Source of the DNA: Clostridia bacterium
GTDB lineage: Bacteria; Bacillota; Clostridia; Christensenellales; Borkfalkiaceae
NCBI GenBank assembly: GCA_017625565.1
Contig: JAGAKN010000013.1
Location: 1 to 64,000, forward strand
Reading direction: 5' to 3'
Length of the DNA stretch: 64,000 nt
How positions within the stretch are numbered: the stretch's first letter is position 1; the number at the start of each line of letters is the position of its first letter. Made by a program: the position numbers and the translations under genes. The notes beneath the pieces are model-generated. The model was not told the origin of the DNA. It saw only the letters and a list, made by a program, of their open reading frames with translations, and did no database searches. Positions 1 to 64,000 of this stretch are shown here, piece by piece.

Positions 1-1
1 G

Positions 2-967
2 GGCGAGTTCTATTTTGGCGAAAGGCTTTGCACGACAGTTTATCCGCAAATCATTGACAAGGCTTTGTTTGCGAGAGTTCAAAAACGCCTTGCACAAAAC
101 AAGCATTTAGCAGGCGCAAACTCCGCCATCGAGCCGTATTTATTGACGGGCAAAGCATATTGCGGACATTGTGAAACGCCTATGGTAGCCGACGGCGGTA
201 CAAGTCGAAACGGCAAAAAGCACTATTATTATGCTTGCAAGAGCCGTAAAAAAGGCACTTGCGACAAGTCGCGCGAAAGCAAAGACAAGTTGGAAAGGCA
301 AGTTGCCCAAATGGTTATTGACTTTTTAAGCGATAAGAAGAACGCCGAGAAAGCCACAATGGACACTATAAACTATTACGAGCAACGCACGGGCGACAAC
401 GGACTGCGGAGCATTGAAACGAGAATAGCCAAAGCCGAGCAAGAAATTGAAAACTTGACTAATGCGTTTATAATGGCGCAAAACAATTTACTGCGCGCGA
501 ACATTGAGAAGAAAATGCAAGAGTATGAAATACTTTTGAACGACCTACAAGCCGAAAAGTCGCAAATCGTTTTGGAACGTGGGCGAAGAATTACAAAGAA
601 AGACATACTTTCGTTTATTGCCGAACTTATCAAGGGCAACCCCGACGACAAGCAATATCAAAGAAAAGTGATTGATTTTCTTGTGTTTCAAGTGTTTGTT
701 TACGACGACCAAATCGTAACGTTTTTGAATTTTGGCGTTGACAAGTCAATATCAAAAATACGTCTTGCGGAAACAAACGCGGTATTGAACGGCTTGCAAG
801 GTGTTCAAACTCAATCCCCAATAGCCCACCACAAAAAGGACATACCAAAAGGTGTGTCCTTTTTGTGTATGGTTGAGGTGATTGAAGAACCGCCGCATTA
901 TCGGTGGTGCGCGCGAATGAGCAAAAACCGTAAAACGCAACCTTTACACAATGTTCGTTGCGAGTGA
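2..967 (+). CDS. Large serine recombinase, C-terminal part (5' end outside window)
   Basis: The frame is open from base 2, so the catalytic N-terminus lies upstream of the window. What remains is the end of the recombinase domain, then a zinc-ribbon-like segment (CGHC, then a later C...C pair around KGTC), then a coiled-coil and the FVFQVFVYDD motif near the usual C-terminus. This architecture belongs to large serine recombinases of integrative elements and phages, which perform site-specific insertion and excision. The frame runs about 34 codons past a perfect terminator hairpin at 833-864, so the last residues are probably not part of the original protein. The gene lies next to other recombinase relics and is probably no longer functional in context, though the visible part is not frameshifted. 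Confidence 0.8.
   Translation, partial: GEFYFGERLCTTVYPQIIDKALFARVQKRLAQNKHLAGANSAIEPYLLTGKAYCGHCETPMVADGGTSRNGKKHYYYACKSRKKGTCDKSRESKDKLERQVAQMVIDFLSDKKNAEKATMDTINYYEQRTGDNGLRSIETRIAKAEQEIENLTNAFIMAQNNLLRANIEKKMQEYEILLNDLQAEKSQIVLERGRRITKKDILSFIAELIKGNPDDKQYQRKVIDFLVFQVFVYDDQIVTFLNFGVDKSISKIRLAETNAVLNGLQGVQTQSPIAHHKKDIPKGVSFLCMVEVIEEPPHYRWCARMSKNRKTQPLHNVRCE
833..864 (+). terminator. Hairpin terminator inside the recombinase 3' end
   Basis: A near-perfect inverted repeat (AAAAAGGACA...TGTCCTTTTT) ends in a T-run. It lies inside the open frame of the serine recombinase, which suggests the original stop codon was upstream or has been lost. Confidence 0.6.
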
Positions 968-992
968 AGCTTTGTTGGCTTTGCCAACAATT

Positions 993-1196
993 TTCTACCT
1001 CTTGCATTTGCGAGCGCATAAACTTATCGGAAAAGTGCGTATATACCTTTCCAACGAGCCGTTGCGGACTATCGCCCATCCAAATATCAACGATATTGGG
1101 ACGAACGTATTGTTGACAGACCGTTGAAAAAGTGTGCCGTAAGTAGTATCCCGTATTGCCGTTGAGTAAATCCTTGATAAGCTCGTCTTGGCGTTT
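993..1196 (-). pseudogene. Tyrosine recombinase/integrase C-terminal relic
   Basis: Reading the minus strand from 1196 gives an open stretch with LRHTF, then PNIVDIWMGDSP, then KVYTHFSDKFMRSQM. These match the Arg-His box, the penultimate box and the tyrosine nucleophile (KVY) of phage-type integrases. An in-frame stop lies just upstream at 1197-1199, and there is no N-terminal core-binding domain, start codon or ribosome binding site. After about 993 the frame continues into unrelated sequence. Only about 68 residues of the roughly 350-400 normal for the family remain, so this is a relic of a separate integrated element. Confidence 0.7.
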
Positions 1197-1244
1197 TTAA
1201 AAAGCTTACCGTAAAAAGCGGAAAATTTATAAAAAAGCGTCAAT

Positions 1245-1877
1245 TTATAGGATCGGAGCGAAAATTCTTACGATTGAACGAAAGAATTTTTTAAATAAAT
1301 TCACTTTTACCTTTTCAGGGTCTATATAAATGCTTTTTTCCATTGTATCAAGCATATCGGCTTTTATATCCGCAAGACAATCGGTTTTATACATCCAAAC
1401 GCCGTTTTCAAAGTGATGCACGAGCGAACGATAATCCATATTGATCGTACCGACCATACCGATTTCGTCATCTACAAGATAGCATTTTGCGTGAACGAAA
1501 CCTTTTTCGTATTCGTAGATTTTTACGCCTGCTTTCATAAGTCTTTCGTAAAAGGTTTTGGTCATTTCGAACACGATTTTCTTATCGGGAATATGGGGAA
1601 CGATAATGCGAACGTCAACTCCTTTAATCGCAGCGTTTTCAAGCGTTAAGCACATATCGTTGTCAATAATCAAATACGGCGTCATAATATAAGCGTATTT
1701 TTTAGCGTTTGAAAGCATATCCACGATTAAACTTTGGGTTACTCTACGCTTATAAATAGGAGTAGGTCCGTCACCAAAAGGCACTAAAAATCCCTTTTCA
1801 GCTATATTCGTGCTTGGAAATAAAACGTCGTTTGGAAGATTATCAGGCATTTCTTTTAAGTTGATAATGGAGAACAA
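1245..1877 (-). pseudogene. Cardiolipin synthase, C-terminal half only
   Basis: The 210-residue frame matches the second phospholipase D domain of bacterial cardiolipin synthases, which join two phosphatidylglycerol molecules at the membrane. Visible features are FGDGP, the YLIID block and the catalytic HxKx4D motif (HAKCYLVDD), followed by GTINMDYRSL and an FENGV block. Full-length enzymes have about 480-510 residues, with N-terminal membrane helices and a first HKD domain. Both are missing. The frame opens with a TTG codon and an in-frame stop lies a short way upstream. With only one HKD motif it should be inactive alone, so I call it a 5'-truncated gene, probably cut by the neighbouring recombinase events. 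Confidence 0.75.
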
Positions 1878-2157
1878 AAGAAATAATGCGTTGGGTGATA
1901 ACCTGCGCTACGCTGCTTGTAAAAAGCGGCGATTACACATTTAATATAATAGCGTAAGGGGAAAAACAAAAGAATTTTATAAGCTTTATATAGCATCTAT
2001 TGAACAGTTAAAACTGTTCGGTAGGTGCTTTTTATTTTACCTTATTGACAAAAAACGACGGAAGGCGCGCTCTCGTGCGCCACCTTCTTAAAATTCGACA
2101 AAAATTTTAAGAAGGATATTATGAAAATTTTTTCGAAAAATAAAAAATATTTTTTTA
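1878..2157. other. Non-coding junction between gene relics
   Basis: No supportable gene is present. The segment holds a strong terminator hairpin (1992-2036) and an imperfect GC-rich inverted repeat near 2060-2090. It joins the truncated cardiolipin synthase to the second recombinase tail and looks like degraded mobile-element sequence. Confidence 0.5.
1992..2036 (+). terminator. Intrinsic terminator
   Basis: Long stem AGCATCTATTGAACAGTT / AACTGTTCGGTAGGTGCT with a few G-T pairs, followed by a T-rich tract. No intact upstream gene remains for it to serve. Confidence 0.7.
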
Positions 2158-2445
2158 AACATCCAAGAGCGGAAAGAGAAAAAAGAACTTTCCATTGCCG
2201 AAGTCAAGAAATTTTTACGTGGTTATGAAAAATATACCGACGGGTCAATGGAAAGCAAAAAGATATTATTTGATTTATTTGTAAAAGAAGTTATCTTTGA
2301 TGGAAAAAACGTTTTAATCGTATTGCGTACCTATAAAGGAGCGGAAGTAACGAAAGCGTTGCAGGAGAACAGTTTAATAAACCCAAAGAAAGCGGGGCGG
2401 ACGAATGAATATGGGGAGGAGCTTACGATAGAAGAAAATGGCGTA
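2158..2445 (+). pseudogene. Second large serine recombinase, C-terminal tail relic
   Basis: In frame from about 2158 the translation shows a charged helix (IQERKEKKELSIAEVKKFL), then LFDLFVKEVIFDGKNVLIVL. This is the typical last section of large serine recombinases and resembles FVFQVFVYDD in the gene at 2-967. There is no catalytic or zinc-ribbon region upstream and no usable start. The frame then runs on through the tRNA-Glu terminator and the tRNA itself, so the apparent 110-codon open frame at 2248-2580 is not a real gene. Its position beside tRNA-Glu may mark an old element boundary. Confidence 0.65.
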
Positions 2446-2485
2446 AAAAAAATTCTAAACCAAACCTGTAAAAGGTTCGGTTTAG
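2445..2485 (-). terminator. Terminator of tRNA-Glu(TTC)
   Basis: On the minus strand, directly after the tRNA, a stem pairing CTAAACCGAACC with GGTTTGGTTTAG is followed by a T-run. It overlaps the end of the recombinase relic on the other strand. Confidence 0.75.
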
Positions 2486-2492
2486 AACTTTC

Positions 2493-2567
2493 TGGTGACC
2501 CCAACGGGACTCGAACCCATGTTACCACCGTGAAAGGGTGGTGTCTTAACCGCTTGACCATGGGGCC
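2493..2567 (-). tRNA. tRNA-Glu, anticodon TTC
   Basis: The 75-nt minus-strand sequence folds as a cloverleaf. The acceptor stem starts GGCCCCA, the anticodon loop is CTTTCAC on a CCACC/GGTGG stem (anticodon TTC, glutamate), the T-loop is GGTTCGAGTCC, and a genomically encoded CCA ends the molecule. The promoter lies at 2595-2623 and the terminator at 2445-2485. It differs at several stem positions from the second glutamate tRNA at 20356-20430. Confidence 0.95.
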
Positions 2568-2594
2568 ACGTGACTTTTGAGAAATTACTTGTCG

Positions 2595-2623
2595 AGTATA
2601 GCATTTTTTTGGCGACTTGTCAA
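2595..2623 (-). promoter_or_regulatory. Promoter of tRNA-Glu(TTC)
   Basis: Minus strand: TTGACA at 2623-2618, a 17-bp spacer and TATACT at 2600-2595, placed for a start about 20 bp before the tRNA. Confidence 0.75.
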
Positions 2624-2676
2624 CCGTTTCTAACCGATTTTATAAAAAAATTCTTTTTTTATTTGAAATAGAAGAA

Positions 2677-2705
2677 TTGACAAACAAATTGTTTTGTTGT
2701 ATAAT
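2677..2705 (+). promoter_or_regulatory. Promoter of the V-ATPase operon
   Basis: Consensus TTGACA (2677-2682), a 17-bp spacer and TATAAT (2700-2705). The spacer holds a loose inverted repeat (AACAAA/TTTTGTT) that could bind a regulator. The first gene starts about 80 bp downstream. Confidence 0.8.
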
Positions 2706-2783
2706 TAAAATGTAGAGATTTTTGCCATAATTTATAATAAATAAGGATAAAAAATAAGGATAAAAAATTTTTCGGAGAGCGAT

Positions 2784-3104
2784 ATGACGGAAGAAATCAT
2801 AAAATCCATTACGAATGCGGAAGCGAAAGCTTTGGAAATAAAACGCGTTGCGCAGGAGCAATCCGCCAGGATTTTAGCGGATGCGGAAATACGAGCCGAA
2901 CAAATTTTACAAACGTCTGCAGAAACTTGCAAGGCGTATCGTGACGAGCAGTTGAAACAAGCCGTTGCGCAATCGGAAGAAGAATATTGTACTACCTTAA
3001 AAGAAGAAGAACGGAAAGCGAAAGCATACTGCGCTACCGTTTTACAAACTTCGGAAATTGTCGTAAGTGAAATCGTGGGGAGAATCATCAGTGGCGATCG
3101 TTAA
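2784..3104 (+). CDS. ntpH: V-type ATP synthase subunit H (G-like peripheral stalk)
   Basis: A 106-residue, highly charged, almost entirely helical protein rich in Ala, Glu and Lys with heptad-like spacing. This is typical of the subunit that pairs with subunit E to form the peripheral stalks holding the catalytic head to the membrane motor. It is first in the operon, with GGAGAG ahead of the start, and its end overlaps the GTG start of subunit I by 14 bases. Sequence similarity is weak in this family; the call rests on composition, length and position before subunit I. The names ntpF and atpH are used for the same role in other genomes. Confidence 0.75.
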   Translation: MTEEIIKSITNAEAKALEIKRVAQEQSARILADAEIRAEQILQTSAETCKAYRDEQLKQAVAQSEEEYCTTLKEEERKAKAYCATVLQTSEIVVSEIVGRIISGDR

Positions 3105-5082
3105 GATGCGAAAACTCAATTTAATCGCGATGTCTTACGATAGGGACGCCGTTTTGAACGCTTTGCAACGTACGGGCGCGGTAGAAATCACGACGTATGC
3201 GGACACGGAAAACACCGTTATTCCCGTATGCGATTGTGAAGAAACGCGCGCGAAGCTTTCGTCGATTGAAAACGCGTTATCGGTTTTGAGTAAAGCGGTG
3301 GAGGAGTATTCCAAAGAAAACGGGGGAAAGACGGAGCTTTTAAAGGACGGATTTTGCGTTTCGTATTCGGAGTTTGTTTCCGCGAAAGACAATACGTTAG
3401 AAATCCAGGAAATCGCCAAAAAAATTCATGCGATGGTGGATGAAAAAAATAGGCTAACGGGCAACCTTGCGGGGGTTCTTCGTCAAAAGAAAACCGCAAG
3501 CGTTTATTCTATTTTGGAAGTGCCGTTCACGGCGTTTTCGGATACGGCGCATACGCGTGGACGCTTAGGCGTAGTTCCCGTTTCTATGAAAGATAGCCTG
3601 CAAGAAGCGTTAAACGGGCAGGAACTGTGTGCGTATTCCTTATTAAACGTTGCAGACGACGAAGCGTTGTTTTTTGTTTCCGCACATAAATCCGTAGCGA
3701 CGGAAACGGACGGGATTTTGTCGGCGTTTTCCTTTACCGACGCTCCGTATCAAGGGGAGCAATCGGGGAAAGGCGTTTATCAAGGCTTGGAAGCGGAAGA
3801 AAAGCGTTTACAGCTCCGTTTAAAAGAAAATGCAAAAGCGACGTATGCGTTGCGTGAAAAAATCCGTCCGTTGAAGATTTATTGCGATTATTTGGCTTTC
3901 GTTTTGGAAAAGCAAGAAACGTCGAATAAATTGCGGGAAACGGATCAAACCTTTCTTTTGCAAGCGTACGTACCCGTTGATGCGGAAGAACGGGTAAAGA
4001 GTGCTATCCAAACGGCGACGAAAGCTTCGTACGTGGATTTCTCCGATCCGACGGAAGAAGAGACTCCGCCGACGTTGCTCCGCAACAATAAGGTCGTGGA
4101 GAATTTCGAATCAATTACGAATACCTATTCCACACCGAATTATCGGGAATTCGATCCGAACGGAATTATGGCGTTCTTTTACAGTTTGTTGATGGGCTTT
4201 ATCATCGGCGACGCTGGGTACGGCTTGGTGATGGCGCTTGCGGGCGGTTGGCTTTGGTATCGGGGACGCGTTCGTCCAACGGGCATGTCGCGGTTGGCAG
4301 GCGCGTTCGCTATCGGCGGTATTTTCGCCGTGATTTGGGGACTGCTGTTCAATTCACTTTTCGGTTTCCCCGTATTCGGTAAAGGGAATTCGCTAATGCC
4401 CGATCCGCAAAACGATCAATGGTCGCTTGCAGGAATTGACGTTCCTAGCGTGTTAATCGTGAGTATGGAAATCGGGCTCGTGCAGTTATGCACAGGCTAT
4501 ATTTGTCGCGCCGTACAGGAATGGCGTCATGGGAATGTAGCCGACGGGATTTTCGACGGCGTCCTTTGGGCGGTGTTCTCGATCGGCGTCGGATTGTTAA
4601 TCGTCGGATTTGTCGACGAAGCGAACGTACCCGTTTTGGGTACGGTGGGCGCAATTATAGTGGGGAGTACCTTGCTACTTGCGATATTGACGGCAGGTAG
4701 AAAAGAGAAATTCTTCGGCAAAATCACGAAAGGGTTCGGTACGGTTTACGGAATTATCAACTACGCGTCGGATGTTTTGAGCTATGCGCGGTTGTATGGG
4801 TTGATGCTCTCGGGCGCGGTAATCGCACAAATTATTGCACAATACAGCGGTGGGTTCATTTTAAGTGGAAACGCATTGTTGATCGTGCTCGGTGGGTTGC
4901 TACTCGTTGTGGGGAACGCATTTAACTTGGTCATGAATCTTTTGGGTGCGTATATTCACGATGCTAGATTGCAATACGTAGAATTTTACGGTCGGTTCTT
5001 CGAGGGGGAAGGGGAATTATTCTCGCCCTTGGGTTCGAAACAAAAATACATCTATTTGATGCAGGATAAACAAGGTTCTTAA
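3091..5082 (+). CDS. ntpI: V-type ATP synthase subunit I (a-subunit)
   Basis: I choose the GTG at 3091, giving 663 residues beginning VAIVKMRKLNLIAM. GGGGAG lies 8 bases upstream and the family normally begins this way; the frame is open further upstream without better support. The N-terminal half (about 1-330) is a soluble coiled-coil arm that links to the peripheral stalks. The C-terminal half has seven or so hydrophobic segments forming the ion half-channels, including the SYARLYGLMLSG segment with the essential arginine near the proteolipid ring. The EFYGRFFEGEG block near the end is typical of the family. Translation is coupled to subunit H by overlap. Confidence 0.93.
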   Translation: MAIVKMRKLNLIAMSYDRDAVLNALQRTGAVEITTYADTENTVIPVCDCEETRAKLSSIENALSVLSKAVEEYSKENGGKTELLKDGFCVSYSEFVSAKDNTLEIQEIAKKIHAMVDEKNRLTGNLAGVLRQKKTASVYSILEVPFTAFSDTAHTRGRLGVVPVSMKDSLQEALNGQELCAYSLLNVADDEALFFVSAHKSVATETDGILSAFSFTDAPYQGEQSGKGVYQGLEAEEKRLQLRLKENAKATYALREKIRPLKIYCDYLAFVLEKQETSNKLRETDQTFLLQAYVPVDAEERVKSAIQTATKASYVDFSDPTEEETPPTLLRNNKVVENFESITNTYSTPNYREFDPNGIMAFFYSLLMGFIIGDAGYGLVMALAGGWLWYRGRVRPTGMSRLAGAFAIGGIFAVIWGLLFNSLFGFPVFGKGNSLMPDPQNDQWSLAGIDVPSVLIVSMEIGLVQLCTGYICRAVQEWRHGNVADGIFDGVLWAVFSIGVGLLIVGFVDEANVPVLGTVGAIIVGSTLLLAILTAGRKEKFFGKITKGFGTVYGIINYASDVLSYARLYGLMLSGAVIAQIIAQYSGGFILSGNALLIVLGGLLLVVGNAFNLVMNLLGAYIHDARLQYVEFYGRFFEGEGELFSPLGSKQKYIYLMQDKQGS

Positions 5083-5097
5083 ACGGGAAAACCGTTT
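5081..5097 (+). other. Small hairpin at the ntpI stop, upstream of the proteolipid gene
   Basis: AAACGG-GAAAA-CCGTTT overlaps the ntpI stop codon and has no T-run. It is followed by the longest gap in the front of the operon and by an unusually strong GGAGGA ribosome binding site (5125-5130) for ntpK. It may help set the high proteolipid yield, which is an inference only. Confidence 0.35.
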
Positions 5098-5138
5098 GAA
5101 TATAGAATGAAAGAATAAAACATCGGAGGATTTTATTT

Positions 5139-5597
5139 ATGGGTTATGCAATCTCTTTGATTGGCATTGCGGCTTGCGTGTTGCTTTGTGGGGTTGGTTC
5201 TTGTATCGGTCTTTTCAAGACCAGTACGGCTGCTGCCGGAGTTTTAGGGGAAGATCCCAAAAAGTTCGGTAAAGTTATGGTTCTTGTATTGCTCCCCGCA
5301 ACGCAAGGTATTTACGGCTTTATTATCGGCATTATCGCTTCGGGCAGTATTGCGCAAACGATGACGACGGCAATGGGTTGGGCTATGGTAGGCGCAGTAC
5401 TTCCTATGGCACTTTCGGGCTTGCTTTCCGCATATTTCCAAGGGAAAGCGGCAGCGAACTGTATCTATGCAGTCGGCAAGCAAGAATCCTTGTCGGGGAA
5501 ATTGATCGTTTATCCCGGTATGATCGAATTCTACGCCATTCTCGGCTTGATCATCTCGATTATGTTGCTTGGGAACGTCGGCGGTTTGATCGCGTAA
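5139..5597 (+). CDS. ntpK: V-type ATP synthase subunit K (proteolipid, sodium-type ligands)
   Basis: A 152-residue protein with four membrane helices, formed as two tandem hairpins, that builds the rotating membrane ring. The ion-binding residues are visible: L52, T55 and Q56 in LLPATQG, Q101 in FQGKAAA, and E130 in the last helix (PGMIEFYAILG). These have the same relative spacing as the sodium ligands L61, T64, Q65, Q110 and E139 described for Enterococcus hirae NtpK, so sodium coupling is predicted. A strong GGAGGA site precedes the start. The first hairpin has no acidic residue, as expected for a duplicated 16-kDa proteolipid with one carboxylate. Confidence 0.93.
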   Translation: MGYAISLIGIAACVLLCGVGSCIGLFKTSTAAAGVLGEDPKKFGKVMVLVLLPATQGIYGFIIGIIASGSIAQTMTTAMGWAMVGAVLPMALSGLLSAYFQGKAAANCIYAVGKQESLSGKLIVYPGMIEFYAILGLIISIMLLGNVGGLIA

Positions 5598-5614
5598 GTA
5601 AGCGGTAGAACGAT

Positions 5615-6184
5615 ATGAGTATGCAACTCGTAGTAGACAGAATACTCCTTGACGCCAAGGCGGAAGCTACGGCGATTGTAGAAGAAGCGGAAAACAAGGC
5701 GAAAGCGTTGCTTTCCACGGTTTCCGCGCGCGCTGAAAACGAGAAAAACGCGGTGGAAGCGGAAATGCAAGCAAAGAAAGAGAGTGTTCTTGAAAAGAAA
5801 CGTGCAACGGCGCGGTTGGATAGCGCGAAGATTTTACTCGGCGAGAAACGGAAAACGTTGGATGCGATTTACCGCTCTGCGCTTTCCCGTTTACAAACGC
5901 TTGAGAAGGAAGATTGTTTGCGTTTAGCGACGCGTTTGTTGGAAACGTACGCGGAGAACGGCGACGAAATTTATTTTGCCGAGAATTTTGTTTACGCAAA
6001 AGAAGTGTCGTTGTTGCCGATTGTGCAAACAAAATCGTTAAAGGTTGCCAAGGAGCGTTTACCCTTGGACGGCGGAATGCGATTAAAGGGCGAAAAGTCG
6101 GATAAAGATTTGTCTTACGGGGCGTTGCTTTCGGCGGATCGGGACGAAAATCAAGCGACGTTGGCGAAAAAACTCTTTAAATAA
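5615..6184 (+). CDS. ntpE: V-type ATP synthase subunit E (peripheral stalk)
   Basis: 189 residues. The first half is a long charged helix (about 10-100, rich in Ala, Glu and Lys) that would coil with subunit H. The second half is a compact globular domain that contacts the catalytic head. Length and order (K-E-C) match bacterial V-ATPase operons. The start is the ATG at 5615, with only a weak upstream ribosome binding site. The gene follows ntpK by 17 bases and precedes ntpC by 13 bases. Confidence 0.85.
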   Translation: MSMQLVVDRILLDAKAEATAIVEEAENKAKALLSTVSARAENEKNAVEAEMQAKKESVLEKKRATARLDSAKILLGEKRKTLDAIYRSALSRLQTLEKEDCLRLATRLLETYAENGDEIYFAENFVYAKEVSLLPIVQTKSLKVAKERLPLDGGMRLKGEKSDKDLSYGALLSADRDENQATLAKKLFK

Positions 6185-6197
6185 CGGAGAACGCAAA

Positions 6198-7178
6198 ATG
6201 GCATCGTTTTTAGATACTGCGTATACAAACGGCGTAATCGCCGTGAGAGAAAAACATCTTTTGAAAGATAAAATTTCCCGTTTCTGTGAACTGAGTGCGG
6301 AAGAAGCGTTTCGCGCGCTTTTGGAGAGCGGTTTCGGGGGTGGCGCGGAAACTGCGGTCAGCGTATACGATTACGAAAAACTCATTTTGCAAGAAGAAGA
6401 GAAGTTGGACGCGTTCATACGCGAATACGCTCCGTCGGAAACGGAGAGAGCGTACCTGCTTTCTCCGAAAGATTTCCACAATGCCAAAGCATTGGTCAAA
6501 GCGAAATATTTAAACGTGGATGCAGGGCGTATGTTGGCAGACGACGGCTTGATTCCCGTTGCGGAATTGACGGCTTGTATCGATGCAAACGACTATACCG
6601 ACTTAGCGAAAAAAAACGCGTATTTGGCGGACGCTTGCATAAACGCGACGGAAAGTTTACAAGAAACGCCGTCGGGGGCGAAAGTGGGCGAGATTTTCGA
6701 AAAGGCGTTGTATTCGTATTTGTTTGCCCTTTCTAAACGTAAGGCGGTACTCAAAAAACTTTTACAGGCAAAAATCGATATGACGAATATTTTAACGGCG
6801 TTCCGTTCTGTAAACGAGCAGACGGCAAAAGACAAATATTTGCCGTTTGGGACGTTGAAAGAAACGGAGCTTGCCCGTTTGTTCGACGATGGGGCAAACG
6901 CGGAAAAAGCTTTTGGGGAAACTCCTTATGCCGAATTCGTCAAGCTTTGCTTGCACGCAAAGGAACAGGGGTTGCCTATGTCGCAGGCGGAAAAACTCCG
7001 CGACGGGTACGACGTGGCATTTTTTGCGAAACGCAAATACGACTTACAAAAAACCGAGCCGTTCTTGTATTACGTGTACCGCCGAAAGACGGAACAAGCG
7101 AACGTGCGGATCGTTTTCGTATGTCTTTTGGCAGGGCAAAGCGAACAAGAAATAAAGGGACGACTTCGCGTATGGTGA
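6198..7178 (+). CDS. ntpC: V-type ATP synthase subunit C (central stalk socket)
   Basis: 326 residues, within the usual 320-350 for the family. It is a soluble, mostly helical protein with no membrane segments, and the FHNAKALVKAKY block near 95 is typical. Subunit C forms a funnel on top of the proteolipid ring and connects it to the D-F rotor shaft. A GGAG site precedes the ATG at 6198. It lies in the conserved position between E and F. Confidence 0.88.
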   Translation: MASFLDTAYTNGVIAVREKHLLKDKISRFCELSAEEAFRALLESGFGGGAETAVSVYDYEKLILQEEEKLDAFIREYAPSETERAYLLSPKDFHNAKALVKAKYLNVDAGRMLADDGLIPVAELTACIDANDYTDLAKKNAYLADACINATESLQETPSGAKVGEIFEKALYSYLFALSKRKAVLKKLLQAKIDMTNILTAFRSVNEQTAKDKYLPFGTLKETELARLFDDGANAEKAFGETPYAEFVKLCLHAKEQGLPMSQAEKLRDGYDVAFFAKRKYDLQKTEPFLYYVYRRKTEQANVRIVFVCLLAGQSEQEIKGRLRVW

Positions 7179-7191
7179 CGGGAGAAAACGT

Positions 7192-7509
7192 ATGACGGGA
7201 AAAATGGCGATCGTCGGCAACGGCGACGGAATATTAGTGTTTAAAGCGACAGGGGTGGATACCTTCCCTGCGGAAAACGAGAAAAAAGCGCGGGAAATTC
7301 TTCGAAAAATAGCCAAGGAATATCAAATTATATTCCTTACGGAAGATTTGGCGAAACAGTTGACGGAGTTTTTAAAACGGTTTGACGAAGAACCGTACCC
7401 CGTCGTCGTAAGCATTCCCACGGCGGAAAGCGGTGGATACGGCATGCAGGTGTTAAAGACGGCGATGGAACGCGCGCTCGGGGTGGATATTTTATTTAAC
7501 AAAGACTAA
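7192..7509 (+). CDS. ntpF: V-type ATP synthase subunit F (rotor)
   Basis: A 105-residue small alpha/beta protein beginning [19 protein letters not shown], with the IIFLTEDLA strand-helix and a PVVVSIPT strand, all typical of subunit F. With D it makes the central rotor shaft and can regulate ATP hydrolysis. It is preceded by GGGAG and followed by 11 bases and then subunit A. In some nomenclatures this gene is called ntpG. Confidence 0.9.
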
Positions 7510-7520
7510 AGGAGAAAAAG

Positions 7521-9287
7521 ATGGCAGGCAAGACAGTAAAAATTTCCGGACCTTTGATTATTGCCGAAGGCATGGCGGATGCAAAGCTCTACGACGTCGT
7601 ACGGGTTTCCGAGAAAGGATTAATCGGGGAAATTATCGAACTTCGCGGAGATAAGGCGTCTATTCAGGTATATGAAGAAACGTCGGGGCTTGGCCCGAAC
7701 GAAGACGTGTATTCGATGGGCGAACCCCTTTCGGCGGAGCTCGCGCCCGGGTTGATCACGGGGATTTTCGACGGAATACAACGTCCGCTTACCGCATTGT
7801 ATTTTCAATACGGCGACCGCATTTCGCGTGGGGTGTCCGTAAACAATTTGGATCGCGAGAAAAAATGGTTGTTTATTCCACGCGTTCAAGTCGGGGATAC
7901 GGTAGAAGAAGGGGATATACTCGGAATTGTTAACGAAACGGAAATCGTCGAACACCGTATACTCGTCCCCCAAGGCATGGGCGGAAAAGTCTTGTCGATT
8001 TCGGAAGGCGAATATACGATTGAAGAACCGATTGCGCAGATCCAAACGCAAGACGGCAAAAAACCGGTGGCAATGTTGCGGAAATGGCCGGTAAGAAAGG
8101 GTAGACCGTACAAAGAAAAAATGTCCCCGAACAAACCGATGGTGACGGGGCAACGGGTAATCGATACGCTGTTCCCGATCGCAAAGGGCGGCGTTGCGGC
8201 AGTTCCCGGACCTTTCGGCAGCGGAAAAACAGTCGTGCAACACCAGCTTGCAAAATGGGCGGACGCGGATATTATCGTTTACGTCGGTTGTGGGGAACGT
8301 GGCAACGAAATGACGGACGTTTTGAACGAATTCCCCGAGCTGAAAGATCCTACCACGGGCGAGCCGTTGATGAAGAGAACGGTACTCATTGCAAACACTT
8401 CGGATATGCCCGTTGCGGCGCGGGAAGCGTCTATCTATACGGGGATTACCATTGCGGAATATTTCCGGGATATGGGGTACAGCGTTGCGATTATGGCGGA
8501 TTCCACTTCCCGTTGGGCAGAAGCGTTGCGGGAAATGAGCGGTCGTTTGGAAGAAATGCCCGGCGACGAAGGCTATCCTGCCTATCTCGCATCTCGGCTT
8601 GCGGAATTCTACGAGCGCGCAGGGATTGTCAAATTGCTCGGCTCGGAAGAACGCATCGGTTCGATCACGGCGATCGGCGCGGTTTCTCCCCCGGGTGGGG
8701 ATTTGAGCGAACCCGTGTCCCAAGCAACTTTGCGCATTGTCAAAGTATTCTGGGGCTTGAGTGCGTCGCTTGCTTACAAACGGCACTTCCCGGCAATCGA
8801 TTGGTTGATCAGTTATTCGTTGTACGCCGATAAAATGAAAGAATGGTACGACGAAACGGAAGGCGAAGAATTCTTTCAATACCGTCAGTTTATGATGACG
8901 ATTTTGCAAGAAGAATCGGCGCTCGACGAAATCGTGCGCTTGGTCGGTATGGACGCGTTGTCGTCGAAAGACCGCTTGACGATGGAAACGGCGAAGATCG
9001 TCCGCGAGGACTACTTGCACCAAAACGCTTTCCACGAAGTCGATACGTTCACGTCTATGCATAAGCAGTTCTTGATGTTGAAACTCATTTACGAATTCAA
9101 CCGTTTGGCGTTGATCGCGATCGAAAGCTATGCGGATTTGGACGATATTCTTGCTTGTTCGTGCAAGGAAATGATCGGGCGTGCGAAGTATATTCCCGAG
9201 GAAAACATTTCGGAATTTGACGGAATTTTCAAGACTATGCAAGCGGAGTTGAAAGCGCTTGCGGAAGGGGGAAACGAAGATGTTTAA
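7521..9287 (+). CDS. ntpA: V-type ATP synthase subunit A (catalytic)
   Basis: 588 residues, full length. The Walker A is GPFGSGKT at 230-237 and the catalytic region GERGNEMT lies about 20-30 residues later. The bulge domain (about 115-190) that separates V-type A subunits from F-type beta is present. This subunit binds and turns over ATP in the A3B3 head in the cytoplasm. A GGAG site precedes the ATG at 7521. Its last codons overlap the start of subunit B by 8 bases (ATGTTTAA), coupling production of the two head subunits. Confidence 0.97.
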
Positions 9288-10671
9288 AGAATATAAAACC
9301 ATTCGCGAAGTCGTTGGTCCTTTGATGGTCGTCGAAGGCGTCGAAGGGGTTAAATACAACGAACTTGTGGATATCGTCAACTCCAACGGGGAAATCCGTA
9401 TGGGGAAGGTTTTGGAAATCAACCGCGACAAAGCCGTCGTGCAGTTGTTCGAAAACTCCCAAGGATTGCAAATTTCGGGCGCGAGAGCTCGGTTTTTAGG
9501 GCACAGTCAAGAGTTGGCGTTGTCGGAAGATATGCTTGGTAGAGTATTCGACGGCATGGGCAATCCTAGGGATGGTGGAGCGCCGATTATTCCCGAAAAG
9601 AAAATGGATATCAACGGCGAACCGATTAACCCTGCCGCGCGCGATTATCCCAACGAATTTATTCAAACGGGTATTTCGGCGATCGATGGGTTGAACACGC
9701 TCGTCCGTGGACAAAAATTGCCGGTATTTTCCATGAGCGGTTTACCGCACGCAGAACTCGCCGCACAAATCGCTAGACAAGCCAAAGTAAGAAGTGGGGA
9801 TTGCAAATTCGCGGTGGTATTCGCTGCAATCGGGATTACCTTTGAAGAAGCGCAGTATTTTGTAGACGATTTTAAAAAGACGGGCGCGATCGAGCGTACG
9901 GTACTTTTTACCAACCTAGCAAACGACCCTGCTGTAGAACGTATTTCTACCCCGCGTATGGCGTTGACTTGCGCGGAGTACTTGGCGTTCGAAAAAGGTA
10001 TGCACGTGCTTGTTATTATGACGGACATCACCAACTATGCGGAAGCGCTCCGTGAAGTTTCGGCGGCGCGTAGAGAAGTCCCCGGTAGACGTGGATATCC
10101 CGGGTATTTATACACCGATCTTGCGAGTTTGTACGAACGCGCAGGGCGTATTCGTGGAAAAGAAGGCTCGATTACGCAAATTCCTATTTTGACCATGCCC
10201 GAAGACGATAAAACGCACCCGATCCCCGACTTAACGGGATATATCACGGAAGGACAAATTATTCTTTCAAGAGATTTGTATAAAAAAGGTATCAATCCGC
10301 CCGTCGACGTGTTGCCGTCGTTGTCGCGTTTGAAAGACAAAGGTACGGGGAAAGGTAAAACGCGGGAAGATCATGCGGATACGATGAACCAGCTTTTCGC
10401 GGCGTACGCGCGCGGTAAAGAATCCAAAGAACTTTCGGCGATCTTAGGCGAAGCGGCACTGTCCGACGTCGATAAACTCTACGCAAAATTTGCGGAAGCG
10501 TTCGAAAAGGAATACGTCAATCAAGGGTTCGATACGGATAGAACGATTGAAGAAACGCTCGATCTCGGTTGGAAACTCATGAAAATCTTGCCTAAGAGCG
10601 AGTTAAAGCGTATCCGCAAAGAATATATCGAGAAATATTTTGCAGACGGAGAAGCGCATGGCAAGGCTTAA
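9280..10671 (+). CDS. ntpB: V-type ATP synthase subunit B (non-catalytic)
   Basis: 463 residues starting [15 protein letters not shown] at the ATG at 9280, which has GGGGGA upstream; an in-frame ATG at 9259 would lengthen the overlap without improving the family match. The canonical Walker A is replaced by a degenerate loop ([14 protein letters not shown]), as expected for the non-catalytic subunit. [20 protein letters not shown] near 350 is typical. It alternates with A in the hexameric head. It overlaps ntpA by 8 bases and ntpD by 14 bases. Confidence 0.96.
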
Positions 10672-11278
10672 CGTAAACCCTACGCGTATGGAGTTGAAAA
10701 AACTCAAAGCTCGACTTTCGACGGCGGTGCGTGGGCACAAACTTCTAAAAGATAAATCGGATGAAATGATACGTCGGTTTACGATCATACTTCGGGAGGC
10801 AAAATCGCTCCGAGAAAGTGTGGAAACCGAGCTTTCCGCGATCCTGAAACAGTTCTCGATCGCGCGGTCGATTATTCCGTCTTTCGAAGCGGAAACGGCG
10901 TTTTCGATGCCGTCGGTGGCGGTGCAAGCGGAATGTGACACGGAAAGCGTGATGGGGGTGGACGTACCGCGCGTGGAAATTGCGCAACGGCAACGCGCGG
11001 ACGGCTTGCCGTATGCGTATTCTGAAATCACGGGCGAGGCGGATTATTCGGTGAAAAAGGCATCTGATTTGTTGCCGAAGATGGTGCAACTTGCGCAAAC
11101 GGAAAAGCGTGTTCGTATGCTTGCGGAAGAAATCGAACGGAACAAACGTCGCGTCAATGCGTTGGAGTACGTCATGATCCCGCAACTGGAAGAAACGATC
11201 AAATATATCAAAGACAAATTGGATGAAAACGAACGCGCGGCAGTCGTTCGTTTGATGAAAGTAAAAAGCAAAGCATAA
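10658..11278 (+). CDS. ntpD: V-type ATP synthase subunit D (rotor shaft)
   Basis: 206 residues starting [17 protein letters not shown], the classic N-terminus of V/A-ATPase subunit D. Two long helices at the ends (about 1-75 and 130-200) form the antiparallel coiled coil that rotates inside the A3B3 head. The GGAG site is inside the end of ntpB, so translation is coupled. It is the last gene of the operon. The hairpin downstream at 11285-11310 faces the opposite gene better than this one. Confidence 0.93.
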
Positions 11279-11284
11279 AAAAAA

Positions 11285-11310
11285 CTCCCCTGTCCGTTTG
11301 GACGGGGGAG
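11285..11310 (-). terminator. Terminator of the PH-domain gene, possibly shared with the V-ATPase operon
   Basis: Stem CTCCCCTGTCC/GGACGGGGGAG. On the minus strand it is followed by a long T-run (complement of the A-run at 11277-11284). On the plus strand the trailing sequence is only moderately T-rich, so termination of the V-ATPase operon here may be leaky. Confidence 0.7.
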
Positions 11311-11325
11311 CGCTATTTATTGTCG

Positions 11326-11829
11326 TTATTTCGATTTGTTGTTTTTCGGTGGAGTTTCACAGTTTTCCGCGAGCGTGAAACTGTAATCGATATCGGGATT
11401 TACTTTACGGAGCGCTTGTACGAGTGTTTCATTCCACTTAGGAGATATCGACAACACGTAATACTGTTCGCCGAGATACACGGTCAGTTTTTTTAAATCG
11501 GTATTCAAAACGATCGACGTGATGTCTTTAATGAGAATGGAACTTCTGATAAAACCGAATTGCGTACGGAAATAACGTTCGTCCACGATATATTGCGATT
11601 TCACGAAGATGGAAAGGACGGTGACGATACAAAAAACGCATACGGCAATGAGGAAGGGGGATTTCAATGCGTCGGAGAATCCGCGTATCCCTTGTTTTTG
11701 GATGCGGAGTGCGCTGACGACGATTCCGATTCCGCAAAGAATAACGACGGCGATTGCTAGCCCGATCATGGTTTTTGTGAATTGATATTTAAAATAGATT
11801 GCCGATTTCGGCGCAGTTTTCTTTTTCAT
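11326..11829 (-). CDS. Two-helix membrane protein with bacterial PH-like domain
   Basis: 167 residues. Two hydrophobic segments lie at about 19-41 and 58-76. A soluble C-terminal half follows (YIVDERYFRTQFGFIRSSILIKDITSIVL), resembling the bacterial PH-like domain of small membrane proteins with unknown ligands. The N-terminus is short and basic, so it probably faces the cytoplasm. It stands alone, convergent with the V-ATPase operon, with its own terminator. I recognise the fold type but not a function. Confidence 0.6.
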   Translation of the reverse strand: MKKKTAPKSAIYFKYQFTKTMIGLAIAVVILCGIGIVVSALRIQKQGIRGFSDALKSPFLIAVCVFCIVTVLSIFVKSQYIVDERYFRTQFGFIRSSILIKDITSIVLNTDLKKLTVYLGEQYYVLSISPKWNETLVQALRKVNPDIDYSFTLAENCETPPKNNKSK

Positions 11830-11938
11830 AATTACATTATAACACGGAAAAAAGGAAAAAGCAAGTTAAGTGGGATAGAGAAAAAGCAAGAAAGGTGAAA
11901 AAACAGGAAAAATTTTGGTTTTTTAGGGGGAAAGTCGG

Positions 11939-11967
11939 TTGCAAATTCACGTGGAAAGATGTATAAT
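11939..11967 (+). promoter_or_regulatory. Promoter of the MATE gene
   Basis: TTGCAA (11939-11944), a 17-bp spacer and TATAAT (11962-11967). The predicted transcription start falls about 2-3 bases before the ATG at 11977, leaving no room for a ribosome binding site. Confidence 0.65.
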
Positions 11968-11976
11968 AAATGCATT

Positions 11977-13431
11977 ATGAATACACGCGTGAAGGTAAGA
12001 AAAACAGAAGATCAAATCGAAGCGGAAATCGCCGAACGGGAACGCAAACAGTTTGATAAAATGACGAAAACGCCGATTGCTCGGCTCGTCATCGGTTTGG
12101 GAATACCGACGATGCTGAATATGATGGTCACGTCCCTTTATAACCTTGCGGACACCTATTTCGTCACGGGTTTAGGACAACAGGCGACGGGCGCAGTCAA
12201 CGTCGTTTTGTCGCTCATGTCCATCATTCAAGCCATCGGGTTTACGTTCGGTATGGGTAGTGGGAGTATCGTTTCCAAGCTCTTGGGCGCGCGAAAACGC
12301 GAAGAAGCGGATCAAGTAGCGTCTACCGCATTCTTTACTGCGGGCGCGATCGGTACGTTGATTTTAGTGCTAGGGATGTTGTTTTTGTCACCGCTTATGA
12401 AACTGCTCGGCGCGCCGTCGGAAAGCGGAGTGGAAATTACCACGCTCGCATATGCGAAAGAGTATTCGACGTATATCCTAATCGCTGCGCCGTTTATGTG
12501 TATGTCGTTCGTTTTGAATAACGTTTTGCGCGCGGAAGGAAAAGCCGTATTGTCGATGGCAGGGCTTGTTTCAGGCGCGGTAATTAACGTCGTGTTAGAT
12601 CCGATTTTAATTTACGGTGCGGATATGGGGATTGCCGGTGCAGGGATTGCGACTTGCATCAGTCAAATCATCAGTTTCGGCATACTTTTAACGATGTTCC
12701 TTACAGGGAAAACGGTAGTGCGTATGCGTTTTAGACGTATTGCTCGGCAATTTACCGTATACTTTGACGTGATTGCTACGGGATTTCCGTCCTTCTGTCG
12801 GCAAATTCTCGCTAGTCTTTGTACGGTTATGCTCAACTGGGCGGTAAAACCTTACGACGGAGCGCTCGCCGCGCTTGGGATCGTGCAAAAAGTGTTTATG
12901 GTTGCCTTTTCTATTTCTTTGGGGATCGGGCAGGGCTACCAGCCGGTTTTGGGGTATAATCACAGCGCGAAACGTTATGATCGTGTACGCGGAGCGTATA
13001 TCTTCACGGCAATCTTTTCTATGTCGCTGATGACGGTGTTTGCGATTGCTTGCGCGATTTTCGCTCCCCAACTGATGCAGGCGTTCAATCAAACGGAAAA
13101 CGCAACGAAAATCGGGGCGCTCTCCTTGCGCTTACAATGTATTTGCATGCCGTTATTGCCTGTCAATTTTATGATCAGTATTACCTATCAAACGGTGGGA
13201 AATAAAGGCATAGCGTCTTTGTTGTCCGTTTCTAGGCAAGGGCTGTTCTACATACCCGCGGTATTGATTTTGCCTAAAGTGGCAGGGCTTATCGGGGTGC
13301 AATCTTGCCAAGCGGTATCGGATGCCTTCTCGTTTTTGTTTGCGTTGCCGTTTACGTATCTATTCTTCAAGTCCTTAAAGAAATTAGAAACTGAAAGCGC
13401 GGATAGCGTTGAAAAAGCTGAAAACGAATAG
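11977..13431 (+). CDS. MATE-family multidrug/solute exporter
   Basis: 484 residues from the ATG at 11977 (MNTRVKVRKTED). About twelve hydrophobic segments begin near residue 33. The LGIPTMLNMMVTSLYNLADTYFV block and the TGAVNVVLSLM block are typical of NorM/DinF-type MATE exporters, which expel cationic drugs or metabolites using sodium or proton gradients. The first 30 residues form a charged cytoplasmic helix. The start sits almost on the predicted transcription start, so the mRNA looks leaderless. A terminator overlaps the stop codon. The substrate cannot be told from sequence. Confidence 0.85.
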   Translation: MNTRVKVRKTEDQIEAEIAERERKQFDKMTKTPIARLVIGLGIPTMLNMMVTSLYNLADTYFVTGLGQQATGAVNVVLSLMSIIQAIGFTFGMGSGSIVSKLLGARKREEADQVASTAFFTAGAIGTLILVLGMLFLSPLMKLLGAPSESGVEITTLAYAKEYSTYILIAAPFMCMSFVLNNVLRAEGKAVLSMAGLVSGAVINVVLDPILIYGADMGIAGAGIATCISQIISFGILLTMFLTGKTVVRMRFRRIARQFTVYFDVIATGFPSFCRQILASLCTVMLNWAVKPYDGALAALGIVQKVFMVAFSISLGIGQGYQPVLGYNHSAKRYDRVRGAYIFTAIFSMSLMTVFAIACAIFAPQLMQAFNQTENATKIGALSLRLQCICMPLLPVNFMISITYQTVGNKGIASLLSVSRQGLFYIPAVLILPKVAGLIGVQSCQAVSDAFSFLFALPFTYLFFKSLKKLETESADSVEKAENE

Positions 13432-13449
13432 TCGTTTTCGGCTTTTTTT
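13414..13449 (+). terminator. Terminator of the MATE gene
   Basis: Stem AGCTGAAAACGA/TCGTTTTCGGCT contains the stop codon in its loop region and is followed by seven T residues. Confidence 0.85.
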
Positions 13450-13461
13450 GCGGTCAAACGA

Positions 13462-13490
13462 TTGACAAAGCAAAATAAATTTTGTACAAT
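13462..13490 (+). promoter_or_regulatory. Promoter of the GH3 gene
   Basis: TTGACA (13462-13467), a 17-bp spacer and TACAAT (13485-13490), about 30 bases before the ATG with its AGGAG site. Confidence 0.75.
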
Positions 13491-13519
13491 ATAAATTACC
13501 AAACCTTTTAGGAGAAAAA

Positions 13520-15157
13520 ATGATGGATTTAAGAAAATTAGTCAATGAAATGAGTGTAGAAGACCTTTGTGGTCAAGTGCTTTGTTATGATATTCAACCC
13601 GAAGATACGGTTGAAGAAACGTACGACGTCATCAAGCGTATTCGCCCCGGTTCGTTATTCCTTTGCGGGGCGCAAAAGGAAACGCTTGCGCAGTTGGAAG
13701 AACAATTCCAAAAAGATAAGGGATACCAAAAACACGCGACGGAAGTGACGGGTGTGCCGTGTATTATGGCAACCGATATCGAAAACGGCCCTGGTTGTAT
13801 GTACCGTCCGTTGCCCGTATTGCCTTCGCCGATGTCTTGGGCGTCTTGCAACGACGAAAAAATGATTGAACGAGCAGGGGAATTGACGGGGCGTATTTGC
13901 CGTAAGAACGGTATTCACTACTCGTTTGGCCCGGTAGTCGATCTCAACATCAATTTCCGTAATCCATTGACGGCATCGCGTAGTATTTCCGATGATGCGG
14001 ATCGAATTATCCGTATTGCAGGCGCGTATGCGCGCGGTATGCAAAAAAACGGGTATATGGCGGCGACGGCGAAACACTTCCCTGGTGACGGCGTAGACGA
14101 AAGAAACCAACACTTTATGACGACGGTCAACGATCTTTTCAAGGAAGAATGGATGGCGACGTATGGAAAAGTGTATAAAGAAATGTTCAAACAAGGGGTT
14201 GCTTCGGTTATGGTTGGGCATATTTCTTGTCCAGCGTTCCAACCCGACGAAATCGACGAATACGGCGCGTTGCCTGGCACGTTAAGTAAACAACTAATCA
14301 CCGATCTTTTGAAAGGCGAACTTGGGTTTGAAGGTTGCGTTATTTCCGACGCAATGAGTATGATCGGCGCTTGCTCGCGCGTGCCTGACGAAAAGCTGGG
14401 GATTTCTTTCTTTAAAGCAGGTGGGGATATGATGCTCTTCCCCGAAGCGGAAGAATTCGATCGCTTGGTGAATGCGGTGAAATCGGGCGAGCTCTCGATC
14501 GAAAGAATGCGCGACGCGGCGTACCGTGTCTTGAAACTCAAGGAAAAAGTCCGCTTGTTCGAAGATACGGATATCGAAGCGGAAATCGGTGATATTTCGG
14601 CAGATATTGAAGAATTGTACGCGCTCGCGCAACAAATTGCAAACCAAGGCGTGAAACTCGTCCGCAACAACGTAGGGGTAGTGCCTGTAAAGAAACAAGG
14701 CGGAAAGGTTTTGATTTTGAAGGTCGGTGGAACGTTCTTCCATACGGGTTTGGATAATAGCTACTACGAATATATGGAAGACGAATTCCAAAAACACGGC
14801 TGGGAAGTGACGTCGTTGTTCCAAGGCAAGCATAGAAAGATCAAAGCGATGATGAACGATTACGACTTGGTAGTAGTGGCTTGCGTCGGGAATATTCATG
14901 GTCAAACTTTGCGTGTAGGTTGGGACAATATTATGGCGTTCTGGCGTGGCTACGTCTTGCAACATCCGAATATCGTATTCGTAGGCTTGGACGATCCGTA
15001 TAAGCTTTACGATTTCCCGTATGCAAAGACGTATATCAACACGTTCGGTGAAACAGAACCTTGTCAACGCGCGGCGGTGAAATTGATTTTGGGCGACATT
15101 GAAAGCCAAGGCAAGAACCCTGTATCCTTTAGAGAATTCTTCCAAAGAGAAGACTAA
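13520..15157 (+). CDS. Glycoside hydrolase family 3 protein (NagZ-like, altered dyad)
   Basis: 545 residues in the GH3 fold: an N-terminal TIM barrel to about 360, then a second alpha/beta domain. The nucleophile aspartate is D277 in VISDAMSM. The motif KHFPGDGVDERNQH starts at K185. In NagZ-type N-acetylglucosaminidases this loop normally reads KHFPGHG...DxH and supplies the Asp-His acid/base pair; here N196 stands where the aspartate is expected, before H198. No signal peptide is seen, so it acts in the cytoplasm. Likely substrates are beta-linked amino sugars or other glycosides. ATGs at 13520 and 13523 are both possible behind AGGAG. Confidence 0.8.
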   Translation: MMDLRKLVNEMSVEDLCGQVLCYDIQPEDTVEETYDVIKRIRPGSLFLCGAQKETLAQLEEQFQKDKGYQKHATEVTGVPCIMATDIENGPGCMYRPLPVLPSPMSWASCNDEKMIERAGELTGRICRKNGIHYSFGPVVDLNINFRNPLTASRSISDDADRIIRIAGAYARGMQKNGYMAATAKHFPGDGVDERNQHFMTTVNDLFKEEWMATYGKVYKEMFKQGVASVMVGHISCPAFQPDEIDEYGALPGTLSKQLITDLLKGELGFEGCVISDAMSMIGACSRVPDEKLGISFFKAGGDMMLFPEAEEFDRLVNAVKSGELSIERMRDAAYRVLKLKEKVRLFEDTDIEAEIGDISADIEELYALAQQIANQGVKLVRNNVGVVPVKKQGGKVLILKVGGTFFHTGLDNSYYEYMEDEFQKHGWEVTSLFQGKHRKIKAMMNDYDLVVVACVGNIHGQTLRVGWDNIMAFWRGYVLQHPNIVFVGLDDPYKLYDFPYAKTYINTFGETEPCQRAAVKLILGDIESQGKNPVSFREFFQRED

Positions 15158-15183
15158 AATCAAAATCGAATAAGGATAATCAA

Positions 15184-15209
15184 CGCGCGCCGTTTTCTAA
15201 CGGCGCGCG
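15184..15209 (+). other. GC-rich hairpin followed by an A-run
   Basis: Perfect stem CGCGCGCCGTT/AACGGCGCGCG with a TTCT loop, followed by A6 rather than a T-run. It is not a standard terminator on either strand. A similar element lies at 22773-22799. Confidence 0.5.
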
Positions 15210-15251
15210 AAAAAATAAGCTAAAAATCAATAGGACGGTAAAGGAGAAAAA

Positions 15252-16274
15252 ATGTCTGAAAAAAGATTAGACAACGTATCTATGTGGAGAGCGATTGCTT
15301 GTCTTATGGTTTTTGCCGTCCATTTCGGACAACGTATCGGCATTGACGGGGTAGCAAGGAAGTTTACCGACTTCGGCGCGTACGGCGTACAGTTGTTTTT
15401 TATCATTAGCGGATTTCTCATTGTGAAATCTTACTACGATTACGGAAAAGAACACCCCTTGAAATTTTACGCGAAAAAAGCCATTGCTTTATTACCGTTA
15501 TATTATCTTGTCATCTTGTATTATTTCGTAGTGCATACGTTCGTGCTCAAGGACGTACCGAAAGACCCTACGGGCTATGGTTGGTTTCGTTATATCTTCC
15601 TGTTGAACGGCATTGTTCCCGATACAGGCACGTATTTTTGGGATAACCTTGGGATTACTTGGACGATTCCGTATTTTATCATTGCGTATGCAACAATCCC
15701 GTTGCTTTTAAAGCTTATAAAAGGCTGGAAAGGTTCGGTAGTGTTCTTTTTTGCGACGCTTGGTTTAACGTATTTACGCTACAAAGGCTATTTCCAAGGC
15801 TGGTGTTATTTCTTGAATCATTTCCCGTCGTTTACAATCGGTGTCGTAGTCTATTACGCCATCGCCAACGAGAAAACGGAGTGGGTTTTATTCGGGTTTA
15901 CAGCGTTAGCGATTGTGTTATTTATTTTAGGATTGTGGATTTCGATTACGTATTCGTTGCTCTTTGGCGTGATGTTCCTTGCAACGAAAAACATTTCCTT
16001 TCAGTCGAACTTTGCAAAACGCTTGTTGCGCGTAGGGGATAAATATTCCTATACAATGTATCTTGCGCATGGAATTTTATTTATTCATGTTTTGGATCGG
16101 TTTGTGCTAAATCGAATGATAGAAATAGCAATCGCGGTTTTCGGGACAATTCTATTGACGTTTATGATCAAGAATTTCATAGAAACGCCCATACAAAAAG
16201 GTTTAAACGCCTTGCTTAAGAAAACGGAACGGAAAACGATTGATGAATTCGCCCCCCGTAATAGAGAAAAATAA
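15252..16274 (+). CDS. Membrane acyltransferase family 3 (OafA-like)
   Basis: 340 residues with about ten hydrophobic segments. The start MSEKRLDNVSMWRAIACLMVFAVHF carries the conserved membrane histidine of acyltransferase-3 proteins (FAVHF), and QLFFIISGFLIV is typical. These enzymes move acyl groups, often acetyl, onto surface polysaccharides, peptidoglycan or lipids from the membrane. AAGGAG precedes the start. The gene lies directly after the GH3 gene, so a role in surface or wall sugars is possible. The 60-bp repeat with its terminator begins two bases after the stop codon. Confidence 0.85.
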   Translation: MSEKRLDNVSMWRAIACLMVFAVHFGQRIGIDGVARKFTDFGAYGVQLFFIISGFLIVKSYYDYGKEHPLKFYAKKAIALLPLYYLVILYYFVVHTFVLKDVPKDPTGYGWFRYIFLLNGIVPDTGTYFWDNLGITWTIPYFIIAYATIPLLLKLIKGWKGSVVFFFATLGLTYLRYKGYFQGWCYFLNHFPSFTIGVVVYYAIANEKTEWVLFGFTALAIVLFILGLWISITYSLLFGVMFLATKNISFQSNFAKRLLRVGDKYSYTMYLAHGILFIHVLDRFVLNRMIEIAIAVFGTILLTFMIKNFIETPIQKGLNALLKKTERKTIDEFAPRNREK

Positions 16275-16276
16275 AT

Positions 16277-16336
16277 CAAAAAAGGATAGGCATTTGCCTA
16301 TCCTTTTTTGAGTGGTGAGCCTTAACCAACCTAAAT
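16277..16336. repeat. 60-bp direct repeat, left copy
   Basis: Identical over 60 bases to 18064-18123. It contains a perfect hairpin (AAAAAAGGATAGGCA/TGCCTATCCTTTTTT) that is a terminator for the acyltransferase gene and can act on both strands, followed by GAGTGGTGAGCCTTAACC and the start of a tRNA-trailer-like sequence. Confidence 0.9.
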
Positions 16337-16434
16337 TAATTATTTATTTTGATAAATTAGAATTGGTTAAAGCGTTTTATTCTTCATTTGCTCAAAAAAC
16401 ATTTAACTTTGTTTGTACTTATCTTCTTGATTCC

Positions 16435-17433
16435 TTAGTTATTTGCTAAATAGGCTTGAGCATGCAAATAACTTGTAATCCCGTATATTGTTAATGATAA
16501 GACTTCTTCTTTGATTGTGGTGTCTACGTTATATAAATAGTCGCCGACCTTATACCATTCACCTTGAAGTGAGTCGCATGGCATAATAAGATTGTCTCTA
16601 AAATAAATATCGATACTAGTCTTATAGCAAACTTGATATAACTCATTGTAATATTGAGTTCTACGGGAAATTAACTTAAAATCTCCGTAATAGTAAGTGG
16701 CTGAAGATGGCGGTAGAAATGGTCCGTCGACGTTCTCTGAGTATTTTGGAGGCTCTTTATCTTTACATCCGTCATAATACCCGCCTAATCCTTGTTCTGT
16801 ATAAATTACTTCTTTGTTCTTATCGAGATAGTCAACCAATGTAGAGTAATGTAGTTGAGGTAAATGCACCTTGTAATAGTTCACGTCAGCAAACCCGTCT
16901 TCTGATTGTGTATAAAAAACAATGGCTGCGGGAAAATCATTTGCTAATAAATCGGAATATCGGGTTTGAATATGTTCCGTTATTTCTGATTTTATTCTTT
17001 CATTGCGATAATTAATTAACCAATCGTCTTTTTCAAGAAATTTCAAAAAATGAGCGACCTTATCTATTTCTTTTTCTCCTTTTAATGCGATAATAATCGT
17101 TTCGCCTAATTCTTCGCTTATTTCAAAATCTTTCGCAACCAAATCCACAAGAACATCTAAAATGTAATCAAGGTTGGCGGTTTTTAACTTTTCAGCCAAG
17201 AATGATAACATTGCATTAGCCTCTTTATTTGAAACAGTATTTTTTGTAAAATTATTATCATATAATAGCAAGCCAATATCTTCTTCTAATTCTATCGTTG
17301 CATTTAAATCGTCTTTTATATCTTTAAATTTTGGTTGTTTAGAACAACTTGAATAAGATATTAGTAAACATATTATGAATAATACGACCAATATTTTTTT
17401 TAAACAATTAGTAAATATTTTTTTTGTTTTCAT
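16435..17433 (-). CDS. Putative lipoprotein of unknown function
   Basis: 332 residues. The N-terminus has a Lys-rich start, a hydrophobic stretch (about 13-26) and a cysteine at 30 in SYSSC, like a lipoprotein signal, although tyrosine at the -3 position is not ideal. The mature part is acidic, rich in Tyr, Asn, Lys and Asp, with no domain I recognise. It is strongly AT-rich compared with the housekeeping genes, which suggests recent acquisition. AAGGAG precedes the start. It is the second gene of a two-gene unit after the small winged-helix-like protein, inside the 60-bp repeat cassette. Confidence 0.65.
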   Translation of the reverse strand: MKTKKIFTNCLKKILVVLFIICLLISYSSCSKQPKFKDIKDDLNATIELEEDIGLLLYDNNFTKNTVSNKEANAMLSFLAEKLKTANLDYILDVLVDLVAKDFEISEELGETIIIALKGEKEIDKVAHFLKFLEKDDWLINYRNERIKSEITEHIQTRYSDLLANDFPAAIVFYTQSEDGFADVNYYKVHLPQLHYSTLVDYLDKNKEVIYTEQGLGGYYDGCKDKEPPKYSENVDGPFLPPSSATYYYGDFKLISRRTQYYNELYQVCYKTSIDIYFRDNLIMPCDSLQGEWYKVGDYLYNVDTTIKEEVLSLTIYGITSYLHAQAYLANN

Positions 17434-17446
17434 TTTTATTTCTCCT

Positions 17447-17650
17447 TTAATTATCTCTAATTTTTAATCCTAATTCTGTTATGTGATAACGTGGCTCACC
17501 TATATCGTTTGTGTCATATTGTTCAATATAACCCGACGATAGAGCATCGTCAATCAGTTTCTCGTCTTTTAGTCGATGTAAAAGATTTTTTCTCGTCCAA
17601 ATATCGTTTTTTCCAAATAGGACTAGAAGTTTAAACCAATCATTATCCAT
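17447..17650 (-). CDS. Small winged-helix-like protein
   Basis: 67 residues: WTRKNLLHRLKDEKLIDDALSSGYIEQY, then PRYHITELGLKIRD. The predicted pattern helix-helix-recognition helix followed by a beta wing and ITELG resembles small winged-helix regulators or their remnants. GGAGA lies upstream of the ATG at 17650. It is divergent from the XRE regulator, shares the operator region with it, and is followed by the lipoprotein gene after 13 bases. A DNA-binding role is an inference. Confidence 0.5.
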   Translation of the reverse strand: MDNDWFKLLVLFGKNDIWTRKNLLHRLKDEKLIDDALSSGYIEQYDTNDIGEPRYHITELGLKIRDN

Positions 17651-17682
17651 AAAAAATCTCCAAAATTAAATTTTATACTACT

Positions 17683-17733
17683 ATTATACGGAACATTTTG
17701 TTCCAAGTCAAGTATTTTGGAACATTTTGTTCT
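17683..17733. promoter_or_regulatory. Divergent promoter with two palindromic operators
   Basis: Two copies of GGAACATTTTGTTCC lie at 17690-17704 (perfect palindrome) and 17719-17733 (one end mismatch), 29 bp apart centre to centre. On the minus strand TTGACT (17711-17706), a 17-bp spacer and TATAAT (17688-17683) form a near-consensus promoter with the first operator filling the spacer. The second operator lies just before the XRE start codon. This fits autorepression by the XRE protein, as in phage and plasmid switches. Confidence 0.8.
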
Positions 17734-17744
17734 AAAATAGTAAT

Positions 17745-17954
17745 ATGAAAAATAAATTCTCTGAGCAATTAAGCGGATTAAGAACAGAAAATAATCTTTC
17801 TCGTGTTCAGCTTGCGGAAAAATTAAACGTTTCCGTACGACTCATTTCTTACTGGGAAAACGGTCAGCGTGAATGCGACTTTGATATGCTTATAAAAATA
17901 GCTGACCTTTTTTCAGTCAGCATTGATTATTTATTGGGAAGAAAAGATTATTAA
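17745..17954 (+). CDS. XRE-family HTH repressor-like regulator
   Basis: 69 residues, a minimal helix-turn-helix protein: FSEQLSGLRTENNLSRVQLAEKL, then VSVRLISYWENGQR (turn and recognition helix) and IKIADLFSVSIDYLLGRK. This is the typical Cro/C1-type domain with almost nothing else. It probably binds the paired palindromes just upstream and represses itself and the divergent winged-helix/lipoprotein unit. No clear ribosome binding site is visible in the 11 bases after the second operator, so translation may be weak or leaderless. Confidence 0.85.
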   Translation: MKNKFSEQLSGLRTENNLSRVQLAEKLNVSVRLISYWENGQRECDFDMLIKIADLFSVSIDYLLGRKDY

Positions 17955-18063
17955 GTGACTCGTGCGGGTATCCACCGAAACCCTTAAAAGGGAACTCTCG
18001 GAGAGTGTCGCGGATAAATCCGCTCGCGCGAATCCGATGGGTTATTCCGACGGAAGCATACAG
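17955..18063. other. Unassigned GC-richer segment with inverted repeats
   Basis: No gene. It holds short inverted repeats (for example GCGGAT AA ATCCGC and CTCTCGGAGAG) and is clearly richer in G and C than the cassette around it. It could be a structured RNA end or a remnant of other DNA. I recognise no known element. Confidence 0.3.
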
Positions 18064-18123
18064 CAAAAAAGGATAGGCATTTGCCTATCCTTTTTTGAGT
18101 GGTGAGCCTTAACCAACCTAAAT
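18064..18123. repeat. 60-bp direct repeat, right copy
   Basis: Exact copy of 16277-16336, in the same orientation, closing the 1.8-kb cassette. Its hairpin can terminate ktrA transcription from the right as well as the XRE transcript from the left. The repeat runs directly into a 17-bp sequence that is an inverted copy of the tRNA-Glu(CTC) trailer. Confidence 0.9.
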
Positions 18124-18130
18124 CGAACCC
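18114..18130. repeat. 17-bp inverted repeat with the tRNA-Glu(CTC) trailer
   Basis: CAACCTAAATCGAACCC here is the exact reverse complement of 20335-20351, which is one arm of the tRNA-Glu(CTC) terminator. The two copies bracket the ktrA-ktrB genes. Confidence 0.75.
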
Positions 18131-18781
18131 TTATTTTAACTTGCTAATTTTTGAAGTATTTGTGATAACTACAAGTTGCATATCCTTCGCTAATTTTACT
18201 GTGGGGTCAATATTGATTTCTAAATTATTTACTTGCCGAATTGCAACAACGTTGATGGAATATTTTTTACGCAAATTTAATTCAATAAGCGTTTTGCCTA
18301 CCCATTCGGGCTTAACTTCAAGTTCTATTAAAGATACGTCGTTGGATAATTCTATAACGTCGACAAACCCAGAACTTAAAAGGTTTTTTGCAAGACGTAT
18401 TCCTGATTCGCATTCAGGAAAAACTACTTTATCCGCTCCTACCTTACTTAAAATCTTTTTATGCATCTCATTCGCACATTTTGCAATTACTACATTTACG
18501 CCAACCTCTTTACACAACATTACCGCCATAACGCTTGCTTCCAAATTATTTGCCATAGCAATAATGACAACGTCCATATTGGAAATACCAAGCTGTTTTA
18601 TGACTTCTAAATCGGTTACGTCTGCACATTTACAAAACGGAATATCGGCGATAGCGGAATTTACAATGGCTTCATCTGAATCAACGGCTAACACCTCAGC
18701 GCCATTGCTGACAAGCTCTTTTGCTACGGCTAGCCCATATCGTCCAAGACCAAATACGGCGTAAGATTTATTAATACTCAT
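18131..18781 (-). CDS. ktrA: Potassium uptake regulatory subunit KtrA/TrkA-type
   Basis: 216 residues. The N-terminal RCK domain has the nucleotide-binding motif GLGRYG (12-17) and an acidic end of strand 2 (VDSDE); the C-terminal RCK subdomain occupies about 140-216. Such proteins form a cytoplasmic octameric ring that binds ATP or NADH and gates the potassium channel subunit. AGGAG precedes the ATG. It follows ktrB by 20 bases in the same orientation, so the two form one operon. Base use is AT-rich, unlike the V-ATPase genes. Confidence 0.9.
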   Translation of the reverse strand: MSINKSYAVFGLGRYGLAVAKELVSNGAEVLAVDSDEAIVNSAIADIPFCKCADVTDLEVIKQLGISNMDVVIIAMANNLEASVMAVMLCKEVGVNVVIAKCANEMHKKILSKVGADKVVFPECESGIRLAKNLLSSGFVDVIELSNDVSLIELEVKPEWVGKTLIELNLRKKYSINVVAIRQVNNLEINIDPTVKLAKDMQLVVITNTSKISKLK

Positions 18782-18801
18782 AATATACTCCTTTTTTTTA
18801 G

Positions 18802-20160
18802 TTAACCTACGCTTATTTCCTCGGTAGGGTTTTTGATAATATTTTCGGTTTCTTTATTTGAATTAAATGCAATTGCCAAAGAAATAGGGCCTATTCTTCC
18901 TAAATACATTGTAGAGATAATGACAAGTTTTCCTGAAAAGCCCAAATAAGCCGTAAGATTTCTTGACAAGCCGACCGTTGCCGTTGCGCTTACGGTTTCA
19001 TAAATTATATCAAGTGCCGGGGCATTTGTGACAGCAGCAAGCAAGACGGTCGCTATAAACACAATCGAAAAGGACATACTTGTAACGGCAACTGCTTTCT
19101 TTGTGATTTGTCTTGATAAATTCCTATTGAATAACGATACTTCGTTTTTGTTTTTTATCGCAGAATATGCAGTAGCGAATAACACAACAATTGTAACCGT
19201 TTTGATGCCGCCTGCTGTTCCAACGGGAGAACCGCCGATAAACATTAAAAAAACACAAAGAATAGCGGAGGCATTTGTCAAATTTTCTTGCGGTATTGTC
19301 GCGAACCCTGCCGTTCGTGTCGTTATGGATTGAAAAAGTGATACTTGAATTTTATCAAAGAGTGAATAGCTTTCTATAGTTAGAGGATTGCTATACTCCA
19401 ATATAAAAATTGCAACAGCACCACCAAAAATAAGAATCAGCGTTGCTGACAATGCAATTTTACTATGCAACGTCAACCGTTTCAAGCATTTTATTTTTTC
19501 TTTTTTGAAAAATTTAAATACGCGTATTATATCCCACCAAACAATATAACCTATACCGCCTAGAATAATTAAAAGGCTTGTAATAGTATTTATTAAAGGA
19601 TTTAGCGCATAACTACACAGGCTGTTTTCAGCGATTATATCAATCCCTGCGTTACAAAAGGCGGAAACTGAATTGAATATGGAAAGCCAAATTCCGCGCG
19701 CGCCATAGTCGGGGATAAATACGAACATATAAAGCAACGCTCCAATCCCTTCAATAATAAGCGTGCCAATAATAACTTTTTTAACAAAGACTGTAAGGCC
19801 CGATAAAGAAGTCAGATTGAATGCATCACTAATCAATCTACTATCTTTCAATCCTATTTTACGGTGTAACGCTATCGTTAAACCTGTGATTACGGTGATA
19901 ATGCCGAGTCCGCCGATTTGTATTAAAAGCAAAATCACTATTTGTCCAAAAACACTCCAAGTTGTCACCGTCGGTAACGTAACCAATCCTGTTACGCAAG
20001 TTGCAGTGGTTGAAGTAAATAATGCGTCTATATACGGAATAGCTTTTCCATTTTTTGAACTGATAGGCAAGGCGAGCAATAGACTGCCTATCAATATCAC
20101 AAATAGAAAACTTAAAATAATGACTTGTGTTGTTGAAAGTTTTAATTTGTATTTTTTCAT
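18802..20160 (-). CDS. ktrB: Potassium uptake channel subunit KtrB/TrkH-type
   Basis: 452 residues from the ATG at 20160 (MKKYKLKLSTTQV); the frame is open upstream, but that part overlaps the promoter. Four pore repeats are visible with their filter glycines: TATCVTGL, CNAGID, TRTAGF and TATVGL. This is the SKT-superfamily organisation of K+ translocating subunits that work with KtrA and are often Na+-linked. No large extra domain is present, which favours KtrB over TrkH. The promoter lies at 20197-20225. Confidence 0.9.
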   Translation of the reverse strand: MKKYKLKLSTTQVIILSFLFVILIGSLLLALPISSKNGKAIPYIDALFTSTTATCVTGLVTLPTVTTWSVFGQIVILLLIQIGGLGIITVITGLTIALHRKIGLKDSRLISDAFNLTSLSGLTVFVKKVIIGTLIIEGIGALLYMFVFIPDYGARGIWLSIFNSVSAFCNAGIDIIAENSLCSYALNPLINTITSLLIILGGIGYIVWWDIIRVFKFFKKEKIKCLKRLTLHSKIALSATLILIFGGAVAIFILEYSNPLTIESYSLFDKIQVSLFQSITTRTAGFATIPQENLTNASAILCVFLMFIGGSPVGTAGGIKTVTIVVLFATAYSAIKNKNEVSLFNRNLSRQITKKAVAVTSMSFSIVFIATVLLAAVTNAPALDIIYETVSATATVGLSRNLTAYLGFSGKLVIISTMYLGRIGPISLAIAFNSNKETENIIKNPTEEISVG

Positions 20161-20196
20161 AATCAAGTTTCTTCGAAAATGAGATTTAATATTTTT

Positions 20197-20225
20197 ATTA
20201 TAACACAATTCAAGATATATTTCAA
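20197..20225 (-). promoter_or_regulatory. Promoter of ktrB-ktrA
   Basis: Minus strand: TTGAAA (20225-20220), a 17-bp spacer and TATAAT (20202-20197), about 37 bases before the ktrB start. Confidence 0.7.
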
Positions 20226-20305
20226 GTTTTTAATAGGGGTAAAAATTTAGAAAGCGCTCCCGCGATAAAAGGAAACGCCTTAAAAACTATTTTAGAAAAA
20301 TGAAA

Positions 20306-20351
20306 CAACCCAAACCGTCCACCCTCTAATTGAGGGGTTCGATTTAGGTTG
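20306..20351 (-). terminator. Terminator of tRNA-Glu(CTC)
   Basis: Minus strand, directly after the tRNA: CAACC-AAA pairs with TTT-GGTTG, and CCCTC pairs with GAGGG around an AATTA loop, followed by GTTTCATTTTT. One arm is repeated in inverted orientation at 18114-18130. Confidence 0.65.
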
Positions 20352-20355
20352 CTTG

Positions 20356-20430
20356 TGGTGACCCGTACGGGAATCGAACCCATGTTATCACCGTGAGAGG
20401 GTGATGTCTTGACCGCTTGACCAACGGGCC
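20356..20430 (-). tRNA. tRNA-Glu, anticodon CTC
   Basis: A 75-nt minus-strand cloverleaf. It starts GGCCCGT, has anticodon loop CTCTCAC on a TCACC/GGTGA stem (CTC, glutamate GAG), T-loop GGTTCGATTCC and encoded CCA. Its promoter (TTGATA-17-TATACT) is at 20452-20480. It is a separate glutamate isoacceptor from the tRNA at 2493-2567. Confidence 0.95.
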
Positions 20431-20451
20431 GTTGTATCAAATTGCTTATGT

Positions 20452-20480
20452 AGTATAGCACATTTCCCACGGAATATCAA
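20452..20480 (-). promoter_or_regulatory. Promoter of tRNA-Glu(CTC)
   Basis: Minus strand: TTGATA (20480-20475), a 17-bp spacer and TATACT (20457-20452). Confidence 0.7.
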
Positions 20481-20519
20481 CTGTTTTTTAGGACGTGAAA
20501 AAAAATTCTCGCAAAAACT

Positions 20520-21404
20520 TTATAAAAACGTTTCTTGGGTTTTAGCATTCGCTTTGATGCGTTTTTGATATTCCTTAGGCGGTACGCCCGCTTGCTTTTT
20601 AAAGAATTTGCAAAAATAGGGTACGCAGTCGAAATTCAATTCGTCTGCGATTTGCGCAATGGATTTTTTCGATTGCTCCAAAAGCCGTTTTGCCGAGTGC
20701 ATTTTCTTTTCTGTAATGTATTCGATCACCGTTTTCCCTGTCGCGAGCTTAAATTCCTTGCACAAAGTCGAACGATTTGTACGGAACAAAAACGCCAATT
20801 CGTCCAAAGTAATCCGTTCCAAATAATTATTGTCTACGTATTTGATGATTTCGTTGATTTGGAAATCGACGTCGTCGTTTTCGTCGGCGTTTTCAAAGAA
20901 CTCGTGCTTGCGGATTAACCCGATTAAAAAAGACTCTAGCAAAGAACGGAGCATTTGCTCGCTACCGAACATTTGCTTTTTTTTCTTTTCCATGTCATAC
21001 ACGGGTACGTTATAGGGGGGCGCGAATACGTTGCGACCTTCTCTAACGATTTCCGCCAAGTGTTTAATCTCCGTTTCGTCTAAACGCACGGGTTTTTGCG
21101 CGAATGCATTCAAGCGCGCGGACAAACATTCAAAACCGATAATCACGACGGAAGTTTCGCTTGCGTTCGGGCAAGTTAAAGCGTGCACGCTGTTTGCACC
21201 GTGAATAAGCATCTCGTATTTGGATAACGTACCGTTATACCCATCGGAGCGCACGAAAATTTCCCCGCTATTTACGAAAATTAACTCGCAAAAGGGGTGT
21301 TTATCAGCTTTCGTGCCGTAATCTTGTGGAAACTCGAAAAAGTGCACGTTTGCAATTTTAGGAACGAGAAGTACGTTCTCAATCGGTTGCAGTTTAAAAT
21401 TCAT
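20520..21404 (-). CDS. AraC-family transcriptional regulator
   Basis: 294 residues from the ATG at 21404. The N-terminal half is a cupin-like sensor (about 20-110, FFEFPQDYGTKADKHPFCELIFV). The C-terminus holds two helix-turn-helix units (about 200-290: LDELAFLFRTNRSTLCKEFK, and IAQIADELNFDCVPYFCKFFKK). It reads divergently from the creatinase-like operon and probably controls it in response to a small ligand. An in-frame start at 21443 would lie inside the promoter. The chosen ATG falls six bases after TATAAT, so the transcript looks leaderless. Confidence 0.85.
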   Translation of the reverse strand: MNFKLQPIENVLLVPKIANVHFFEFPQDYGTKADKHPFCELIFVNSGEIFVRSDGYNGTLSKYEMLIHGANSVHALTCPNASETSVVIIGFECLSARLNAFAQKPVRLDETEIKHLAEIVREGRNVFAPPYNVPVYDMEKKKKQMFGSEQMLRSLLESFLIGLIRKHEFFENADENDDVDFQINEIIKYVDNNYLERITLDELAFLFRTNRSTLCKEFKLATGKTVIEYITEKKMHSAKRLLEQSKKSIAQIADELNFDCVPYFCKFFKKQAGVPPKEYQKRIKANAKTQETFL

Positions 21405-21410
21405 ACTTCT

Positions 21411-21439
21411 ATTATATACGTTCCCTATTCCTTTGTCAA
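21411..21439 (-). promoter_or_regulatory. Promoter of the AraC regulator
   Basis: Minus strand: TTGACA (21439-21434), a 17-bp spacer and TATAAT (21416-21411). Only six bases separate the -10 box from the ATG. Confidence 0.75.
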
Positions 21440-21499
21440 GCAAAAAGAAAATATCATCAAAAAATTTACGATAAGATAATTTTTATTGATGATTTTCTA

Positions 21500-21528
21500 A
21501 TGACAAAAAGAGAAATATATAGTATAAT
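21500..21528 (+). promoter_or_regulatory. Promoter of the creatinase-like operon
   Basis: ATGACA (21500-21505), a 17-bp spacer and TATAAT (21523-21528). The weak -35 box fits activation by the divergent AraC protein, whose own -35 box is about 60 bp away. Confidence 0.6.
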
Positions 21529-21580
21529 AAAATTAGTCGGTAGCCCGACGAAAATATATGAACAGTAAGGAGAAGTTATT

Positions 21581-22756
21581 ATGCAAAGAGTATGTATTCC
21601 TGATTGGGAGTATCAAGAAAGAATTCAAAAGGCAGCAAAATTGGTGCAAGAAAAAGGTCTTGACGCAATGCTCGTCGTATCGACGGAAAGCGACTATGCA
21701 AACGCAAGATATTTCTCGGGTTTCTGGCCCTTGTTTGAAAGAGCGGGCGTATTGATCGGTGCAAGCGGAAAGGCGGTATTACTCGTAGGCCCGGAATCGG
21801 CGATTTTCGCGAAAGATTTTGGTAAGATTGACAAAGTTATGGTTTTGAAGGAATTCCGTGAATCGGCAGACCCTGCATATCCCGAACTCGTTCCCGATAC
21901 CTTTAAAATGGCGTTCGATTACGTTGGCGCAACGGGCGAAAACCTTAAAATCGGTTTGGGTAGCTACGTAGAATGCACGTTGCCCATTATGGAAGGCTTG
22001 AAAGATACTTTCCCGAAGGCGGAAATTTCCATTTGTAGCGACATTATGGTAGCGCTCCGCTCGATTAAGAGTGAAAACGAACTCGCTTGTATCAGAGAAG
22101 GGTTCAGAATCGTAGAACTCGCAACAGACGAAGTGGTTAAGGCGTTGAAACCGGGTGTCACCGAATTGCAAATGGTTGGTGTTGCGCAAAGAGTTATTTA
22201 TGAAAACGGTGCGGAATACGAAGGGCTTCCTATGTACGTATTCAGCGAATCTTCTACGCGTCACGCAATCAGCCGTTCGACCTATAAAACGATTGGTAAG
22301 AACGATATCGTTCAACTCAATCTTTCGGCGAAAATTGACGGGTATTCTCCTGCAATCGGCTTGCCCGTATTTATGGGCAAAGCGGAAGGCGAAAAGAAAG
22401 AACTTGTAGATTTCTGCTTGAAGATGCACAACTGGACGACGGAAAATTTGAAAGCTGGCATGAAAGCGGACGTTGTTCCCAAGAAATTCTTGCAAATGTT
22501 CAAGGACGCTGGTTATGAAAAGAACTACGTATACGGGCCTTGTCACGGTACGGGTATGATCGAAGTAGAAGCGCCTTGGATGGAAACTTCTTCCGATTAT
22601 ATTTTGAAGAAGAATATGACGTTCCAAGTCGATACGTTCATCTCCGGCTCGACCTTTGGTTGCCGTTGGGAAAAGGGTATTGCTATCAAAGAAAACGGCG
22701 TAGAATCGTACACCGATTATCTTGAAAAGCACGGCTTAATCGAATTAGGCTTCTAA
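21581..22756 (+). CDS. Creatinase-like M24-fold protein lacking metal ligands
   Basis: 391 residues: an N-terminal creatinase-type domain (about 8-160) and a C-terminal pita-bread domain (about 168-391). In M24 aminopeptidases two aspartates, one histidine and two glutamates bind metals. Here the first aspartate is N247 (NLSAKIDGYS), the second is replaced near 258, and the EPG glutamate is missing. H322 (CHGTG) and E364 remain. Such metal-less members include true creatinases, so it may hydrolyse a C-N bond without metal or act only as a binding protein. AAGGAG precedes the ATG. It heads a three-gene operon with ASRT and creatininase-family partners. Confidence 0.8.
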   Translation: MQRVCIPDWEYQERIQKAAKLVQEKGLDAMLVVSTESDYANARYFSGFWPLFERAGVLIGASGKAVLLVGPESAIFAKDFGKIDKVMVLKEFRESADPAYPELVPDTFKMAFDYVGATGENLKIGLGSYVECTLPIMEGLKDTFPKAEISICSDIMVALRSIKSENELACIREGFRIVELATDEVVKALKPGVTELQMVGVAQRVIYENGAEYEGLPMYVFSESSTRHAISRSTYKTIGKNDIVQLNLSAKIDGYSPAIGLPVFMGKAEGEKKELVDFCLKMHNWTTENLKAGMKADVVPKKFLQMFKDAGYEKNYVYGPCHGTGMIEVEAPWMETSSDYILKKNMTFQVDTFISGSTFGCRWEKGIAIKENGVESYTDYLEKHGLIELGF

Positions 22757-22772
22757 TTGCATAAAACGTTGC

Positions 22773-22799
22773 GCGGGGCAGGGGAATACCCCGCCCCGC
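22773..22799 (+). other. GC-rich intercistronic hairpin followed by an A-run
   Basis: Stem GCGGGGC-A-GGGG/CCCC-GCCCCGC with loop AATA, followed by AAAAAATAA and then the AAGGAG site of the next gene. It lacks a T-run, so it may stabilise or separate mRNA segments rather than terminate. Confidence 0.5.
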
Positions 22800-22823
22800 A
22801 AAAAATAATAAGGAGAAAAGAAA

Positions 22824-23186
22824 ATGGCAGTAGTAGGAAAGAAATCTTGGGTAATTCCCGATTGCGAACTTCCCCCTGAAGGCGAAGGCGTATTAAAGGG
22901 ACACGAAAGCGTCGTGATCGTAAACGACAGCAATAAAAAAGCCGTCATTAAAGTGGCTTTGTATTTCGTAGAAGACGAAGCGTATGAAAACATTACTTGG
23001 GAAGTAGAACCCAAGAAAGTAAAATGTTTCCGTATGAACAACGTAGAACATATGTGTGGATACGTCGTTCCTTTGGAAACGCAATACGCTATGAAATTGG
23101 AAAGCAGTCAACCCATCGTCGTTCAATACGGCAGATTGGACAACCGCCAAACCAACCTTGCGTACTACACTACGATGGCGTACTAA
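22824..23186 (+). CDS. ASRT-family small beta-sandwich protein
   Basis: 120 residues with the markers of the family of the Anabaena sensory rhodopsin transducer: GKKSWVIPD at the start, GHESVVIVND, YFVEDEAYENITWEVE, and a close with PIVVQYGRLDNRQTNLAYYT. The family is predicted to form small beta-sandwich domains that bind small molecules, possibly sugars, and it is found far outside rhodopsin systems. No signal peptide or membrane segment is seen. AAGGAG precedes the ATG. It sits between a creatinase-like gene and a creatininase-family gene, which suggests it binds or presents their substrate. Confidence 0.85.
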   Translation: MAVVGKKSWVIPDCELPPEGEGVLKGHESVVIVNDSNKKAVIKVALYFVEDEAYENITWEVEPKKVKCFRMNNVEHMCGYVVPLETQYAMKLESSQPIVVQYGRLDNRQTNLAYYTTMAY

Positions 23187-23204
23187 TAAAGGAGATAAAC
23201 GGTT

Positions 23205-23939
23205 ATGATTCTCGATCATTCTTTTCCGCGTGAAACGGATTATGTAAAAGAAAAGAACTTACCTTTGGTAATCGTCGGTGGTACGGTAGAATACCACGGC
23301 CCGCATTGTTCTTACGGTTGTGATACGCTCGTTGCTGAAGGCTTGGTAAAAAAACTCGCTGAAGAAAAAGAAATCATGCTCGCCCCGACCATTTCTTACA
23401 GCCCGTCTAGCTACGCGGTTGGCGGTAAGGAAACGGGTACGGTGCATATTCCGGAAAAAGCTTTTGAAGAATACGTGTATTACGTTTTCAAGAGTATGCT
23501 TTATTCAGGGTTTAGAAATATTTACGTCGTCATTCATCATCAATTCGAACAAGAATGCAATAAGCCTATGACGCTCTGCTACAAATTAGCATCTCAACGC
23601 GCCATTATGGAATACTTGCAAGAAACGAAAGGCGAAGGTTGGTGGGGTAGCGAGAACTACGCGAATTATTATGAAGAATTAGAAGGCTCTTCCAATCCTT
23701 TCGAATGGATCAAAGTAATCCCTACGATGAGCACGGCGGTACAAAATGCTACGGGTTATGATCACGCAGGCAAATACGAAAGCTCGATTTTGATGGCTTT
23801 GTACCCCGATTGCGTACAACTCGACCGCATTGACGATATCAAGCACTGGTTTACTGCCAGCGCACGCGAAGCAAATAAAGAGCTCGGCGACGAAATGGTT
23901 CGTCAATCGCTCGCATATTTAAGAGAAGCAATCAAATAA
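23205..23939 (+). CDS. Creatininase-family amidohydrolase
   Basis: 244 residues. The family metal-binding pattern is visible as E29, H31, H34 and D40 in VEYHGPHCSYGCD, with a later His pair (IHHQ, 111-112) and the closing glutamate in HAGKYESS. These enzymes use two metals to open cyclic amides such as creatinine or related lactams. The usual NGHGGN loop is replaced by HHQFEQE, so the substrate may differ from creatinine. AAAGGAG precedes the ATG. It is the last gene of the operon and has a terminator at 23955-23990. Confidence 0.8.
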   Translation: MILDHSFPRETDYVKEKNLPLVIVGGTVEYHGPHCSYGCDTLVAEGLVKKLAEEKEIMLAPTISYSPSSYAVGGKETGTVHIPEKAFEEYVYYVFKSMLYSGFRNIYVVIHHQFEQECNKPMTLCYKLASQRAIMEYLQETKGEGWWGSENYANYYEELEGSSNPFEWIKVIPTMSTAVQNATGYDHAGKYESSILMALYPDCVQLDRIDDIKHWFTASAREANKELGDEMVRQSLAYLREAIK

Positions 23940-23954
23940 ACGAAATTTACGGAT

Positions 23955-23990
23955 AACGCCTTGAAAGTTTTTGCTTTCGGGGCGTTTTTC
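23955..23990 (+). terminator. Terminator of the creatinase/creatininase operon
   Basis: Stem AACGCC-GAAAG/CTTTC-GGGGCGTT with a T-rich loop, ending in TTTTTC. Confidence 0.75.
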
Positions 23991-24079
23991 TTGCGTTTTA
24001 TCGGAAATTGTGGTAAAATCAAAGAAAAAATGCGTAAAGAGTCCGTCGCTGGTACATATTGACGGAAAGGGGAATGCGT

Positions 24080-24955
24080 ATGTTAGATTGTATTATCGTC
24101 GGTAGCGGTCCTGCAGGGATTTCCGCCGCCTTGACTTTGCGGGCAAACGGCAAAAGTTTTCGCTTGTTTGGTTCTTCGGGGTTGAGTGAAAAAATCTCCA
24201 AAGCGGAACTGATCCGCAATTATCCTGGGCTTTCCAACGTGACGGGGCAAGCTTTTTGTCAAGCTTTGCAAACGCAATTACAAGCGTCGGAAATTGCTAT
24301 TACAGAAGAAAAGGTGTCGGGCGTGTACGCGTTGAAAGGCAAATTCAGCGTTTTAACCAACGAAGGTGGCGCGTACGAAAGTAAGACGGTAATTTTAGCT
24401 TGTGGGGTGGAAAATATCCGTCCGATCGACGGCGAAGAACGTTTTTTTGGTCGTGGAGTAAGCTATTGCGCGACTTGCGACGGAATGCTCTACAAAAACA
24501 AAACGATCGCGGTGTTCTGCACGACGAAGCGTTTGGAACATGAGATTGCCTATCTTGCCGATTTAGCAAAACACGTGTATTTGATTCCGATGTATAAGGA
24601 TCTATCGATTGCTCGGGACAATATCACCGTGATACGGAAGATGCCGACGAAACTCGAAGGCGGAATGCGGATTACGGGTTTGCGATTTGCTACTCCGCCT
24701 TTGGACGGGGGATCGGAGCTATTAGACATCGACGGCATGTTTATGTTGCGGGAAAGCGTATCGCCTGCAGTATTGACGGGCGGATTGCAAACGGAAAACG
24801 GTCACGTTGTTGTCGATCGTTTGCAGAGAACGAATTTACCAGGCTGTTTTGCTGCAGGGGATTGCACGGGCAGACCGTATCAATACGCAAAAGCGATCGG
24901 GGAAGGGAACGTTGCGGCACACGCCGTCAGCGAATACTTGTCTGAAAATCAATAA
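24080..24955 (+). CDS. Thioredoxin reductase-like flavoprotein
   Basis: 291 residues from the ATG at 24080, which has AAGGGG seven bases upstream; earlier in-frame starts have poorer spacing. It shows the FAD motif GSGPAG (8-13), the redox-active CATC pair (130-133) and a C-terminal FAD motif ending FAAGDCTGRPYQ. This is the layout of low-molecular-weight thioredoxin reductases, which pass electrons from NAD(P)H to thioredoxin. The second nucleotide-binding motif is degenerate (AVFCTTKRLEHEIAYL instead of GxGxxA), so cofactor use may be unusual. No thioredoxin gene is nearby. Confidence 0.82.
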   Translation: MLDCIIVGSGPAGISAALTLRANGKSFRLFGSSGLSEKISKAELIRNYPGLSNVTGQAFCQALQTQLQASEIAITEEKVSGVYALKGKFSVLTNEGGAYESKTVILACGVENIRPIDGEERFFGRGVSYCATCDGMLYKNKTIAVFCTTKRLEHEIAYLADLAKHVYLIPMYKDLSIARDNITVIRKMPTKLEGGMRITGLRFATPPLDGGSELLDIDGMFMLRESVSPAVLTGGLQTENGHVVVDRLQRTNLPGCFAAGDCTGRPYQYAKAIGEGNVAAHAVSEYLSENQ

Positions 24956-24976
24956 AAAAGAAAGGGGAAAAGCGCT

Positions 24977-26254
24977 TTGGAAAGACGCGAACGGGTAATT
25001 TTATATTCGGATTTAAACAACTTTTTCGCGTCGGTGGAAATTGCTTTGCACCCAGAACTTGCAGGGAAACCCCTAATCGTGTGCGGAGATCCGAAAGAAC
25101 GTCGTGGGATCGTGCTCGCAAAAAGCGAGCAAGCCAAAAAGTATGGGATCAAAACGGCGGAAACGGTATACTCGGCGTTGAAAAAATGCCCGGATTTGGT
25201 GTTGGTGGAATCGCACTATCACGAATATGCCAAATATTCGCGCTTGGTCACTGAGATCTACTACCGCTATACCGATTGCGTGGAAGAGTGTAGCATCGAC
25301 GAATGCGCTTTGGACGTGACCGAGAGCGTACAACTCTTTGGCAGTGGTGAAGAGATAGCGGAAAAGATCCGTGCCGATATTAAAAGAGAACTCGGTTTAA
25401 CCGTTTCTATCGGGGTTAGCTATAACAAAATTTACGCAAAGCTTGCGTCGGATTTAAAGAAACCGGATGCGATTACGGTGATTTCGAAAGCGAATTATCG
25501 GGAAAAGGTATTCTCATTGCCCGTTTCCGATTTGTTGTTCGTTGGGAAAGCTACGGAAGAAACGTTGCGAAAGCTCGGTATACGGACAATCGGGGAGCTT
25601 GCGGTGGCGGACGAAACGCTATTGTATCGAGCTTTGGGCAAGCGCGGTAGACAACTACAGATCTATGCGCGTGGAGAAGACGACGAGCCTGTAAAGCCAG
25701 CAAAAGACAAGGATGACGTGAAATCGATTGGCAATTCCACAACGCTTGTCAAAGACGTGACCGATCGCGCGGAAGTCAAGCGTTGGTTGTACGTGCTGTC
25801 GGAGAGTGTTTCCGCAAGACTTCGCGATGCAAACGTCGGTAGGGCGAATACCATACATCTTGTCGTGCGCGACGATTTACTGCAGTTTTATTCTTGGCAA
25901 ACGAAAGTATCTCCGACGACGCTTTGTGGGGATATCGCCAAATGCGCTTTCGAATTGTTTTGTTTGCATTATCCGCCTGGGAAACGGGTGCGGTTGCTGG
26001 GGATCACCGTTTCGGGATTTGATCACGACGTTCGGCAGTTGACGTTAGACGGCGTTTTGGGCGTGGGGAAAAGCGCGGATTATGAAAAGAAAAAACGCGC
26101 GGAAGACGCGGTGGCGCGCATTCGGAAAAAATACGGCTATACAACCGTTCAGCGTGGCATTGTCATGGAAGATGAGAAGGCGCGTGGAATGGATATTCGT
26201 GGGCAAAAGGAAGAAAAATTTTCCAAAGAAAAACACCCGAAACAGGACGCATAA
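24977..26254 (+). CDS. dinB: DNA polymerase IV (Y-family, DinB-like)
   Basis: 425 residues. Palm motifs are DLNNFFASVE (the first metal-binding aspartate) and ECSIDECALDV (SIDE box), followed by GVSYNKIYAKLASDLKKPD. The thumb with a helix-hairpin-helix and the little finger follow, and a Lys/Glu-rich tail (about 365-425) comes last. It copies past damaged bases with low fidelity. The start is a TTG behind AAAGGGG. No beta-clamp motif is evident at the very C-terminus (KEKHPKQDA). It follows the thioredoxin reductase-like gene closely. Confidence 0.9.
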   Translation: MERRERVILYSDLNNFFASVEIALHPELAGKPLIVCGDPKERRGIVLAKSEQAKKYGIKTAETVYSALKKCPDLVLVESHYHEYAKYSRLVTEIYYRYTDCVEECSIDECALDVTESVQLFGSGEEIAEKIRADIKRELGLTVSIGVSYNKIYAKLASDLKKPDAITVISKANYREKVFSLPVSDLLFVGKATEETLRKLGIRTIGELAVADETLLYRALGKRGRQLQIYARGEDDEPVKPAKDKDDVKSIGNSTTLVKDVTDRAEVKRWLYVLSESVSARLRDANVGRANTIHLVVRDDLLQFYSWQTKVSPTTLCGDIAKCAFELFCLHYPPGKRVRLLGITVSGFDHDVRQLTLDGVLGVGKSADYEKKKRAEDAVARIRKKYGYTTVQRGIVMEDEKARGMDIRGQKEEKFSKEKHPKQDA

Positions 26255-26265
26255 AAACAAAAAAA

Positions 26266-26290
26266 CCGCCGATACTGTTTCTATCGGCGG
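26266..26290 (-). terminator. Terminator on the minus strand after SRP RNA
   Basis: Perfect stem CCGCCGATA/TATCGGCGG followed on the minus strand by a T-run (complement of the A-run at 26256-26265). A second long hairpin lies at 26319-26357 (GAAGGGCTA...TAGCCCTTC), between it and the SRP RNA. Confidence 0.7.
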
Positions 26291-26366
26291 AGAAGGGATT
26301 TTTCGCCTTGATATAGAAGAAGGGCTACCGAAAAACGTTTGTTTTCCGATAGCCCTTCGTGTTGAC

Positions 26367-26640
26367 AAAAAACTGCGCGATCCTTTGTTGCCGAGATTTA
26401 CCGAAGCGGAAACGCCGCAGGTGACTACTGCAAAGCTACCTTATGGCACACGCAAACATCCGCTTAGAGCTGCTACATTCCTGTCCTGACACGGTTCACG
26501 GCATTACGTTGCATAAGACCTTGCGATCAACGTTCCTTACGGCGCGCAAACCTTCCATAAACGTCGTCGAGAAAGGCATTCGGCTCTGATATAGCGGATT
26601 TCAGATACAGGGTGCCGCTAGCTCCCCACCTACGCGCAGC
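26367..26640 (-). ncRNA. ffs: Signal recognition particle RNA, large (Alu-containing) type
   Basis: About 274 nt on the minus strand. The S-domain core GTGTCAGGACAGGAATGTAGCAGC is at 26492-26470 and is the conserved Ffh-binding loop region. The 5' part (GGTGGGGAGCTAGCGGCACCCTGTA, then GCCGAATGCC) matches the Alu-domain start of Bacillus scRNA. The ends pair (GCTGCGCG with CGCGCAGT) and the RNA finishes in a T6 run. It joins Ffh to target membrane proteins. The promoter is at 26647-26675. Confidence 0.9.
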
Positions 26641-26646
26641 TTTTAT

Positions 26647-26675
26647 ATTATACACCATTTTCAAGCGGAATGCAA
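26647..26675 (-). promoter_or_regulatory. Promoter of SRP RNA
   Basis: Minus strand: TTGCAT (26675-26670), a 17-bp spacer and TATAAT (26652-26647). This places the start at about 26640. Confidence 0.75.
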
Positions 26676-26715
26676 CCTTTTTTGCAAAGTTTTTTTGCTC
26701 CATACTTGGATTATA

Positions 26716-26744
26716 TTGACAAATTACGCAAAAAAGCGTATAAT
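26716..26744 (+). promoter_or_regulatory. Promoter of the Mrp-family gene
   Basis: TTGACA (26716-26721), a 17-bp spacer and TATAAT (26739-26744). Confidence 0.8.
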
Positions 26745-26772
26745 AGACAAAGATTTATAAGGAGAAAGTACT

Positions 26773-27606
26773 ATGTCGGAAAATTGTTCGCATAATTGTT
26801 CTAGCTGTAGCGCGAATTGCTCGTCGCGTACGGCGGAGAGTTTATTAAAAGAACCGCACAAACAATCCACCATCAAAAAAGTGATCGGGGTGGTTAGCGG
26901 AAAGGGCGGTGTAGGCAAGTCCTTGACGACGGCATTGCTTGCGTCGTATGCGCAAAAACAAGGCTTGTCCGTCGGGATTATGGACGCGGATATCACAGGC
27001 CCGTCCATTCCCCGTATGTTCGGCGTAAAAGAACACGCTACGGGCGATGAAAACGGAATTCATACGGTGTTAACGCCGTCGGGAATGCAACTCATTTCCA
27101 TGAACGTGTTGTTGGAAGAAGAAACTGCCCCCGTCGTTTGGCGCGGACCGGTAATCGCAGGCGCGGTGATGCAGTTTTGGACGGACGTCATTTGGAAAGA
27201 CGTGGATTTGCTGTTCATCGATATGCCTCCGGGAACGGGCGACGTGCCGTTGACGGTATTCCAAAGTATTCCCATTGCAGGGATCGTCGTCGTGGCAACA
27301 CCCCAGGATTTGGTGAAAATGGTCGTGGAAAAAGCGGTGAATATGGCGAATATGATGCAAATTCCCGTGCTTGGGTTGGTTGAAAATATGAGTTATTTGC
27401 TCTGTCCCGATTGCGGAAAGAAAATAGAAATTTTCGGGCATAGCAAAGCCGATGGGATCGCGTCGGAGTACGGTATTCCGACGGTTGCGAAACTTCCCGT
27501 CGATCCGAAAATTTCGGAATATGCGGACGCAGGGCGTATTGAAGATTACGAAACGGACGCGTTGAAAGACGTTTTCGATCGGATTTTGCAAGCGGAAAGA
27601 AAATAA
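26773..27606 (+). CDS. Mrp/ApbC-family iron-sulfur cluster carrier ATPase
   Basis: 277 residues. The deviant Walker A KGGVGKS is at 44-50 and DADITGPSIPRMFG follows; FIDMPPGTGD and the CPDC pair near 216-219 are the family markers. Dimers of these proteins hold a 4Fe-4S cluster between the two CxxC pairs and pass it to target enzymes in the cytoplasm. The first 20 residues contain four cysteines (C5, C9, C12, C16), an N-terminal cluster that may hold a second iron-sulfur site, as in Nbp35-type proteins. AAGGAG precedes the ATG. Confidence 0.9.
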   Translation: MSENCSHNCSSCSANCSSRTAESLLKEPHKQSTIKKVIGVVSGKGGVGKSLTTALLASYAQKQGLSVGIMDADITGPSIPRMFGVKEHATGDENGIHTVLTPSGMQLISMNVLLEEETAPVVWRGPVIAGAVMQFWTDVIWKDVDLLFIDMPPGTGDVPLTVFQSIPIAGIVVVATPQDLVKMVVEKAVNMANMMQIPVLGLVENMSYLLCPDCGKKIEIFGHSKADGIASEYGIPTVAKLPVDPKISEYADAGRIEDYETDALKDVFDRILQAERK

Positions 27607-27630
27607 AAGTTTTTTACACGAAAGATAAGT

Positions 27631-28614
27631 ATGGGTTATAGAGAAAGGAAAAACGCGTCGGAAAAGAAATGGCGCGCTTTAAAACTGACCGTATTGTGTT
27701 TCGTCGTACTCCTATTAACGGGGCTTTGTGTATTTTCGGCGTTTTGCCCGCCGAGTACTTGGAAATATTACGTCAACAAACCCGACGTACCCAAACGGCA
27801 GGACGGGGAGTTGCGTATTCACATGCTCGACGTAGGACAAGCGGAGTGTATTTTGCTCGAATTTCCCGACGACAAGACGGTATTGATTGACGGTGGCGAC
27901 GGCAGGGAAAAGACGAACAAGACGATTTTGCGGTATTTGAACGCTTTGGACATTGACGCAATCGATTGTTTGCTCATAACGCATCAGGACGCCGATCATT
28001 GTGGTGGAATCGCTACGATTGTGAACAATAAAACGGTCAAAACAGCGTATTTACCTTTCGCAGAGCCGACGGAGAATACTTCGTATGCCAAAGCATATAG
28101 CGCGCTTTTAGAAGAGGGGTGTCCTTTGGTTTACGCGTCGTACGGGCAACGTTTGGGGAACGAAAACGTGCCGTATACTTTCACGTGTCTGTATCCGAAT
28201 ACGGAGCTTGTAGAAGAATCGACACAAAAAGATATTTCTTCGGTGTATTGGTTGGATTATTACGGCGTAAGCGCGTTGTTTACGGGCGATGCGGATTTAA
28301 TCACGGAAGAAAAACTTATTTTCGGCGAGCAAACCAAGGAATATTTTAAGATCGGCGTAGAATTATCGTCTACGGAAATTTTAAAAGTCGGGCATCACGG
28401 TAGCGAAACTTCGACTAGCGCGGAATTTTTATCTCTACTCGGTGTAAAAACGGCGCTAATTTCCTGTGGAGAAAACAATCTGCATGGACACCCGTCGAAA
28501 ACGACGTTAAACCGATTGCTTTCGGTGGGCGCAACGACGTATAGGACGGATACGCAAGGACATATTCTTGTGACGATATTCCCTACAGGCGAATACGAAG
28601 TAGAAACGATATAA
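27631..28614 (+). CDS. ComEC-like metallo-beta-lactamase-fold hydrolase
   Basis: 327 residues. One N-terminal membrane helix (about 16-37) is followed by an extracytoplasmic hydrolase domain. The metal motif is THQDADHCGG, with RIHMLDVGQAECILLEFPD before it and VGHHGSETSTS after, as in the C-terminal domain of the DNA-uptake protein ComEC. The large membrane channel part of ComEC is absent, so this is a stand-alone surface-anchored or secreted hydrolase, perhaps a nuclease. A terminator follows at 28620-28656. Confidence 0.8.
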   Translation: MGYRERKNASEKKWRALKLTVLCFVVLLLTGLCVFSAFCPPSTWKYYVNKPDVPKRQDGELRIHMLDVGQAECILLEFPDDKTVLIDGGDGREKTNKTILRYLNALDIDAIDCLLITHQDADHCGGIATIVNNKTVKTAYLPFAEPTENTSYAKAYSALLEEGCPLVYASYGQRLGNENVPYTFTCLYPNTELVEESTQKDISSVYWLDYYGVSALFTGDADLITEEKLIFGEQTKEYFKIGVELSSTEILKVGHHGSETSTSAEFLSLLGVKTALISCGENNLHGHPSKTTLNRLLSVGATTYRTDTQGHILVTIFPTGEYEVETI

Positions 28615-28619
28615 CGTAT

Positions 28620-28656
28620 GAGCGCGGTAAAATAATTACCGCGCTCGGTTTTTATA
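28620..28656 (+). terminator. Terminator of the ComEC-like gene
   Basis: Stem GAGCGCGGTAA/TTACCGCGCTC followed by GGTTTTTAT. Confidence 0.85.
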
Positions 28657-28740
28657 GTGGAAAGATTGCTGTTTTCGGACGAAAAAACGCTCAAAAAAGG
28701 CTTTTTTCGTGAATTTGGCAAGATTTTCACCTGTTTTTCA

Positions 28741-28769
28741 TTGTATTCTAATGAAAAATTTGCTATAAT
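28741..28769 (+). promoter_or_regulatory. Promoter of the EcfA-EcfT operon
   Basis: TTGTAT (28741-28746), a 17-bp spacer and TATAAT (28764-28769), about 30 bases before the ATG. Confidence 0.6.
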
Positions 28770-28799
28770 AATCAAAGGATACTATTTACGAAGGTCGAT

Positions 28800-30668
28800 A
28801 TGGAAGCAGTAAAATTCGAACAAGTACGGTTTTCTTACGAATCGGAGAATACGAACGACGCAAACCAAGACGTATTTGGAATGGACAAAACCGATTACGC
28901 GTTGGACGGCGTCGATTTTACCGTACAGGAAGGGGAGTTTGTCGCCGTTTTAGGGCATAACGGTAGCGGAAAATCCACGCTCGCGCGGTTAACGAACGGT
29001 TTGTTGAAACCGTCGTCGGGGGGGATTACCGTATTCGGTTTGGATGCGACGAACGATAAAAACTTGTTCGAAATCCGAAAACAAGTCGGGATCGTATTCC
29101 AAAACCCCGACAACCAAACGGTTGCATCGATCGTGGAAGACGACGTAGCGTTTGGGCCGGAAAACGTCGGTATTCCAAGAGAAGAAATCGGTAAACGTAT
29201 CGATTTTGCGTTGCATGCGGTTGGCATGCAGGAGTTTCGCCACGCCACGCCGTCTAGGCTTTCTGGTGGACAAAAACAACGTATTGCGATTGCAGGCGTT
29301 TTGGCGTTAAAGCCGAAGATAATGATTTTAGACGAAGCGACGGCAATGCTCGATCCGCGTGGTCGGAAAGAAGTGATCGACGTCGTTTTGAAACTCAATA
29401 AAGAAGAGAAAATTACGGTGATTTTGATTACGCATTTCCCCGAAGAAGCGATGCTTGCCGATCGCGCTGTTGTGATGAGCGACGGGAAGATCGTTTTAGA
29501 AGGAAAACCGAGCGAGATTTTAAGCCAAGGCGAAGCATTAAAACAATATGCGTTAACGTCGCCTAAGTCCATTCGAATTTGTCGGGAATTGACCGAACGT
29601 GGTTTGCCCGTTTCGGACGGAATGGACGCGGAAAGCGTTGCCGAGAATATCCTTACGGCTCTGCGTAGCGCAGGGGTGACGGCTTGGAAAGATACGGAAA
29701 CGGGCGCAGATGTCGACAATGAAGCTCCTTGTGATGGAAAGGGTGGGGTAGTTTGCGAAAATCTTTCCTACGTATACAATGCAAAGTCCCCGTTTGAAAC
29801 GTACGCATTAAACGGGGTGGATTTGCAAATCCATTCGGGGGACTTCTTTGGAATTATCGGGCATACGGGTAGTGGGAAATCGACGTTCGTACAGCATCTG
29901 AATGCGTTGTTGAAAGTTCCGACGGCGCAAAAGAAATACAAGCCCAAAAAACAAAAAAAAGGCGCTCCGCCACCGCAAAAAACGGTTTTGACGGTAGACG
30001 GGTACGATTTAACGGATAAAACGACGGATTTTAGAGAACTGCGTAGCAAAGTCGGAATGGTCTTTCAATACCCCGAATATCAACTGTTTGCGGAAACGGT
30101 GTTTCAAGACGTCGCGTTCGGGTTGAAGAATTTCCGCGCGGAAGCTAAGGAAGAAGAAACAAAACTTGCCGTGAAAGAAGCTTTGGAAACGGTGGGGCTT
30201 GACTACGAAGAAATCAAGGACAAATCTCCGTTCGAGCTTTCGGGTGGGCAAAAACGTCGGGTAGCGATTGCCGGCGTCATCGTCACCAAACCGGAAATTC
30301 TCGTTTTGGACGAGCCGGCGGCTGGTTTAGATCCGCTTGGAAAAGAAGAAATTATGTCGTTATTACACAAAATCCATGCGGAATGGTGTAAAACGGTTGT
30401 GATCGTTTCGCACGATATGGACGAAATTGCGGAGAACTGCAATCGCGCGACGATTTTTGCGGACGGAAAAGTCTTGCGGTTGGATACACCCAAACGCTTG
30501 TTTTCGGACGTGGAAAAGATGGTGTCGGTGGGCTTGGACGTACCGTTTACAACGAAAGTTTGTCAAATTTTACAAGCGAACGGCATAGAAATTGCTTGCG
30601 ATTATACGACGGCGGATTTTGTCGAAAAAACACTCTTGGTTGCGAAAGGGGGACGTACAAATGCGTGA
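28800..30668 (+). CDS. ecfA: Fused EcfA1-EcfA2 energy-coupling ATPase
   Basis: 622 residues with two complete ABC ATPase domains in one chain. Domain 1 has Walker A GHNGSGKST (52-60), signature LSGGQ (154-158) and DEATAMLDP, typical of EcfA1. Domain 2 has Walker A GHTGSGKST (354-362), signature LSGGQ (480-484) and DEPAAGLDP, typical of EcfA2. A linker of about 55 residues (262-316) joins them, and domain 2 has a Lys/Pro-rich insertion (376-396). Together with EcfT they power uptake of vitamins or metals through separate S subunits, none of which is encoded here. Most Firmicutes encode the two ATPases as separate genes. The end overlaps ecfT by 8 bases. Confidence 0.9.
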   Translation: MEAVKFEQVRFSYESENTNDANQDVFGMDKTDYALDGVDFTVQEGEFVAVLGHNGSGKSTLARLTNGLLKPSSGGITVFGLDATNDKNLFEIRKQVGIVFQNPDNQTVASIVEDDVAFGPENVGIPREEIGKRIDFALHAVGMQEFRHATPSRLSGGQKQRIAIAGVLALKPKIMILDEATAMLDPRGRKEVIDVVLKLNKEEKITVILITHFPEEAMLADRAVVMSDGKIVLEGKPSEILSQGEALKQYALTSPKSIRICRELTERGLPVSDGMDAESVAENILTALRSAGVTAWKDTETGADVDNEAPCDGKGGVVCENLSYVYNAKSPFETYALNGVDLQIHSGDFFGIIGHTGSGKSTFVQHLNALLKVPTAQKKYKPKKQKKGAPPPQKTVLTVDGYDLTDKTTDFRELRSKVGMVFQYPEYQLFAETVFQDVAFGLKNFRAEAKEEETKLAVKEALETVGLDYEEIKDKSPFELSGGQKRRVAIAGVIVTKPEILVLDEPAAGLDPLGKEEIMSLLHKIHAEWCKTVVIVSHDMDEIAENCNRATIFADGKVLRLDTPKRLFSDVEKMVSVGLDVPFTTKVCQILQANGIEIACDYTTADFVEKTLLVAKGGRTNA

Positions 30669-31473
30669 AGTGGCATTCGGACAATATTACCCCGCGAAAT
30701 CGTTCGTGCATAAATGCGATCCGCGTATCAAAATTCTGTTTTTGATCGTGTATATCGTCGCCGTATTCTTATCCAAGAACTTTTACGCGTTGGGCGCGTG
30801 TGCAGGCGTATTCCTACTCGTCGCACTTTTCTCGGGCGTACCGTTTAAGAGTTTGTTGCGCTCGGTAAAAGCCATCTTGTTCCTGTTGATTTTTATGACG
30901 GTGCTCAATCTGTTTTTTCATACGGGCGAAACCGTTTTATGGCGTTGGAAGTTTATCAAAATCACCAAGGAAGGTTTGTATCATACGGCGTTTTTGTCGG
31001 CGCGGTTGTTTTTGCTCGTGCTTGGTTCGTCGTTATTGACGTTGACGACGACGCCCGTATCGCTTGCAGACGGCATCGAAAGCTTGCTTACTCCCTTAAA
31101 ATGGATACGTTTTCCCGTGCATGAACTCGCCTTGATTATGTCGATTGCGTTGCGGTTTATCCCCATTCTCACGGACGAAACGGGACGGATTATGAACGCA
31201 CAAAAAGCGCGTGGGGCGGATTTTGAAACGGGTGGTTTTTTCAAACGTGTAAAAGCGGTGATTCCCATCTTGATCCCGCTACTGATTAGCGCGTTTAGGC
31301 GTTCTGAAGAGTTGGGAGATGCGATGGACGCGCGTTGTTATGCCGGTAGTAAGATGCGGACGAAGTATAAAAAATTGACGCTTACCTGGCGGGACGTGAT
31401 TGCGTTTTTCGTTGTTGGCGGATTGCTCGCAGGGGTAATCTTGTTGCGAATGCACACGGCTTGGTTGGTATAA
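30661..31473 (+). CDS. ecfT: ECF transporter transmembrane subunit EcfT
   Basis: 270 residues from the ATG at 30661 (MREVAFGQYYPAKSFVHKCDPRIKI), which overlaps the end of the fused ATPase (ATGCGTGA), so translation is coupled. Five or so membrane helices are present. The cytoplasmic coupling motifs are ARG-type: AQKARGADFETGG and MDARCYAG. This subunit connects the ATPases to exchangeable substrate-binding proteins. The longer upstream open frame is the ATPase gene in another frame. Confidence 0.93.
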   Translation: MREVAFGQYYPAKSFVHKCDPRIKILFLIVYIVAVFLSKNFYALGACAGVFLLVALFSGVPFKSLLRSVKAILFLLIFMTVLNLFFHTGETVLWRWKFIKITKEGLYHTAFLSARLFLLVLGSSLLTLTTTPVSLADGIESLLTPLKWIRFPVHELALIMSIALRFIPILTDETGRIMNAQKARGADFETGGFFKRVKAVIPILIPLLISAFRRSEELGDAMDARCYAGSKMRTKYKKLTLTWRDVIAFFVVGGLLAGVILLRMHTAWLV

Positions 31474-31483
31474 AGGGGTAGGT

Positions 31484-32233
31484 ATGCGATACGTTTTAAA
31501 GATTGCCTACGACGGTACGGATTACGCTGGTTGGCAATACCAACCCAACGCGATTTCCGTGCAAGAAGTCTTGGAAAAAGCGATACGAGAAGCGCTTGGT
31601 CAAAACTTAAAAACGACGGCGAGCGGTCGCACGGACGCAGGGGTGCATTCCGCAGGGCAAGTATGTCATTTCGACGGCGAGAACATTACCGTTCCCCCTG
31701 AAAAAATGCCCGATTGCTTAAATCGATTTTTGCCCCCCGACGTACGTATTTTGGACGGCTGGAGCGCCGACGACTGGTTTGATAGCAACCGTAGTGCAAA
31801 GCGAAAAACTTACGTTTATTCGCTGTACGTATCCGATCGTGAAATGCCCCTCAAGGAGCGTTTTGCTACGCGGATAGAACGCGCACCCGATTTGCTTGCA
31901 CTACGCAGGGTAGCCAAACTCTTGGAAGGGGAACACGATTATAAAGCGTTTTGCGCTTCGGGATCGGCGGTGAAAACGACGGTGCGTACGGTGTACGAAG
32001 TCCGCGTGGAGGAAAGCGAAAGCTTTGGTGGACGGGATGTAAAAATTTACGTGACAGGCAACGGTTTTTTGTATAACATGGTACGTACGATGGTTGGGGA
32101 ATTGTTGGATCTTGCCTTAGGTAGACGTACGGAAGAAAGCTTGCAAACCGCTTACGAAACGGGCAGGAGAGAATTGCTTGGCAAAACGATGCCTGCCAAG
32201 GGCTTAACGTTAGTCAAAGTAGAATATCAATAA
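31484..32233 (+). CDS. truA: tRNA pseudouridine synthase A
   Basis: 249 residues. The catalytic aspartate is in SGRTDAGVHS; YDGTDYAGWQYQP opens the protein and FLYNMVRTMVGELLDL is the C-terminal family block. The enzyme isomerises uridines 38-40 in the tRNA anticodon arm. It follows ecfT by 10 bases, a pairing commonly seen in Firmicutes. The start is the ATG at 31484 behind GGGGTAGGT. Confidence 0.95.
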   Translation: MRYVLKIAYDGTDYAGWQYQPNAISVQEVLEKAIREALGQNLKTTASGRTDAGVHSAGQVCHFDGENITVPPEKMPDCLNRFLPPDVRILDGWSADDWFDSNRSAKRKTYVYSLYVSDREMPLKERFATRIERAPDLLALRRVAKLLEGEHDYKAFCASGSAVKTTVRTVYEVRVEESESFGGRDVKIYVTGNGFLYNMVRTMVGELLDLALGRRTEESLQTAYETGRRELLGKTMPAKGLTLVKVEYQ

Positions 32234-32245
32234 GGAAGAAAGGAT

Positions 32246-33109
32246 ATGGGATTACAATCGATTTACGAATACGCGCATATTTTTTGCGGATTTTTCACAA
32301 AGCACAAATCGTATGAGTATACGTTAACCGCAAGTTTAATCGTAGCAGGCGGATTGTTCTTGGTGTTGTTTATCTTGCAAGGGATCGGCATTTATACGAT
32401 GGCGAAACGCCGTGGAATGAGAAAGAAATTCTTGGCGTTTATTCCGTTTGCGAATTTGTATTATATCGGCAAGTTGGTGGGCGAATGTATCGTTTGCGGA
32501 CAAAGAATGAAACGGGCAGGACTCTATGCCATGATCGCGGAAATTATCGGAGCAACGGTATTGATTGCGTCTATTTTGACGGAGTTGTATTTATACACTA
32601 CCGTAGGCGAACCTATTTTAGACGGGTTTGGTTATCCCGACTGGTCGGGTATGGGTTTGACGGGAACGTCGTACGCGCTCGCGAAAATCAACGAAATTTG
32701 CAACTACGTCGTGATGATTTTCGTGCTTGTGGAAAGCATTATGGTGCTTTTGTTGATGGCGGGATTGTTCAAAAAATACAGCCCCGGCAATTATTTTATG
32801 CTCGGTGTAATCATCGCGCTTATTCCCGTCGCGAGATATATTTTGATTTTTGTATTGCGCAACCGCCAACCCGTGGACTACGAAGCGTATATCCGCGCGC
32901 GTCGAGAAGCATATATGCGCCAGCAACAGCAGTATTATAACACGTATGGCAGGGGGTATTCGAACCCGTATCCGCCGAATCCACCGCAAAGACCTAAACC
33001 CCAAGAGCCGTTCTCGGAGTTTGGGGAAAATAGCCAAAACGACGGGCAAACGTCGAGTGGGAACACGGGCGAGCCGTTTGAAGAATTCTCCGACGGATTA
33101 TTCGATTAA
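32246..33109 (+). CDS. Polytopic membrane protein of unknown function
   Basis: 287 residues. About five hydrophobic segments lie within 28-210, and the block IYTMAKRRGMRKKFLAFIPFANLYYIG resembles small membrane proteins common in Clostridia (GIYKMAKRRGIKNAWLAWIP-like). The last 70 residues are soluble, with Tyr/Gln-rich then Pro-rich stretches and an acidic end. It is last in the ecfA-ecfT-truA operon, with AAGAAAGG before the start. No enzymatic motif is visible. Confidence 0.6.
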   Translation: MGLQSIYEYAHIFCGFFTKHKSYEYTLTASLIVAGGLFLVLFILQGIGIYTMAKRRGMRKKFLAFIPFANLYYIGKLVGECIVCGQRMKRAGLYAMIAEIIGATVLIASILTELYLYTTVGEPILDGFGYPDWSGMGLTGTSYALAKINEICNYVVMIFVLVESIMVLLLMAGLFKKYSPGNYFMLGVIIALIPVARYILIFVLRNRQPVDYEAYIRARREAYMRQQQQYYNTYGRGYSNPYPPNPPQRPKPQEPFSEFGENSQNDGQTSSGNTGEPFEEFSDGLFD

Positions 33110-33137
33110 ACGTTGTAAGGAAAAATAGAATATGGAT

Positions 33138-33176
33138 AGACGGAAATAAGGAAAAGTTATATTTCCGTCTTTTTTC
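33138..33176 (+). terminator. Terminator of the ecf-truA operon
   Basis: Stem AGACGGAAATA/TATTTCCGTCT followed by a T-run. Confidence 0.85.
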
Positions 33177-33199
33177 TTGCAAAAAGAAAGGGTAAACGG

Positions 33200-33228
33200 T
33201 TTACAATATGATGCAGTTATGCTATAAT
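33200..33228 (+). promoter_or_regulatory. Promoter upstream of mnmE
   Basis: TTTACA (33200-33205), a 17-bp spacer and TATAAT (33223-33228). Confidence 0.7.
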
Positions 33229-33281
33229 AAAAAACGGATATAAATTCAAGTTATAAGTATACGTAGAAAAGGAGACGGGTT

Positions 33282-34622
33282 ATGTTGGAAGAAAATATTT
33301 CGGCAATCTCCACGCCGGCGGGGAAGGGCGGGGTTGCCATTATTCGGATCAGCGGTAAAAATCCGTTGTCGATTGCGGAAAAAATGTTCCGTCCCGTAGG
33401 CAAGACAAAAGTTTCCGATTTCGAGCCCTACCGTATGTATCCGGGGCGGATCGACGGGGGGAATTTTGACGACTACGGCCTCTGCGTGTATTTTAAAGCG
33501 CCTGCAAGCTATACGGGGGAAGATATCGTCGAATTTCAATGTCACGGTGGGGAAAACGTCGCGCGCGGAATTTTAAAACAAACCTTCCGCTTGGGTGCAA
33601 AACCTGCTGGAAAAGGGGAATTCACTAAACGCGCCTTTTTAAACGGGAAGCTTTCTCTCGCTAGCGCGGAAGGGATCGCGGATATGATCAACGGCGAATC
33701 AGATGCGGAAGTCAAAGCAGGATTTTTATTGTATAGCGAACAATTAACCAAAAAGGTTTGCGAGATTCAATCGGAATTAAAAACTTTGCTTGCAGGGATT
33801 GACGTTTCCGTCGATTATCCCGAAGAAGACGTGGAAGAACAACACGTTGCCGAGCTTTCCGTCGAGCTTGAAACTTTGCGTTCGAAGATTTTGGAAATGA
33901 CGGCGACGTACGCAGTCGGCAAGAAAATCAAATCGGGGGTGACGGTTGCCATTTGCGGAAAACCGAACACGGGAAAAAGCTCCCTTTTAAACAAGCTTTT
34001 GGGGTATGAAAAGGCGATTGTTTCCGATTTGGCAGGCACGACGCGGGACGCGGTGGAAGGCGTTTTGGAAATCCACGGTAGGAAATTCAATTTGTACGAC
34101 ACGGCGGGCGTTCGCGAAAGCGGAGATAAGATTGAGAATATCGGGATCGAACGTGCGGAGTCGATTATCCGTTCTGCCGACGTAGCGGTGTTCGTTGCGG
34201 ATTTGTCGGAAGGGATGGACGAAGAAGACGGAAAAGTTTTGGAGATGATCAAAAACAAACCGCTAATCAAAGTCTTTAATAAAACGGATTTGACAAACGA
34301 CGAAACGTTGACGGATGCGGACGTACATACTTCCGCGGTCACGGGGCAGGGGATTGAAAAGCTCAAGGAACTCCTGTATGAAAAGGGATTTGGCGCGCGG
34401 AGCGAAGACGCTGCGTTTTTGATCGAAGAACGGCATTACGAAGCCTTGACACGCGCGGAAGAACGTTTGCGTAGCGCGATTACGGCTTGCGAAACGCAAC
34501 CGCTCGATTTAATCGGGATTGACGTGAAAGAAGCTTGGGACGCTTTGGGGGAAATCACGGGCGAAACGGCGACGGAAGCGATTATCGAAGAGATTTTCTC
34601 AAAATTTTGTGTAGGGAAATAA
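33282..34622 (+). CDS. mnmE: tRNA modification GTPase MnmE
   Basis: 446 residues. The N-terminal folate-binding domain opens ISAISTPAGKGGVAIIRISG. A central helical domain surrounds the G domain with GKPNTGKS (226-233) and DLAGTTRDAVEG. The C-terminal FCVGK ending is the conserved CxGK. With MnmG it modifies the wobble uridine of certain tRNAs. No mnmG gene is adjacent, unlike in many genomes where the pair lies near oriC. AAGGAG precedes the start. Confidence 0.96.
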   Translation: MLEENISAISTPAGKGGVAIIRISGKNPLSIAEKMFRPVGKTKVSDFEPYRMYPGRIDGGNFDDYGLCVYFKAPASYTGEDIVEFQCHGGENVARGILKQTFRLGAKPAGKGEFTKRAFLNGKLSLASAEGIADMINGESDAEVKAGFLLYSEQLTKKVCEIQSELKTLLAGIDVSVDYPEEDVEEQHVAELSVELETLRSKILEMTATYAVGKKIKSGVTVAICGKPNTGKSSLLNKLLGYEKAIVSDLAGTTRDAVEGVLEIHGRKFNLYDTAGVRESGDKIENIGIERAESIIRSADVAVFVADLSEGMDEEDGKVLEMIKNKPLIKVFNKTDLTNDETLTDADVHTSAVTGQGIEKLKELLYEKGFGARSEDAAFLIEERHYEALTRAEERLRSAITACETQPLDLIGIDVKEAWDALGEITGETATEAIIEEIFSKFCVGK

Positions 34623-34643
34623 GATAGGGGCAGGTATTAGGAT

Positions 34644-35537
34644 ATGGTCAATTTGGAACTGTATAGAGTGTTTTATACGGTTGCGAAATGCGGTAGCTTG
34701 ACAAAAGCGGCGGAGGAATTGTACATTTCTCAGCCCGCCGTATCACAGTCGATTAAACAACTTGAAAATCAATTAGGAATGAGTTTGTTCAACCGTACGC
34801 ATCGTGGTATGGAACTCTCTTCGCAGGGCGGAAAAGTTATCTTTTCGGAAGTGGAGCGCGCGTTGCGTTTATTAAACGAAGCGGAAAACAGAATCGAACA
34901 AATGAAAGAGTCGGCTACGGGCACGATCCGTATCGGCGCAAGCGATACCATTTTCGAATATTTCTTGGCGGATAAAATTGTGGAATTCAACGAACGCTTT
35001 CCAGCGGTAAAAATCGAGCTTATGGCGGATTTCACGCCGGATACGATTGAAAAATTAAAAGCCAACCGTTGCGACGTAGCGTTTGTGAATTTGCCCATTA
35101 CCCTTGATCCCGAATTGCATTTGCAGGGAAATTTTATGCGTTTAAACGACGTGTTTATTGCAGGGGAAAAGTATAAGCACCTGGCGGACGGTACAACTCC
35201 GTTTTCCAAACTCCAAGAACTCCCGATGATCTTGATGGATAAAAACACGGTAGCAAGGCGCTCTTTGGATAATTTTTTGGGCGCGCTTGGCGTGGAGTTA
35301 AAACCGTCGATCGAAGTAGGCAGTTGGGAGCTAATGAAACGGTTAGTTTCCCGTGGCATGGGGATCGGGGTTATCCCCAAGGAATACGCGCAAAGACCTT
35401 TTGCGGACGGCTCGCTTTTCGAAATCAAAACCGATCCTGCTTTGCCTGCGCGCTCGGTGGGAATGTTGCTCCCCAAAAATCAACCCGTTTCGTACGCATT
35501 ACATTGTTTTATCGATTGCATTAAAAAGGATAATTAA
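34644..35537 (+). CDS. LysR-family transcriptional regulator
   Basis: 297 residues. The N-terminal winged helix (LYRVFYTVAKCGSLTKAAEELYISQPAVSQSIKQLE) is typical, as is the two-lobed effector domain from about 90 to 297. It sits between mnmE and lepA in the same direction with short gaps (21 and 15 bases), an unusual place for a LysR gene. Its target is therefore unknown. GGGGCAGG precedes the ATG. Confidence 0.92.
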   Translation: MVNLELYRVFYTVAKCGSLTKAAEELYISQPAVSQSIKQLENQLGMSLFNRTHRGMELSSQGGKVIFSEVERALRLLNEAENRIEQMKESATGTIRIGASDTIFEYFLADKIVEFNERFPAVKIELMADFTPDTIEKLKANRCDVAFVNLPITLDPELHLQGNFMRLNDVFIAGEKYKHLADGTTPFSKLQELPMILMDKNTVARRSLDNFLGALGVELKPSIEVGSWELMKRLVSRGMGIGVIPKEYAQRPFADGSLFEIKTDPALPARSVGMLLPKNQPVSYALHCFIDCIKKDN

Positions 35538-35552
35538 CTAAAGGAATTTCGT

Positions 35553-37361
35553 ATGGCAAAACCCAATTCTCGTTTAAGAAATTTTTGCATCATTGCACAT
35601 ATCGACCACGGAAAAAGTACCCTTGCCGATCGCTTGATCGAGCGTACGGGGCAAGTTTCCAAACGGGATATGGAAGAACAACTGCTCGATAGCATGGATA
35701 TCGAGAAAGAACGCGGGATTACGATTAAACTCACCCCCGTGCGGATGTATTATACCGCGCAAGACGGACAGGAATACGAGTTTAACTTGATCGATACCCC
35801 GGGACACGTGGACTTCACCTACGAAGTCAGTCGTTCGCTCGCGGCTTGCGAGGGAGCGATTTTGGTCGTAGACGCAACGCAAGGGGTGGAGGCGCAAACG
35901 CTCGCAAACGTCTACTTGGCGATTGAAAACAACTTGGAAATTCTTCCCGTCATCAACAAAATCGACCTGCCTAGTGCAAGGATTGACGAGGTGAAAAAGG
36001 AAATTGAAGACGTCATCGGCTTGGATGCGGAAGGCGTACCCTGCGTTTCCGCGAAAGAAGGCACGAATATCGGGGATTTGTTGGAGGCGATTACACAGTA
36101 TTTCCCTGCGCCTGACGGGGATACGGATGCCCCCTTGAAAGCGTTGATTTTCGACAGCTATTACGACAATTATAAAGGCGTTATCTTGTTTGTAAGATTG
36201 ATGGACGGTAGCGTACGCGTTGGGGATAAAATCAAGACGTTTTTATCCAGCGTTGTATACGATGTGACGGAAGTTGGCGCATTCGCGCCCGGGCTTTTCC
36301 CGAAAGACTGCTTAAAGGCAGGGGAAGTAGGGTATATTGCGGCGTCGATTAAATCCATTCAAGACGTAGCGGTCGGGGATACGGTGACGTCCGCGCTCCG
36401 CCCTGCAAGCGAGCCATTGCCCGGTTATAAAAAAGTGCAACCCGTGGTATTTTGCGGGATTTATCCCTTGGATGGAAGCAAGTTCAACGACTTGAAAGAA
36501 GCCATTTTGAAATTGCAGTTAAACGACGCGTCGCTTATTTTCGAGCCGGATAATTCGGTGGCGCTCGGTTTTGGATTCCGTTGTGGGTTCTTGGGGCTTT
36601 TGCATATGGAAATCATTCAAGAACGTATCGAACGGGAATTTAATTTGGATATTATCACGACCGCGCCGTCGGTTAGTTATCTCGTGCATAAGACGAACGG
36701 GGAAGAATTTTACGTGGACAATCCTTCGCACTTGCCCGACGCGTCGGATATCGAGTATATGGAAGAACCGATCGTCAAAGCCGAGGTATATACTCCGCCC
36801 GATTATATGGGCTCGGTGATGGATCTTTGCAAGGAAAAGCGCGGTGTGTTTAAGAATATGACCTATTTAGACGAACGTCGGGTAAAGTTGGAATACACCT
36901 TACCACTCAACGAAATCGTTTACGATTTCTTCGACGGCTTGAAATCGCGGACGAAAGGGTATGCAAGTTTCGATTACGAGTTGGCTGGTTATGAAAAATC
37001 CAAGCTTGTGCGGTTGGACATTCTACTCAACGGGGAAATTTGCGACGCGCTTTCGATTATCGTATTCGAAGGTCGCGCGTACGAGCGCGGTAGAACGCTT
37101 TGCGAAAATTTGAAAGATGCTATTCCTCGTCAGTTATTCGAAATTCCCGTACAGGCGGCGGTAGGTGGAAAGATTATCGCGCGCGAAACGGTTAAAGCCG
37201 TCCGCAAGGACGTATTGGCAAAATGCTACGGTGGGGATATTACGCGGAAACGCAAATTGCTTGAAAAACAAAAAGAAGGCAAAAAACGGATGCGGAAAGT
37301 GGGTAGCGTAGACGTTCCCAGCGAAGTGTTTATGGAAATTTTGAAAACGAACAAAGACTGA
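35553..37361 (+). CDS. lepA: Elongation factor 4 (LepA)
   Basis: 602 residues. The G1 motif is AHIDHGKST, with [14 protein letters not shown] and a full set of EF-G-like domains, followed by the LepA-specific C-terminal domain ([21 protein letters not shown]). It is a ribosome-associated GTPase that acts on translation or ribosome maturation. AAGGAA precedes the ATG at 35553. It is followed by hemW, a pairing frequent in Firmicutes. Confidence 0.97.
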
Positions 37362-37418
37362 GTTTATTCGTTTGGTCTGGATACACGGTCAACCCACGAT
37401 TTGGTATAGAGGTGCAGT

Positions 37419-38540
37419 ATGGCAGGTATTTATATTCACGTTCCCTTTTGTAGGCATAAATGCAGTTATTGCGATTTCACGTCCTTTCCCGATAAAATCG
37501 AGATGGCGGAAGCGTATATGGCGTGCTTGTATAAGGAATTGAAAATGCGCGGGGATGAGTTAAAGGAGTACGAATTCGATACCGTATATTTCGGCGGTGG
37601 AACGCCGTCGTATATTCCCCCGAAACTCATTTTGGGTGCGATGAACCAAATTCGAAAATGTTTCCGTTTAAAACCCGATGCGGAAGTGACGTTGGAACTC
37701 AACCCCGGCACGATCGGGGAGAGCAAAGTCCAAACGTATTTACAGGCGGGGATTAACCGCTTTTCGATCGGTTTACAAACGGCAATCGACGAACAGCTTG
37801 CAGATTTGGGGCGCATCCATAACGTTCGCGATTACGTATACGCAACCAAGTTATTGGCAGGGCAAAATTTCAGTACGGACGTTATGCTCGGGCTTAAAAA
37901 CCAAACCAAGGACGACGTGGCGAAAACCATCGAGCTTGCCTACCGTTGCGGTTCGAAACACATATCCATGTACGCGTTGACGGTGGAAGACGGCACGCCG
38001 ATTTACACCGATTATTTAAACGGGGAACTCCCCGATTCCGACGAAGTAGCGGAAATGTACGAATTCGGGAGAAAACTCTTGGAAGAAAAGGGGTATAAGC
38101 GCTACGAAATATCCAACTTTGCCATGGACGGGTACGAGAGCAAGCACAATCTCAATTATTGGCGTCGCGGGGAATATATCGGGTTTGGCGTTTCGGCAAG
38201 CTCGTTTATGCAGGGCAAGCGTTTTACCAACACGTTCGATATGGACGAGTATATGAAATGCGTCATCTCGGGGTTCTATCCTGCCGTGACCAGCGAACAA
38301 GTTTCCGAAACGGACGCAAAATTCGAATACGTGATGCTCGCGTTGCGTACGCGCGAAGGCTTGTCCATGCAAGGTTATAAAAATGCTTTTGGGACGACGC
38401 TCGCGGAAGATTTTCCGAACGCGCTTAAAAAAACGGTCAAATATTTAGAACTCGACGGCGAACGCTTGAAGATTAAGGACGAGTATTTATACGTGCAAAA
38501 CTCTGTTTTGATGCCGTTTATGGAAGAGGAGAGAGAATGA
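37419..38540 (+). CDS. hemW: Heme chaperone HemW (radical SAM)
   Basis: 373 residues. The radical-SAM cysteines are C11, C15 and C18 in CRHKCSYCDF, and YFGGGTPSYIPP follows. The HemW C-terminal domain (NLNYWRRGEYIGFGVSASS) is present. The family was long annotated as oxygen-independent coproporphyrinogen oxidase, but members like this bind heme and insert it into targets. The last bases overlap the next gene as ATGA, so the two are translationally coupled. AGAGGTG precedes the ATG. Confidence 0.9.
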   Translation: MAGIYIHVPFCRHKCSYCDFTSFPDKIEMAEAYMACLYKELKMRGDELKEYEFDTVYFGGGTPSYIPPKLILGAMNQIRKCFRLKPDAEVTLELNPGTIGESKVQTYLQAGINRFSIGLQTAIDEQLADLGRIHNVRDYVYATKLLAGQNFSTDVMLGLKNQTKDDVAKTIELAYRCGSKHISMYALTVEDGTPIYTDYLNGELPDSDEVAEMYEFGRKLLEEKGYKRYEISNFAMDGYESKHNLNYWRRGEYIGFGVSASSFMQGKRFTNTFDMDEYMKCVISGFYPAVTSEQVSETDAKFEYVMLALRTREGLSMQGYKNAFGTTLAEDFPNALKKTVKYLELDGERLKIKDEYLYVQNSVLMPFMEEERE

Positions 38541-39286
38541 AACTGTTGCTCATACGCCACGCCGATCCCGATTATGAGATTGACGGCTTGACGGAAAAAG
38601 GCCATAAGGAAGCCAAACTGTTGGCTGAACGCTTAAAAAAAGAGAAGATTGCAAAAATCTATTCTTCGCCGTTTGGTAGAGCAATGCGTACGGCGGAGTA
38701 TACCGCAAACGCTTGTAATTTGCCGATTATAGAAAAGGAGTTCCTTCGAGAATTTCACGTTTACTTCGATCCGTCGCAGGGTGGAAGAAAAATGCGTTTC
38801 CCCTGGAAAGAAGCCCGTACGGCTTGGGATATGCTCCCGGGGTACTGGACGAAGAAAAAGGAATTCTACGACGCGGAGCGTTGGCATCAAGCGGACGTGT
38901 ACCGCGACGCGAATATGCAAAGCGCGTACACAAAGGTAGTACAGGAATTTGACGCGCTCTTGGCGGAGCACGGCTACGTAAGGGAAAACGGATATTACCG
39001 CGTAGAAAATCCGAATACGCAAACGATTGCGTTGTTTTGCCATTTCGGGATAGAAACGGTGCTGTTGTCGCATTTATTCGGCACGTCGCCCGTACCGCTT
39101 TGGCAGGGGTTGGTGGCGTTGCCGTCGTCGGTGACGACGTTGCACACGGAAGAGCGTCGAAAGGGGATCGCAAGTTTCCGCTGTTGCGGATTTGGCGATA
39201 TCGGGCATTTGTATGCAGGCGGGGAAGCTCCGTCGTTCGCCGCACGGTTTTGCGAGATTTTCGATTCGGACGATAGACACGATTGA
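38537..39286 (+). CDS. Histidine phosphatase-family protein
   Basis: 249 residues. The catalytic LIRHADPDYE motif is at residues 4-13 (RHG in most relatives), SSPFGRAMRTAEYTA supplies the second arginine, and a late histidine is in LFCHFG. This is the phosphoglycerate mutase-like phosphatase fold. The substrate is not predictable; small phosphorylated metabolites are usual. It overlaps hemW by four bases (ATGA). Confidence 0.85.
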   Translation: MKLLLIRHADPDYEIDGLTEKGHKEAKLLAERLKKEKIAKIYSSPFGRAMRTAEYTANACNLPIIEKEFLREFHVYFDPSQGGRKMRFPWKEARTAWDMLPGYWTKKKEFYDAERWHQADVYRDANMQSAYTKVVQEFDALLAEHGYVRENGYYRVENPNTQTIALFCHFGIETVLLSHLFGTSPVPLWQGLVALPSSVTTLHTEERRKGIASFRCCGFGDIGHLYAGGEAPSFAARFCEIFDSDDRHD

Positions 39287-39302
39287 GTATAGGAATCAAG
39301 CT

Positions 39303-39812
39303 ATGGAAAAGAAAAACAACGTTATTTTAATTGGAATGCCGGGCGCTGGGAAAACCACGATCGGTACAGAGCTCGCCGAACGGATTGGCTATGGCTACGT
39401 GGACGTGGACAGTGTCATCATCGCGCGTGAGGGCAAGTGTTTAAACGAAATTATCGCCGAATGTGGAAGAGAAAACTTTTTGGATATCGAAGCGAAAGTC
39501 AATTCCGAATTATGCGCGGAACGGTGCGTGATTGCTACGGGCGGTAGCGTGGTTTATCGGGAAAGCGCCATGGAAAAATTACGCGCGTTAGGCAAAATCG
39601 TTTATTTACAGCTCCCTTATGCGGAAATTGAACGGCGGTTGGGGGACTTAAAACAACGCGGAGTGGCGTTGAAAGACGGGTTTACTCTTCGGGATTTGTA
39701 CGAAGAGCGTATTCCCTTGTATGAAAAATACGCGGAAATTACGGTGGATTTGGCGGAATTAAACGTTGCCGAATGCGTGGAAAAAGTGGCAAAAGCGGTG
39801 CAAAATGGGTGA
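39303..39812 (+). CDS. Shikimate kinase-like protein
   Basis: 169 residues. The P-loop is GMPGAGKTT, followed by DVDSVI and ATGGSVV, matching shikimate kinase (AroK), which phosphorylates shikimate in aromatic amino acid synthesis. The length is typical. No other aro gene is nearby, so it could also be a related small-molecule kinase. The start is the ATG at 39303; a longer upstream frame overlaps the phosphatase gene. Its stop overlaps the start of the next gene. Confidence 0.75.
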   Translation: MEKKNNVILIGMPGAGKTTIGTELAERIGYGYVDVDSVIIAREGKCLNEIIAECGRENFLDIEAKVNSELCAERCVIATGGSVVYRESAMEKLRALGKIVYLQLPYAEIERRLGDLKQRGVALKDGFTLRDLYEERIPLYEKYAEITVDLAELNVAECVEKVAKAVQNG

Positions 39813-40863
39813 TATAACTGCAAAGACCGCGCGTATCGCGGTATACGGCGCGGGGGCAATGGGTACGGTGCTCGGTGCGTTGTTGACGCAAGGCGGACTG
39901 TCGGTGGATTTGATTACGCGCAACGAAAGGCACGTCAACGGTTTGAAAAATAAGGGCGCAACGATTGTTTGTGACGCGGAAAATCGGGAATTTACCGTTC
40001 CCGTATGCGCGTTGTTGCCTAGCGAAATGCAAGAGGAATACGACGTCGTTTTCCTAATGACCAAACAACGCCAAAACACGGAGATTTTAGAGTTCTTAAA
40101 ACCGCATTTGCACGCGGACGGCGTGGTTTGCACAACGCAAAACGGTTTGCCGGAAGAAAGCGTTGCGCGCGTAGTCGGTGCGTCGCGTACGTATGGCGCT
40201 GTGACGAGCTACGGCGCGAGTTTTTTGGGCGAAGGAAAGGTGGCGCTGACTTCGAAAACGGACGGAATGTCTATGGAGCTCGGTGGTTATCAAAACGACG
40301 GAGCGAAAACGCAACTGCTTGCGGAAATCCTGTCGTATGCAGGGAAATCCGTCGGCTTGGACGGGTTTGTAAAAACTACGGATTGTTTGCTTAGCGCAAG
40401 ATGGAGTAAGCTTGCGATCAACTCGGCGTTTTCGGGATTGTCGGTTCTTACGGGCTTGACGTTTGGGGAGATTGCGAAACGCAAAAAGAGCCGTTTGCTT
40501 GCGTTGAAAATTTTGAAAGAATGCGTTGCCGTAGCAAAGGCGTCGGGGATCAAGCTCGCGCCGATGCAAGGACACGATATCGAAAAACTGCTCTGTGGCG
40601 ACGGTTTTTTCAAACGTCGGTTTGCCTATTTCGTATTGCCGATTGCGATGAAAAAACACAAAAAATTGCGTTCGGGGATGCTACGTGACGTAGAAAACGG
40701 CAGAAAATGCGAGATTGACTATATCAACGGCGCGGTCGTTGCACAAGGAAAAGCGGTTGGCGTTTTGACGCCGACGTGCGAGAAAGTCGTGGAAATCGTG
40801 CACGGCATTGAAAACGGATTATACGAAACGTCGTACGAAAACGTCGACTTTTTCGAAGTATAA
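39805..40863 (+). CDS. Ketopantoate reductase-family protein (PanE/ApbA-like)
   Basis: 352 residues from the ATG at 39805, which overlaps the end of the previous gene by eight bases (ATGGGTGA). The N-terminal dinucleotide motif is GAGAMG, and the C-terminal helical domain carries TDCLLSARWSKLAINSAFS, where the lysine fits the catalytic position of the family. PanE reduces 2-dehydropantoate with NADPH for pantothenate and CoA synthesis. It is about 45 residues longer than typical PanE and no pantothenate genes are nearby, so the substrate is uncertain. Confidence 0.8.
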   Translation: MGDITAKTARIAVYGAGAMGTVLGALLTQGGLSVDLITRNERHVNGLKNKGATIVCDAENREFTVPVCALLPSEMQEEYDVVFLMTKQRQNTEILEFLKPHLHADGVVCTTQNGLPEESVARVVGASRTYGAVTSYGASFLGEGKVALTSKTDGMSMELGGYQNDGAKTQLLAEILSYAGKSVGLDGFVKTTDCLLSARWSKLAINSAFSGLSVLTGLTFGEIAKRKKSRLLALKILKECVAVAKASGIKLAPMQGHDIEKLLCGDGFFKRRFAYFVLPIAMKKHKKLRSGMLRDVENGRKCEIDYINGAVVAQGKAVGVLTPTCEKVVEIVHGIENGLYETSYENVDFFEV

Positions 40864-40887
40864 AAATACAAACAAGGAGAAAGAAGA

Positions 40888-42528
40888 ATGGATTGGAATA
40901 AATTGGCGGAAGCGTTAATTCCCGACGAAAACGTAAAGGATTTGGAGTATTACGAAAAACAATATCCGCAAAGAGATTTACCGCAAGGCGCGCAAGTCAC
41001 ACGGCTCGCACCTAGCCCCACGGGCTTTATGCACTTAGGAAATTTGTACGTTGCGCTCGCGAACGAACGGATTGCGCATCAAAGCGGTGGCGTGTTCTAT
41101 TTGCGTATTGAAGACACGGACGAAAAACGGAAAGTGGAAGGCGCGGTGGAAGTGATCCACACGTCTTTGAAGTATTTCGGCGTAGCCTTTGACGAAGGCG
41201 CGGATTTGTGTGGGGAATACGGACCGTATTACCAACGTCAACGCGCGGAAATTTATCACGCGTACGCAAAGGATTTAATCAAACGCGGTTTGGCGTATCC
41301 CTGTTTCTGTACGGAAGAAGACTTGGAAAAAACACGGGAATACCAAACGGAAAACAAACTCTTGCCGGGGTATTATGGGGAGTTTGCAAAGTGCCGTACG
41401 TTGACGGAAGAAGAAATTTACGAAAATTTACGCGCAGGTAAACCGTACGTAATCCGCTTGCGTTCTCAAGGCGACGTGGAAGTCAAGCATACTTTCCGCG
41501 ACGAAGTCAAAGGGGAGATCACGGTAACGGAAAACAATCAAGACGTCGTTATTTTGAAATCGGACGGTATTCCCACCTACCATTTCGCACACGCAATCGA
41601 CGATCATTTTATGCGTACGACGCTCGTTATTCGTGGGGAAGAATGGCTCTCGTCCTTGCCGATCCATATCGAGTTGTTTAAAACGCTCGGTTTCCGTTTG
41701 CCGAAATACGGACACAACTGCTCTATTCAAAAAATCGACGGGGAAACGCGTAGAAAGCTCTCTAAGCGTAAAGATCCCGAAGCATCGCTCACGTTCTACC
41801 GCGAACAGGGCTATCATCCCGGAGCCGTACGCACGTATATGATGACGCTACTCAATTCTAATTTCGAAGAATGGTTGTTGAAATTCCCCGACAAGCCGTT
41901 GGATGAGTTTAAGTATTCCATTTCGAAAATGGGCAAGAGTGGTGCGCTCTTTGATATCTTAAAACTTAACGATATTTCCAAGACGTATATGTCCAAGCTC
42001 TCGGAAGAAGAAACGTACGATTTCTTAAAAGCTTGGGCGGACGAGTTTGGCTCTGATGCGCAAAAAGCGTATTTTGCGGACAAGGAGTATTTACTGAAAG
42101 TGCTTGCGCTTTGTATGGGGATCGGCGGAAAGAAACGCAGAAAGGACTTCATTTGCGCAAAGCAAGCAGTGGAAACGATCGGATATTTCTTCGACGAAAC
42201 GTTCTCGCCCAAATATGCGTACAAGTTCGACAAAGCGACGCTTACGAAGATTTTGACGGATTTCCAAACGGCGTACGATTACAAGGATGATTGTTCGGCT
42301 TGGTTTGATAAAGTGAAAGCCGTAGCGGAACAAAACGGTTTTGCGACGGATATGAAAGCGTACAAAGCCAATCCCGAAGGATATCCCGGCAACGTATCGG
42401 ACGTAGCGGAGATTTTACGGATTGCGACCACGGGCTTGTCCAACACCCCCGACCTTTGGACGATTATGCAAATTTTGGGAGAAGAACGCGTATTTGCGCG
42501 TTTACAAAAAGCGACCGCTTGCTTATAA
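40888..42528 (+). CDS. gltX: Glutamyl-tRNA synthetase
   Basis: 546 residues. The HIGH-type motif is in APSPTGFMHLGN and the KMSKS-type motif is KLSKR. The class I catalytic domain (YLRIEDTDEKRK) is followed by an anticodon-binding C-terminal part. It charges tRNA-Glu and possibly tRNA-Gln. It is longer than the usual 480-500 residues, with an N-terminal extension of about 35 residues before the catalytic core. AAGGAG precedes the start. A strong terminator follows. No T-box was seen upstream. Confidence 0.93.
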   Translation: MDWNKLAEALIPDENVKDLEYYEKQYPQRDLPQGAQVTRLAPSPTGFMHLGNLYVALANERIAHQSGGVFYLRIEDTDEKRKVEGAVEVIHTSLKYFGVAFDEGADLCGEYGPYYQRQRAEIYHAYAKDLIKRGLAYPCFCTEEDLEKTREYQTENKLLPGYYGEFAKCRTLTEEEIYENLRAGKPYVIRLRSQGDVEVKHTFRDEVKGEITVTENNQDVVILKSDGIPTYHFAHAIDDHFMRTTLVIRGEEWLSSLPIHIELFKTLGFRLPKYGHNCSIQKIDGETRRKLSKRKDPEASLTFYREQGYHPGAVRTYMMTLLNSNFEEWLLKFPDKPLDEFKYSISKMGKSGALFDILKLNDISKTYMSKLSEEETYDFLKAWADEFGSDAQKAYFADKEYLLKVLALCMGIGGKKRRKDFICAKQAVETIGYFFDETFSPKYAYKFDKATLTKILTDFQTAYDYKDDCSAWFDKVKAVAEQNGFATDMKAYKANPEGYPGNVSDVAEILRIATTGLSNTPDLWTIMQILGEERVFARLQKATACL

Positions 42529-42576
42529 ATAAGAATGCGACCGTAAAAGTCTTCTATTCAATCATAAAATAAAGAT

Positions 42577-42618
42577 AGCACACTACTTCGCAAACTGCGA
42601 ATATAGTGTGCTTTTTTT
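42577..42618 (+). terminator. Terminator after gltX
   Basis: Stem AGCACACTA...TAGTGTGCT with an inner TTCGCA/TGCGAA stem and a T7 run. Confidence 0.9.
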
Positions 42619-42661
42619 GTTGAATAGGGATAGTAAGTGAAACGGTTGAATTTGTCCGTTT

Positions 42662-44068
42662 TTAAATAGTTTCGACGTTGATTAGGTTGGAATTCCCGCT
42701 TTTGCCGTTCGGTGTTCCAGCAGTAATGACGATGGTATCGCCTTTTTTCAACAGTCCGCTCTTTTTCGCGATTTGTTTTGCGAAATAGAACAGGATATCA
42801 ATGGACGTGTATTCTTCCGCCATTGCAGGCAAAACGCCCCAACTCAATGCGAGTTTTCGATAAGCGTATTCGTCGGTCGTAATCCCGATAATGGGGATAT
42901 TCGCACGGAAACGGGAAACCTTTCTTGCGGTTGCGCCCGTACGGGTACATACGACGATAGCTTTCGCATTCAAATCTTTAGCGAGCGTGGACGCGGAGTG
43001 CGATAGCGCTTCCGAAAGGCTATTGATTTCGAAATTTTCAATGTCGTGAATGTATTCGATATGGTTTTCGGCGCGCTCCAAGATTTTTGCCATCGCCGAA
43101 ACGGATTGTACGGGATAATCGCCTGCTGCGGTTTCGCCCGAAAGCATAACCGCGGAAGTACCGTCGTAAACGGCGTTGGCAACGTCGGAAATTTCCGCCC
43201 GAGTAGGTCGGGGGTTGTGGATCATAGACTCCAACATTTCCGTTGCAGTAATGACGCGTTTGCCGTGAATACGGCATTGATCAATGATATATTTTTGTAC
43301 GTCGGGCAACTCTTCAAAAGGGATTTCTACGCCAAGATCTCCGCGTGCGACCATAATGCCGTCCGAAACGGACATAATATCCAGTAAATTGTTCACGCCT
43401 GCGCGGTTTTCAATCTTTGCGATGACGTCGATGTGCGCGCCGCCGTGTTCGGTAAGAAAACGTTTTGCGTCGAGAACGTCTTGCGCTTTAGAAACAAAAG
43501 AGAGTGCTACGAAATCGACGTCTTGTTCAATCCCGAACAACAAATCGGCTTTGTCTTGTTCGGATAAGAAATCTAGGTGTAATTCCTTATCGGGGAAGAA
43601 CATAGATTTCCGATTAGACAATTCTCCGCCGACTTCCACGACGCAACGTACGTTGGGGGTGGCTACTTCCGTCACGCGGAACACCATCAAGCCGTTGTTC
43701 AAAAGAATTTTATCCCCAGCGGACAATTCTTCGCAGATCCGAGCAAACGAAACGGAAACGCGTTCTTGTGTACCTTGGACGTCTTCCGTCGTGAACGTGA
43801 ACGTATCGCCCGTTTCCAAATAAATTTTATCCTTTTCAAAGGTTTTAATTCTAAATTCTGGGCCTTTCGTATCCAAAAGAATGGGCAACGGAATCCGCTT
43901 TTCGTCACGGACTTCTTTAATCGTTTGGATTTTTAGCGCGTAATCTTCGTGTGTACCGTGGGAAAAATTCAAACGCACGATATCCATGCCCGCGTTGGTC
44001 ATTTGTATCAAAACTTCTTTGGATTGGCTCGCAGGGCCGATCGTCGCGATAATCTTAGTTTTTTTCAT
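42662..44068 (-). CDS. pyk: Pyruvate kinase
   Basis: 468 residues. KIIATIGPASQS opens the protein, IENRAGVNNLLDI holds the catalytic region, and MVARGDLGVE is the metal- and phosphate-binding block. The enzyme makes pyruvate and ATP from phosphoenolpyruvate. It has the short form, without the PEP-utiliser-like domain found at the C-terminus of Bacillus pyruvate kinase. Minus strand, AGGAGT before the ATG. It is divergent from rnpB. Confidence 0.96.
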   Translation of the reverse strand: MKKTKIIATIGPASQSKEVLIQMTNAGMDIVRLNFSHGTHEDYALKIQTIKEVRDEKRIPLPILLDTKGPEFRIKTFEKDKIYLETGDTFTFTTEDVQGTQERVSVSFARICEELSAGDKILLNNGLMVFRVTEVATPNVRCVVEVGGELSNRKSMFFPDKELHLDFLSEQDKADLLFGIEQDVDFVALSFVSKAQDVLDAKRFLTEHGGAHIDVIAKIENRAGVNNLLDIMSVSDGIMVARGDLGVEIPFEELPDVQKYIIDQCRIHGKRVITATEMLESMIHNPRPTRAEISDVANAVYDGTSAVMLSGETAAGDYPVQSVSAMAKILERAENHIEYIHDIENFEINSLSEALSHSASTLAKDLNAKAIVVCTRTGATARKVSRFRANIPIIGITTDEYAYRKLALSWGVLPAMAEEYTSIDILFYFAKQIAKKSGLLKKGDTIVITAGTPNGKSGNSNLINVETI

Positions 44069-44142
44069 AAGTTTACTCCTATTTTTACGGTGAAATTTCC
44101 CTTTAAGGAATATCCTACCGAAAAATCAAAAAAATCAAATTC

Positions 44143-44171
44143 ATTTTACAACATTTTCTTGAAAAAAGCAA
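44143..44171 (-). promoter_or_regulatory. Promoter of pyk
   Basis: Minus strand: TTGCTT (44171-44166), a 17-bp spacer and TAAAAT (44148-44143). It lies back to back with the rnpB promoter. Confidence 0.6.
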
Positions 44172-44203
44172 GGAAATAAGATGATTTTTTTTAAAAAAGG
44201 TGC

Positions 44204-44209
44204 TATAAT
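44204..44209 (+). promoter_or_regulatory. -10 box of rnpB
   Basis: TGC-TATAAT with an extended -10 TG motif. The -35 position (about 44181-44186, ATGATT) is poor, so the extended -10 probably carries the promoter. Confidence 0.6.
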
Positions 44210-44216
44210 AATAAAA

Positions 44217-44569
44217 GATTTGAGTTTGTTATACGGTCGCGGGGCTTTGTAAAGAGCCATGAGGAAAGTCCGAGCAACATAGGACAGGGTGCCTGATAAC
44301 GTCAGGTGAAGGTGACTTTAAGGAAAGTGCAACAGAAATAAACCGCAAAGTTTCGGCTTTGTAAGGATGGAAAGGCGAGGTAAGAGCTCACCGATACCAC
44401 GGCAACGTGGTATGCCATGTAAACCCCACCCGTTGCAAGATTGGGCTTCCGCCACGTAGGGCTGTCCGTCCGGCGGAACGCCGTGAATATCGCTTGAGCT
44501 TGTCGGCGACGGCAAGCCTAGATAAATGACCGTACACGACAGAACTCGGCTTACAGACAAACTCAAATC
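44217..44569 (+). ncRNA. rnpB: RNase P RNA (type A)
   Basis: About 353 nt. Conserved blocks in order: GAGGAAAGTCCGAGC, ACAGAAATAAACCGC, GTAAACCCC, AGATAAATGACCG and ACAGAACTCGGCTTACAGAC. The ends pair (GATTTGAGTTTGT with ACAAACTCAAATC) to form helix P1. This is the ancestral A-type layout rather than the Bacillus B-type. The RNA is the catalytic part of RNase P, which trims tRNA 5' ends. Apparent open frames inside it are artefacts. Confidence 0.95.
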
Positions 44570-44580
44570 CTTTACGAACA

Positions 44581-44612
44581 AAAGATCCCATGGTTAGCCG
44601 TGGGATCTTTAT
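44581..44612 (+). terminator. Terminator of rnpB
   Basis: Stem AAAGATCCCATGG/CCGTGGGATCTTT with loop TTAG. The A's on its left are complementary to the T's on its right. Confidence 0.75.
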
Positions 44613-44622
44613 ACAAAAAAGG

Positions 44623-44655
44623 AAAGCCCGTTTGGCGATTTGCCAAACGGGCTTT
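44623..44655 (-). terminator. Terminator of leuS
   Basis: Stem AAAGCCCGTTTGGC/GCCAAACGGGCTTT; on the minus strand CCTTTTTTG follows. Confidence 0.85.
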
Positions 44656-44665
44656 GGTGTTTTAC

Positions 44666-47104
44666 TTAACCGACGATCAAGTTGATCAACCGACCTTTAA
44701 CGATGATACATTTTTTAATCGTTTTGCCGGCGATTTGTTCGGCGATTTCGGGATACGCGCAAACGGTTGCTTGTACGTCTTCATCCGAAAGGGAAGACGG
44801 GATCATAAGTTTTGCTTTGATTTTACTATTGATTTGTACGGCGTATTCCGTTTCGTCCTTGATAAGTGCTTGTTCGTTGACAAGGGGATAGCTTTCTTCG
44901 AATACGGAATTCTTATGTCCGCAAACTTCCCAAAGTTCTTCGGTAAAGTGGGGTGCGAACGGTGCAAGCATGCGCAACAAATCGTCGATGCAGGATTTAT
45001 AGAATTCCACGTTTTTCGTTTGGTTATCCGCGTCGTATTTTTGCAAAGCGTTGACGTATTCCATCAAACGCGCAACCGACGTATTGAACGAGAACATTTC
45101 CGCGTCGCGGATAATACTCTTTAACGCGTGGTTTTTCGCGTAATCGAGATCTTTTTCCGCAGATTTCATTTCGGTGTGTCCGTCTTGTTCTTCTTCGACG
45201 GCTTTGCGGACGAGCCGTTCGATACGGTCGGTAAATTTTGCAATCGATTTAATTCCGTCGTCGTTCCAAGGTCCGCCTTCGGTGTAGCTAAACCCGAACA
45301 TCAAATACAAACGGAAGATATCCGAGCCGTATTCTTCGATATACGTATCAGGGGAAATGACGTTGCCGTGGGATTTGGACATACGGTTGCCGTCAGGTCC
45401 TAAAATAATCCCTTGATGCACCAAGCGTTTAAACGGCTCTCCGAAACGGATATATCCCATATCTCGCAACGCTTTGGTGATAAACCGTGCGTATAAAAGG
45501 TGCATGCAAGCGTGTTCCGAACCGCCTACGTATACGTCGACGGGGCACATTTTATCTGCCACCTCTTTGGAGAATGCTTGCTTATCGTTGTGCGCGTCGG
45601 GATAACGCAGGTAGTACCAGCTCGAACATACGAATGTATCCAACGTATCGGGGTCACGCGACGCCTTTCCACCGCATTTAGGGCAAGTGCATTTCATAAA
45701 CCCGTCGTGGGACGCCAAGGGTGATTTCCCCGTAGGACGGAATTCTACGTCGTAGGGGAGTTTTACCGGCAAATCCTTTTCGGGAACGGGTACGACGCCA
45801 CATTTTTCGCAATGGATCATAGGAATGGGCGCGCCCCAATATCTTTGACGGGAAACCGACCAGTCGCGCAAGCGGTAGTTGATCTTTTTACCGCCTTTGC
45901 CGATCTTGGTAAGATGCGTAGCGATCGCGTCGCGCGCTTCGTCGCTGGGTAAACCGTCGAATTCCCCGCTGTTGACGAGAATCCCGTCTTCGCAGAAGGG
46001 CAAAACCGTTTCTCCGCCGACCTTTTGAATAACTTGGGTGACGGGCAAGCCGTATTTCTTTGCAAATGCGTAGTCGCGTTCGTCGTGCGCAGCAACCGCC
46101 ATAACCGCACCCGTACCGTAGGAATACAAAACGTAATCGGCAAGATAGATGGGCAAGCGTTTTCCTGTTAAAGGATGGATTGCGTACGCGCCTGTGAACA
46201 CGCCCGTCTTTTCACGGGTGGTGGACAAACGGTCGATATCGTTGGCTTCGGATGCGTATTGCACGTAAGCGTCGATATCTGCCGCCCGATCGGGATGCGC
46301 TACTTTTAATTTTTCCGCAAGGGGATGTTCGGGCGCTAACACGACGTAGTTCACGCCGTAAACGGTATCGGGACGGGTAGTAAAGACGGTGATGTCGTCG
46401 CCCGTTTCGCATTCGAAATGGATTTCACAACCCGTGGATTTCCCAATCCAGTTCTTTTGCATCAATTTGGTTTTTTCCGGCCACTCGAGCGTGTCAAGAT
46501 CGTTTAAAAGCTCTTCCGCGTAATCGGTAATCTTAAAGAACCATTGCGTCATATCCTTGCGGATAACCGTCGAAGAGCAACGTTCGCAAACGTTGTCGAT
46601 TACTTGCTCGTTTGCAAGTACGGTTTCGCAGGAAGGACACCAGTTGACGAGCGCTTCTTTACGGTAAGCAAGCCCTTTTTTATAAAGTTGCAAGAACAAC
46701 CATTGCGTCCATTTATAATACTCTTCTTCGCAAGTCTTAATTTCCGCCGTCCAATCGAACATTGCGCCCATATTACGGAGTTGTTGTTCCATGGTCGCGA
46801 TATTTTTTTCGGTGGAGTCCTTGGGGTGAATACCCGTTTTAATTGCGTAATTTTCCGCAGGCAAACCGAATGCGTCGAATCCCATTGGTTGGAAGACTTC
46901 GTAGCCCTGCATTTTCTTAAAACGGGCGTACGTATCGGTAGGTCCGTAATTATACCAATGCCCGACGTGCAACTTCGCGCCCGACGGATAAGAGAACATT
47001 TCCAAAACGTACAACTTCTTGTCCGCATTCTTTTTATTGAATACGTTGAGTTTGGATTTTTCCCATTTTGCCTGCCATTTGCTTTCTACAAACTTCATAT
47101 CCAT
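44666..47104 (-). CDS. leuS: Leucyl-tRNA synthetase
   Basis: 812 residues from the ATG at 47104; a GTG five codons upstream overlaps the AAGGAG site and is less likely. The HIGH-type motif is in HVGHWYNYG, the editing domain spans about 220-400, and the KMSKS motif is RMSKSHGN. It attaches leucine to tRNA-Leu in the cytoplasm. There is no T-box in the leader, unlike thrS. A short inverted repeat (CGCGC AAAAA GCGCG) lies just before the ribosome binding site. The distance from AAGGAG to the ATG, 14 bases, is long. Confidence 0.95.
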
Positions 47105-47185
47105 AACCGTAATATACACTCCTTACGCGCTTTTTGCGCGCGATTATACGAATGAAAACTTGTTAAACGTATAAATACTTAGTGT

Positions 47186-47214
47186 ATTATAAAGCATTTT
47201 TGAAAACAAGTCAA
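47186..47214 (-). promoter_or_regulatory. Promoter of leuS
   Basis: Minus strand: TTGACT (47214-47209), a 17-bp spacer and TATAAT (47191-47186). The leader is about 75 bases. Confidence 0.75.
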
Positions 47215-47317
47215 GCGATTATGCTCGGCTTAAGCGGAAAATTGGCAAGAAGTTGCTTGAAAACGTTTGACGGGAAATAAACGCTATGCTATAATGAAAG
47301 AAAAGGAGTGCAACGTT

Positions 47318-48046
47318 ATGGAATATTTTGATCAACAACCTACGCATGCGACGGATGTGGCGGAGCAACGTAGACGGATGTCGTCGATTTTGCGTGGATT
47401 GCAATACAAAAAAATCATCGGTGGGTGTGTTTCTATTTTGGCGGGAGTGGCACTTTTCTTTTTACCGCTCGTTTCCTTTTTAGGGCTAGTCGACGTAAGC
47501 CTTTGGGATTTGTGTAAAGAGAATATTACGGAAAAGGGCTCGGACGAAACGATGTTGAAAATGCTTTTAGGCTGGGACGGCAAGGAGCAGGTGCTCGGTA
47601 GTATCGGGATACTCGGTTCGTTGTTTTTCGGCGTAATCATCGTAGTTCTTGGGATTACGGACGTGCTCCGTGGGATCATTTCGATTGCCAAGAACGATCA
47701 ACAAAGAATTGCGAATTATCAAGGCGCGGGATTTTTACACGAAAATGATCCAGAGGTGGTTCGGTATCTTAACGGGATATTCCGAGAAAGAAAGGCTACG
47801 CTTTTGCACGTTTTACTCGGGGTTGTGTTGCTTTTGGCGTTCTTCTTTATTCCGCCCGTGTTGTATTTGCGATATATGAAACAAAACTTATTCGTGATAC
47901 AAGAATCGCAAGTCATTCTTTGCGCTGTCGTTTGGCTTGCGTACGTTATCAAAATCTACGTAGGTAGTTGGTATAACGTGCAAAGAAAGGAAGATTTGGC
48001 GATGCTTCTCGGGCTTTTTGGCAAGGACGGAATGAAACTTATTTAA
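47318..48046 (+). CDS. Membrane protein of unknown function
   Basis: 242 residues from the ATG at 47318 behind AAGGAG; the open frame extends upstream without a better site. The N-terminal 30 residues are soluble (YFDQQPTHATDVAEQRRRMSS). Four hydrophobic segments lie at about 37-58, 95-118, 165-188 and 200-218. No motif that I recognise. It is divergent from leuS and 15 bases upstream of the YtxC-like gene. Confidence 0.6.
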   Translation: MEYFDQQPTHATDVAEQRRRMSSILRGLQYKKIIGGCVSILAGVALFFLPLVSFLGLVDVSLWDLCKENITEKGSDETMLKMLLGWDGKEQVLGSIGILGSLFFGVIIVVLGITDVLRGIISIAKNDQQRIANYQGAGFLHENDPEVVRYLNGIFRERKATLLHVLLGVVLLLAFFFIPPVLYLRYMKQNLFVIQESQVILCAVVWLAYVIKIYVGSWYNVQRKEDLAMLLGLFGKDGMKLI

Positions 48047-48061
48047 AGCCTTTTTAATCGA

Positions 48062-48799
48062 TTGATAAATAATTTTCCGTTTGCAACATACAATAATGTT
48101 GTGGAAGAAATAACGATTGTGCAAAACGGCTTTGACGGCTTATATATGTCCTATTTATACGGCAAAGTGCGGGAGAGATTTTCTTTTCTACCGTCCGAGT
48201 GCAATATTCGTCGCAACGGGGACAGCACCGCTATTGAGTTTAAAACCGAACGTGCATATTGTCCGTACGTTCGTAAATTCACGGAAGAACATATTGCGGA
48301 CGTGATCGCCGTTGGGTATAAATACGAATTTTTTGAAAAACGGCTACGTTTACCCTTGTTGTCCCCATTGAAAAAAAGGCTACTATATACAGCGCTCGTG
48401 GCGGCGGACTATAAGGAAGACAAAGCGTTTGTCAAACGCCGTATTCGCGGATTTGAAAGCTATTGCTTGGACGGATTGTTCCATTTCCGCTTGCAGGATT
48501 TGAAACGTCGCTGGGAAGAAGTAGCGGATTACGTTCCCACGGATATGGGCGACGCGTCGCTAGAAAATTTTTTGTGTTTTTTAACTGAAGACGGCGAAGG
48601 TAAGCTCTACGTTCGAAACGGAAAGGTATACGACGAAGAATATCATCTTTTGTCAAAGAGTTTGTTGACGGGCGTGGAATCCCCGATTGGGGAAATCGTC
48701 ATTGGCGGAGCGGAAAAGGTGTACTGTTTTGGCGAGATTGACGAAAAGACGGTGGGGTTTCTAAAAAAATATTATGGTGAAAAAGCCGTTTTTTGTTAA
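48062..48799 (+). CDS. YtxC-like protein upstream of thrS (tentative)
   Basis: About 245 residues if the TTG at 48062 is used; a GTG about 13 codons further in is also possible, and neither has a good ribosome binding site. The protein is soluble and basic in the middle (KEDKAFVKRRIRGFESYCLDGLFHFRLQDLKRRW), then has a beta-rich end. The block FESYCLDGLFHFRL and the position directly before thrS recall the sporulation-linked YtxC family of Bacillus and Clostridia. The similarity is modest, so this is tentative. It is followed by the thrS T-box with its own promoter. Confidence 0.45.
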   Translation: MINNFPFATYNNVVEEITIVQNGFDGLYMSYLYGKVRERFSFLPSECNIRRNGDSTAIEFKTERAYCPYVRKFTEEHIADVIAVGYKYEFFEKRLRLPLLSPLKKRLLYTALVAADYKEDKAFVKRRIRGFESYCLDGLFHFRLQDLKRRWEEVADYVPTDMGDASLENFLCFLTEDGEGKLYVRNGKVYDEEYHLLSKSLLTGVESPIGEIVIGGAEKVYCFGEIDEKTVGFLKKYYGEKAVFC

Positions 48800-48818
48800 A
48801 AAAGCGTATGCAAAACGT

Positions 48819-48847
48819 TTGACAAACGATCGAGAAAGGGGTAGAAT
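48819..48847 (+). promoter_or_regulatory. Promoter of the thrS T-box
   Basis: TTGACA (48819-48824), a 17-bp spacer and TAGAAT (48842-48847). Confidence 0.8.
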
Positions 48848-48853
48848 AATAGG

Positions 48854-49057
48854 AGTAAAGACAAGTAGCGTCGCGTTTGAATTTGCAGAGAGCTTACCCT
48901 TGGCTGTAAGGTAGGTATGACAAGGCGAAGGCGAAACCGCTTTACGATCGGGAACTGAAAAGAAAAAGAAGTGGCTACGGCTCGTAGCAATTAAGGTGGA
49001 ACCGCGCGACGGGAGTTGCGTCCTTAAACTCTTTGGGTGGAGTTTAAGGTTTTTTTC
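48854..49057 (+). promoter_or_regulatory. T-box leader of thrS
   Basis: The T-box sequence AAGGTGGAACCGCG is at 48993-49006, followed by a terminator stem (CCTTAAACTC/GAGTTTAAGG, 49022-49049) and a T-run. Stem I with AGAGAGC lies upstream. A possible specifier is ACC near GCGAAACCGC, which would fit threonine, though I cannot fold it with certainty. Uncharged tRNA-Thr should prevent termination and raise thrS expression. Confidence 0.85.
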
Positions 49058-49109
49058 TTTATTAACGAAAAAATAATAAAAATGCAGATACATTTTGGAG
49101 GAAAGACGT

Positions 49110-51017
49110 ATGAACGTTATTTTGAAGAACGGAGAGAGTATGGCTTTGGAAAACGGCGCGACGGCGATGCAAGCGGCGACGGCGATTTCCGAAGGCTTGG
49201 CGAGAAACGCGGTATGCGCGAAAGTCAACGGCACGTTGGTGGACTTGTCCCACGTGTTAAAGGACGGCGACGCGTTGGAAATCGTCACCTTAAAAGACAA
49301 GGAAGGGTTGCAGGTATACCGCCACACTTGCGCGCACGTTTTGGCGCAAGCTTTGAAAACGGTATATCCGACGTGTAAATTGTCCATCGGTCCCGTCATT
49401 GAAAACGGGTTTTATTACGATATCGATTTCGTCACGCCGATCAACCAAGCGGATTTGGCGAAAGTGGAATCGGAAATGCAAAAAATCATCAAGAGCAATT
49501 TGCCCATCGAACGGTTTACGTTGCCCAAAGACGAAGCGATTGCGTTGATGAAACAATATTCCGAAGATTACAAAGTGGAACTCATTGAAGAGCTCCCCGA
49601 AGGCGAAACGATTTCCTTCTACAAGCAAGGCTCGTTCACAGATCTTTGTCGCGGACCGCATCTTCCCGCTACGGGAAAGATTAAAGCGTTTAAGTTGACG
49701 AGTATCGCAGGCGCGTATTGGCGCGGGGACGAAAAGAATAAGATGCTCACCCGTATTTACGGCACGGCGTTTGCGAAAAAAGACGAAATGGAAGCGTATT
49801 TTACTATGCTCGAAGAAGCGAAAAAACGCGACCATACGAAACTCGGTAAAGAATTAAAATTGTTCGCGATCTTGAACGAAGGCAAAGGGCTTCCGTTCTT
49901 CTTGCCTAACGGTATGGTATTGAAAAATACCTTGATCGAGTACTGGCGTCAAATCCACACGAGAGAAAACTACGTGGAAGTCAACACGCCGATTATGCTC
50001 AACCGTACGCTTTGGGAAACGTCTGGGCATTGGATGCACTACCGTGACAATATGTACACGACGAAAGTGGACGACGAAGATTTTGCGATCAAACCGATGA
50101 ACTGCCCAGGCGGAATTCTCGTTTACAAAAACGAACCGCACAGCTATAAAGATTTACCCATCCGTATGGGGGAATTAGGGCTTGTACACCGCCATGAAAA
50201 ATCCGGGCAATTACACGGGCTTTTCCGCGTTCGTTGTTTCACGCAAGACGACGCGCATATCTTTATGACGCGTGAACAAATCAAGGACGAAATCAAAGGG
50301 ATCGTGCGGTTGATTAACGAAGTGTATACGCTCTTCGGGTTTAAGTATCACGTAGAACTTTCTACCCGTCCTGAAAACAGTATGGGTAGCGATGAAGATT
50401 GGAATACCGCAACCGAAGCTTTGCGTAGCGCGCTCGACGATATGGGGCTTGCGTACGTTGTCAACGAAGGCGACGGCGCGTTCTATGGGCCGAAGATCGA
50501 CTTCCATTTGGAAGATTCGATCGGCAGAACTTGGCAATGCGGTACGATTCAGCTCGATTTTCAACTTCCGCAACGTTTCGAACTCGAATACGTCGGCGAA
50601 GACGGACAAAAGCACCGCCCGATTATGGTGCACCGCGTAGCGTTTGGGTCAATCGAACGGTTTATCGGGATTTTGATCGAACACTTTGCAGGGAAATTCC
50701 CCGTATGGCTTTCGCCGGTACAAGTCAAAATTTTGCCGATTACGGATAGACAAGAAGCGTACGCGAAAGCACTTTGCGCGAAGATGAAGGAGAAAGGTAT
50801 TCGCGTTTTGGTGGACGACCGCAACGAAAAGATCGGTTATAAAATTCGCGAAGCGCAAATGGAAAAAGTTCCGTATATGCTCGTCGTAGGTGAAAAGGAG
50901 GCGGAAGCAGGCTTGGTTGCAGTCCGTCGTCGCGACAAAGGGGATACGGGCGCGGTGAACGCGGAAGAATTTATCGCTACGGTATTAGACGATATCGCAA
51001 ATAAAACGGCTTTCTAA
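49110..51017 (+). CDS. thrS: Threonyl-tRNA synthetase
   Basis: 635 residues from the ATG at 49110 behind GGAGG. An N-terminal TGS domain (about 1-62), an editing domain with HTCAHVLAQAL (the HxxxH zinc-like motif of the ThrRS/AlaRS editing site), the class II catalytic core (NMYTTKVDDEDFAIKPMNCPG) and an anticodon-binding domain (VKILPITDRQEAYA) follow in order. It charges tRNA-Thr. Regulated by the T-box upstream. Confidence 0.97.
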   Translation: MNVILKNGESMALENGATAMQAATAISEGLARNAVCAKVNGTLVDLSHVLKDGDALEIVTLKDKEGLQVYRHTCAHVLAQALKTVYPTCKLSIGPVIENGFYYDIDFVTPINQADLAKVESEMQKIIKSNLPIERFTLPKDEAIALMKQYSEDYKVELIEELPEGETISFYKQGSFTDLCRGPHLPATGKIKAFKLTSIAGAYWRGDEKNKMLTRIYGTAFAKKDEMEAYFTMLEEAKKRDHTKLGKELKLFAILNEGKGLPFFLPNGMVLKNTLIEYWRQIHTRENYVEVNTPIMLNRTLWETSGHWMHYRDNMYTTKVDDEDFAIKPMNCPGGILVYKNEPHSYKDLPIRMGELGLVHRHEKSGQLHGLFRVRCFTQDDAHIFMTREQIKDEIKGIVRLINEVYTLFGFKYHVELSTRPENSMGSDEDWNTATEALRSALDDMGLAYVVNEGDGAFYGPKIDFHLEDSIGRTWQCGTIQLDFQLPQRFELEYVGEDGQKHRPIMVHRVAFGSIERFIGILIEHFAGKFPVWLSPVQVKILPITDRQEAYAKALCAKMKEKGIRVLVDDRNEKIGYKIREAQMEKVPYMLVVGEKEAEAGLVAVRRRDKGDTGAVNAEEFIATVLDDIANKTAF

Positions 51018-51110
51018 AGCAAGAAAAAGCGGTATAGTCTTAGCGGTCGACATATTTTGCATAAATCATAAAAATAAATGATAAAAAATAAAAAAACGAT
51101 CGAAAAACAC

Positions 51111-51139
51111 TTGACAGGGGTTGGGCTTTGTGCTATTAT
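51111..51139 (+). promoter_or_regulatory. Promoter of infC-rpmI-rplT
   Basis: TTGACA (51111-51116), a 17-bp spacer and TATTAT (51134-51139). Confidence 0.8.
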
Positions 51140-51145
51140 GATTAG

Positions 51146-51273
51146 GCTAAGCAGAAGCAAAACTTCTCGCCGTGCGATTTGGATCGGTACGGCTCGATAA
51201 TTTTTCTACCGCGGAAAAGCGGAGATGATTATGCGTAAAAAGGGTTGCTTTTGCAGGCAACCCTTTATATTTT
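51146..51273 (+). promoter_or_regulatory. L20-type leader of infC-rpmI-rplT with attenuator
   Basis: About 130 nt between the promoter and infC. It contains a compact 5' fold (GCAGAAG...CTTCTCGCC) and ends in a strong terminator hairpin (AAGGGTTGC/GCAACCCTT, then TTTATATTTT) at 51239-51273. In Firmicutes this position holds an RNA that binds excess ribosomal protein L20 and switches on termination. The L20 call rests on position and layout, not on a covariance match. Confidence 0.7.
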
Positions 51274-51291
51274 ATCGTGAGGTATACGACC

Positions 51292-51801
51292 ATTAAAGAC
51301 CAGCATCAAATTAACGAAGAAATTCGCGACAAAGAAGTTCGGGTGATTTCCGCTACGGGTGAACAACTTGGGATTATGAGCGCGAGTGCCGCGCTCCAAA
51401 TTGCGGAAGAAGAAGATTTGGATTTGGTGAAAATTTCGCCGAACGCCGTTCCGCCCGTATGCAAAATTATGAATTACGGTAAGTTTAAATTCGAGCAAGC
51501 AAAGCGCGAAAAAGAAAATCGTAAAAACCAAAAGATCGTGGAATTGAAAGAAATTTATCTTTCTATGACGATCGACGTCGGCGATTTAAACGTCAAGGCG
51601 AAAAAGACGATGGAAATGCTTGGCGACGGCAACAAAGTAAAGGTTTCGATCCGTATGCGTGGTAGACAGATGGCGCATGCGGCGATGGGCGTGGACGTAA
51701 TGAAACGGTTTTTCGATCTTTTGGGCGGAAAAGCGGTTATGGACAAAGCGCCTAAGACGGAAGGCAGAAACATTTTAATGATTCTTGCGCCGGCAAAATA
51801 A
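51292..51801 (+). CDS. infC: Translation initiation factor IF-3, probable AUU start
   Basis: 169 residues if started at the ATT at 51292. The N-domain opens QINEEIRDKEVRVIS, a Lys-rich linker helix joins the domains, and the C-domain shows RMRGRQMAHAAMG. IF-3 checks start codons and keeps ribosomal subunits apart. GAGGT lies 8 bases before the ATT. The only canonical alternative, the GTG at 51277, overlaps this site and has no ribosome binding site of its own. An AUU start is the known self-control device of IF-3 in Escherichia coli, so a similar check is likely here. Confidence 0.92.
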   Translation: MKDQHQINEEIRDKEVRVISATGEQLGIMSASAALQIAEEEDLDLVKISPNAVPPVCKIMNYGKFKFEQAKREKENRKNQKIVELKEIYLSMTIDVGDLNVKAKKTMEMLGDGNKVKVSIRMRGRQMAHAAMGVDVMKRFFDLLGGKAVMDKAPKTEGRNILMILAPAK

Positions 51802-51871
51802 ATTCGGTAAACGGGCTTGTGCATTAGACAAGCTTGTCAATAAAAGGATAAAAATTTCGGAGGATAAAAAT

Positions 51872-52072
51872 ATGCCTAAACAGAAAACTCATAGCAGTAC
51901 CAAAAAACGTTTTTGGCTTACCGGTTCGGGGAAAGTAAACCGTACCCACGGTGGCAAAAACCACAAAGCAGAAACTAAGAACAGAAAGAGAAAGAGACGT
52001 TTGCGTCAAATAGCTCTCGTTTCTTCCACGCAAGAAAGCACCGTAAAGAGCATGATGCCTTACAAGAAATAA
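51872..52072 (+). CDS. rpmI: Ribosomal protein L35
   Basis: 66 residues starting MPKQKTHSSTKKRF, very basic, with the family's GSGKVNRTHGGKNH and RKRRLR blocks. GGAGG precedes the ATG at 51872; the open frame upstream runs through infC non-coding sequence. Part of the large ribosomal subunit and of the L20-controlled operon. Confidence 0.97.
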   Translation: MPKQKTHSSTKKRFWLTGSGKVNRTHGGKNHKAETKNRKRKRRLRQIALVSSTQESTVKSMMPYKK

Positions 52073-52090
52073 GAAAGGAGATTATGAATT

Positions 52091-52441
52091 ATGCGTATTA
52101 AGAGAGCAGTGAACGCAGTAAAAAAGCGTAGAAAAATTTTTAAACTTTCCAAGGGATATTACGGAAGCAAGAGCCGTTCTTATAGAATCGCTAGAGAAGC
52201 CGTAATGAAATCGTTGAACTATGCGTATATCGGCAGAAGATTAAGAAAGAGAGATTTCCGTCGTTTGTGGATCACCCGTATCAACGCGGCTGCACGTATC
52301 AACGGTATTTCCTATAGCAAGCTTATGCACGGTCTTTCCGTTGCAGGTATCAATTTGAACAGAAAAGTACTTGCAGATTTGGCGGTAAACGACGCAGCGG
52401 CATTCGCGCAACTCGTAGAAAAAGCAAAAGCGGCAATTTAA
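52091..52441 (+). CDS. rplT: Ribosomal protein L20
   Basis: 116 residues, basic, starting [15 protein letters not shown] with [16 protein letters not shown] and [19 protein letters not shown], the family signature. It is needed for early assembly of the large subunit and represses its own operon through the leader. AAGGAG lies before the ATG. A terminator follows at 52451-52484. Confidence 0.98.
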
Positions 52442-52450
52442 CCGTTCATG

Positions 52451-52484
52451 AAAAGCCTTTTTTCAAAAAAGGCTTTTTGCTTTT
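52451..52484 (+). terminator. Terminator of infC-rpmI-rplT
   Basis: Stem AAAAGCCTTTTTT/AAAAAAGGCTTTTT, then GCTTTT. It rules out the ATG at 52448 as the start of the following gene. Confidence 0.85.
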
Positions 52485-52504
52485 ATAATCCCATGGGTAA
52501 TCGT

Positions 52505-53251
52505 ATGATTTTAACGTCAAAAAACAACCCGCTGATCAAAGAAACGGCGACGTTGAAGGACAAGAAAGGACGCAAAACACACGGGTTATTTCTCGTCGAA
52601 GGCAAAAAAATGTTTTCGGAGTGTTTGACGAGTGGTTTGGAAATCGAGCGTGTGTTTCTCGCGGAAAGCTATTTAGAAGAATTGCCGTCCTTAAGTCTAG
52701 AAACGGTGCGCGTTTCCGACGACGTATTCCGTTTTTTATCCGACGAAAAAACACCACAAGGCGTACTTTGTCGGGTGCGGATTCCTATGCGCGAAATGGT
52801 CGCTCCGACAGGGAAATGCTTGCTGTTAGACGGGGTTTCCGATCCCGGCAACGTCGGTACGATTTTGCGTACGGCAAACGCGGCAGGGTATCGCGAAGTG
52901 TATTTGACGGAAACTTGCGCCGATCCCTATTCCCCCAAAAGCGTCCGCGCGAGTATGAGCGGTTTGTTTTTTACCAAACTGTATTTCGGTACGCGAGAAG
53001 AAATACTCTCCGTGCTTGACGGTACGCCGATTGTGGTGGCGGATATGGACGGGGAAAACGTATTCTCGTTTCAAGCGCCTGAAAAATTTGCGCTCGTGAT
53101 CGGAAACGAAGCCAACGGGGTTTCGGAAGAAACGTTAAAAAAGGCGAATTATACCGTTAAAATCCCTATGCGTGAAACGCAAGAGAGCTTAAACGCGGGG
53201 GTTTCGGCTGGGATTTTAATGTATATGTTAAACCGGAAGGAATTTGAATAA
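52505..53251 (+). CDS. TrmH-family RNA 2'-O-methyltransferase
   Basis: 248 residues from the ATG at 52505 (MILTSKNNPLIKE); an ATG at 52493 is also possible, and earlier ones lie in the terminator. An N-terminal substrate-binding domain (FLVEGKKMFSECL) is followed by a SPOUT knot domain with LDGVSDPGNVGTILRTANA, IGNEANGVS and IPMRETQESLNAGVSAGILMY. This is the layout of RlmB/TrmH enzymes that methylate 23S rRNA or tRNA. A TATAAT at 52484-52489 is close to the start, so it may have its own short-leader promoter. Confidence 0.9.
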   Translation: MILTSKNNPLIKETATLKDKKGRKTHGLFLVEGKKMFSECLTSGLEIERVFLAESYLEELPSLSLETVRVSDDVFRFLSDEKTPQGVLCRVRIPMREMVAPTGKCLLLDGVSDPGNVGTILRTANAAGYREVYLTETCADPYSPKSVRASMSGLFFTKLYFGTREEILSVLDGTPIVVADMDGENVFSFQAPEKFALVIGNEANGVSEETLKKANYTVKIPMRETQESLNAGVSAGILMYMLNRKEFE

Positions 53252-53271
53252 TTACAAGGAAGGAAAGAAAT

Positions 53272-54063
53272 ATGTCAGGACATAGCAAATGGCACAACAT
53301 ACAAGCAAAGAAAGGCAAGGCGGACGCAGCGAAAGGTAGAATTTTCACCAAACTTGGCAGAGAAATCGCCGTAGCGGCAAAAACAAACCCCAACCCTGAA
53401 ACGAACAGCAAACTTGCCGATATTATTGCAAAAGCAAAAGCGGCGAATATGCCCAACGATAACATTCAACGCAGCATCAAGAAAGCAAGCGGTGAAATGA
53501 ACGGTGCGGATTACAAGGAATTGACCTACGAAGGGTACGGCCCTGCAGGTTCGGCGGTAATTATCGTCACGCTTACGGACAACATCAACCGTACGGCAGG
53601 CGACGTTCGCGCAATCTTGGGGAAACACGGCGGTTCGATGGGGAATACGGGTTGCGTATCCTATAATTTCGATAACAAAGGCTATATCGTTGTAGAAAGA
53701 ACGGTGGAACTCGACGAAGACACGATGACGGAATACGCGTTGGAAGCAGGCGCGGACGACGTAGTTCCCAGCGACGACGTTTATGAAATCTTCACGACGC
53801 CCGAAAGTTTCTCGGATGTTCGGAAATACCTGGAAGATAAAAACGCGGAATTGATGGCGGCAGCGCCCAAGGGTCGTAGAAATGAAGAAGAAGAGCCAAA
53901 AATCCGTTTCTTGCAATCGGAAGTGGCGATGATTTCGCAAAACAAGATCGAACTTCCTTCGGATAAGTTGGAAACGTTCTTGAAAATGATAGACGCTTTA
54001 GAAGATCTCGACGACGTACAAAACGTTTACCACAACGTCGAAATTCCCGACGACGAAGAATAA
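53272..54063 (+). CDS. yebC: YebC/PmpR-family protein
   Basis: 263 residues. MSGHSKWHNIQAKKGKADAAKGRIFTKLGREI opens the protein and is the family hallmark; MPNDNIQRSIKKASGE and EGYGPAGSAVIIVTLTDNINRTA follow. Members were described as transcription regulators, and more recently as factors that relieve ribosome stalling. The gene is preceded by AAGGAA and follows the methyltransferase by 20 bases. Confidence 0.95.
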   Translation: MSGHSKWHNIQAKKGKADAAKGRIFTKLGREIAVAAKTNPNPETNSKLADIIAKAKAANMPNDNIQRSIKKASGEMNGADYKELTYEGYGPAGSAVIIVTLTDNINRTAGDVRAILGKHGGSMGNTGCVSYNFDNKGYIVVERTVELDEDTMTEYALEAGADDVVPSDDVYEIFTTPESFSDVRKYLEDKNAELMAAAPKGRRNEEEEPKIRFLQSEVAMISQNKIELPSDKLETFLKMIDALEDLDDVQNVYHNVEIPDDEE

Positions 54064-54100
54064 TTTCGTGGGATTTTCACGAAAAAAAGTTGTGGAATAG

Positions 54101-54129
54101 TTGACAAAATATCCATATTTTGTTATACT
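54101..54129 (+). promoter_or_regulatory. Promoter of the riboswitch and P-type ATPase
   Basis: TTGACA (54101-54106), a 17-bp spacer and TATACT (54124-54129). Confidence 0.8.
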
Positions 54130-54143
54130 ACTTATAAATATAT

Positions 54144-54298
54144 CCCGATTGAGGGAGTAGCAAGCGCGTATTGCGTGACAAGTCAACACACGGCTTTAAG
54201 CCTGGCTTGTCTTAATTTGCCAGACTCACGTATGAAAACACGATCGTACAAGGTCTAACAATGCGCAAAACCGAGTACGTTGTCGTACTCGGTTTTTT
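54144..54298 (+). promoter_or_regulatory. yybP-ykoY-type (manganese) riboswitch with terminator
   Basis: GGGAGTAG is at 54153-54160, GTCAACA at 54182-54188, and a 3' part with GATCGTACAAGGTCTAACA is at 54242-54260. These resemble the conserved elements of the yybP-ykoY class, which senses Mn2+. An intrinsic terminator (AAAACCGAGTACG/CGTACTCGGTTTTTT, 54267-54298) follows, as for a transcription-controlling switch. The similarity is by eye; part of the 3' consensus differs. Confidence 0.7.
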
Positions 54299-54351
54299 AG
54301 TATGTCGGGATGAGAATTTGGTAAAAATAAAAATATAGAAAAGGAGATTTT

Positions 54352-57009
54352 ATGAAACCTTATTGTCAAGACGCAAAAGCTGTCGTCGGCGCGTTGAATA
54401 CGTCCTTAGACAGCGGACTTTCGGCTACGGAAGCGGAACGCCGTTTGGTGGAAAACGGTAGGAATAAACTGACGGAAGCGAAGAAGAAACCGCTTATCGT
54501 CCGTTTCTTGCAACAGCTCACCGATCCGATGACGATTATCTTGATCGTAGCGGCGGTAATCAGTGGGGTACTTGCCGTTGTGGAGAACGAAGGCTTTGCC
54601 GACGTAATCATTATTATGGCGGTGGTCATTGTTAACGCGGTGTTGGGCGTTTTCCAAGAAAGCAAGGCGGAAAAAGCCATAGAAGCCCTGCAAAAAATGT
54701 CGGCGGCGACGTCAAAAGTCATTCGCGACGGCAAAATCATTGCCGTGCCGAGTGAAGAACTCGTCGTAGGCGACGTTGTCTTGTTGGAAGCGGGGGATTC
54801 CGTGCCTGCAGACGCGCGCGTTGTAGAAAGCGCAAGTTTGAAAGTCGAAGAAGCGGCGCTTACGGGGGAATCTCTTCCCGTGACGAAAATTACGGAAGAA
54901 TTACAGCTCTCCGCGAGTGCGAAAGACGTACCGCTCGGCGATCGGAAAAACATGGTGTATATGGGCAGTACCGTAGTTTACGGACGTGGCGTAGCCGTTG
55001 TGACAGCGACGGGTATGGATACCGAAATGGGCAAGATTGCAGGCGCGTTGGCGCAAGCGAAAGAAGGCAAAACGCCTTTGCAAATCAAGCTCGGACAATT
55101 ATCCAAAGTACTTACGTGGTTGGTTTTGGGGATCTGCGTGGTCGTATTCGGGGTGCAACTGATCCGCGAAGGAAGTTTTAATTTCGAGTTTGCTTTAAGC
55201 TCGTTCATGGTTGCGGTATCGCTTGCCGTAGCGGCGATTCCCGAAGGTCTTGCGACGGTTGTGACGGTCGTATTGTCGATCGGCGTCACGAATATGTCCA
55301 AGCGCAATGCGATTATTCGCAAGTTGACGGCGGTAGAAACGCTGGGTTGTGCACAAATTATTTGCTCGGATAAAACGGGTACGCTGACGCAAAACAAGAT
55401 GACGGTGGTGGACTTCTTTGGGGAAACCGAAACGCGTATTGCTGTTGGTATGGCGCTTTGTAGCGACGCGGAAATTGACGAAAACGGCGTGGCTACGGGC
55501 GAGCCGACGGAGACGGCGCTCGTGGTATGGGCGAACAAAATCGGTGAAAATAAAACGGCGTTAAAAGCTCGTTTACCACGTGTTGGGGAAGCGCCGTTCG
55601 ATTCCAACCGTAAGATGATGTCTACCGTACACGCGTTCGACAGGGGATACGTTCAATACACGAAAGGCGCGCCCGACGTGGTTGTCGATCGTTGCGCGTA
55701 TTATTTGTTGGACGGAAAACCCGTACCGATGACGGCGGAATACAAAGCGAAAATTTTGGCAGGGAATAAGGACATGGCGGATCGCGCTTTGCGTGTTTTA
55801 GCTTGCGCGGAACGGGTTTGGACGAGCGAACCTACCGCATACGAACCCGAGGCGTTAGAAACGGAACTGTGTTTCGTAGGGCTTTGTGGTATGATCGATC
55901 CTGTTCGGCCTGAAGTAAAAGAAGCGATTGAACGTTGCGCGGAAGCGGGGATTCGTCCGATTATGATCACAGGCGACCACGTGGATACGGCGAAAGCGAT
56001 AGCGAAAGAACTAGGGATCTTAACGGATGGCGCGCGCGCAATTACTGGCGCGGAGCTTGACGATATGGACGAGGAAACGTTCGAAAAAGAATTCCAAAAT
56101 ATCAGCGTTTACGCTCGCGTACAACCGGAACATAAAACACGGATTGTCACGGCTTGGCAAAAGTCTGGCAGAGTGACGGCGATGACGGGGGACGGCGTTA
56201 ACGACGCTCCGTCCATCAAAACGGCGGATATCGGCGTTGGGATGGGCATTACGGGGACGGACGTGACGAAAAACGTAGCGGATATGGTGTTGACGGATGA
56301 CAATTTCGCGACGATTGTCGGCGCGGTGGAAGAAGGTAGACGGATTTACGATAACATTCGGAAAGCCATTCAATTCCTTTTGGCGTCGAATATGAGCGAA
56401 GTAATCGGGGTGTTTATAGCAACCTTGCTTGGCGTGACGTTGTTAGAGCCTGTACATTTGTTGTGGATTAATTTGGTGACGGACTGTTTCCCCGCGTTGG
56501 CGCTTGGGATGGAACGCGCTGAACCCGAAGTCATGAAACGAAAACCCCGATCGTCTAAAGAAGGTGTGTTCTCCGGCGGATTAGGGGTGGATATGCTCTA
56601 TCAAGGCGTTTTGATTGCAGGGCTGACGTTGTTCTCGTATTTCCTTGGACATCGTTTGGAAACGGGGAATTGGACGTTGGAAACCAGCGCGCACGGTATG
56701 ACGATGGCGTTCTTAACGTTGTCGATGGCGGAAATTTTCCATAGCTTGAATATGCGTTCGCAACGGCAGAGCCTGTTCCACCTGAAGAAACAAAACAAAT
56801 TCTTGTTGATTGCAGGGCTTGGCTCGTTGCTTGCAACGACGTTGGTGTGTGAAATTCCTTTCCTGGCATCGGCGTTTGGGTTTGCGACGGTGGAATGGAC
56901 GGAATACGCGTTCGCGGCGTTGCTTGGCGCAAGCGTATTGCCGATCGTGGAGTTGGTAAAGCTTGTTCAAAGAAAGCTGGAGAAAAAACGCGCGAAAGAA
57001 TCCAAATAA
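54352..57009 (+). CDS. P-type cation ATPase (Ca2+/Mn2+ exporter type)
   Basis: 885 residues. The phosphorylation motif is DKTGTLT (340-346), the actuator has TGES (171-174), helix 4 has IPEGL (296-300) and helix 6 has NLVTDC with the Asn, Thr and Asp used for Ca2+ binding in SERCA. The hinge TGDGVNDAPS and ten membrane segments complete a P2-type pump. Such pumps export Ca2+ or Mn2+ from the cytoplasm. The manganese-type riboswitch ahead of it favours Mn2+ export, or both metals. AAGGAG precedes the ATG. Confidence 0.92.
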   Translation: MKPYCQDAKAVVGALNTSLDSGLSATEAERRLVENGRNKLTEAKKKPLIVRFLQQLTDPMTIILIVAAVISGVLAVVENEGFADVIIIMAVVIVNAVLGVFQESKAEKAIEALQKMSAATSKVIRDGKIIAVPSEELVVGDVVLLEAGDSVPADARVVESASLKVEEAALTGESLPVTKITEELQLSASAKDVPLGDRKNMVYMGSTVVYGRGVAVVTATGMDTEMGKIAGALAQAKEGKTPLQIKLGQLSKVLTWLVLGICVVVFGVQLIREGSFNFEFALSSFMVAVSLAVAAIPEGLATVVTVVLSIGVTNMSKRNAIIRKLTAVETLGCAQIICSDKTGTLTQNKMTVVDFFGETETRIAVGMALCSDAEIDENGVATGEPTETALVVWANKIGENKTALKARLPRVGEAPFDSNRKMMSTVHAFDRGYVQYTKGAPDVVVDRCAYYLLDGKPVPMTAEYKAKILAGNKDMADRALRVLACAERVWTSEPTAYEPEALETELCFVGLCGMIDPVRPEVKEAIERCAEAGIRPIMITGDHVDTAKAIAKELGILTDGARAITGAELDDMDEETFEKEFQNISVYARVQPEHKTRIVTAWQKSGRVTAMTGDGVNDAPSIKTADIGVGMGITGTDVTKNVADMVLTDDNFATIVGAVEEGRRIYDNIRKAIQFLLASNMSEVIGVFIATLLGVTLLEPVHLLWINLVTDCFPALALGMERAEPEVMKRKPRSSKEGVFSGGLGVDMLYQGVLIAGLTLFSYFLGHRLETGNWTLETSAHGMTMAFLTLSMAEIFHSLNMRSQRQSLFHLKKQNKFLLIAGLGSLLATTLVCEIPFLASAFGFATVEWTEYAFAALLGASVLPIVELVKLVQRKLEKKRAKESK

Positions 57010-57128
57010 AGACGGGGAGAGTTATTAAAAGCATTCTGAATTTCGACAAAAAGGTGCTACCGTGTCCGCATTGAAAAGAATATTTTTGAAAAAAATTGCT
57101 TTTTTTTCGGATTATTTTCGTAAAACTC

Positions 57129-57157
57129 TTGACCGTACCGCTTGGATGTGCTATAAT
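57129..57157 (+). promoter_or_regulatory. Promoter of the repeat-rich protein gene
   Basis: TTGACC (57129-57134), a 17-bp spacer and TATAAT (57152-57157). Confidence 0.75.
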
Positions 57158-57209
57158 GATACTTGATAAAATAGGTTTTGCTATAAGCAAACGGAAACCG
57201 AGGTGTAAA

Positions 57210-59123
57210 ATGGCAGATAAAAAAATGAACGTAGACGGATTGGGCTTGTATCAATACATAGCGAGAGATCTTCAAAAGATGCGGAACGAATTGTTGCGTG
57301 AAATGCGGTATTCGTCCGTACAAACGGGTTCGCTGTATCAAGAAATGAAAGCGGACAAAGAAAAATCCGCGTCCGCGATTTCGCAAGAAATCCGTTATAG
57401 TTATAAGCAAAACCAAACCATTTACGACGGTTTGACGGCTTTGTTGACCAAGGACGTTGCAGAGCGCTTGAATGCGATGGACGAAAAAGTTTCGGCTTTG
57501 GAGCATATGCAAACGCTACTGGACGAAGTCAAAGAAATCAAGTATAGCTATATGCAACTGCAAGCCATTTACGAAGAAATCGGCACGAAATTGCAATCGA
57601 TTGAAGAAAAGGAAAGCTTGCTTGAACAAATCGACCGCGTTTTGGGCGAAGTACACGCAAAGCTCTACGAAGCGTATCTTCCCACGGAAGACGATTATAA
57701 AAAGTTTGCCGATTCCATTACGGAAAAGACGGAAGAACATCTCGTCGAACACAGCCGTCAAGTATTGGATGCGGTGGCGGCGATTCCCGTTGCGGAAAAC
57801 GTTGATTATCACCGTATCGTAGACGAAGTCGGCGATAAATTTTTGGAAATCTTAAACGAATTAAAAGATGCAGATTCTCAACAAGCGGTTGGCGTTGCGT
57901 CTAGTATGCAAACGAAGATTGATTACGATCGGATCGCAAGCGGAGCGGCAGAAAAAGTCGTAGAATCTTTGCCTTTCCCTGAAAAAGTACAATACGCTCG
58001 TATCCAAGACGACGTAGCGAAGGTGGTGGCAAAGGCTGTCGACGTAAACGCGATTGCGGAAGCTTGCGCCTCCAAGATCGTGATGCCGGAAATTGATTAC
58101 GATCGTTTGGCGGAAGCTTGCGCGTCTAAGATGGTAATGCCCGAAATCGATTACGACCGTTTGGCGGACGTCGTTGTGGCGAAGTTGACGGATGGCGCGG
58201 AACAATCTTACGACGTTGCGCTCGATGACGCAGGATTGACGCAAATCGCGGAAAAAGTTGCGGAAAAATTGAACTTGCAACCGGAAATCGATTACGACCG
58301 CATTGATAAGATGTTGGACGAAAAGTTGGTTTGTGAAGAACCCTGCGAAGAACCTACGTACGATTTGTTGCTCGACGAAGAAGGGATTCATGCAATAGCA
58401 AAGAGCGTTTCGGAAGAACTTTGTCGCACGTGCGCTACTTGTGCGAAAGAAGAACCCCAAGAAGAAGCTCCCGTAGAGGAAGTGGAAGAAGTCGTCGAAA
58501 CGCCGGTTGAAGAAGTTGTGGAAGAAACGGTGGTAGAAGAACCTGTTGCGCCGGTTGAAGAAGAATTGGCGACGGCGGAAACGCTCAACCTTGAAGACCA
58601 ACTCGTAGATGCGGAAACGGGCTTGGTAATCCGTTTGAAGAAGAGCTTTACGGCAAAGATGTGCCAAAGCGAAGAAGAAGTAAAGGGCTATTACAGCGAC
58701 GTGAAAAACGCATTGAAGTCGTATAAGAGAATTAACTCGAACGTTAGCTGGCACGGCGACAGATTTAATTACGGCAGGGAAACGGTTGCAAAACTGAATA
58801 TTTGCGGTAAGACGCTTTGTTTCTATTTGGCGCTTGATCCCAACGATCCCGAATTCAAGACGACGGTTTATCACCAAAAAGACGTTGGCGCACAAAAAGC
58901 GTATGAAAACACGCCGTTTATGGTAAAAATTAAGAGTGCGGCTGCCGCGAAGAAAGCGCTCCGGTTGGTAGGGTATCTTGCGGATAAACTCGCTGCGGAA
59001 AAGGAAGAAAACTTTGAAGCAGTCGATTACGTGGAAGCATTCGCGTATCAGTCCACCAAACAACTCTTCGACGACGGATTTATTAAGGCGACGAAAGAGA
59101 AAAAAGTGGATTTGAATTTCTAA
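57210..59123 (+). CDS. Repeat-rich coiled-coil protein of unknown function
   Basis: 637 residues from the ATG at 57210 behind GAGGTG; the frame upstream covers the promoter. Three N-terminal repeats of the type (R/K)YSxxQxxxxY lie at about 31-46, 60-75 and 109-124 within a coiled coil. A middle section repeats DYDR(I/L) at about 199, 238, 296, 314 and 361, each followed by a helix with A and K. An acidic stretch rich in Glu, Val and Pro (412-460) leads to a C-terminal domain (470-637) with SWHGDRFNYGRETVAKL and two conserved-looking cysteines. No signal peptide or membrane segment. It is a monocistronic gene. I recognise no family function. Confidence 0.6.
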   Translation: MADKKMNVDGLGLYQYIARDLQKMRNELLREMRYSSVQTGSLYQEMKADKEKSASAISQEIRYSYKQNQTIYDGLTALLTKDVAERLNAMDEKVSALEHMQTLLDEVKEIKYSYMQLQAIYEEIGTKLQSIEEKESLLEQIDRVLGEVHAKLYEAYLPTEDDYKKFADSITEKTEEHLVEHSRQVLDAVAAIPVAENVDYHRIVDEVGDKFLEILNELKDADSQQAVGVASSMQTKIDYDRIASGAAEKVVESLPFPEKVQYARIQDDVAKVVAKAVDVNAIAEACASKIVMPEIDYDRLAEACASKMVMPEIDYDRLADVVVAKLTDGAEQSYDVALDDAGLTQIAEKVAEKLNLQPEIDYDRIDKMLDEKLVCEEPCEEPTYDLLLDEEGIHAIAKSVSEELCRTCATCAKEEPQEEAPVEEVEEVVETPVEEVVEETVVEEPVAPVEEELATAETLNLEDQLVDAETGLVIRLKKSFTAKMCQSEEEVKGYYSDVKNALKSYKRINSNVSWHGDRFNYGRETVAKLNICGKTLCFYLALDPNDPEFKTTVYHQKDVGAQKAYENTPFMVKIKSAAAAKKALRLVGYLADKLAAEKEENFEAVDYVEAFAYQSTKQLFDDGFIKATKEKKVDLNF

Positions 59124-59148
59124 ACAAAAGAAATATACGAATAGTTAA

Positions 59149-59190
59149 AGAGAGCTGAACAATCCATATTTTCGGCTCTCTATTTTATAG
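59149..59190 (+). terminator. Terminator after the repeat-rich protein gene
   Basis: Stem AGAGAGCTGAA/TTTCGGCTCTCT followed by ATTTTATAG. Confidence 0.65.
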
Positions 59191-59223
59191 GCGAAAGAGA
59201 GCGCCAAGGAGAAAAAAGCTATA

Positions 59224-61104
59224 GTGAAAGAAAAAAAACAAGAAACGAAAACACGGGGTGAAGTACGTTCCACCCCCAAAAAGCGTCGAACAAAAGATAA
59301 AAATCCGATGGGTACGGCTTTTGACGGAGTATTCTCTATGCAAAGCGCTCCGTTGGAAAAGAAAAAAACGACGCAAGCCCGTTCACGGGCGACCGCTCCG
59401 CGTGAAAAAACAGCGGTAAAAACAGAGCGCCCGATACAAAAAAAGAAAAAGGAAAAAGCCGTTAAGATCCTGTTTCTCGGCGGAGTTGGAGAAATCGGGA
59501 AAAATATGACGGCGTTGGAATACGGCAACGATATTATCGTAGTAGATGCGGGGCTTACGTTCCCGAACAGCGAAGATATGCCGGGGATTGATTCCGTTGT
59601 ACCCGATATTACGTATTTGGTACAAAATAAGGATAAAATCCGTGGGATATTGTTGACGCACGGTCACGAAGATCATATCGGCGGTATTCCCTATTTAATG
59701 AAAGAAATGAATCCCGACACCCCCATTTACGGCACGAAATTGACCTTGATGCTCGCGGATAATAAATTGCAAGAGCATCACGTACAGAACGCCGTAGAAC
59801 GCGTGGTGCAACCGTCGGATACGGTAAAACTCGGCGCGTTTGAAGTGGAATTCGTCAACGTCAATCACTCGATTTCGGGTGCTTGCGCATTAGCGATCCG
59901 CACGCCGAATGGATTGATTTACCACAGCGGAGATTTTAAAATCGATCTTACGCCCGTAGCAGGCGCTCCGATTGATTTCAAGCGGATTGCGGAACTCGGC
60001 AAGGAAGGCGTGCTCTTATATATGGGCGAATCGACGAATATCGAACGTGCTGGGTATACGATGAGCGAAACGGTTGTTGGCACGACGCTCGATCATTTAT
60101 TCTCGGAGAATATGTACCGTCGGTTGATTATCGCAACCTTCGCGTCCAACGTCCACAGATTGCAACAAATTATCGATTTGGCGGTCAAGTACCATAGGAA
60201 AGTGGCGCTTTCAGGACGGAGTATGTTCAAAGTCGTCGACGCGGCGGTAAAAATAGGCGAGTTGAAAATTCCCGAAGGGGTTTTGCTTGATATCGAAAAA
60301 TGTAAAAATTTATTCGACGGGGAACTTGTGATTGTATCCACGGGCTCGCAAGGCGAACCGATGAGCGCGTTGACGAGAATGGCGGCTGGGGATTTTAACA
60401 AAGTGACGATCGGGGAAAACGATACGATTATCATTTCGGCAAACCCGATCCCCGGCAACGAAAAAATGATCTACCGCGTCATCAACAACCTGTATAAGAA
60501 GGGCGCGCGGGTGGTCTACGAAAGCTTGGAAAAAATTCACGTTTCGGGACATGCTTGTCAGGAAGAACACAAAATTTTGCATTCCCTTTTAAACCCGAAA
60601 TTCTTTATTCCCGTACACGGCGAATATCGGCATTTAAAACGTCATGCGGAATTGGCGGAAGGGTTGGGCATGCCTGCGCGGAATATTTTGATTACCGACG
60701 TTGGCAACTGCGTAGAAGTGACGAAAACACAATTAAAACTCGGAGAAAACATCCCGGCAGGTACGCGTTTGATCGACGGGGAAGGCGTGGAAGATTACGG
60801 CACGAGCGAAGTCATGAAAGACCGTTTGAAAATGTCTGCGGACGGTGTGTTTAGCGTTGCGGTGGCGGTCACGGGCAATTACGTGATCAATGATCCCGTG
60901 ATTGAAGCGCACGGTTGCGTATTTGCAGGGGACGAAACGGAAGACGAATATAAAGCGGTGGCTCGTCGAGCGATCGAGAATTACGATTACGAAAACGGGA
61001 ACAAGGAAGAATTTGCGCTCTTTATCCGCAAAGCCTTGAAAAATCATTTCTATAAAAAGACAAAACAAGCCCCTTTGATTATCGTATCGGTTTTAGACGT
61101 ATAA
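59224..61104 (+). CDS. rnj: Ribonuclease J with basic N-terminal extension
   Basis: 626 residues from the GTG at 59224 behind AAGGAG. The beta-lactamase metal motif HGHEDH is at 146-151; MGESTNIERAGYT and the beta-CASP motifs (STGSQGEP, ISANPIPGNE, SGHACQEEH) follow. RNase J is a 5'-3' exonuclease and endonuclease central to mRNA decay in Firmicutes. The core starts at about 80 (VKILFLGGVGEIGKN); the first 78 residues are a low-complexity Lys/Arg/Thr-rich extension not seen in the roughly 555-residue Bacillus enzyme, and may bind RNA. Confidence 0.93.
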   Translation: MKEKKQETKTRGEVRSTPKKRRTKDKNPMGTAFDGVFSMQSAPLEKKKTTQARSRATAPREKTAVKTERPIQKKKKEKAVKILFLGGVGEIGKNMTALEYGNDIIVVDAGLTFPNSEDMPGIDSVVPDITYLVQNKDKIRGILLTHGHEDHIGGIPYLMKEMNPDTPIYGTKLTLMLADNKLQEHHVQNAVERVVQPSDTVKLGAFEVEFVNVNHSISGACALAIRTPNGLIYHSGDFKIDLTPVAGAPIDFKRIAELGKEGVLLYMGESTNIERAGYTMSETVVGTTLDHLFSENMYRRLIIATFASNVHRLQQIIDLAVKYHRKVALSGRSMFKVVDAAVKIGELKIPEGVLLDIEKCKNLFDGELVIVSTGSQGEPMSALTRMAAGDFNKVTIGENDTIIISANPIPGNEKMIYRVINNLYKKGARVVYESLEKIHVSGHACQEEHKILHSLLNPKFFIPVHGEYRHLKRHAELAEGLGMPARNILITDVGNCVEVTKTQLKLGENIPAGTRLIDGEGVEDYGTSEVMKDRLKMSADGVFSVAVAVTGNYVINDPVIEAHGCVFAGDETEDEYKAVARRAIENYDYENGNKEEFALFIRKALKNHFYKKTKQAPLIIVSVLDV

Positions 61105-61143
61105 CGTATTTAAACGGGGTAAAAAACGCAAAAGAAGGAAAGT

Positions 61144-61791
61144 ATGGAATACACGGTGTCTTTGGTAAAACTGCATATTGACGAGCGGATTTCGGCGTTG
61201 CGCACGGACGCGTTGGAGCGCGGTATTCCCGTTGCGGACGACGAAACGTTGCAGTTTTTACTGCTGACGTTGCAATTAGCAAAGCCGACGCGAATTTTAG
61301 AAATCGGCACGGCGGTGGGTTTGTCGTCGATTGCGATGTTGCAGGCTTGTCCGACGGCAAAATTGACGACCATTGAATTGGAAGAAGAACGTTTTATGGA
61401 AGCCAAGAACCGTTTCGCCGAATTCGGCGTGATCGATCGGGTGACTTCGTATTTAGGGGACGCCGGCGAGATTTTGTCTATGATGGACGGAACGTTCGAT
61501 TTCGTGTTCTTGGACGGCCCGAAAGCGCAATATGAAAAATATTTATTCGATTTAAAACGCTTGATGTGTGACGGCGCGGTACTCTTTGCCGACGACGTGC
61601 TTTTGTACGGCTGGGTGAGCGGGGAAGAACCGACTCCCCAAAAACGACACTCGATTGTCGACAAAATCCGTTCGTATTTACAAACGGTGACGAATGATCC
61701 AGAGTTATTGACTTCGGTTTTGAACGTCGGGGACGGCGTAGCCTTATCCGTATACAAAAAAACGCATAAACAAACGGAGAACGAGAGATGA
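61144..61791 (+). CDS. SAM-dependent O-methyltransferase (YrrM/TrmR-like)
   Basis: 215 residues. The SAM site is ILEIGTAVGLSSIAML and the metal-binding region is DFVFLDGPKAQYE with DDVLLYGWV. It resembles the caffeoyl-CoA O-methyltransferase type. In Bacillus the same gene sits before U32 peptidase genes and methylates 5-hydroxyuridine at tRNA position 34. The stop overlaps the next start (ATGA), supporting a joint tRNA wobble pathway. AAGGAA precedes the ATG. Confidence 0.85.
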   Translation: MEYTVSLVKLHIDERISALRTDALERGIPVADDETLQFLLLTLQLAKPTRILEIGTAVGLSSIAMLQACPTAKLTTIELEEERFMEAKNRFAEFGVIDRVTSYLGDAGEILSMMDGTFDFVFLDGPKAQYEKYLFDLKRLMCDGAVLFADDVLLYGWVSGEEPTPQKRHSIVDKIRSYLQTVTNDPELLTSVLNVGDGVALSVYKKTHKQTENER

Positions 61792-62990
61792 AAGCAGAAC
61801 TTTTAGCGCCTGCAGGGAATTTTTCAAAATTACAAACGGCGTTTCATTTCGGTGCAGACGCGGTATACGTCGGCGGGAAACAATTCTCCTTGCGCGCCTT
61901 TGCGGATAATTTTACGGCGGACGAATTGCGTTCCGCTGTAGATTTTGCGCATAAACTTGGGAAAAAGGTATATATTACGGCAAACGTCTTTGCGAGAAAT
62001 GCGGATTTTGCCGAACTGCAAGACTATTTCCGTTTTCTTGCCGAAATCCAAGTAGACGCATTGATTGTCAGCGACGCAGGGGTGGTACAGGTCGCGAAAC
62101 AATGCGCTCCGTCGCTTGCTTTGCATTTGTCCACTCAGGCGAATACGACCAACCGTTATTCGGTGGAGTTTTGGAAAGAACAGGGCGTTTCCCGTGTCAT
62201 ACTCGCGCGGGAACTTTCGATCAACGAAATTTCCGAAATCCACGAACACGTACCCGATATCGAGCTGGAATCGTTCGTGCACGGCGCTATGTGTATTTCG
62301 TATAGCGGTAGATGCTTGCTTTCCGATTATTTAGACGGACGGGCGTCCAACCGAGGCGCTTGCGCGCAACCTTGCCGTTGGCGGTACGAAATTCGCGCGT
62401 TGAATGCAACGAACGGGCTGTCGGAATGGTTGCCAATCGAACAGGACGAGCGCGGTACGTATCTTTTAAACAGCAAGGATTTGAATATGCTTGCGCATTT
62501 ACAGGAGTTGGAAAAAGCAGGTGTTTCGTCCTTCAAAATTGAAGGCAGAATGAAAAGCGGATATTATTTGGCGACGGTGATTAACGCGTATCGCAAGGTT
62601 ATGGACGGTGGGAAGTTAGAAGTTTCCGAAAAAGAGCTTGCTACGGTAGCGCATCGGGAATATACGACAGCGTACGCGCTCGGGAAAAATAGCGCAACGG
62701 TCAATTATGTAGATAGTCAATCTCGGGGCGAATGCACGTATATTGCGGACGTAAAAGGACAGGAAAAGGGGTATATTCTTGCGGAAATGCGCAATCGTTT
62801 CCAAAAGGGCGACGTTTTAGAAATTCTGTCTGCAGATGAAAACTGCGGAAAATCCTTTACGGTGCACAACGTCTACGATTCGCGCGGGGAAAAAGTGGAA
62901 GATTGTAAACTTGTGCAAGAATTATACAAAATCGAATGTCCTTATACCTTGCGCGCGGGGGATTTTCTCCGTCGTAGAACGGTTAAGTAA
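61788..62990 (+). CDS. U32-family protein (TrhP-like tRNA hydroxylation)
   Basis: 400 residues. The family signature is ESFVHGAMCISYSGRCLLSDYLDGRASNRGACAQPCRW in three separate blocks, supplying cysteines for an iron-sulfur cluster. AELLAPAGNFSKLQTAFHFGADAVYVG opens the barrel. These proteins were once called collagenase-like peptidases; the TrhP/YrrO type hydroxylates tRNA uridine 34 using prephenate. Only one U32 gene is present here, where Bacillus has two. Coupled to the methyltransferase through ATGA. Confidence 0.88.
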   Translation: MKAELLAPAGNFSKLQTAFHFGADAVYVGGKQFSLRAFADNFTADELRSAVDFAHKLGKKVYITANVFARNADFAELQDYFRFLAEIQVDALIVSDAGVVQVAKQCAPSLALHLSTQANTTNRYSVEFWKEQGVSRVILARELSINEISEIHEHVPDIELESFVHGAMCISYSGRCLLSDYLDGRASNRGACAQPCRWRYEIRALNATNGLSEWLPIEQDERGTYLLNSKDLNMLAHLQELEKAGVSSFKIEGRMKSGYYLATVINAYRKVMDGGKLEVSEKELATVAHREYTTAYALGKNSATVNYVDSQSRGECTYIADVKGQEKGYILAEMRNRFQKGDVLEILSADENCGKSFTVHNVYDSRGEKVEDCKLVQELYKIECPYTLRAGDFLRRRTVK

Positions 62991-63004
62991 AAGGGGAATA
63001 CACT

Positions 63005-63997
63005 ATGAAAAAAATACTCTTTATCGCAACGGGTGGGACGATCGCGTCACAATCCAAGGGCGAAGGGTTAGTTCCAGAACTGCAAGCGGAAGAATTGCTC
63101 CGTTGTGTGCCCGAAGTGTCGGAATTTTGCGAGCCGAGCGCCATACAAATTTACAATATCGATAGTACGAATATCACCCCGAACCATTGGTTGCAACTTG
63201 CAAACACCATTCAAGCACACTACGACGAATACGACGGGTTCGTAGTTGGTCACGGTACGGATACGATGTCGTATACGGCGGCAATGATTTCGTATATGAT
63301 CCAGCACTCGCCGAAACCGATCGTGTTTACGGGCTCGCAACAACCGATCGATAAGGAAGACACGGACGGGCGGATCAACTTGCGCGACAGTTTTTTGTAC
63401 GCGTCGTCGGATCTTGCGTCGGACGTCGTCATTGTGTTCCAAGGCAACGTGATTGCAGGCACACGTGCAAAGAAAATCCGTACCAAGAGCTTTAACGCGT
63501 TCACAAGTGTGGATTTCCCGAATTTGGGGGTAATCCGCGACGGGAAGATTATTCCGTATATCGTCAAAGAAAAAGCGGACAAGCCAGAGTTTTTCTTATC
63601 GCTCAACGATAAAGTGGGGCTTTTGACCTTGACGCCCGGGCAACGTGGGGAAGTGTTGGATATGTACTTTAATATCTACGACGCGGTGGTCGTATCCGGC
63701 TACGGCGCAGGCGGAATTCCCGAAGGAGACTATTACGGTTTTTACGACGTACTCAAGAAATGGGAAGGCAAAGGCAAGACGTTCGTGGTCACGACGCAAG
63801 TACAGCAAGAAGGTAGCGATATGAACGTGTATCGGGTAGGCAGGGGCTTGAAAAAGCGGTTTAATCTCTTAGAAAGCTACTCGATGACCTACGAAAGCAT
63901 TATCACGAAATTGATGTGGATTTTGGCGCAAACCAAGGACGAAAAACAAGTAAAAGACTTGTTCTATAAAGAAGTAAATTACGATTTAATCGGTTAA
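63005..63997 (+). CDS. ansA: L-asparaginase
   Basis: 330 residues. The catalytic threonines are in ATGGTIASQ and VVGHGTDTMSYTA, with VFTGSQQPI following. There is no signal peptide, so it is a cytoplasmic type I enzyme that converts asparagine to aspartate and ammonia. It starts 14 bases after the U32 gene behind AGGGG, and its stop lies three bases before the window end. It may be the last gene of the 61144 operon. Confidence 0.93.
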   Translation: MKKILFIATGGTIASQSKGEGLVPELQAEELLRCVPEVSEFCEPSAIQIYNIDSTNITPNHWLQLANTIQAHYDEYDGFVVGHGTDTMSYTAAMISYMIQHSPKPIVFTGSQQPIDKEDTDGRINLRDSFLYASSDLASDVVIVFQGNVIAGTRAKKIRTKSFNAFTSVDFPNLGVIRDGKIIPYIVKEKADKPEFFLSLNDKVGLLTLTPGQRGEVLDMYFNIYDAVVVSGYGAGGIPEGDYYGFYDVLKKWEGKGKTFVVTTQVQQEGSDMNVYRVGRGLKKRFNLLESYSMTYESIITKLMWILAQTKDEKQVKDLFYKEVNYDLIG

Positions 63998-64000
63998 AAG

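Follow-up and report, generated by a model that had tools for sequence, protein, structure and literature searches.

A conserved, putatively AraC-controlled operon joining an M24-fold protein of altered metal site, an ASRT protein and a creatininase-family protein in gut and rumen Clostridia

What might an M24-fold protein with replaced metal ligands, a small protein predicted to bind sugars and a creatininase-family protein accomplish together? This question is raised by a locus in a 64,000-nucleotide stretch of Clostridia bacterium DNA (contig JAGAKN010000013.1, here called the window). An AraC/XylS-family regulator (294 aa; 20520..21404, minus strand) is encoded divergently from three plus-strand genes, which specify an M24-fold, creatinase/prolidase-like protein (M24; 391 aa; 21581..22756), a beta-sandwich protein of the Anabaena sensory rhodopsin transducer family (ASRT; 120 aa; 22824..23186) and a creatininase-family protein (CRN; 244 aa; 23205..23939). 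An earlier note on this DNA had described the three as an operon with its own promoter and terminator. The four genes lie where it had placed them, and a promoter (ATGACA-17-TATAAT; 21500..21528, plus strand) and a 14-pair intrinsic terminator (23955..23986, plus strand) bear out the operon claim. Because this terminator intervenes, a thioredoxin-reductase-like gene at 24059 was left out of the operon. A strong RNA hairpin (22773..22799, plus strand; -27.3 kcal/mol, z -4.4) lies between M24 and ASRT, and unrelated hairpins occupy this gap in five related loci too (L002, L003, L016, L019, and L024). All four family assignments are profile matches above curated cut-offs: Peptidase_M24 (85.1 bits) and Creatinase_N (44.4 bits) for M24, PF07100 (106.6 bits; cut-off, 25) for ASRT, PF02633 (97.6 bits; cut-off, 31.3) for CRN, and HTH_18 (67.7 bits) for the C-terminal two-HTH domain of AraC, whose N-terminal cupin match is weak.

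The notion that the three proteins form one functional unit, as the earlier note had it, is borne out in other genomes. The independent loci fetched by ASRT alone had M24 adjoining in 48 of 48 cases and CRN in 35 of 48, which answers the earlier note's call for a search for recurrent neighbours; its alternative of no linkage fails. In 22 loci fetched by M24 alone, ASRT was present in 18, CRN in 17, and either of them in 21, within 3 kb and on the same strand. Across 391 genomes of the class, this M24 (clade A) occurred in 30 and this CRN in 28. Both were present in 27, linked or not, leaving three genomes with M24 only and one with CRN only (Fisher p 3e-37, for genomes that are mostly metagenome bins and with kinship allowed for by genus counting only: 20 of 23 genera with this M24 also had CRN). 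Where CRN was not linked, it was usually found elsewhere in the same genome (8/10). In Petroclostridium (L048) and in L049, the genes stand in another order but still as a set, and some loci are without ASRT. M24 and CRN are thus a co-inherited pair. A chance neighbourhood is ruled out by the linkage in M24-selected loci and by the genome-level co-occurrence, and recurrent linkage together with co-occurrence of unlinked genes strongly supports joint action of M24, ASRT, and CRN. Sister M24 clades adjoin other metallohydrolases, namely, PTE-like proteins in clade B (7/10), M20 proteins in clade C (5/6), and MlrC (M81) proteins in clade P (9/11). In a plasmid collection, M24, CRN, and ASRT had only distant matches, none reaching 60% identity.

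Is the regulator part of this unit? Its start is probably ATG 21404 rather than TTG 21443, because homologues align from the former and a perfect araC promoter (TTGACA-17-TATAAT; 21411..21439, minus strand; 12/12 consensus match) overlaps the longer start. The -10 element stops 6 nt ahead of this ATG, so the araC mRNA may be leaderless. The divergent arrangement described earlier stands, with the gap to M24 amounting to 176 bp instead of 180 bp. Within this gap, a direct repeat (ATTTACGAT / ATTGATGAT; 21464..21505, plus strand) with 21-bp spacing is the predicted AraC-binding site and runs into the operon -35. In most relatives AraC (36 to 89% identity) is also divergent from M24, and such a repeat, with the same spacing and reaching the operon -35, was present in 36 of 36 AraC/M24 intergenic regions examined. 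With a matrix from whose training set the window and its nearest AraC relatives had been withheld, the window operator scored 36 bits (maximum after shuffling, -2) and was the only site above 10 bits in the 64 kb. A search of the bacterium's own genome for a second operator with up to 3 mismatches, aimed at a transporter regulon, yielded none beyond the operon's own site. This conserved predicted footprint supports the control of the operon by AraC that the earlier note had proposed, and the trio, which is conserved in gut and rumen Clostridia, appears to be AraC-controlled there.

The genomic surroundings of the trio hint at the class of its substrate. The earlier note found no transporter with the genes; this holds for the window but not for relatives, in which the trio adjoins sugar ABC transporters, FGGY kinases, and aldose epimerases, as well as uronate isomerase and Gfo/Idh enzymes. 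RbsABC-type transporters, LacI, and FGGY and PfkB kinases are encoded in L048, L049, and L063, and DUF4432 proteins in 14 loci, on the same strand in all. Recurring neighbours of 712/714 aa gave nothing in a PDB search and no Pfam match, and an RbsB-type binding protein was not found in the bacterium's own genome. Of the cyclic amide or amidino/sugar compounds suggested earlier, a sugar-related one is favoured by these neighbours over plain cyclic amides. M24 and CRN probably degrade one such compound, since they are almost always found together.

The M24 protein adopts the pita-bread creatinase/prolidase fold with a Creatinase_N domain (1kp0, TM 0.81), and its sequence is nearer to prolidases (2zsg, 1e-21) than to creatinase (1chm, 6e-8). 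M24 metallopeptidases such as prolidase and PepP carry the ligand set D, D, H, E, E. As the earlier note had recognized, the two bridging Asp residues are substituted, by N247 in 64 of 64 relatives and by Ala or Ser at position 258 (A258 in the window) likewise in 64 of 64. The catalytic His positions of prolidase hold other residues as well. H322, D351, and E364 are retained in all 64, so that the description of M24 as metal-less is correct for the dinuclear site only. That M24 is nonetheless an ordinary metal-dependent Xaa-Pro peptidase, in an operon degrading cyclic or proline-containing peptides, is largely refuted: archaeal and Thermotoga prolidases are its nearest relatives in sequence and fold, and MftE, a creatininase-family peptidase, matches CRN at 1e-12, but two of five ligands are missing throughout, and the M24 clade stands apart from the PepP references (support 100/97) instead of clustering with metal-dependent prolidases, the outcome that the earlier note had weighed against its own reading. 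M24 qualifies as neither creatinase nor prolidase. Could it then be a noncatalytic pseudoenzyme that binds the substrate or stabilizes or regulates CRN, with the chemistry left entirely to CRN? The replaced Asp and His positions, the nearly 1:1 tracking of CRN, and the existence of nonpeptidase M24 members (PMC3888471) speak for this possibility, which we consider unlikely. Residues H322, E328, E330, D351, and E364 form an invariant polar cluster that, together with the strong purifying selection on M24 (dN/dS 0.01-0.13), resembles an active site; catalysis by M24 enzymes despite an altered metal site is exemplified by creatinase and EutD; and equally damaged M24 proteins pair with four different hydrolases, fitting a shared chemistry. 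The same dN/dS values rule out a decaying pseudogene. H228 is invariant in clade A, its loop alignment with creatinase His232 being ambiguous, with a pLDDT under 50 there; in the AlphaFold model, values under 50 occur at 224-227 and 323-337, both lining the pocket.

Residues E34, H36, D45, and H120 of the creatininase metal site, along with the conserved H178 and E183, align to CRN residues E29, H31, D40, H112, H187, and E192, all invariant within group A2, and creatininase Glu122 corresponds to F114/E115 out of register. The replacement of the NGHGGN-type loop by HHQFE, reported earlier, is confirmed, with HHQ-x-E invariant in 12 diverse homologues. Since the core metal-ligand residues are kept, this odd loop does not imply an inactive CRN. 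In the aerobic creatinine catabolism of Pseudomonas, creatininase and then creatinase, an M24-fold, metal-independent enzyme, act in succession. The operon holds the same two protein families, and TIGR04448, the model of true creatininase, is CRN's best NCBIfam hit, which might suggest conversion of creatinine to creatine by CRN and of creatine to sarcosine and urea by M24. We regard this as very improbable: creatinine itself is an unlikely substrate because the TIGR04448 match is far below its cut-off (62.9 versus 235 bits) and the genome encodes no urease above cut-off. Moreover, M24 is closer to prolidases, GrdB had no match in the genome (in a search without a positive control), and relatives carry sugar transporters and kinases. 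Creatine and creatinine, which the earlier note had put forward as inducers to be tried, are accordingly disfavoured as substrates. Doubtful, if less so, is a CRN that resembles IolN (3-dehydro-scyllo-inosose hydrolase) and hydrolyses C-C bonds or lactones during the breakdown of cyclitols or sugar acids, with M24 acting on a later carbonyl intermediate and no C-N bond involved. The sugar kinases, aldose epimerase, uronate isomerase, and Gfo/Idh enzymes near the trio in relatives would suit such a role, as would the location of a distant M24 relative within a galactarate/TRAP cluster, and CRN matches the IolN model NF041098 at 1.3e-13; however, this match is far below cut-off (50.7 versus 245 bits), and the M24 protein of the galactarate cluster keeps both Asp residues and falls outside the clade.

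On balance, we favour an AraC-activated catabolic module in which two hydrolases act on a sugar-related compound and ASRT serves as ligand binder. Its core would be an obligate pair, the metalloenzyme CRN and an M24-fold hydrolase without a dinuclear metal site, which would attack one small compound either one after the other or joined in a complex. CRN would open a ring or cleave an amide or lactone via its two-metal site, whereas cleavage of an adjacent C-N (amidine-type) bond would fall to M24, which, like creatinase and EutD, would need no dinuclear metal for it. Cytoplasmic ASRT may bind the compound or a breakdown product, sensing it or carrying it for the pair, and AraC would bind the tandem repeat against the -35 and activate the operon in the presence of the ligand.

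Known systems resemble parts of this module. The Pseudomonas pair shares both families and the 1kp0 fold match, but neither protein of the operon passes as an equivalog, a urease route is lacking in the genome, and the operon adds ASRT and AraC, with sugar-type neighbours in relatives. In the ectoine bimodule of EutD/DoeA and EutE, an M24 protein without metal ligands and a partner hydrolase are both needed (PMC8739950), a pairing similar to the one described here. In EutD, however, all five ligand positions are replaced (E/P/Y/M/T), whereas the operon's M24 keeps H, D, and E; the partner here is of the creatininase family, and M24 scores 42 bits against the ectoine hydrolase equivalog TIGR02993 (cut-off, 613). 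The accessible part of a survey of ASRT/ASRAH sugar operons (De Souza, Iyer and Aravind 2009; PMC2739507) describes stand-alone ASRT proteins beside sugar enzymes and ABC transporters, as in relatives of the operon, and predicts an intracellular sugar sensor; that part names neither M24 nor creatininase among the partners. The present subfamily differs in its SHExxCxxN motif, in which the ligand-contacting Cys is Val or Ile in 49 of 49 proteins, with the His retained in all 49 and the Asn kept. IolN, MftE, and riboflavin formamidase (PMC9478397), which illustrate the wide chemistry of the creatininase superfamily, share the PF02633 fold and core metal ligands with CRN; unlike them, CRN has HHQxE in place of GH-Y/G-E/G-N and reaches no equivalog cut-off. 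A literature search for creatininase linked with ASRT, M24, or inositol found no paper.

It is tempting to speculate more widely. M24 proteins without the bridging Asp residues might, tentatively, make up a large unrecognized class of hydrolases, poor in metal and functional only when paired with a separate metallohydrolase, the partner being clade specific (creatininase, PTE-like, M20, or M81) and ASRT often serving as a shared substrate carrier or sensor. If true, a general two-step principle would be at work, of which creatininase-creatinase and EutD-EutE would be the two examples known. As pure speculation, candidate substrates of the creatininase version are sugar-derived imidazolones or glycated guanidines, which combine a creatinine-like ring with a polyol chain.

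These results name a concrete, testable putative catabolic module in uncultured Clostridia of the ruminant and other herbivore gut, with a specific regulator and a mapped predicted site, so that the inducer can be screened by a reporter, and they set the intracellular ASRT proteins, which are poorly understood, in a defined functional context. They also suggest a rule that could place many proteins currently labelled Xaa-Pro peptidase: an M24 protein whose metal site is broken is accompanied by a separate metallohydrolase.

The locus comprises minus-strand araC (20520-21404, with the conserved ATG taken as start) and three plus-strand genes, which encode an M24-fold protein (21581-22756), an ASRT protein (22824-23186), and a creatininase-family protein, CRN (23205-23939). 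All four matched their Pfam families above curated cut-offs, in agreement with the gene set placed here in an earlier note based on sequence inspection, and the operon has, as proposed there, its own promoter (21500-21528) and a strong terminator (23955-23986). The perfect, divergent araC promoter (21439-21411) has its -10 box ~6 nt ahead of the start codon (21404-21416; likewise in the related loci L002, L005, L008, L028, L029, and L032), which suggests a leaderless araC transcript. A strong RNA hairpin (22773-22799; z -4.4) lies in the M24-ASRT gap, and hairpins of unrelated sequence occur in L002, L003, L016, L019, and L024; the gap is long in such loci. The hairpin may protect the M24 message or lower read-through, leaving M24 in excess of ASRT and CRN. 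In L010, the M24-ASRT and ASRT-CRN gaps have each received an insertion of ~200 bp; the two inserts are nearly identical repeats with many GAATT/TGAATTG palindromes. Flanking regions encode V-type ATPase subunits (3067-10671) and a TrkA/TrkH-like pair for Trk-type potassium uptake (18131-20208); the window also contains large bacterial SRP RNA (26373-26639) and RNase P RNA (44221-44569).

All 36 AraC/M24 intergenic regions carry ATTTACgAT-N12-ATTgACgATT, a repeat of 21-bp spacing running into a -35-like AAAGACA and then a TATAAT. Scored with a matrix built from 32 regions other than the window's, the predicted AraC site of the window reached 36 bits (maximum over 500 shuffles, -2); nothing else exceeded 10 bits in the 64-kb window, and a genome-wide search allowing up to 3 mismatches found no second predicted site. 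Since AraC identity among these loci is as low as 36%, the conserved putative footprint is more than recent common ancestry.

A GTDB contig scan seeded with ASRT alone returned 48 loci, mainly from gut bins of ruminants and other herbivores, along with Petroclostridium sp. X23 and one bin of Merdimonas; M24 was present in 48/48 and CRN in 35/48. Because of this seed, the scan was redone within class and order with M24 alone, and among the 22 loci fetched of clade A, the window-type M24, ASRT (18/22), CRN (17/22), or either (21/22) lay no more than 3 kb away in the same orientation; the one locus with neither, L081, is truncated at a contig end. The recurrent linkage anticipated in the earlier note is thus borne out with both seeds, in genomes that are mostly metagenome bins and with simple open-frame gene calls. 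Gene order varies (CRN-ASRT-M24 in L048, ASRT-M24-kinases-CRN in L049), which shows that the association predates any single frozen arrangement. Identity to the window is mosaic in L005 (M24 95%, CRN 75%), L006 (M24 78%, CRN 87%), L013 (M24 95%, AraC 42%), and L008, and M24 seems to have been exchanged inside the operon independently of its neighbours.

Among 391 genomes of the class searched for all three proteins, clade-A M24 occurred in 30, the window CRN subfamily in 28, and both in 27 (Fisher p 3e-37 by genome, 2e-24 by genus, kinship being handled only by genus; 23 genera with M24, 21 with CRN, 20 with both). The only genome with CRN but without clade-A M24 carries the sister protein of clade B. 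CRN was encoded elsewhere in eight of ten genomes with a CRN-less M24-ASRT locus, seven of these being L049-type (38-44% identical to the window CRN) and one window-type (85%); given this and the co-occurrence, the M24-CRN pair is maintained even when unlinked. ASRT, present in 26/30 clade-A genomes, is a shared accessory and not an exclusive partner, since it also occurs in 45 others.

Pseudomonas creatininase residues E34, H36, D45, H120, H178, and E183 align to CRN E29, H31, D40, H112, H187, and E192, which are invariant across the alignment. In the CRN HHQxE loop, no residue falls in register with Glu122. Creatininases were the only matches of the CRN structure model, and CRN scored under every equivalog cut-off. 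CRN is probably a catalytically active metallohydrolase whose pocket has been altered.

Compared with metal-dependent references, the metal-bridging Asp ligands of M24 are N247 and A/S258 in 64/64 clade-A proteins, so that the substitutions first read in the window protein hold throughout the clade. H322 and E364 are retained, unlike in EutD/DoeA, where all five ligands are lost, and the remaining Glu position is D351. The initial description of M24 as metal-less therefore stands for a dinuclear site, which the sequence excludes, but not for a single metal, which H322-D351-E364 could still bind. Grouping with ordinary metal-dependent prolidases, the alternative raised at the outset, was not found: in a maximum-likelihood tree, clade A (100/100) pairs with its sister clade B (99/90), C (97/95) joins next, and PepP, EutD, and the remaining references fall elsewhere. 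The AlphaFold model (pLDDT 82.7, pocket loops of low confidence) matched prolidases and creatinases about equally. M24 dN/dS is 0.01-0.04 between close relatives, reaching at most 0.13 at 77% identity; M24 is therefore a working protein. We presume it to be catalytically competent. ASRT proteins are described as predicted intracellular sugar sensors with His and Cys lining the cleft (PMC2739507). In the trio-type ASRT the His is kept and the Cys replaced (49/49), which hints at a different ligand; its role in the trio is putative.

The claim that no transporter is encoded with the trio applies to the window, but not to free-living relatives, in which the trio lies beside RbsABC-type transporters, LacI, an M20 deacylase, and kinases of the FGGY and PfkB families. 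Genes found downstream of the trio in gut relatives are one resembling aldose epimerase (DUF4432, 14 loci) and one of a ~712-aa family (12 loci); neither Pfam nor PDB matches were found for this ~712-726-aa family (L019:4618-6759, L017:8507-10684, L078:2370-4505). GrdB gave no match in the window's own genome in a search run without a positive control.

Sister M24 clades each have a damaged metal site and each adjoin another metallohydrolase: clade B a PTE-like hydrolase (7/10), clade C M20 (5/6), and clade P MlrC/M81 (9/11) as well as ASRT (10/11). Clade B proteins (L082 9305-10465 and L083 [Petroclostridium]; L098-L106) have Q/S at metal positions and neighbour, besides the PTE-like hydrolase, a ~260-aa family without Pfam match; in Petroclostridium, the clade B gene adjoins one for L-ribulokinase, and the clade A locus is 11 kb away. 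The metal-poor clade P proteins (L017, L068-L076) have their own ASRT and M81/MlrC protein under another AraC, and in L017 this operon directly adjoins the clade A operon. Creatininase-creatinase likewise pairs a metallohydrolase with an M24-fold protein, and EutE-EutD follows the same scheme (PMC8739950). We take this pairing rule as the best clue to mechanism. Because the sister clades and both known systems share it, we propose that the operon would provide two steps, one by the metallohydrolase and one by M24, both acting on the same, presumed small-molecule substrate.
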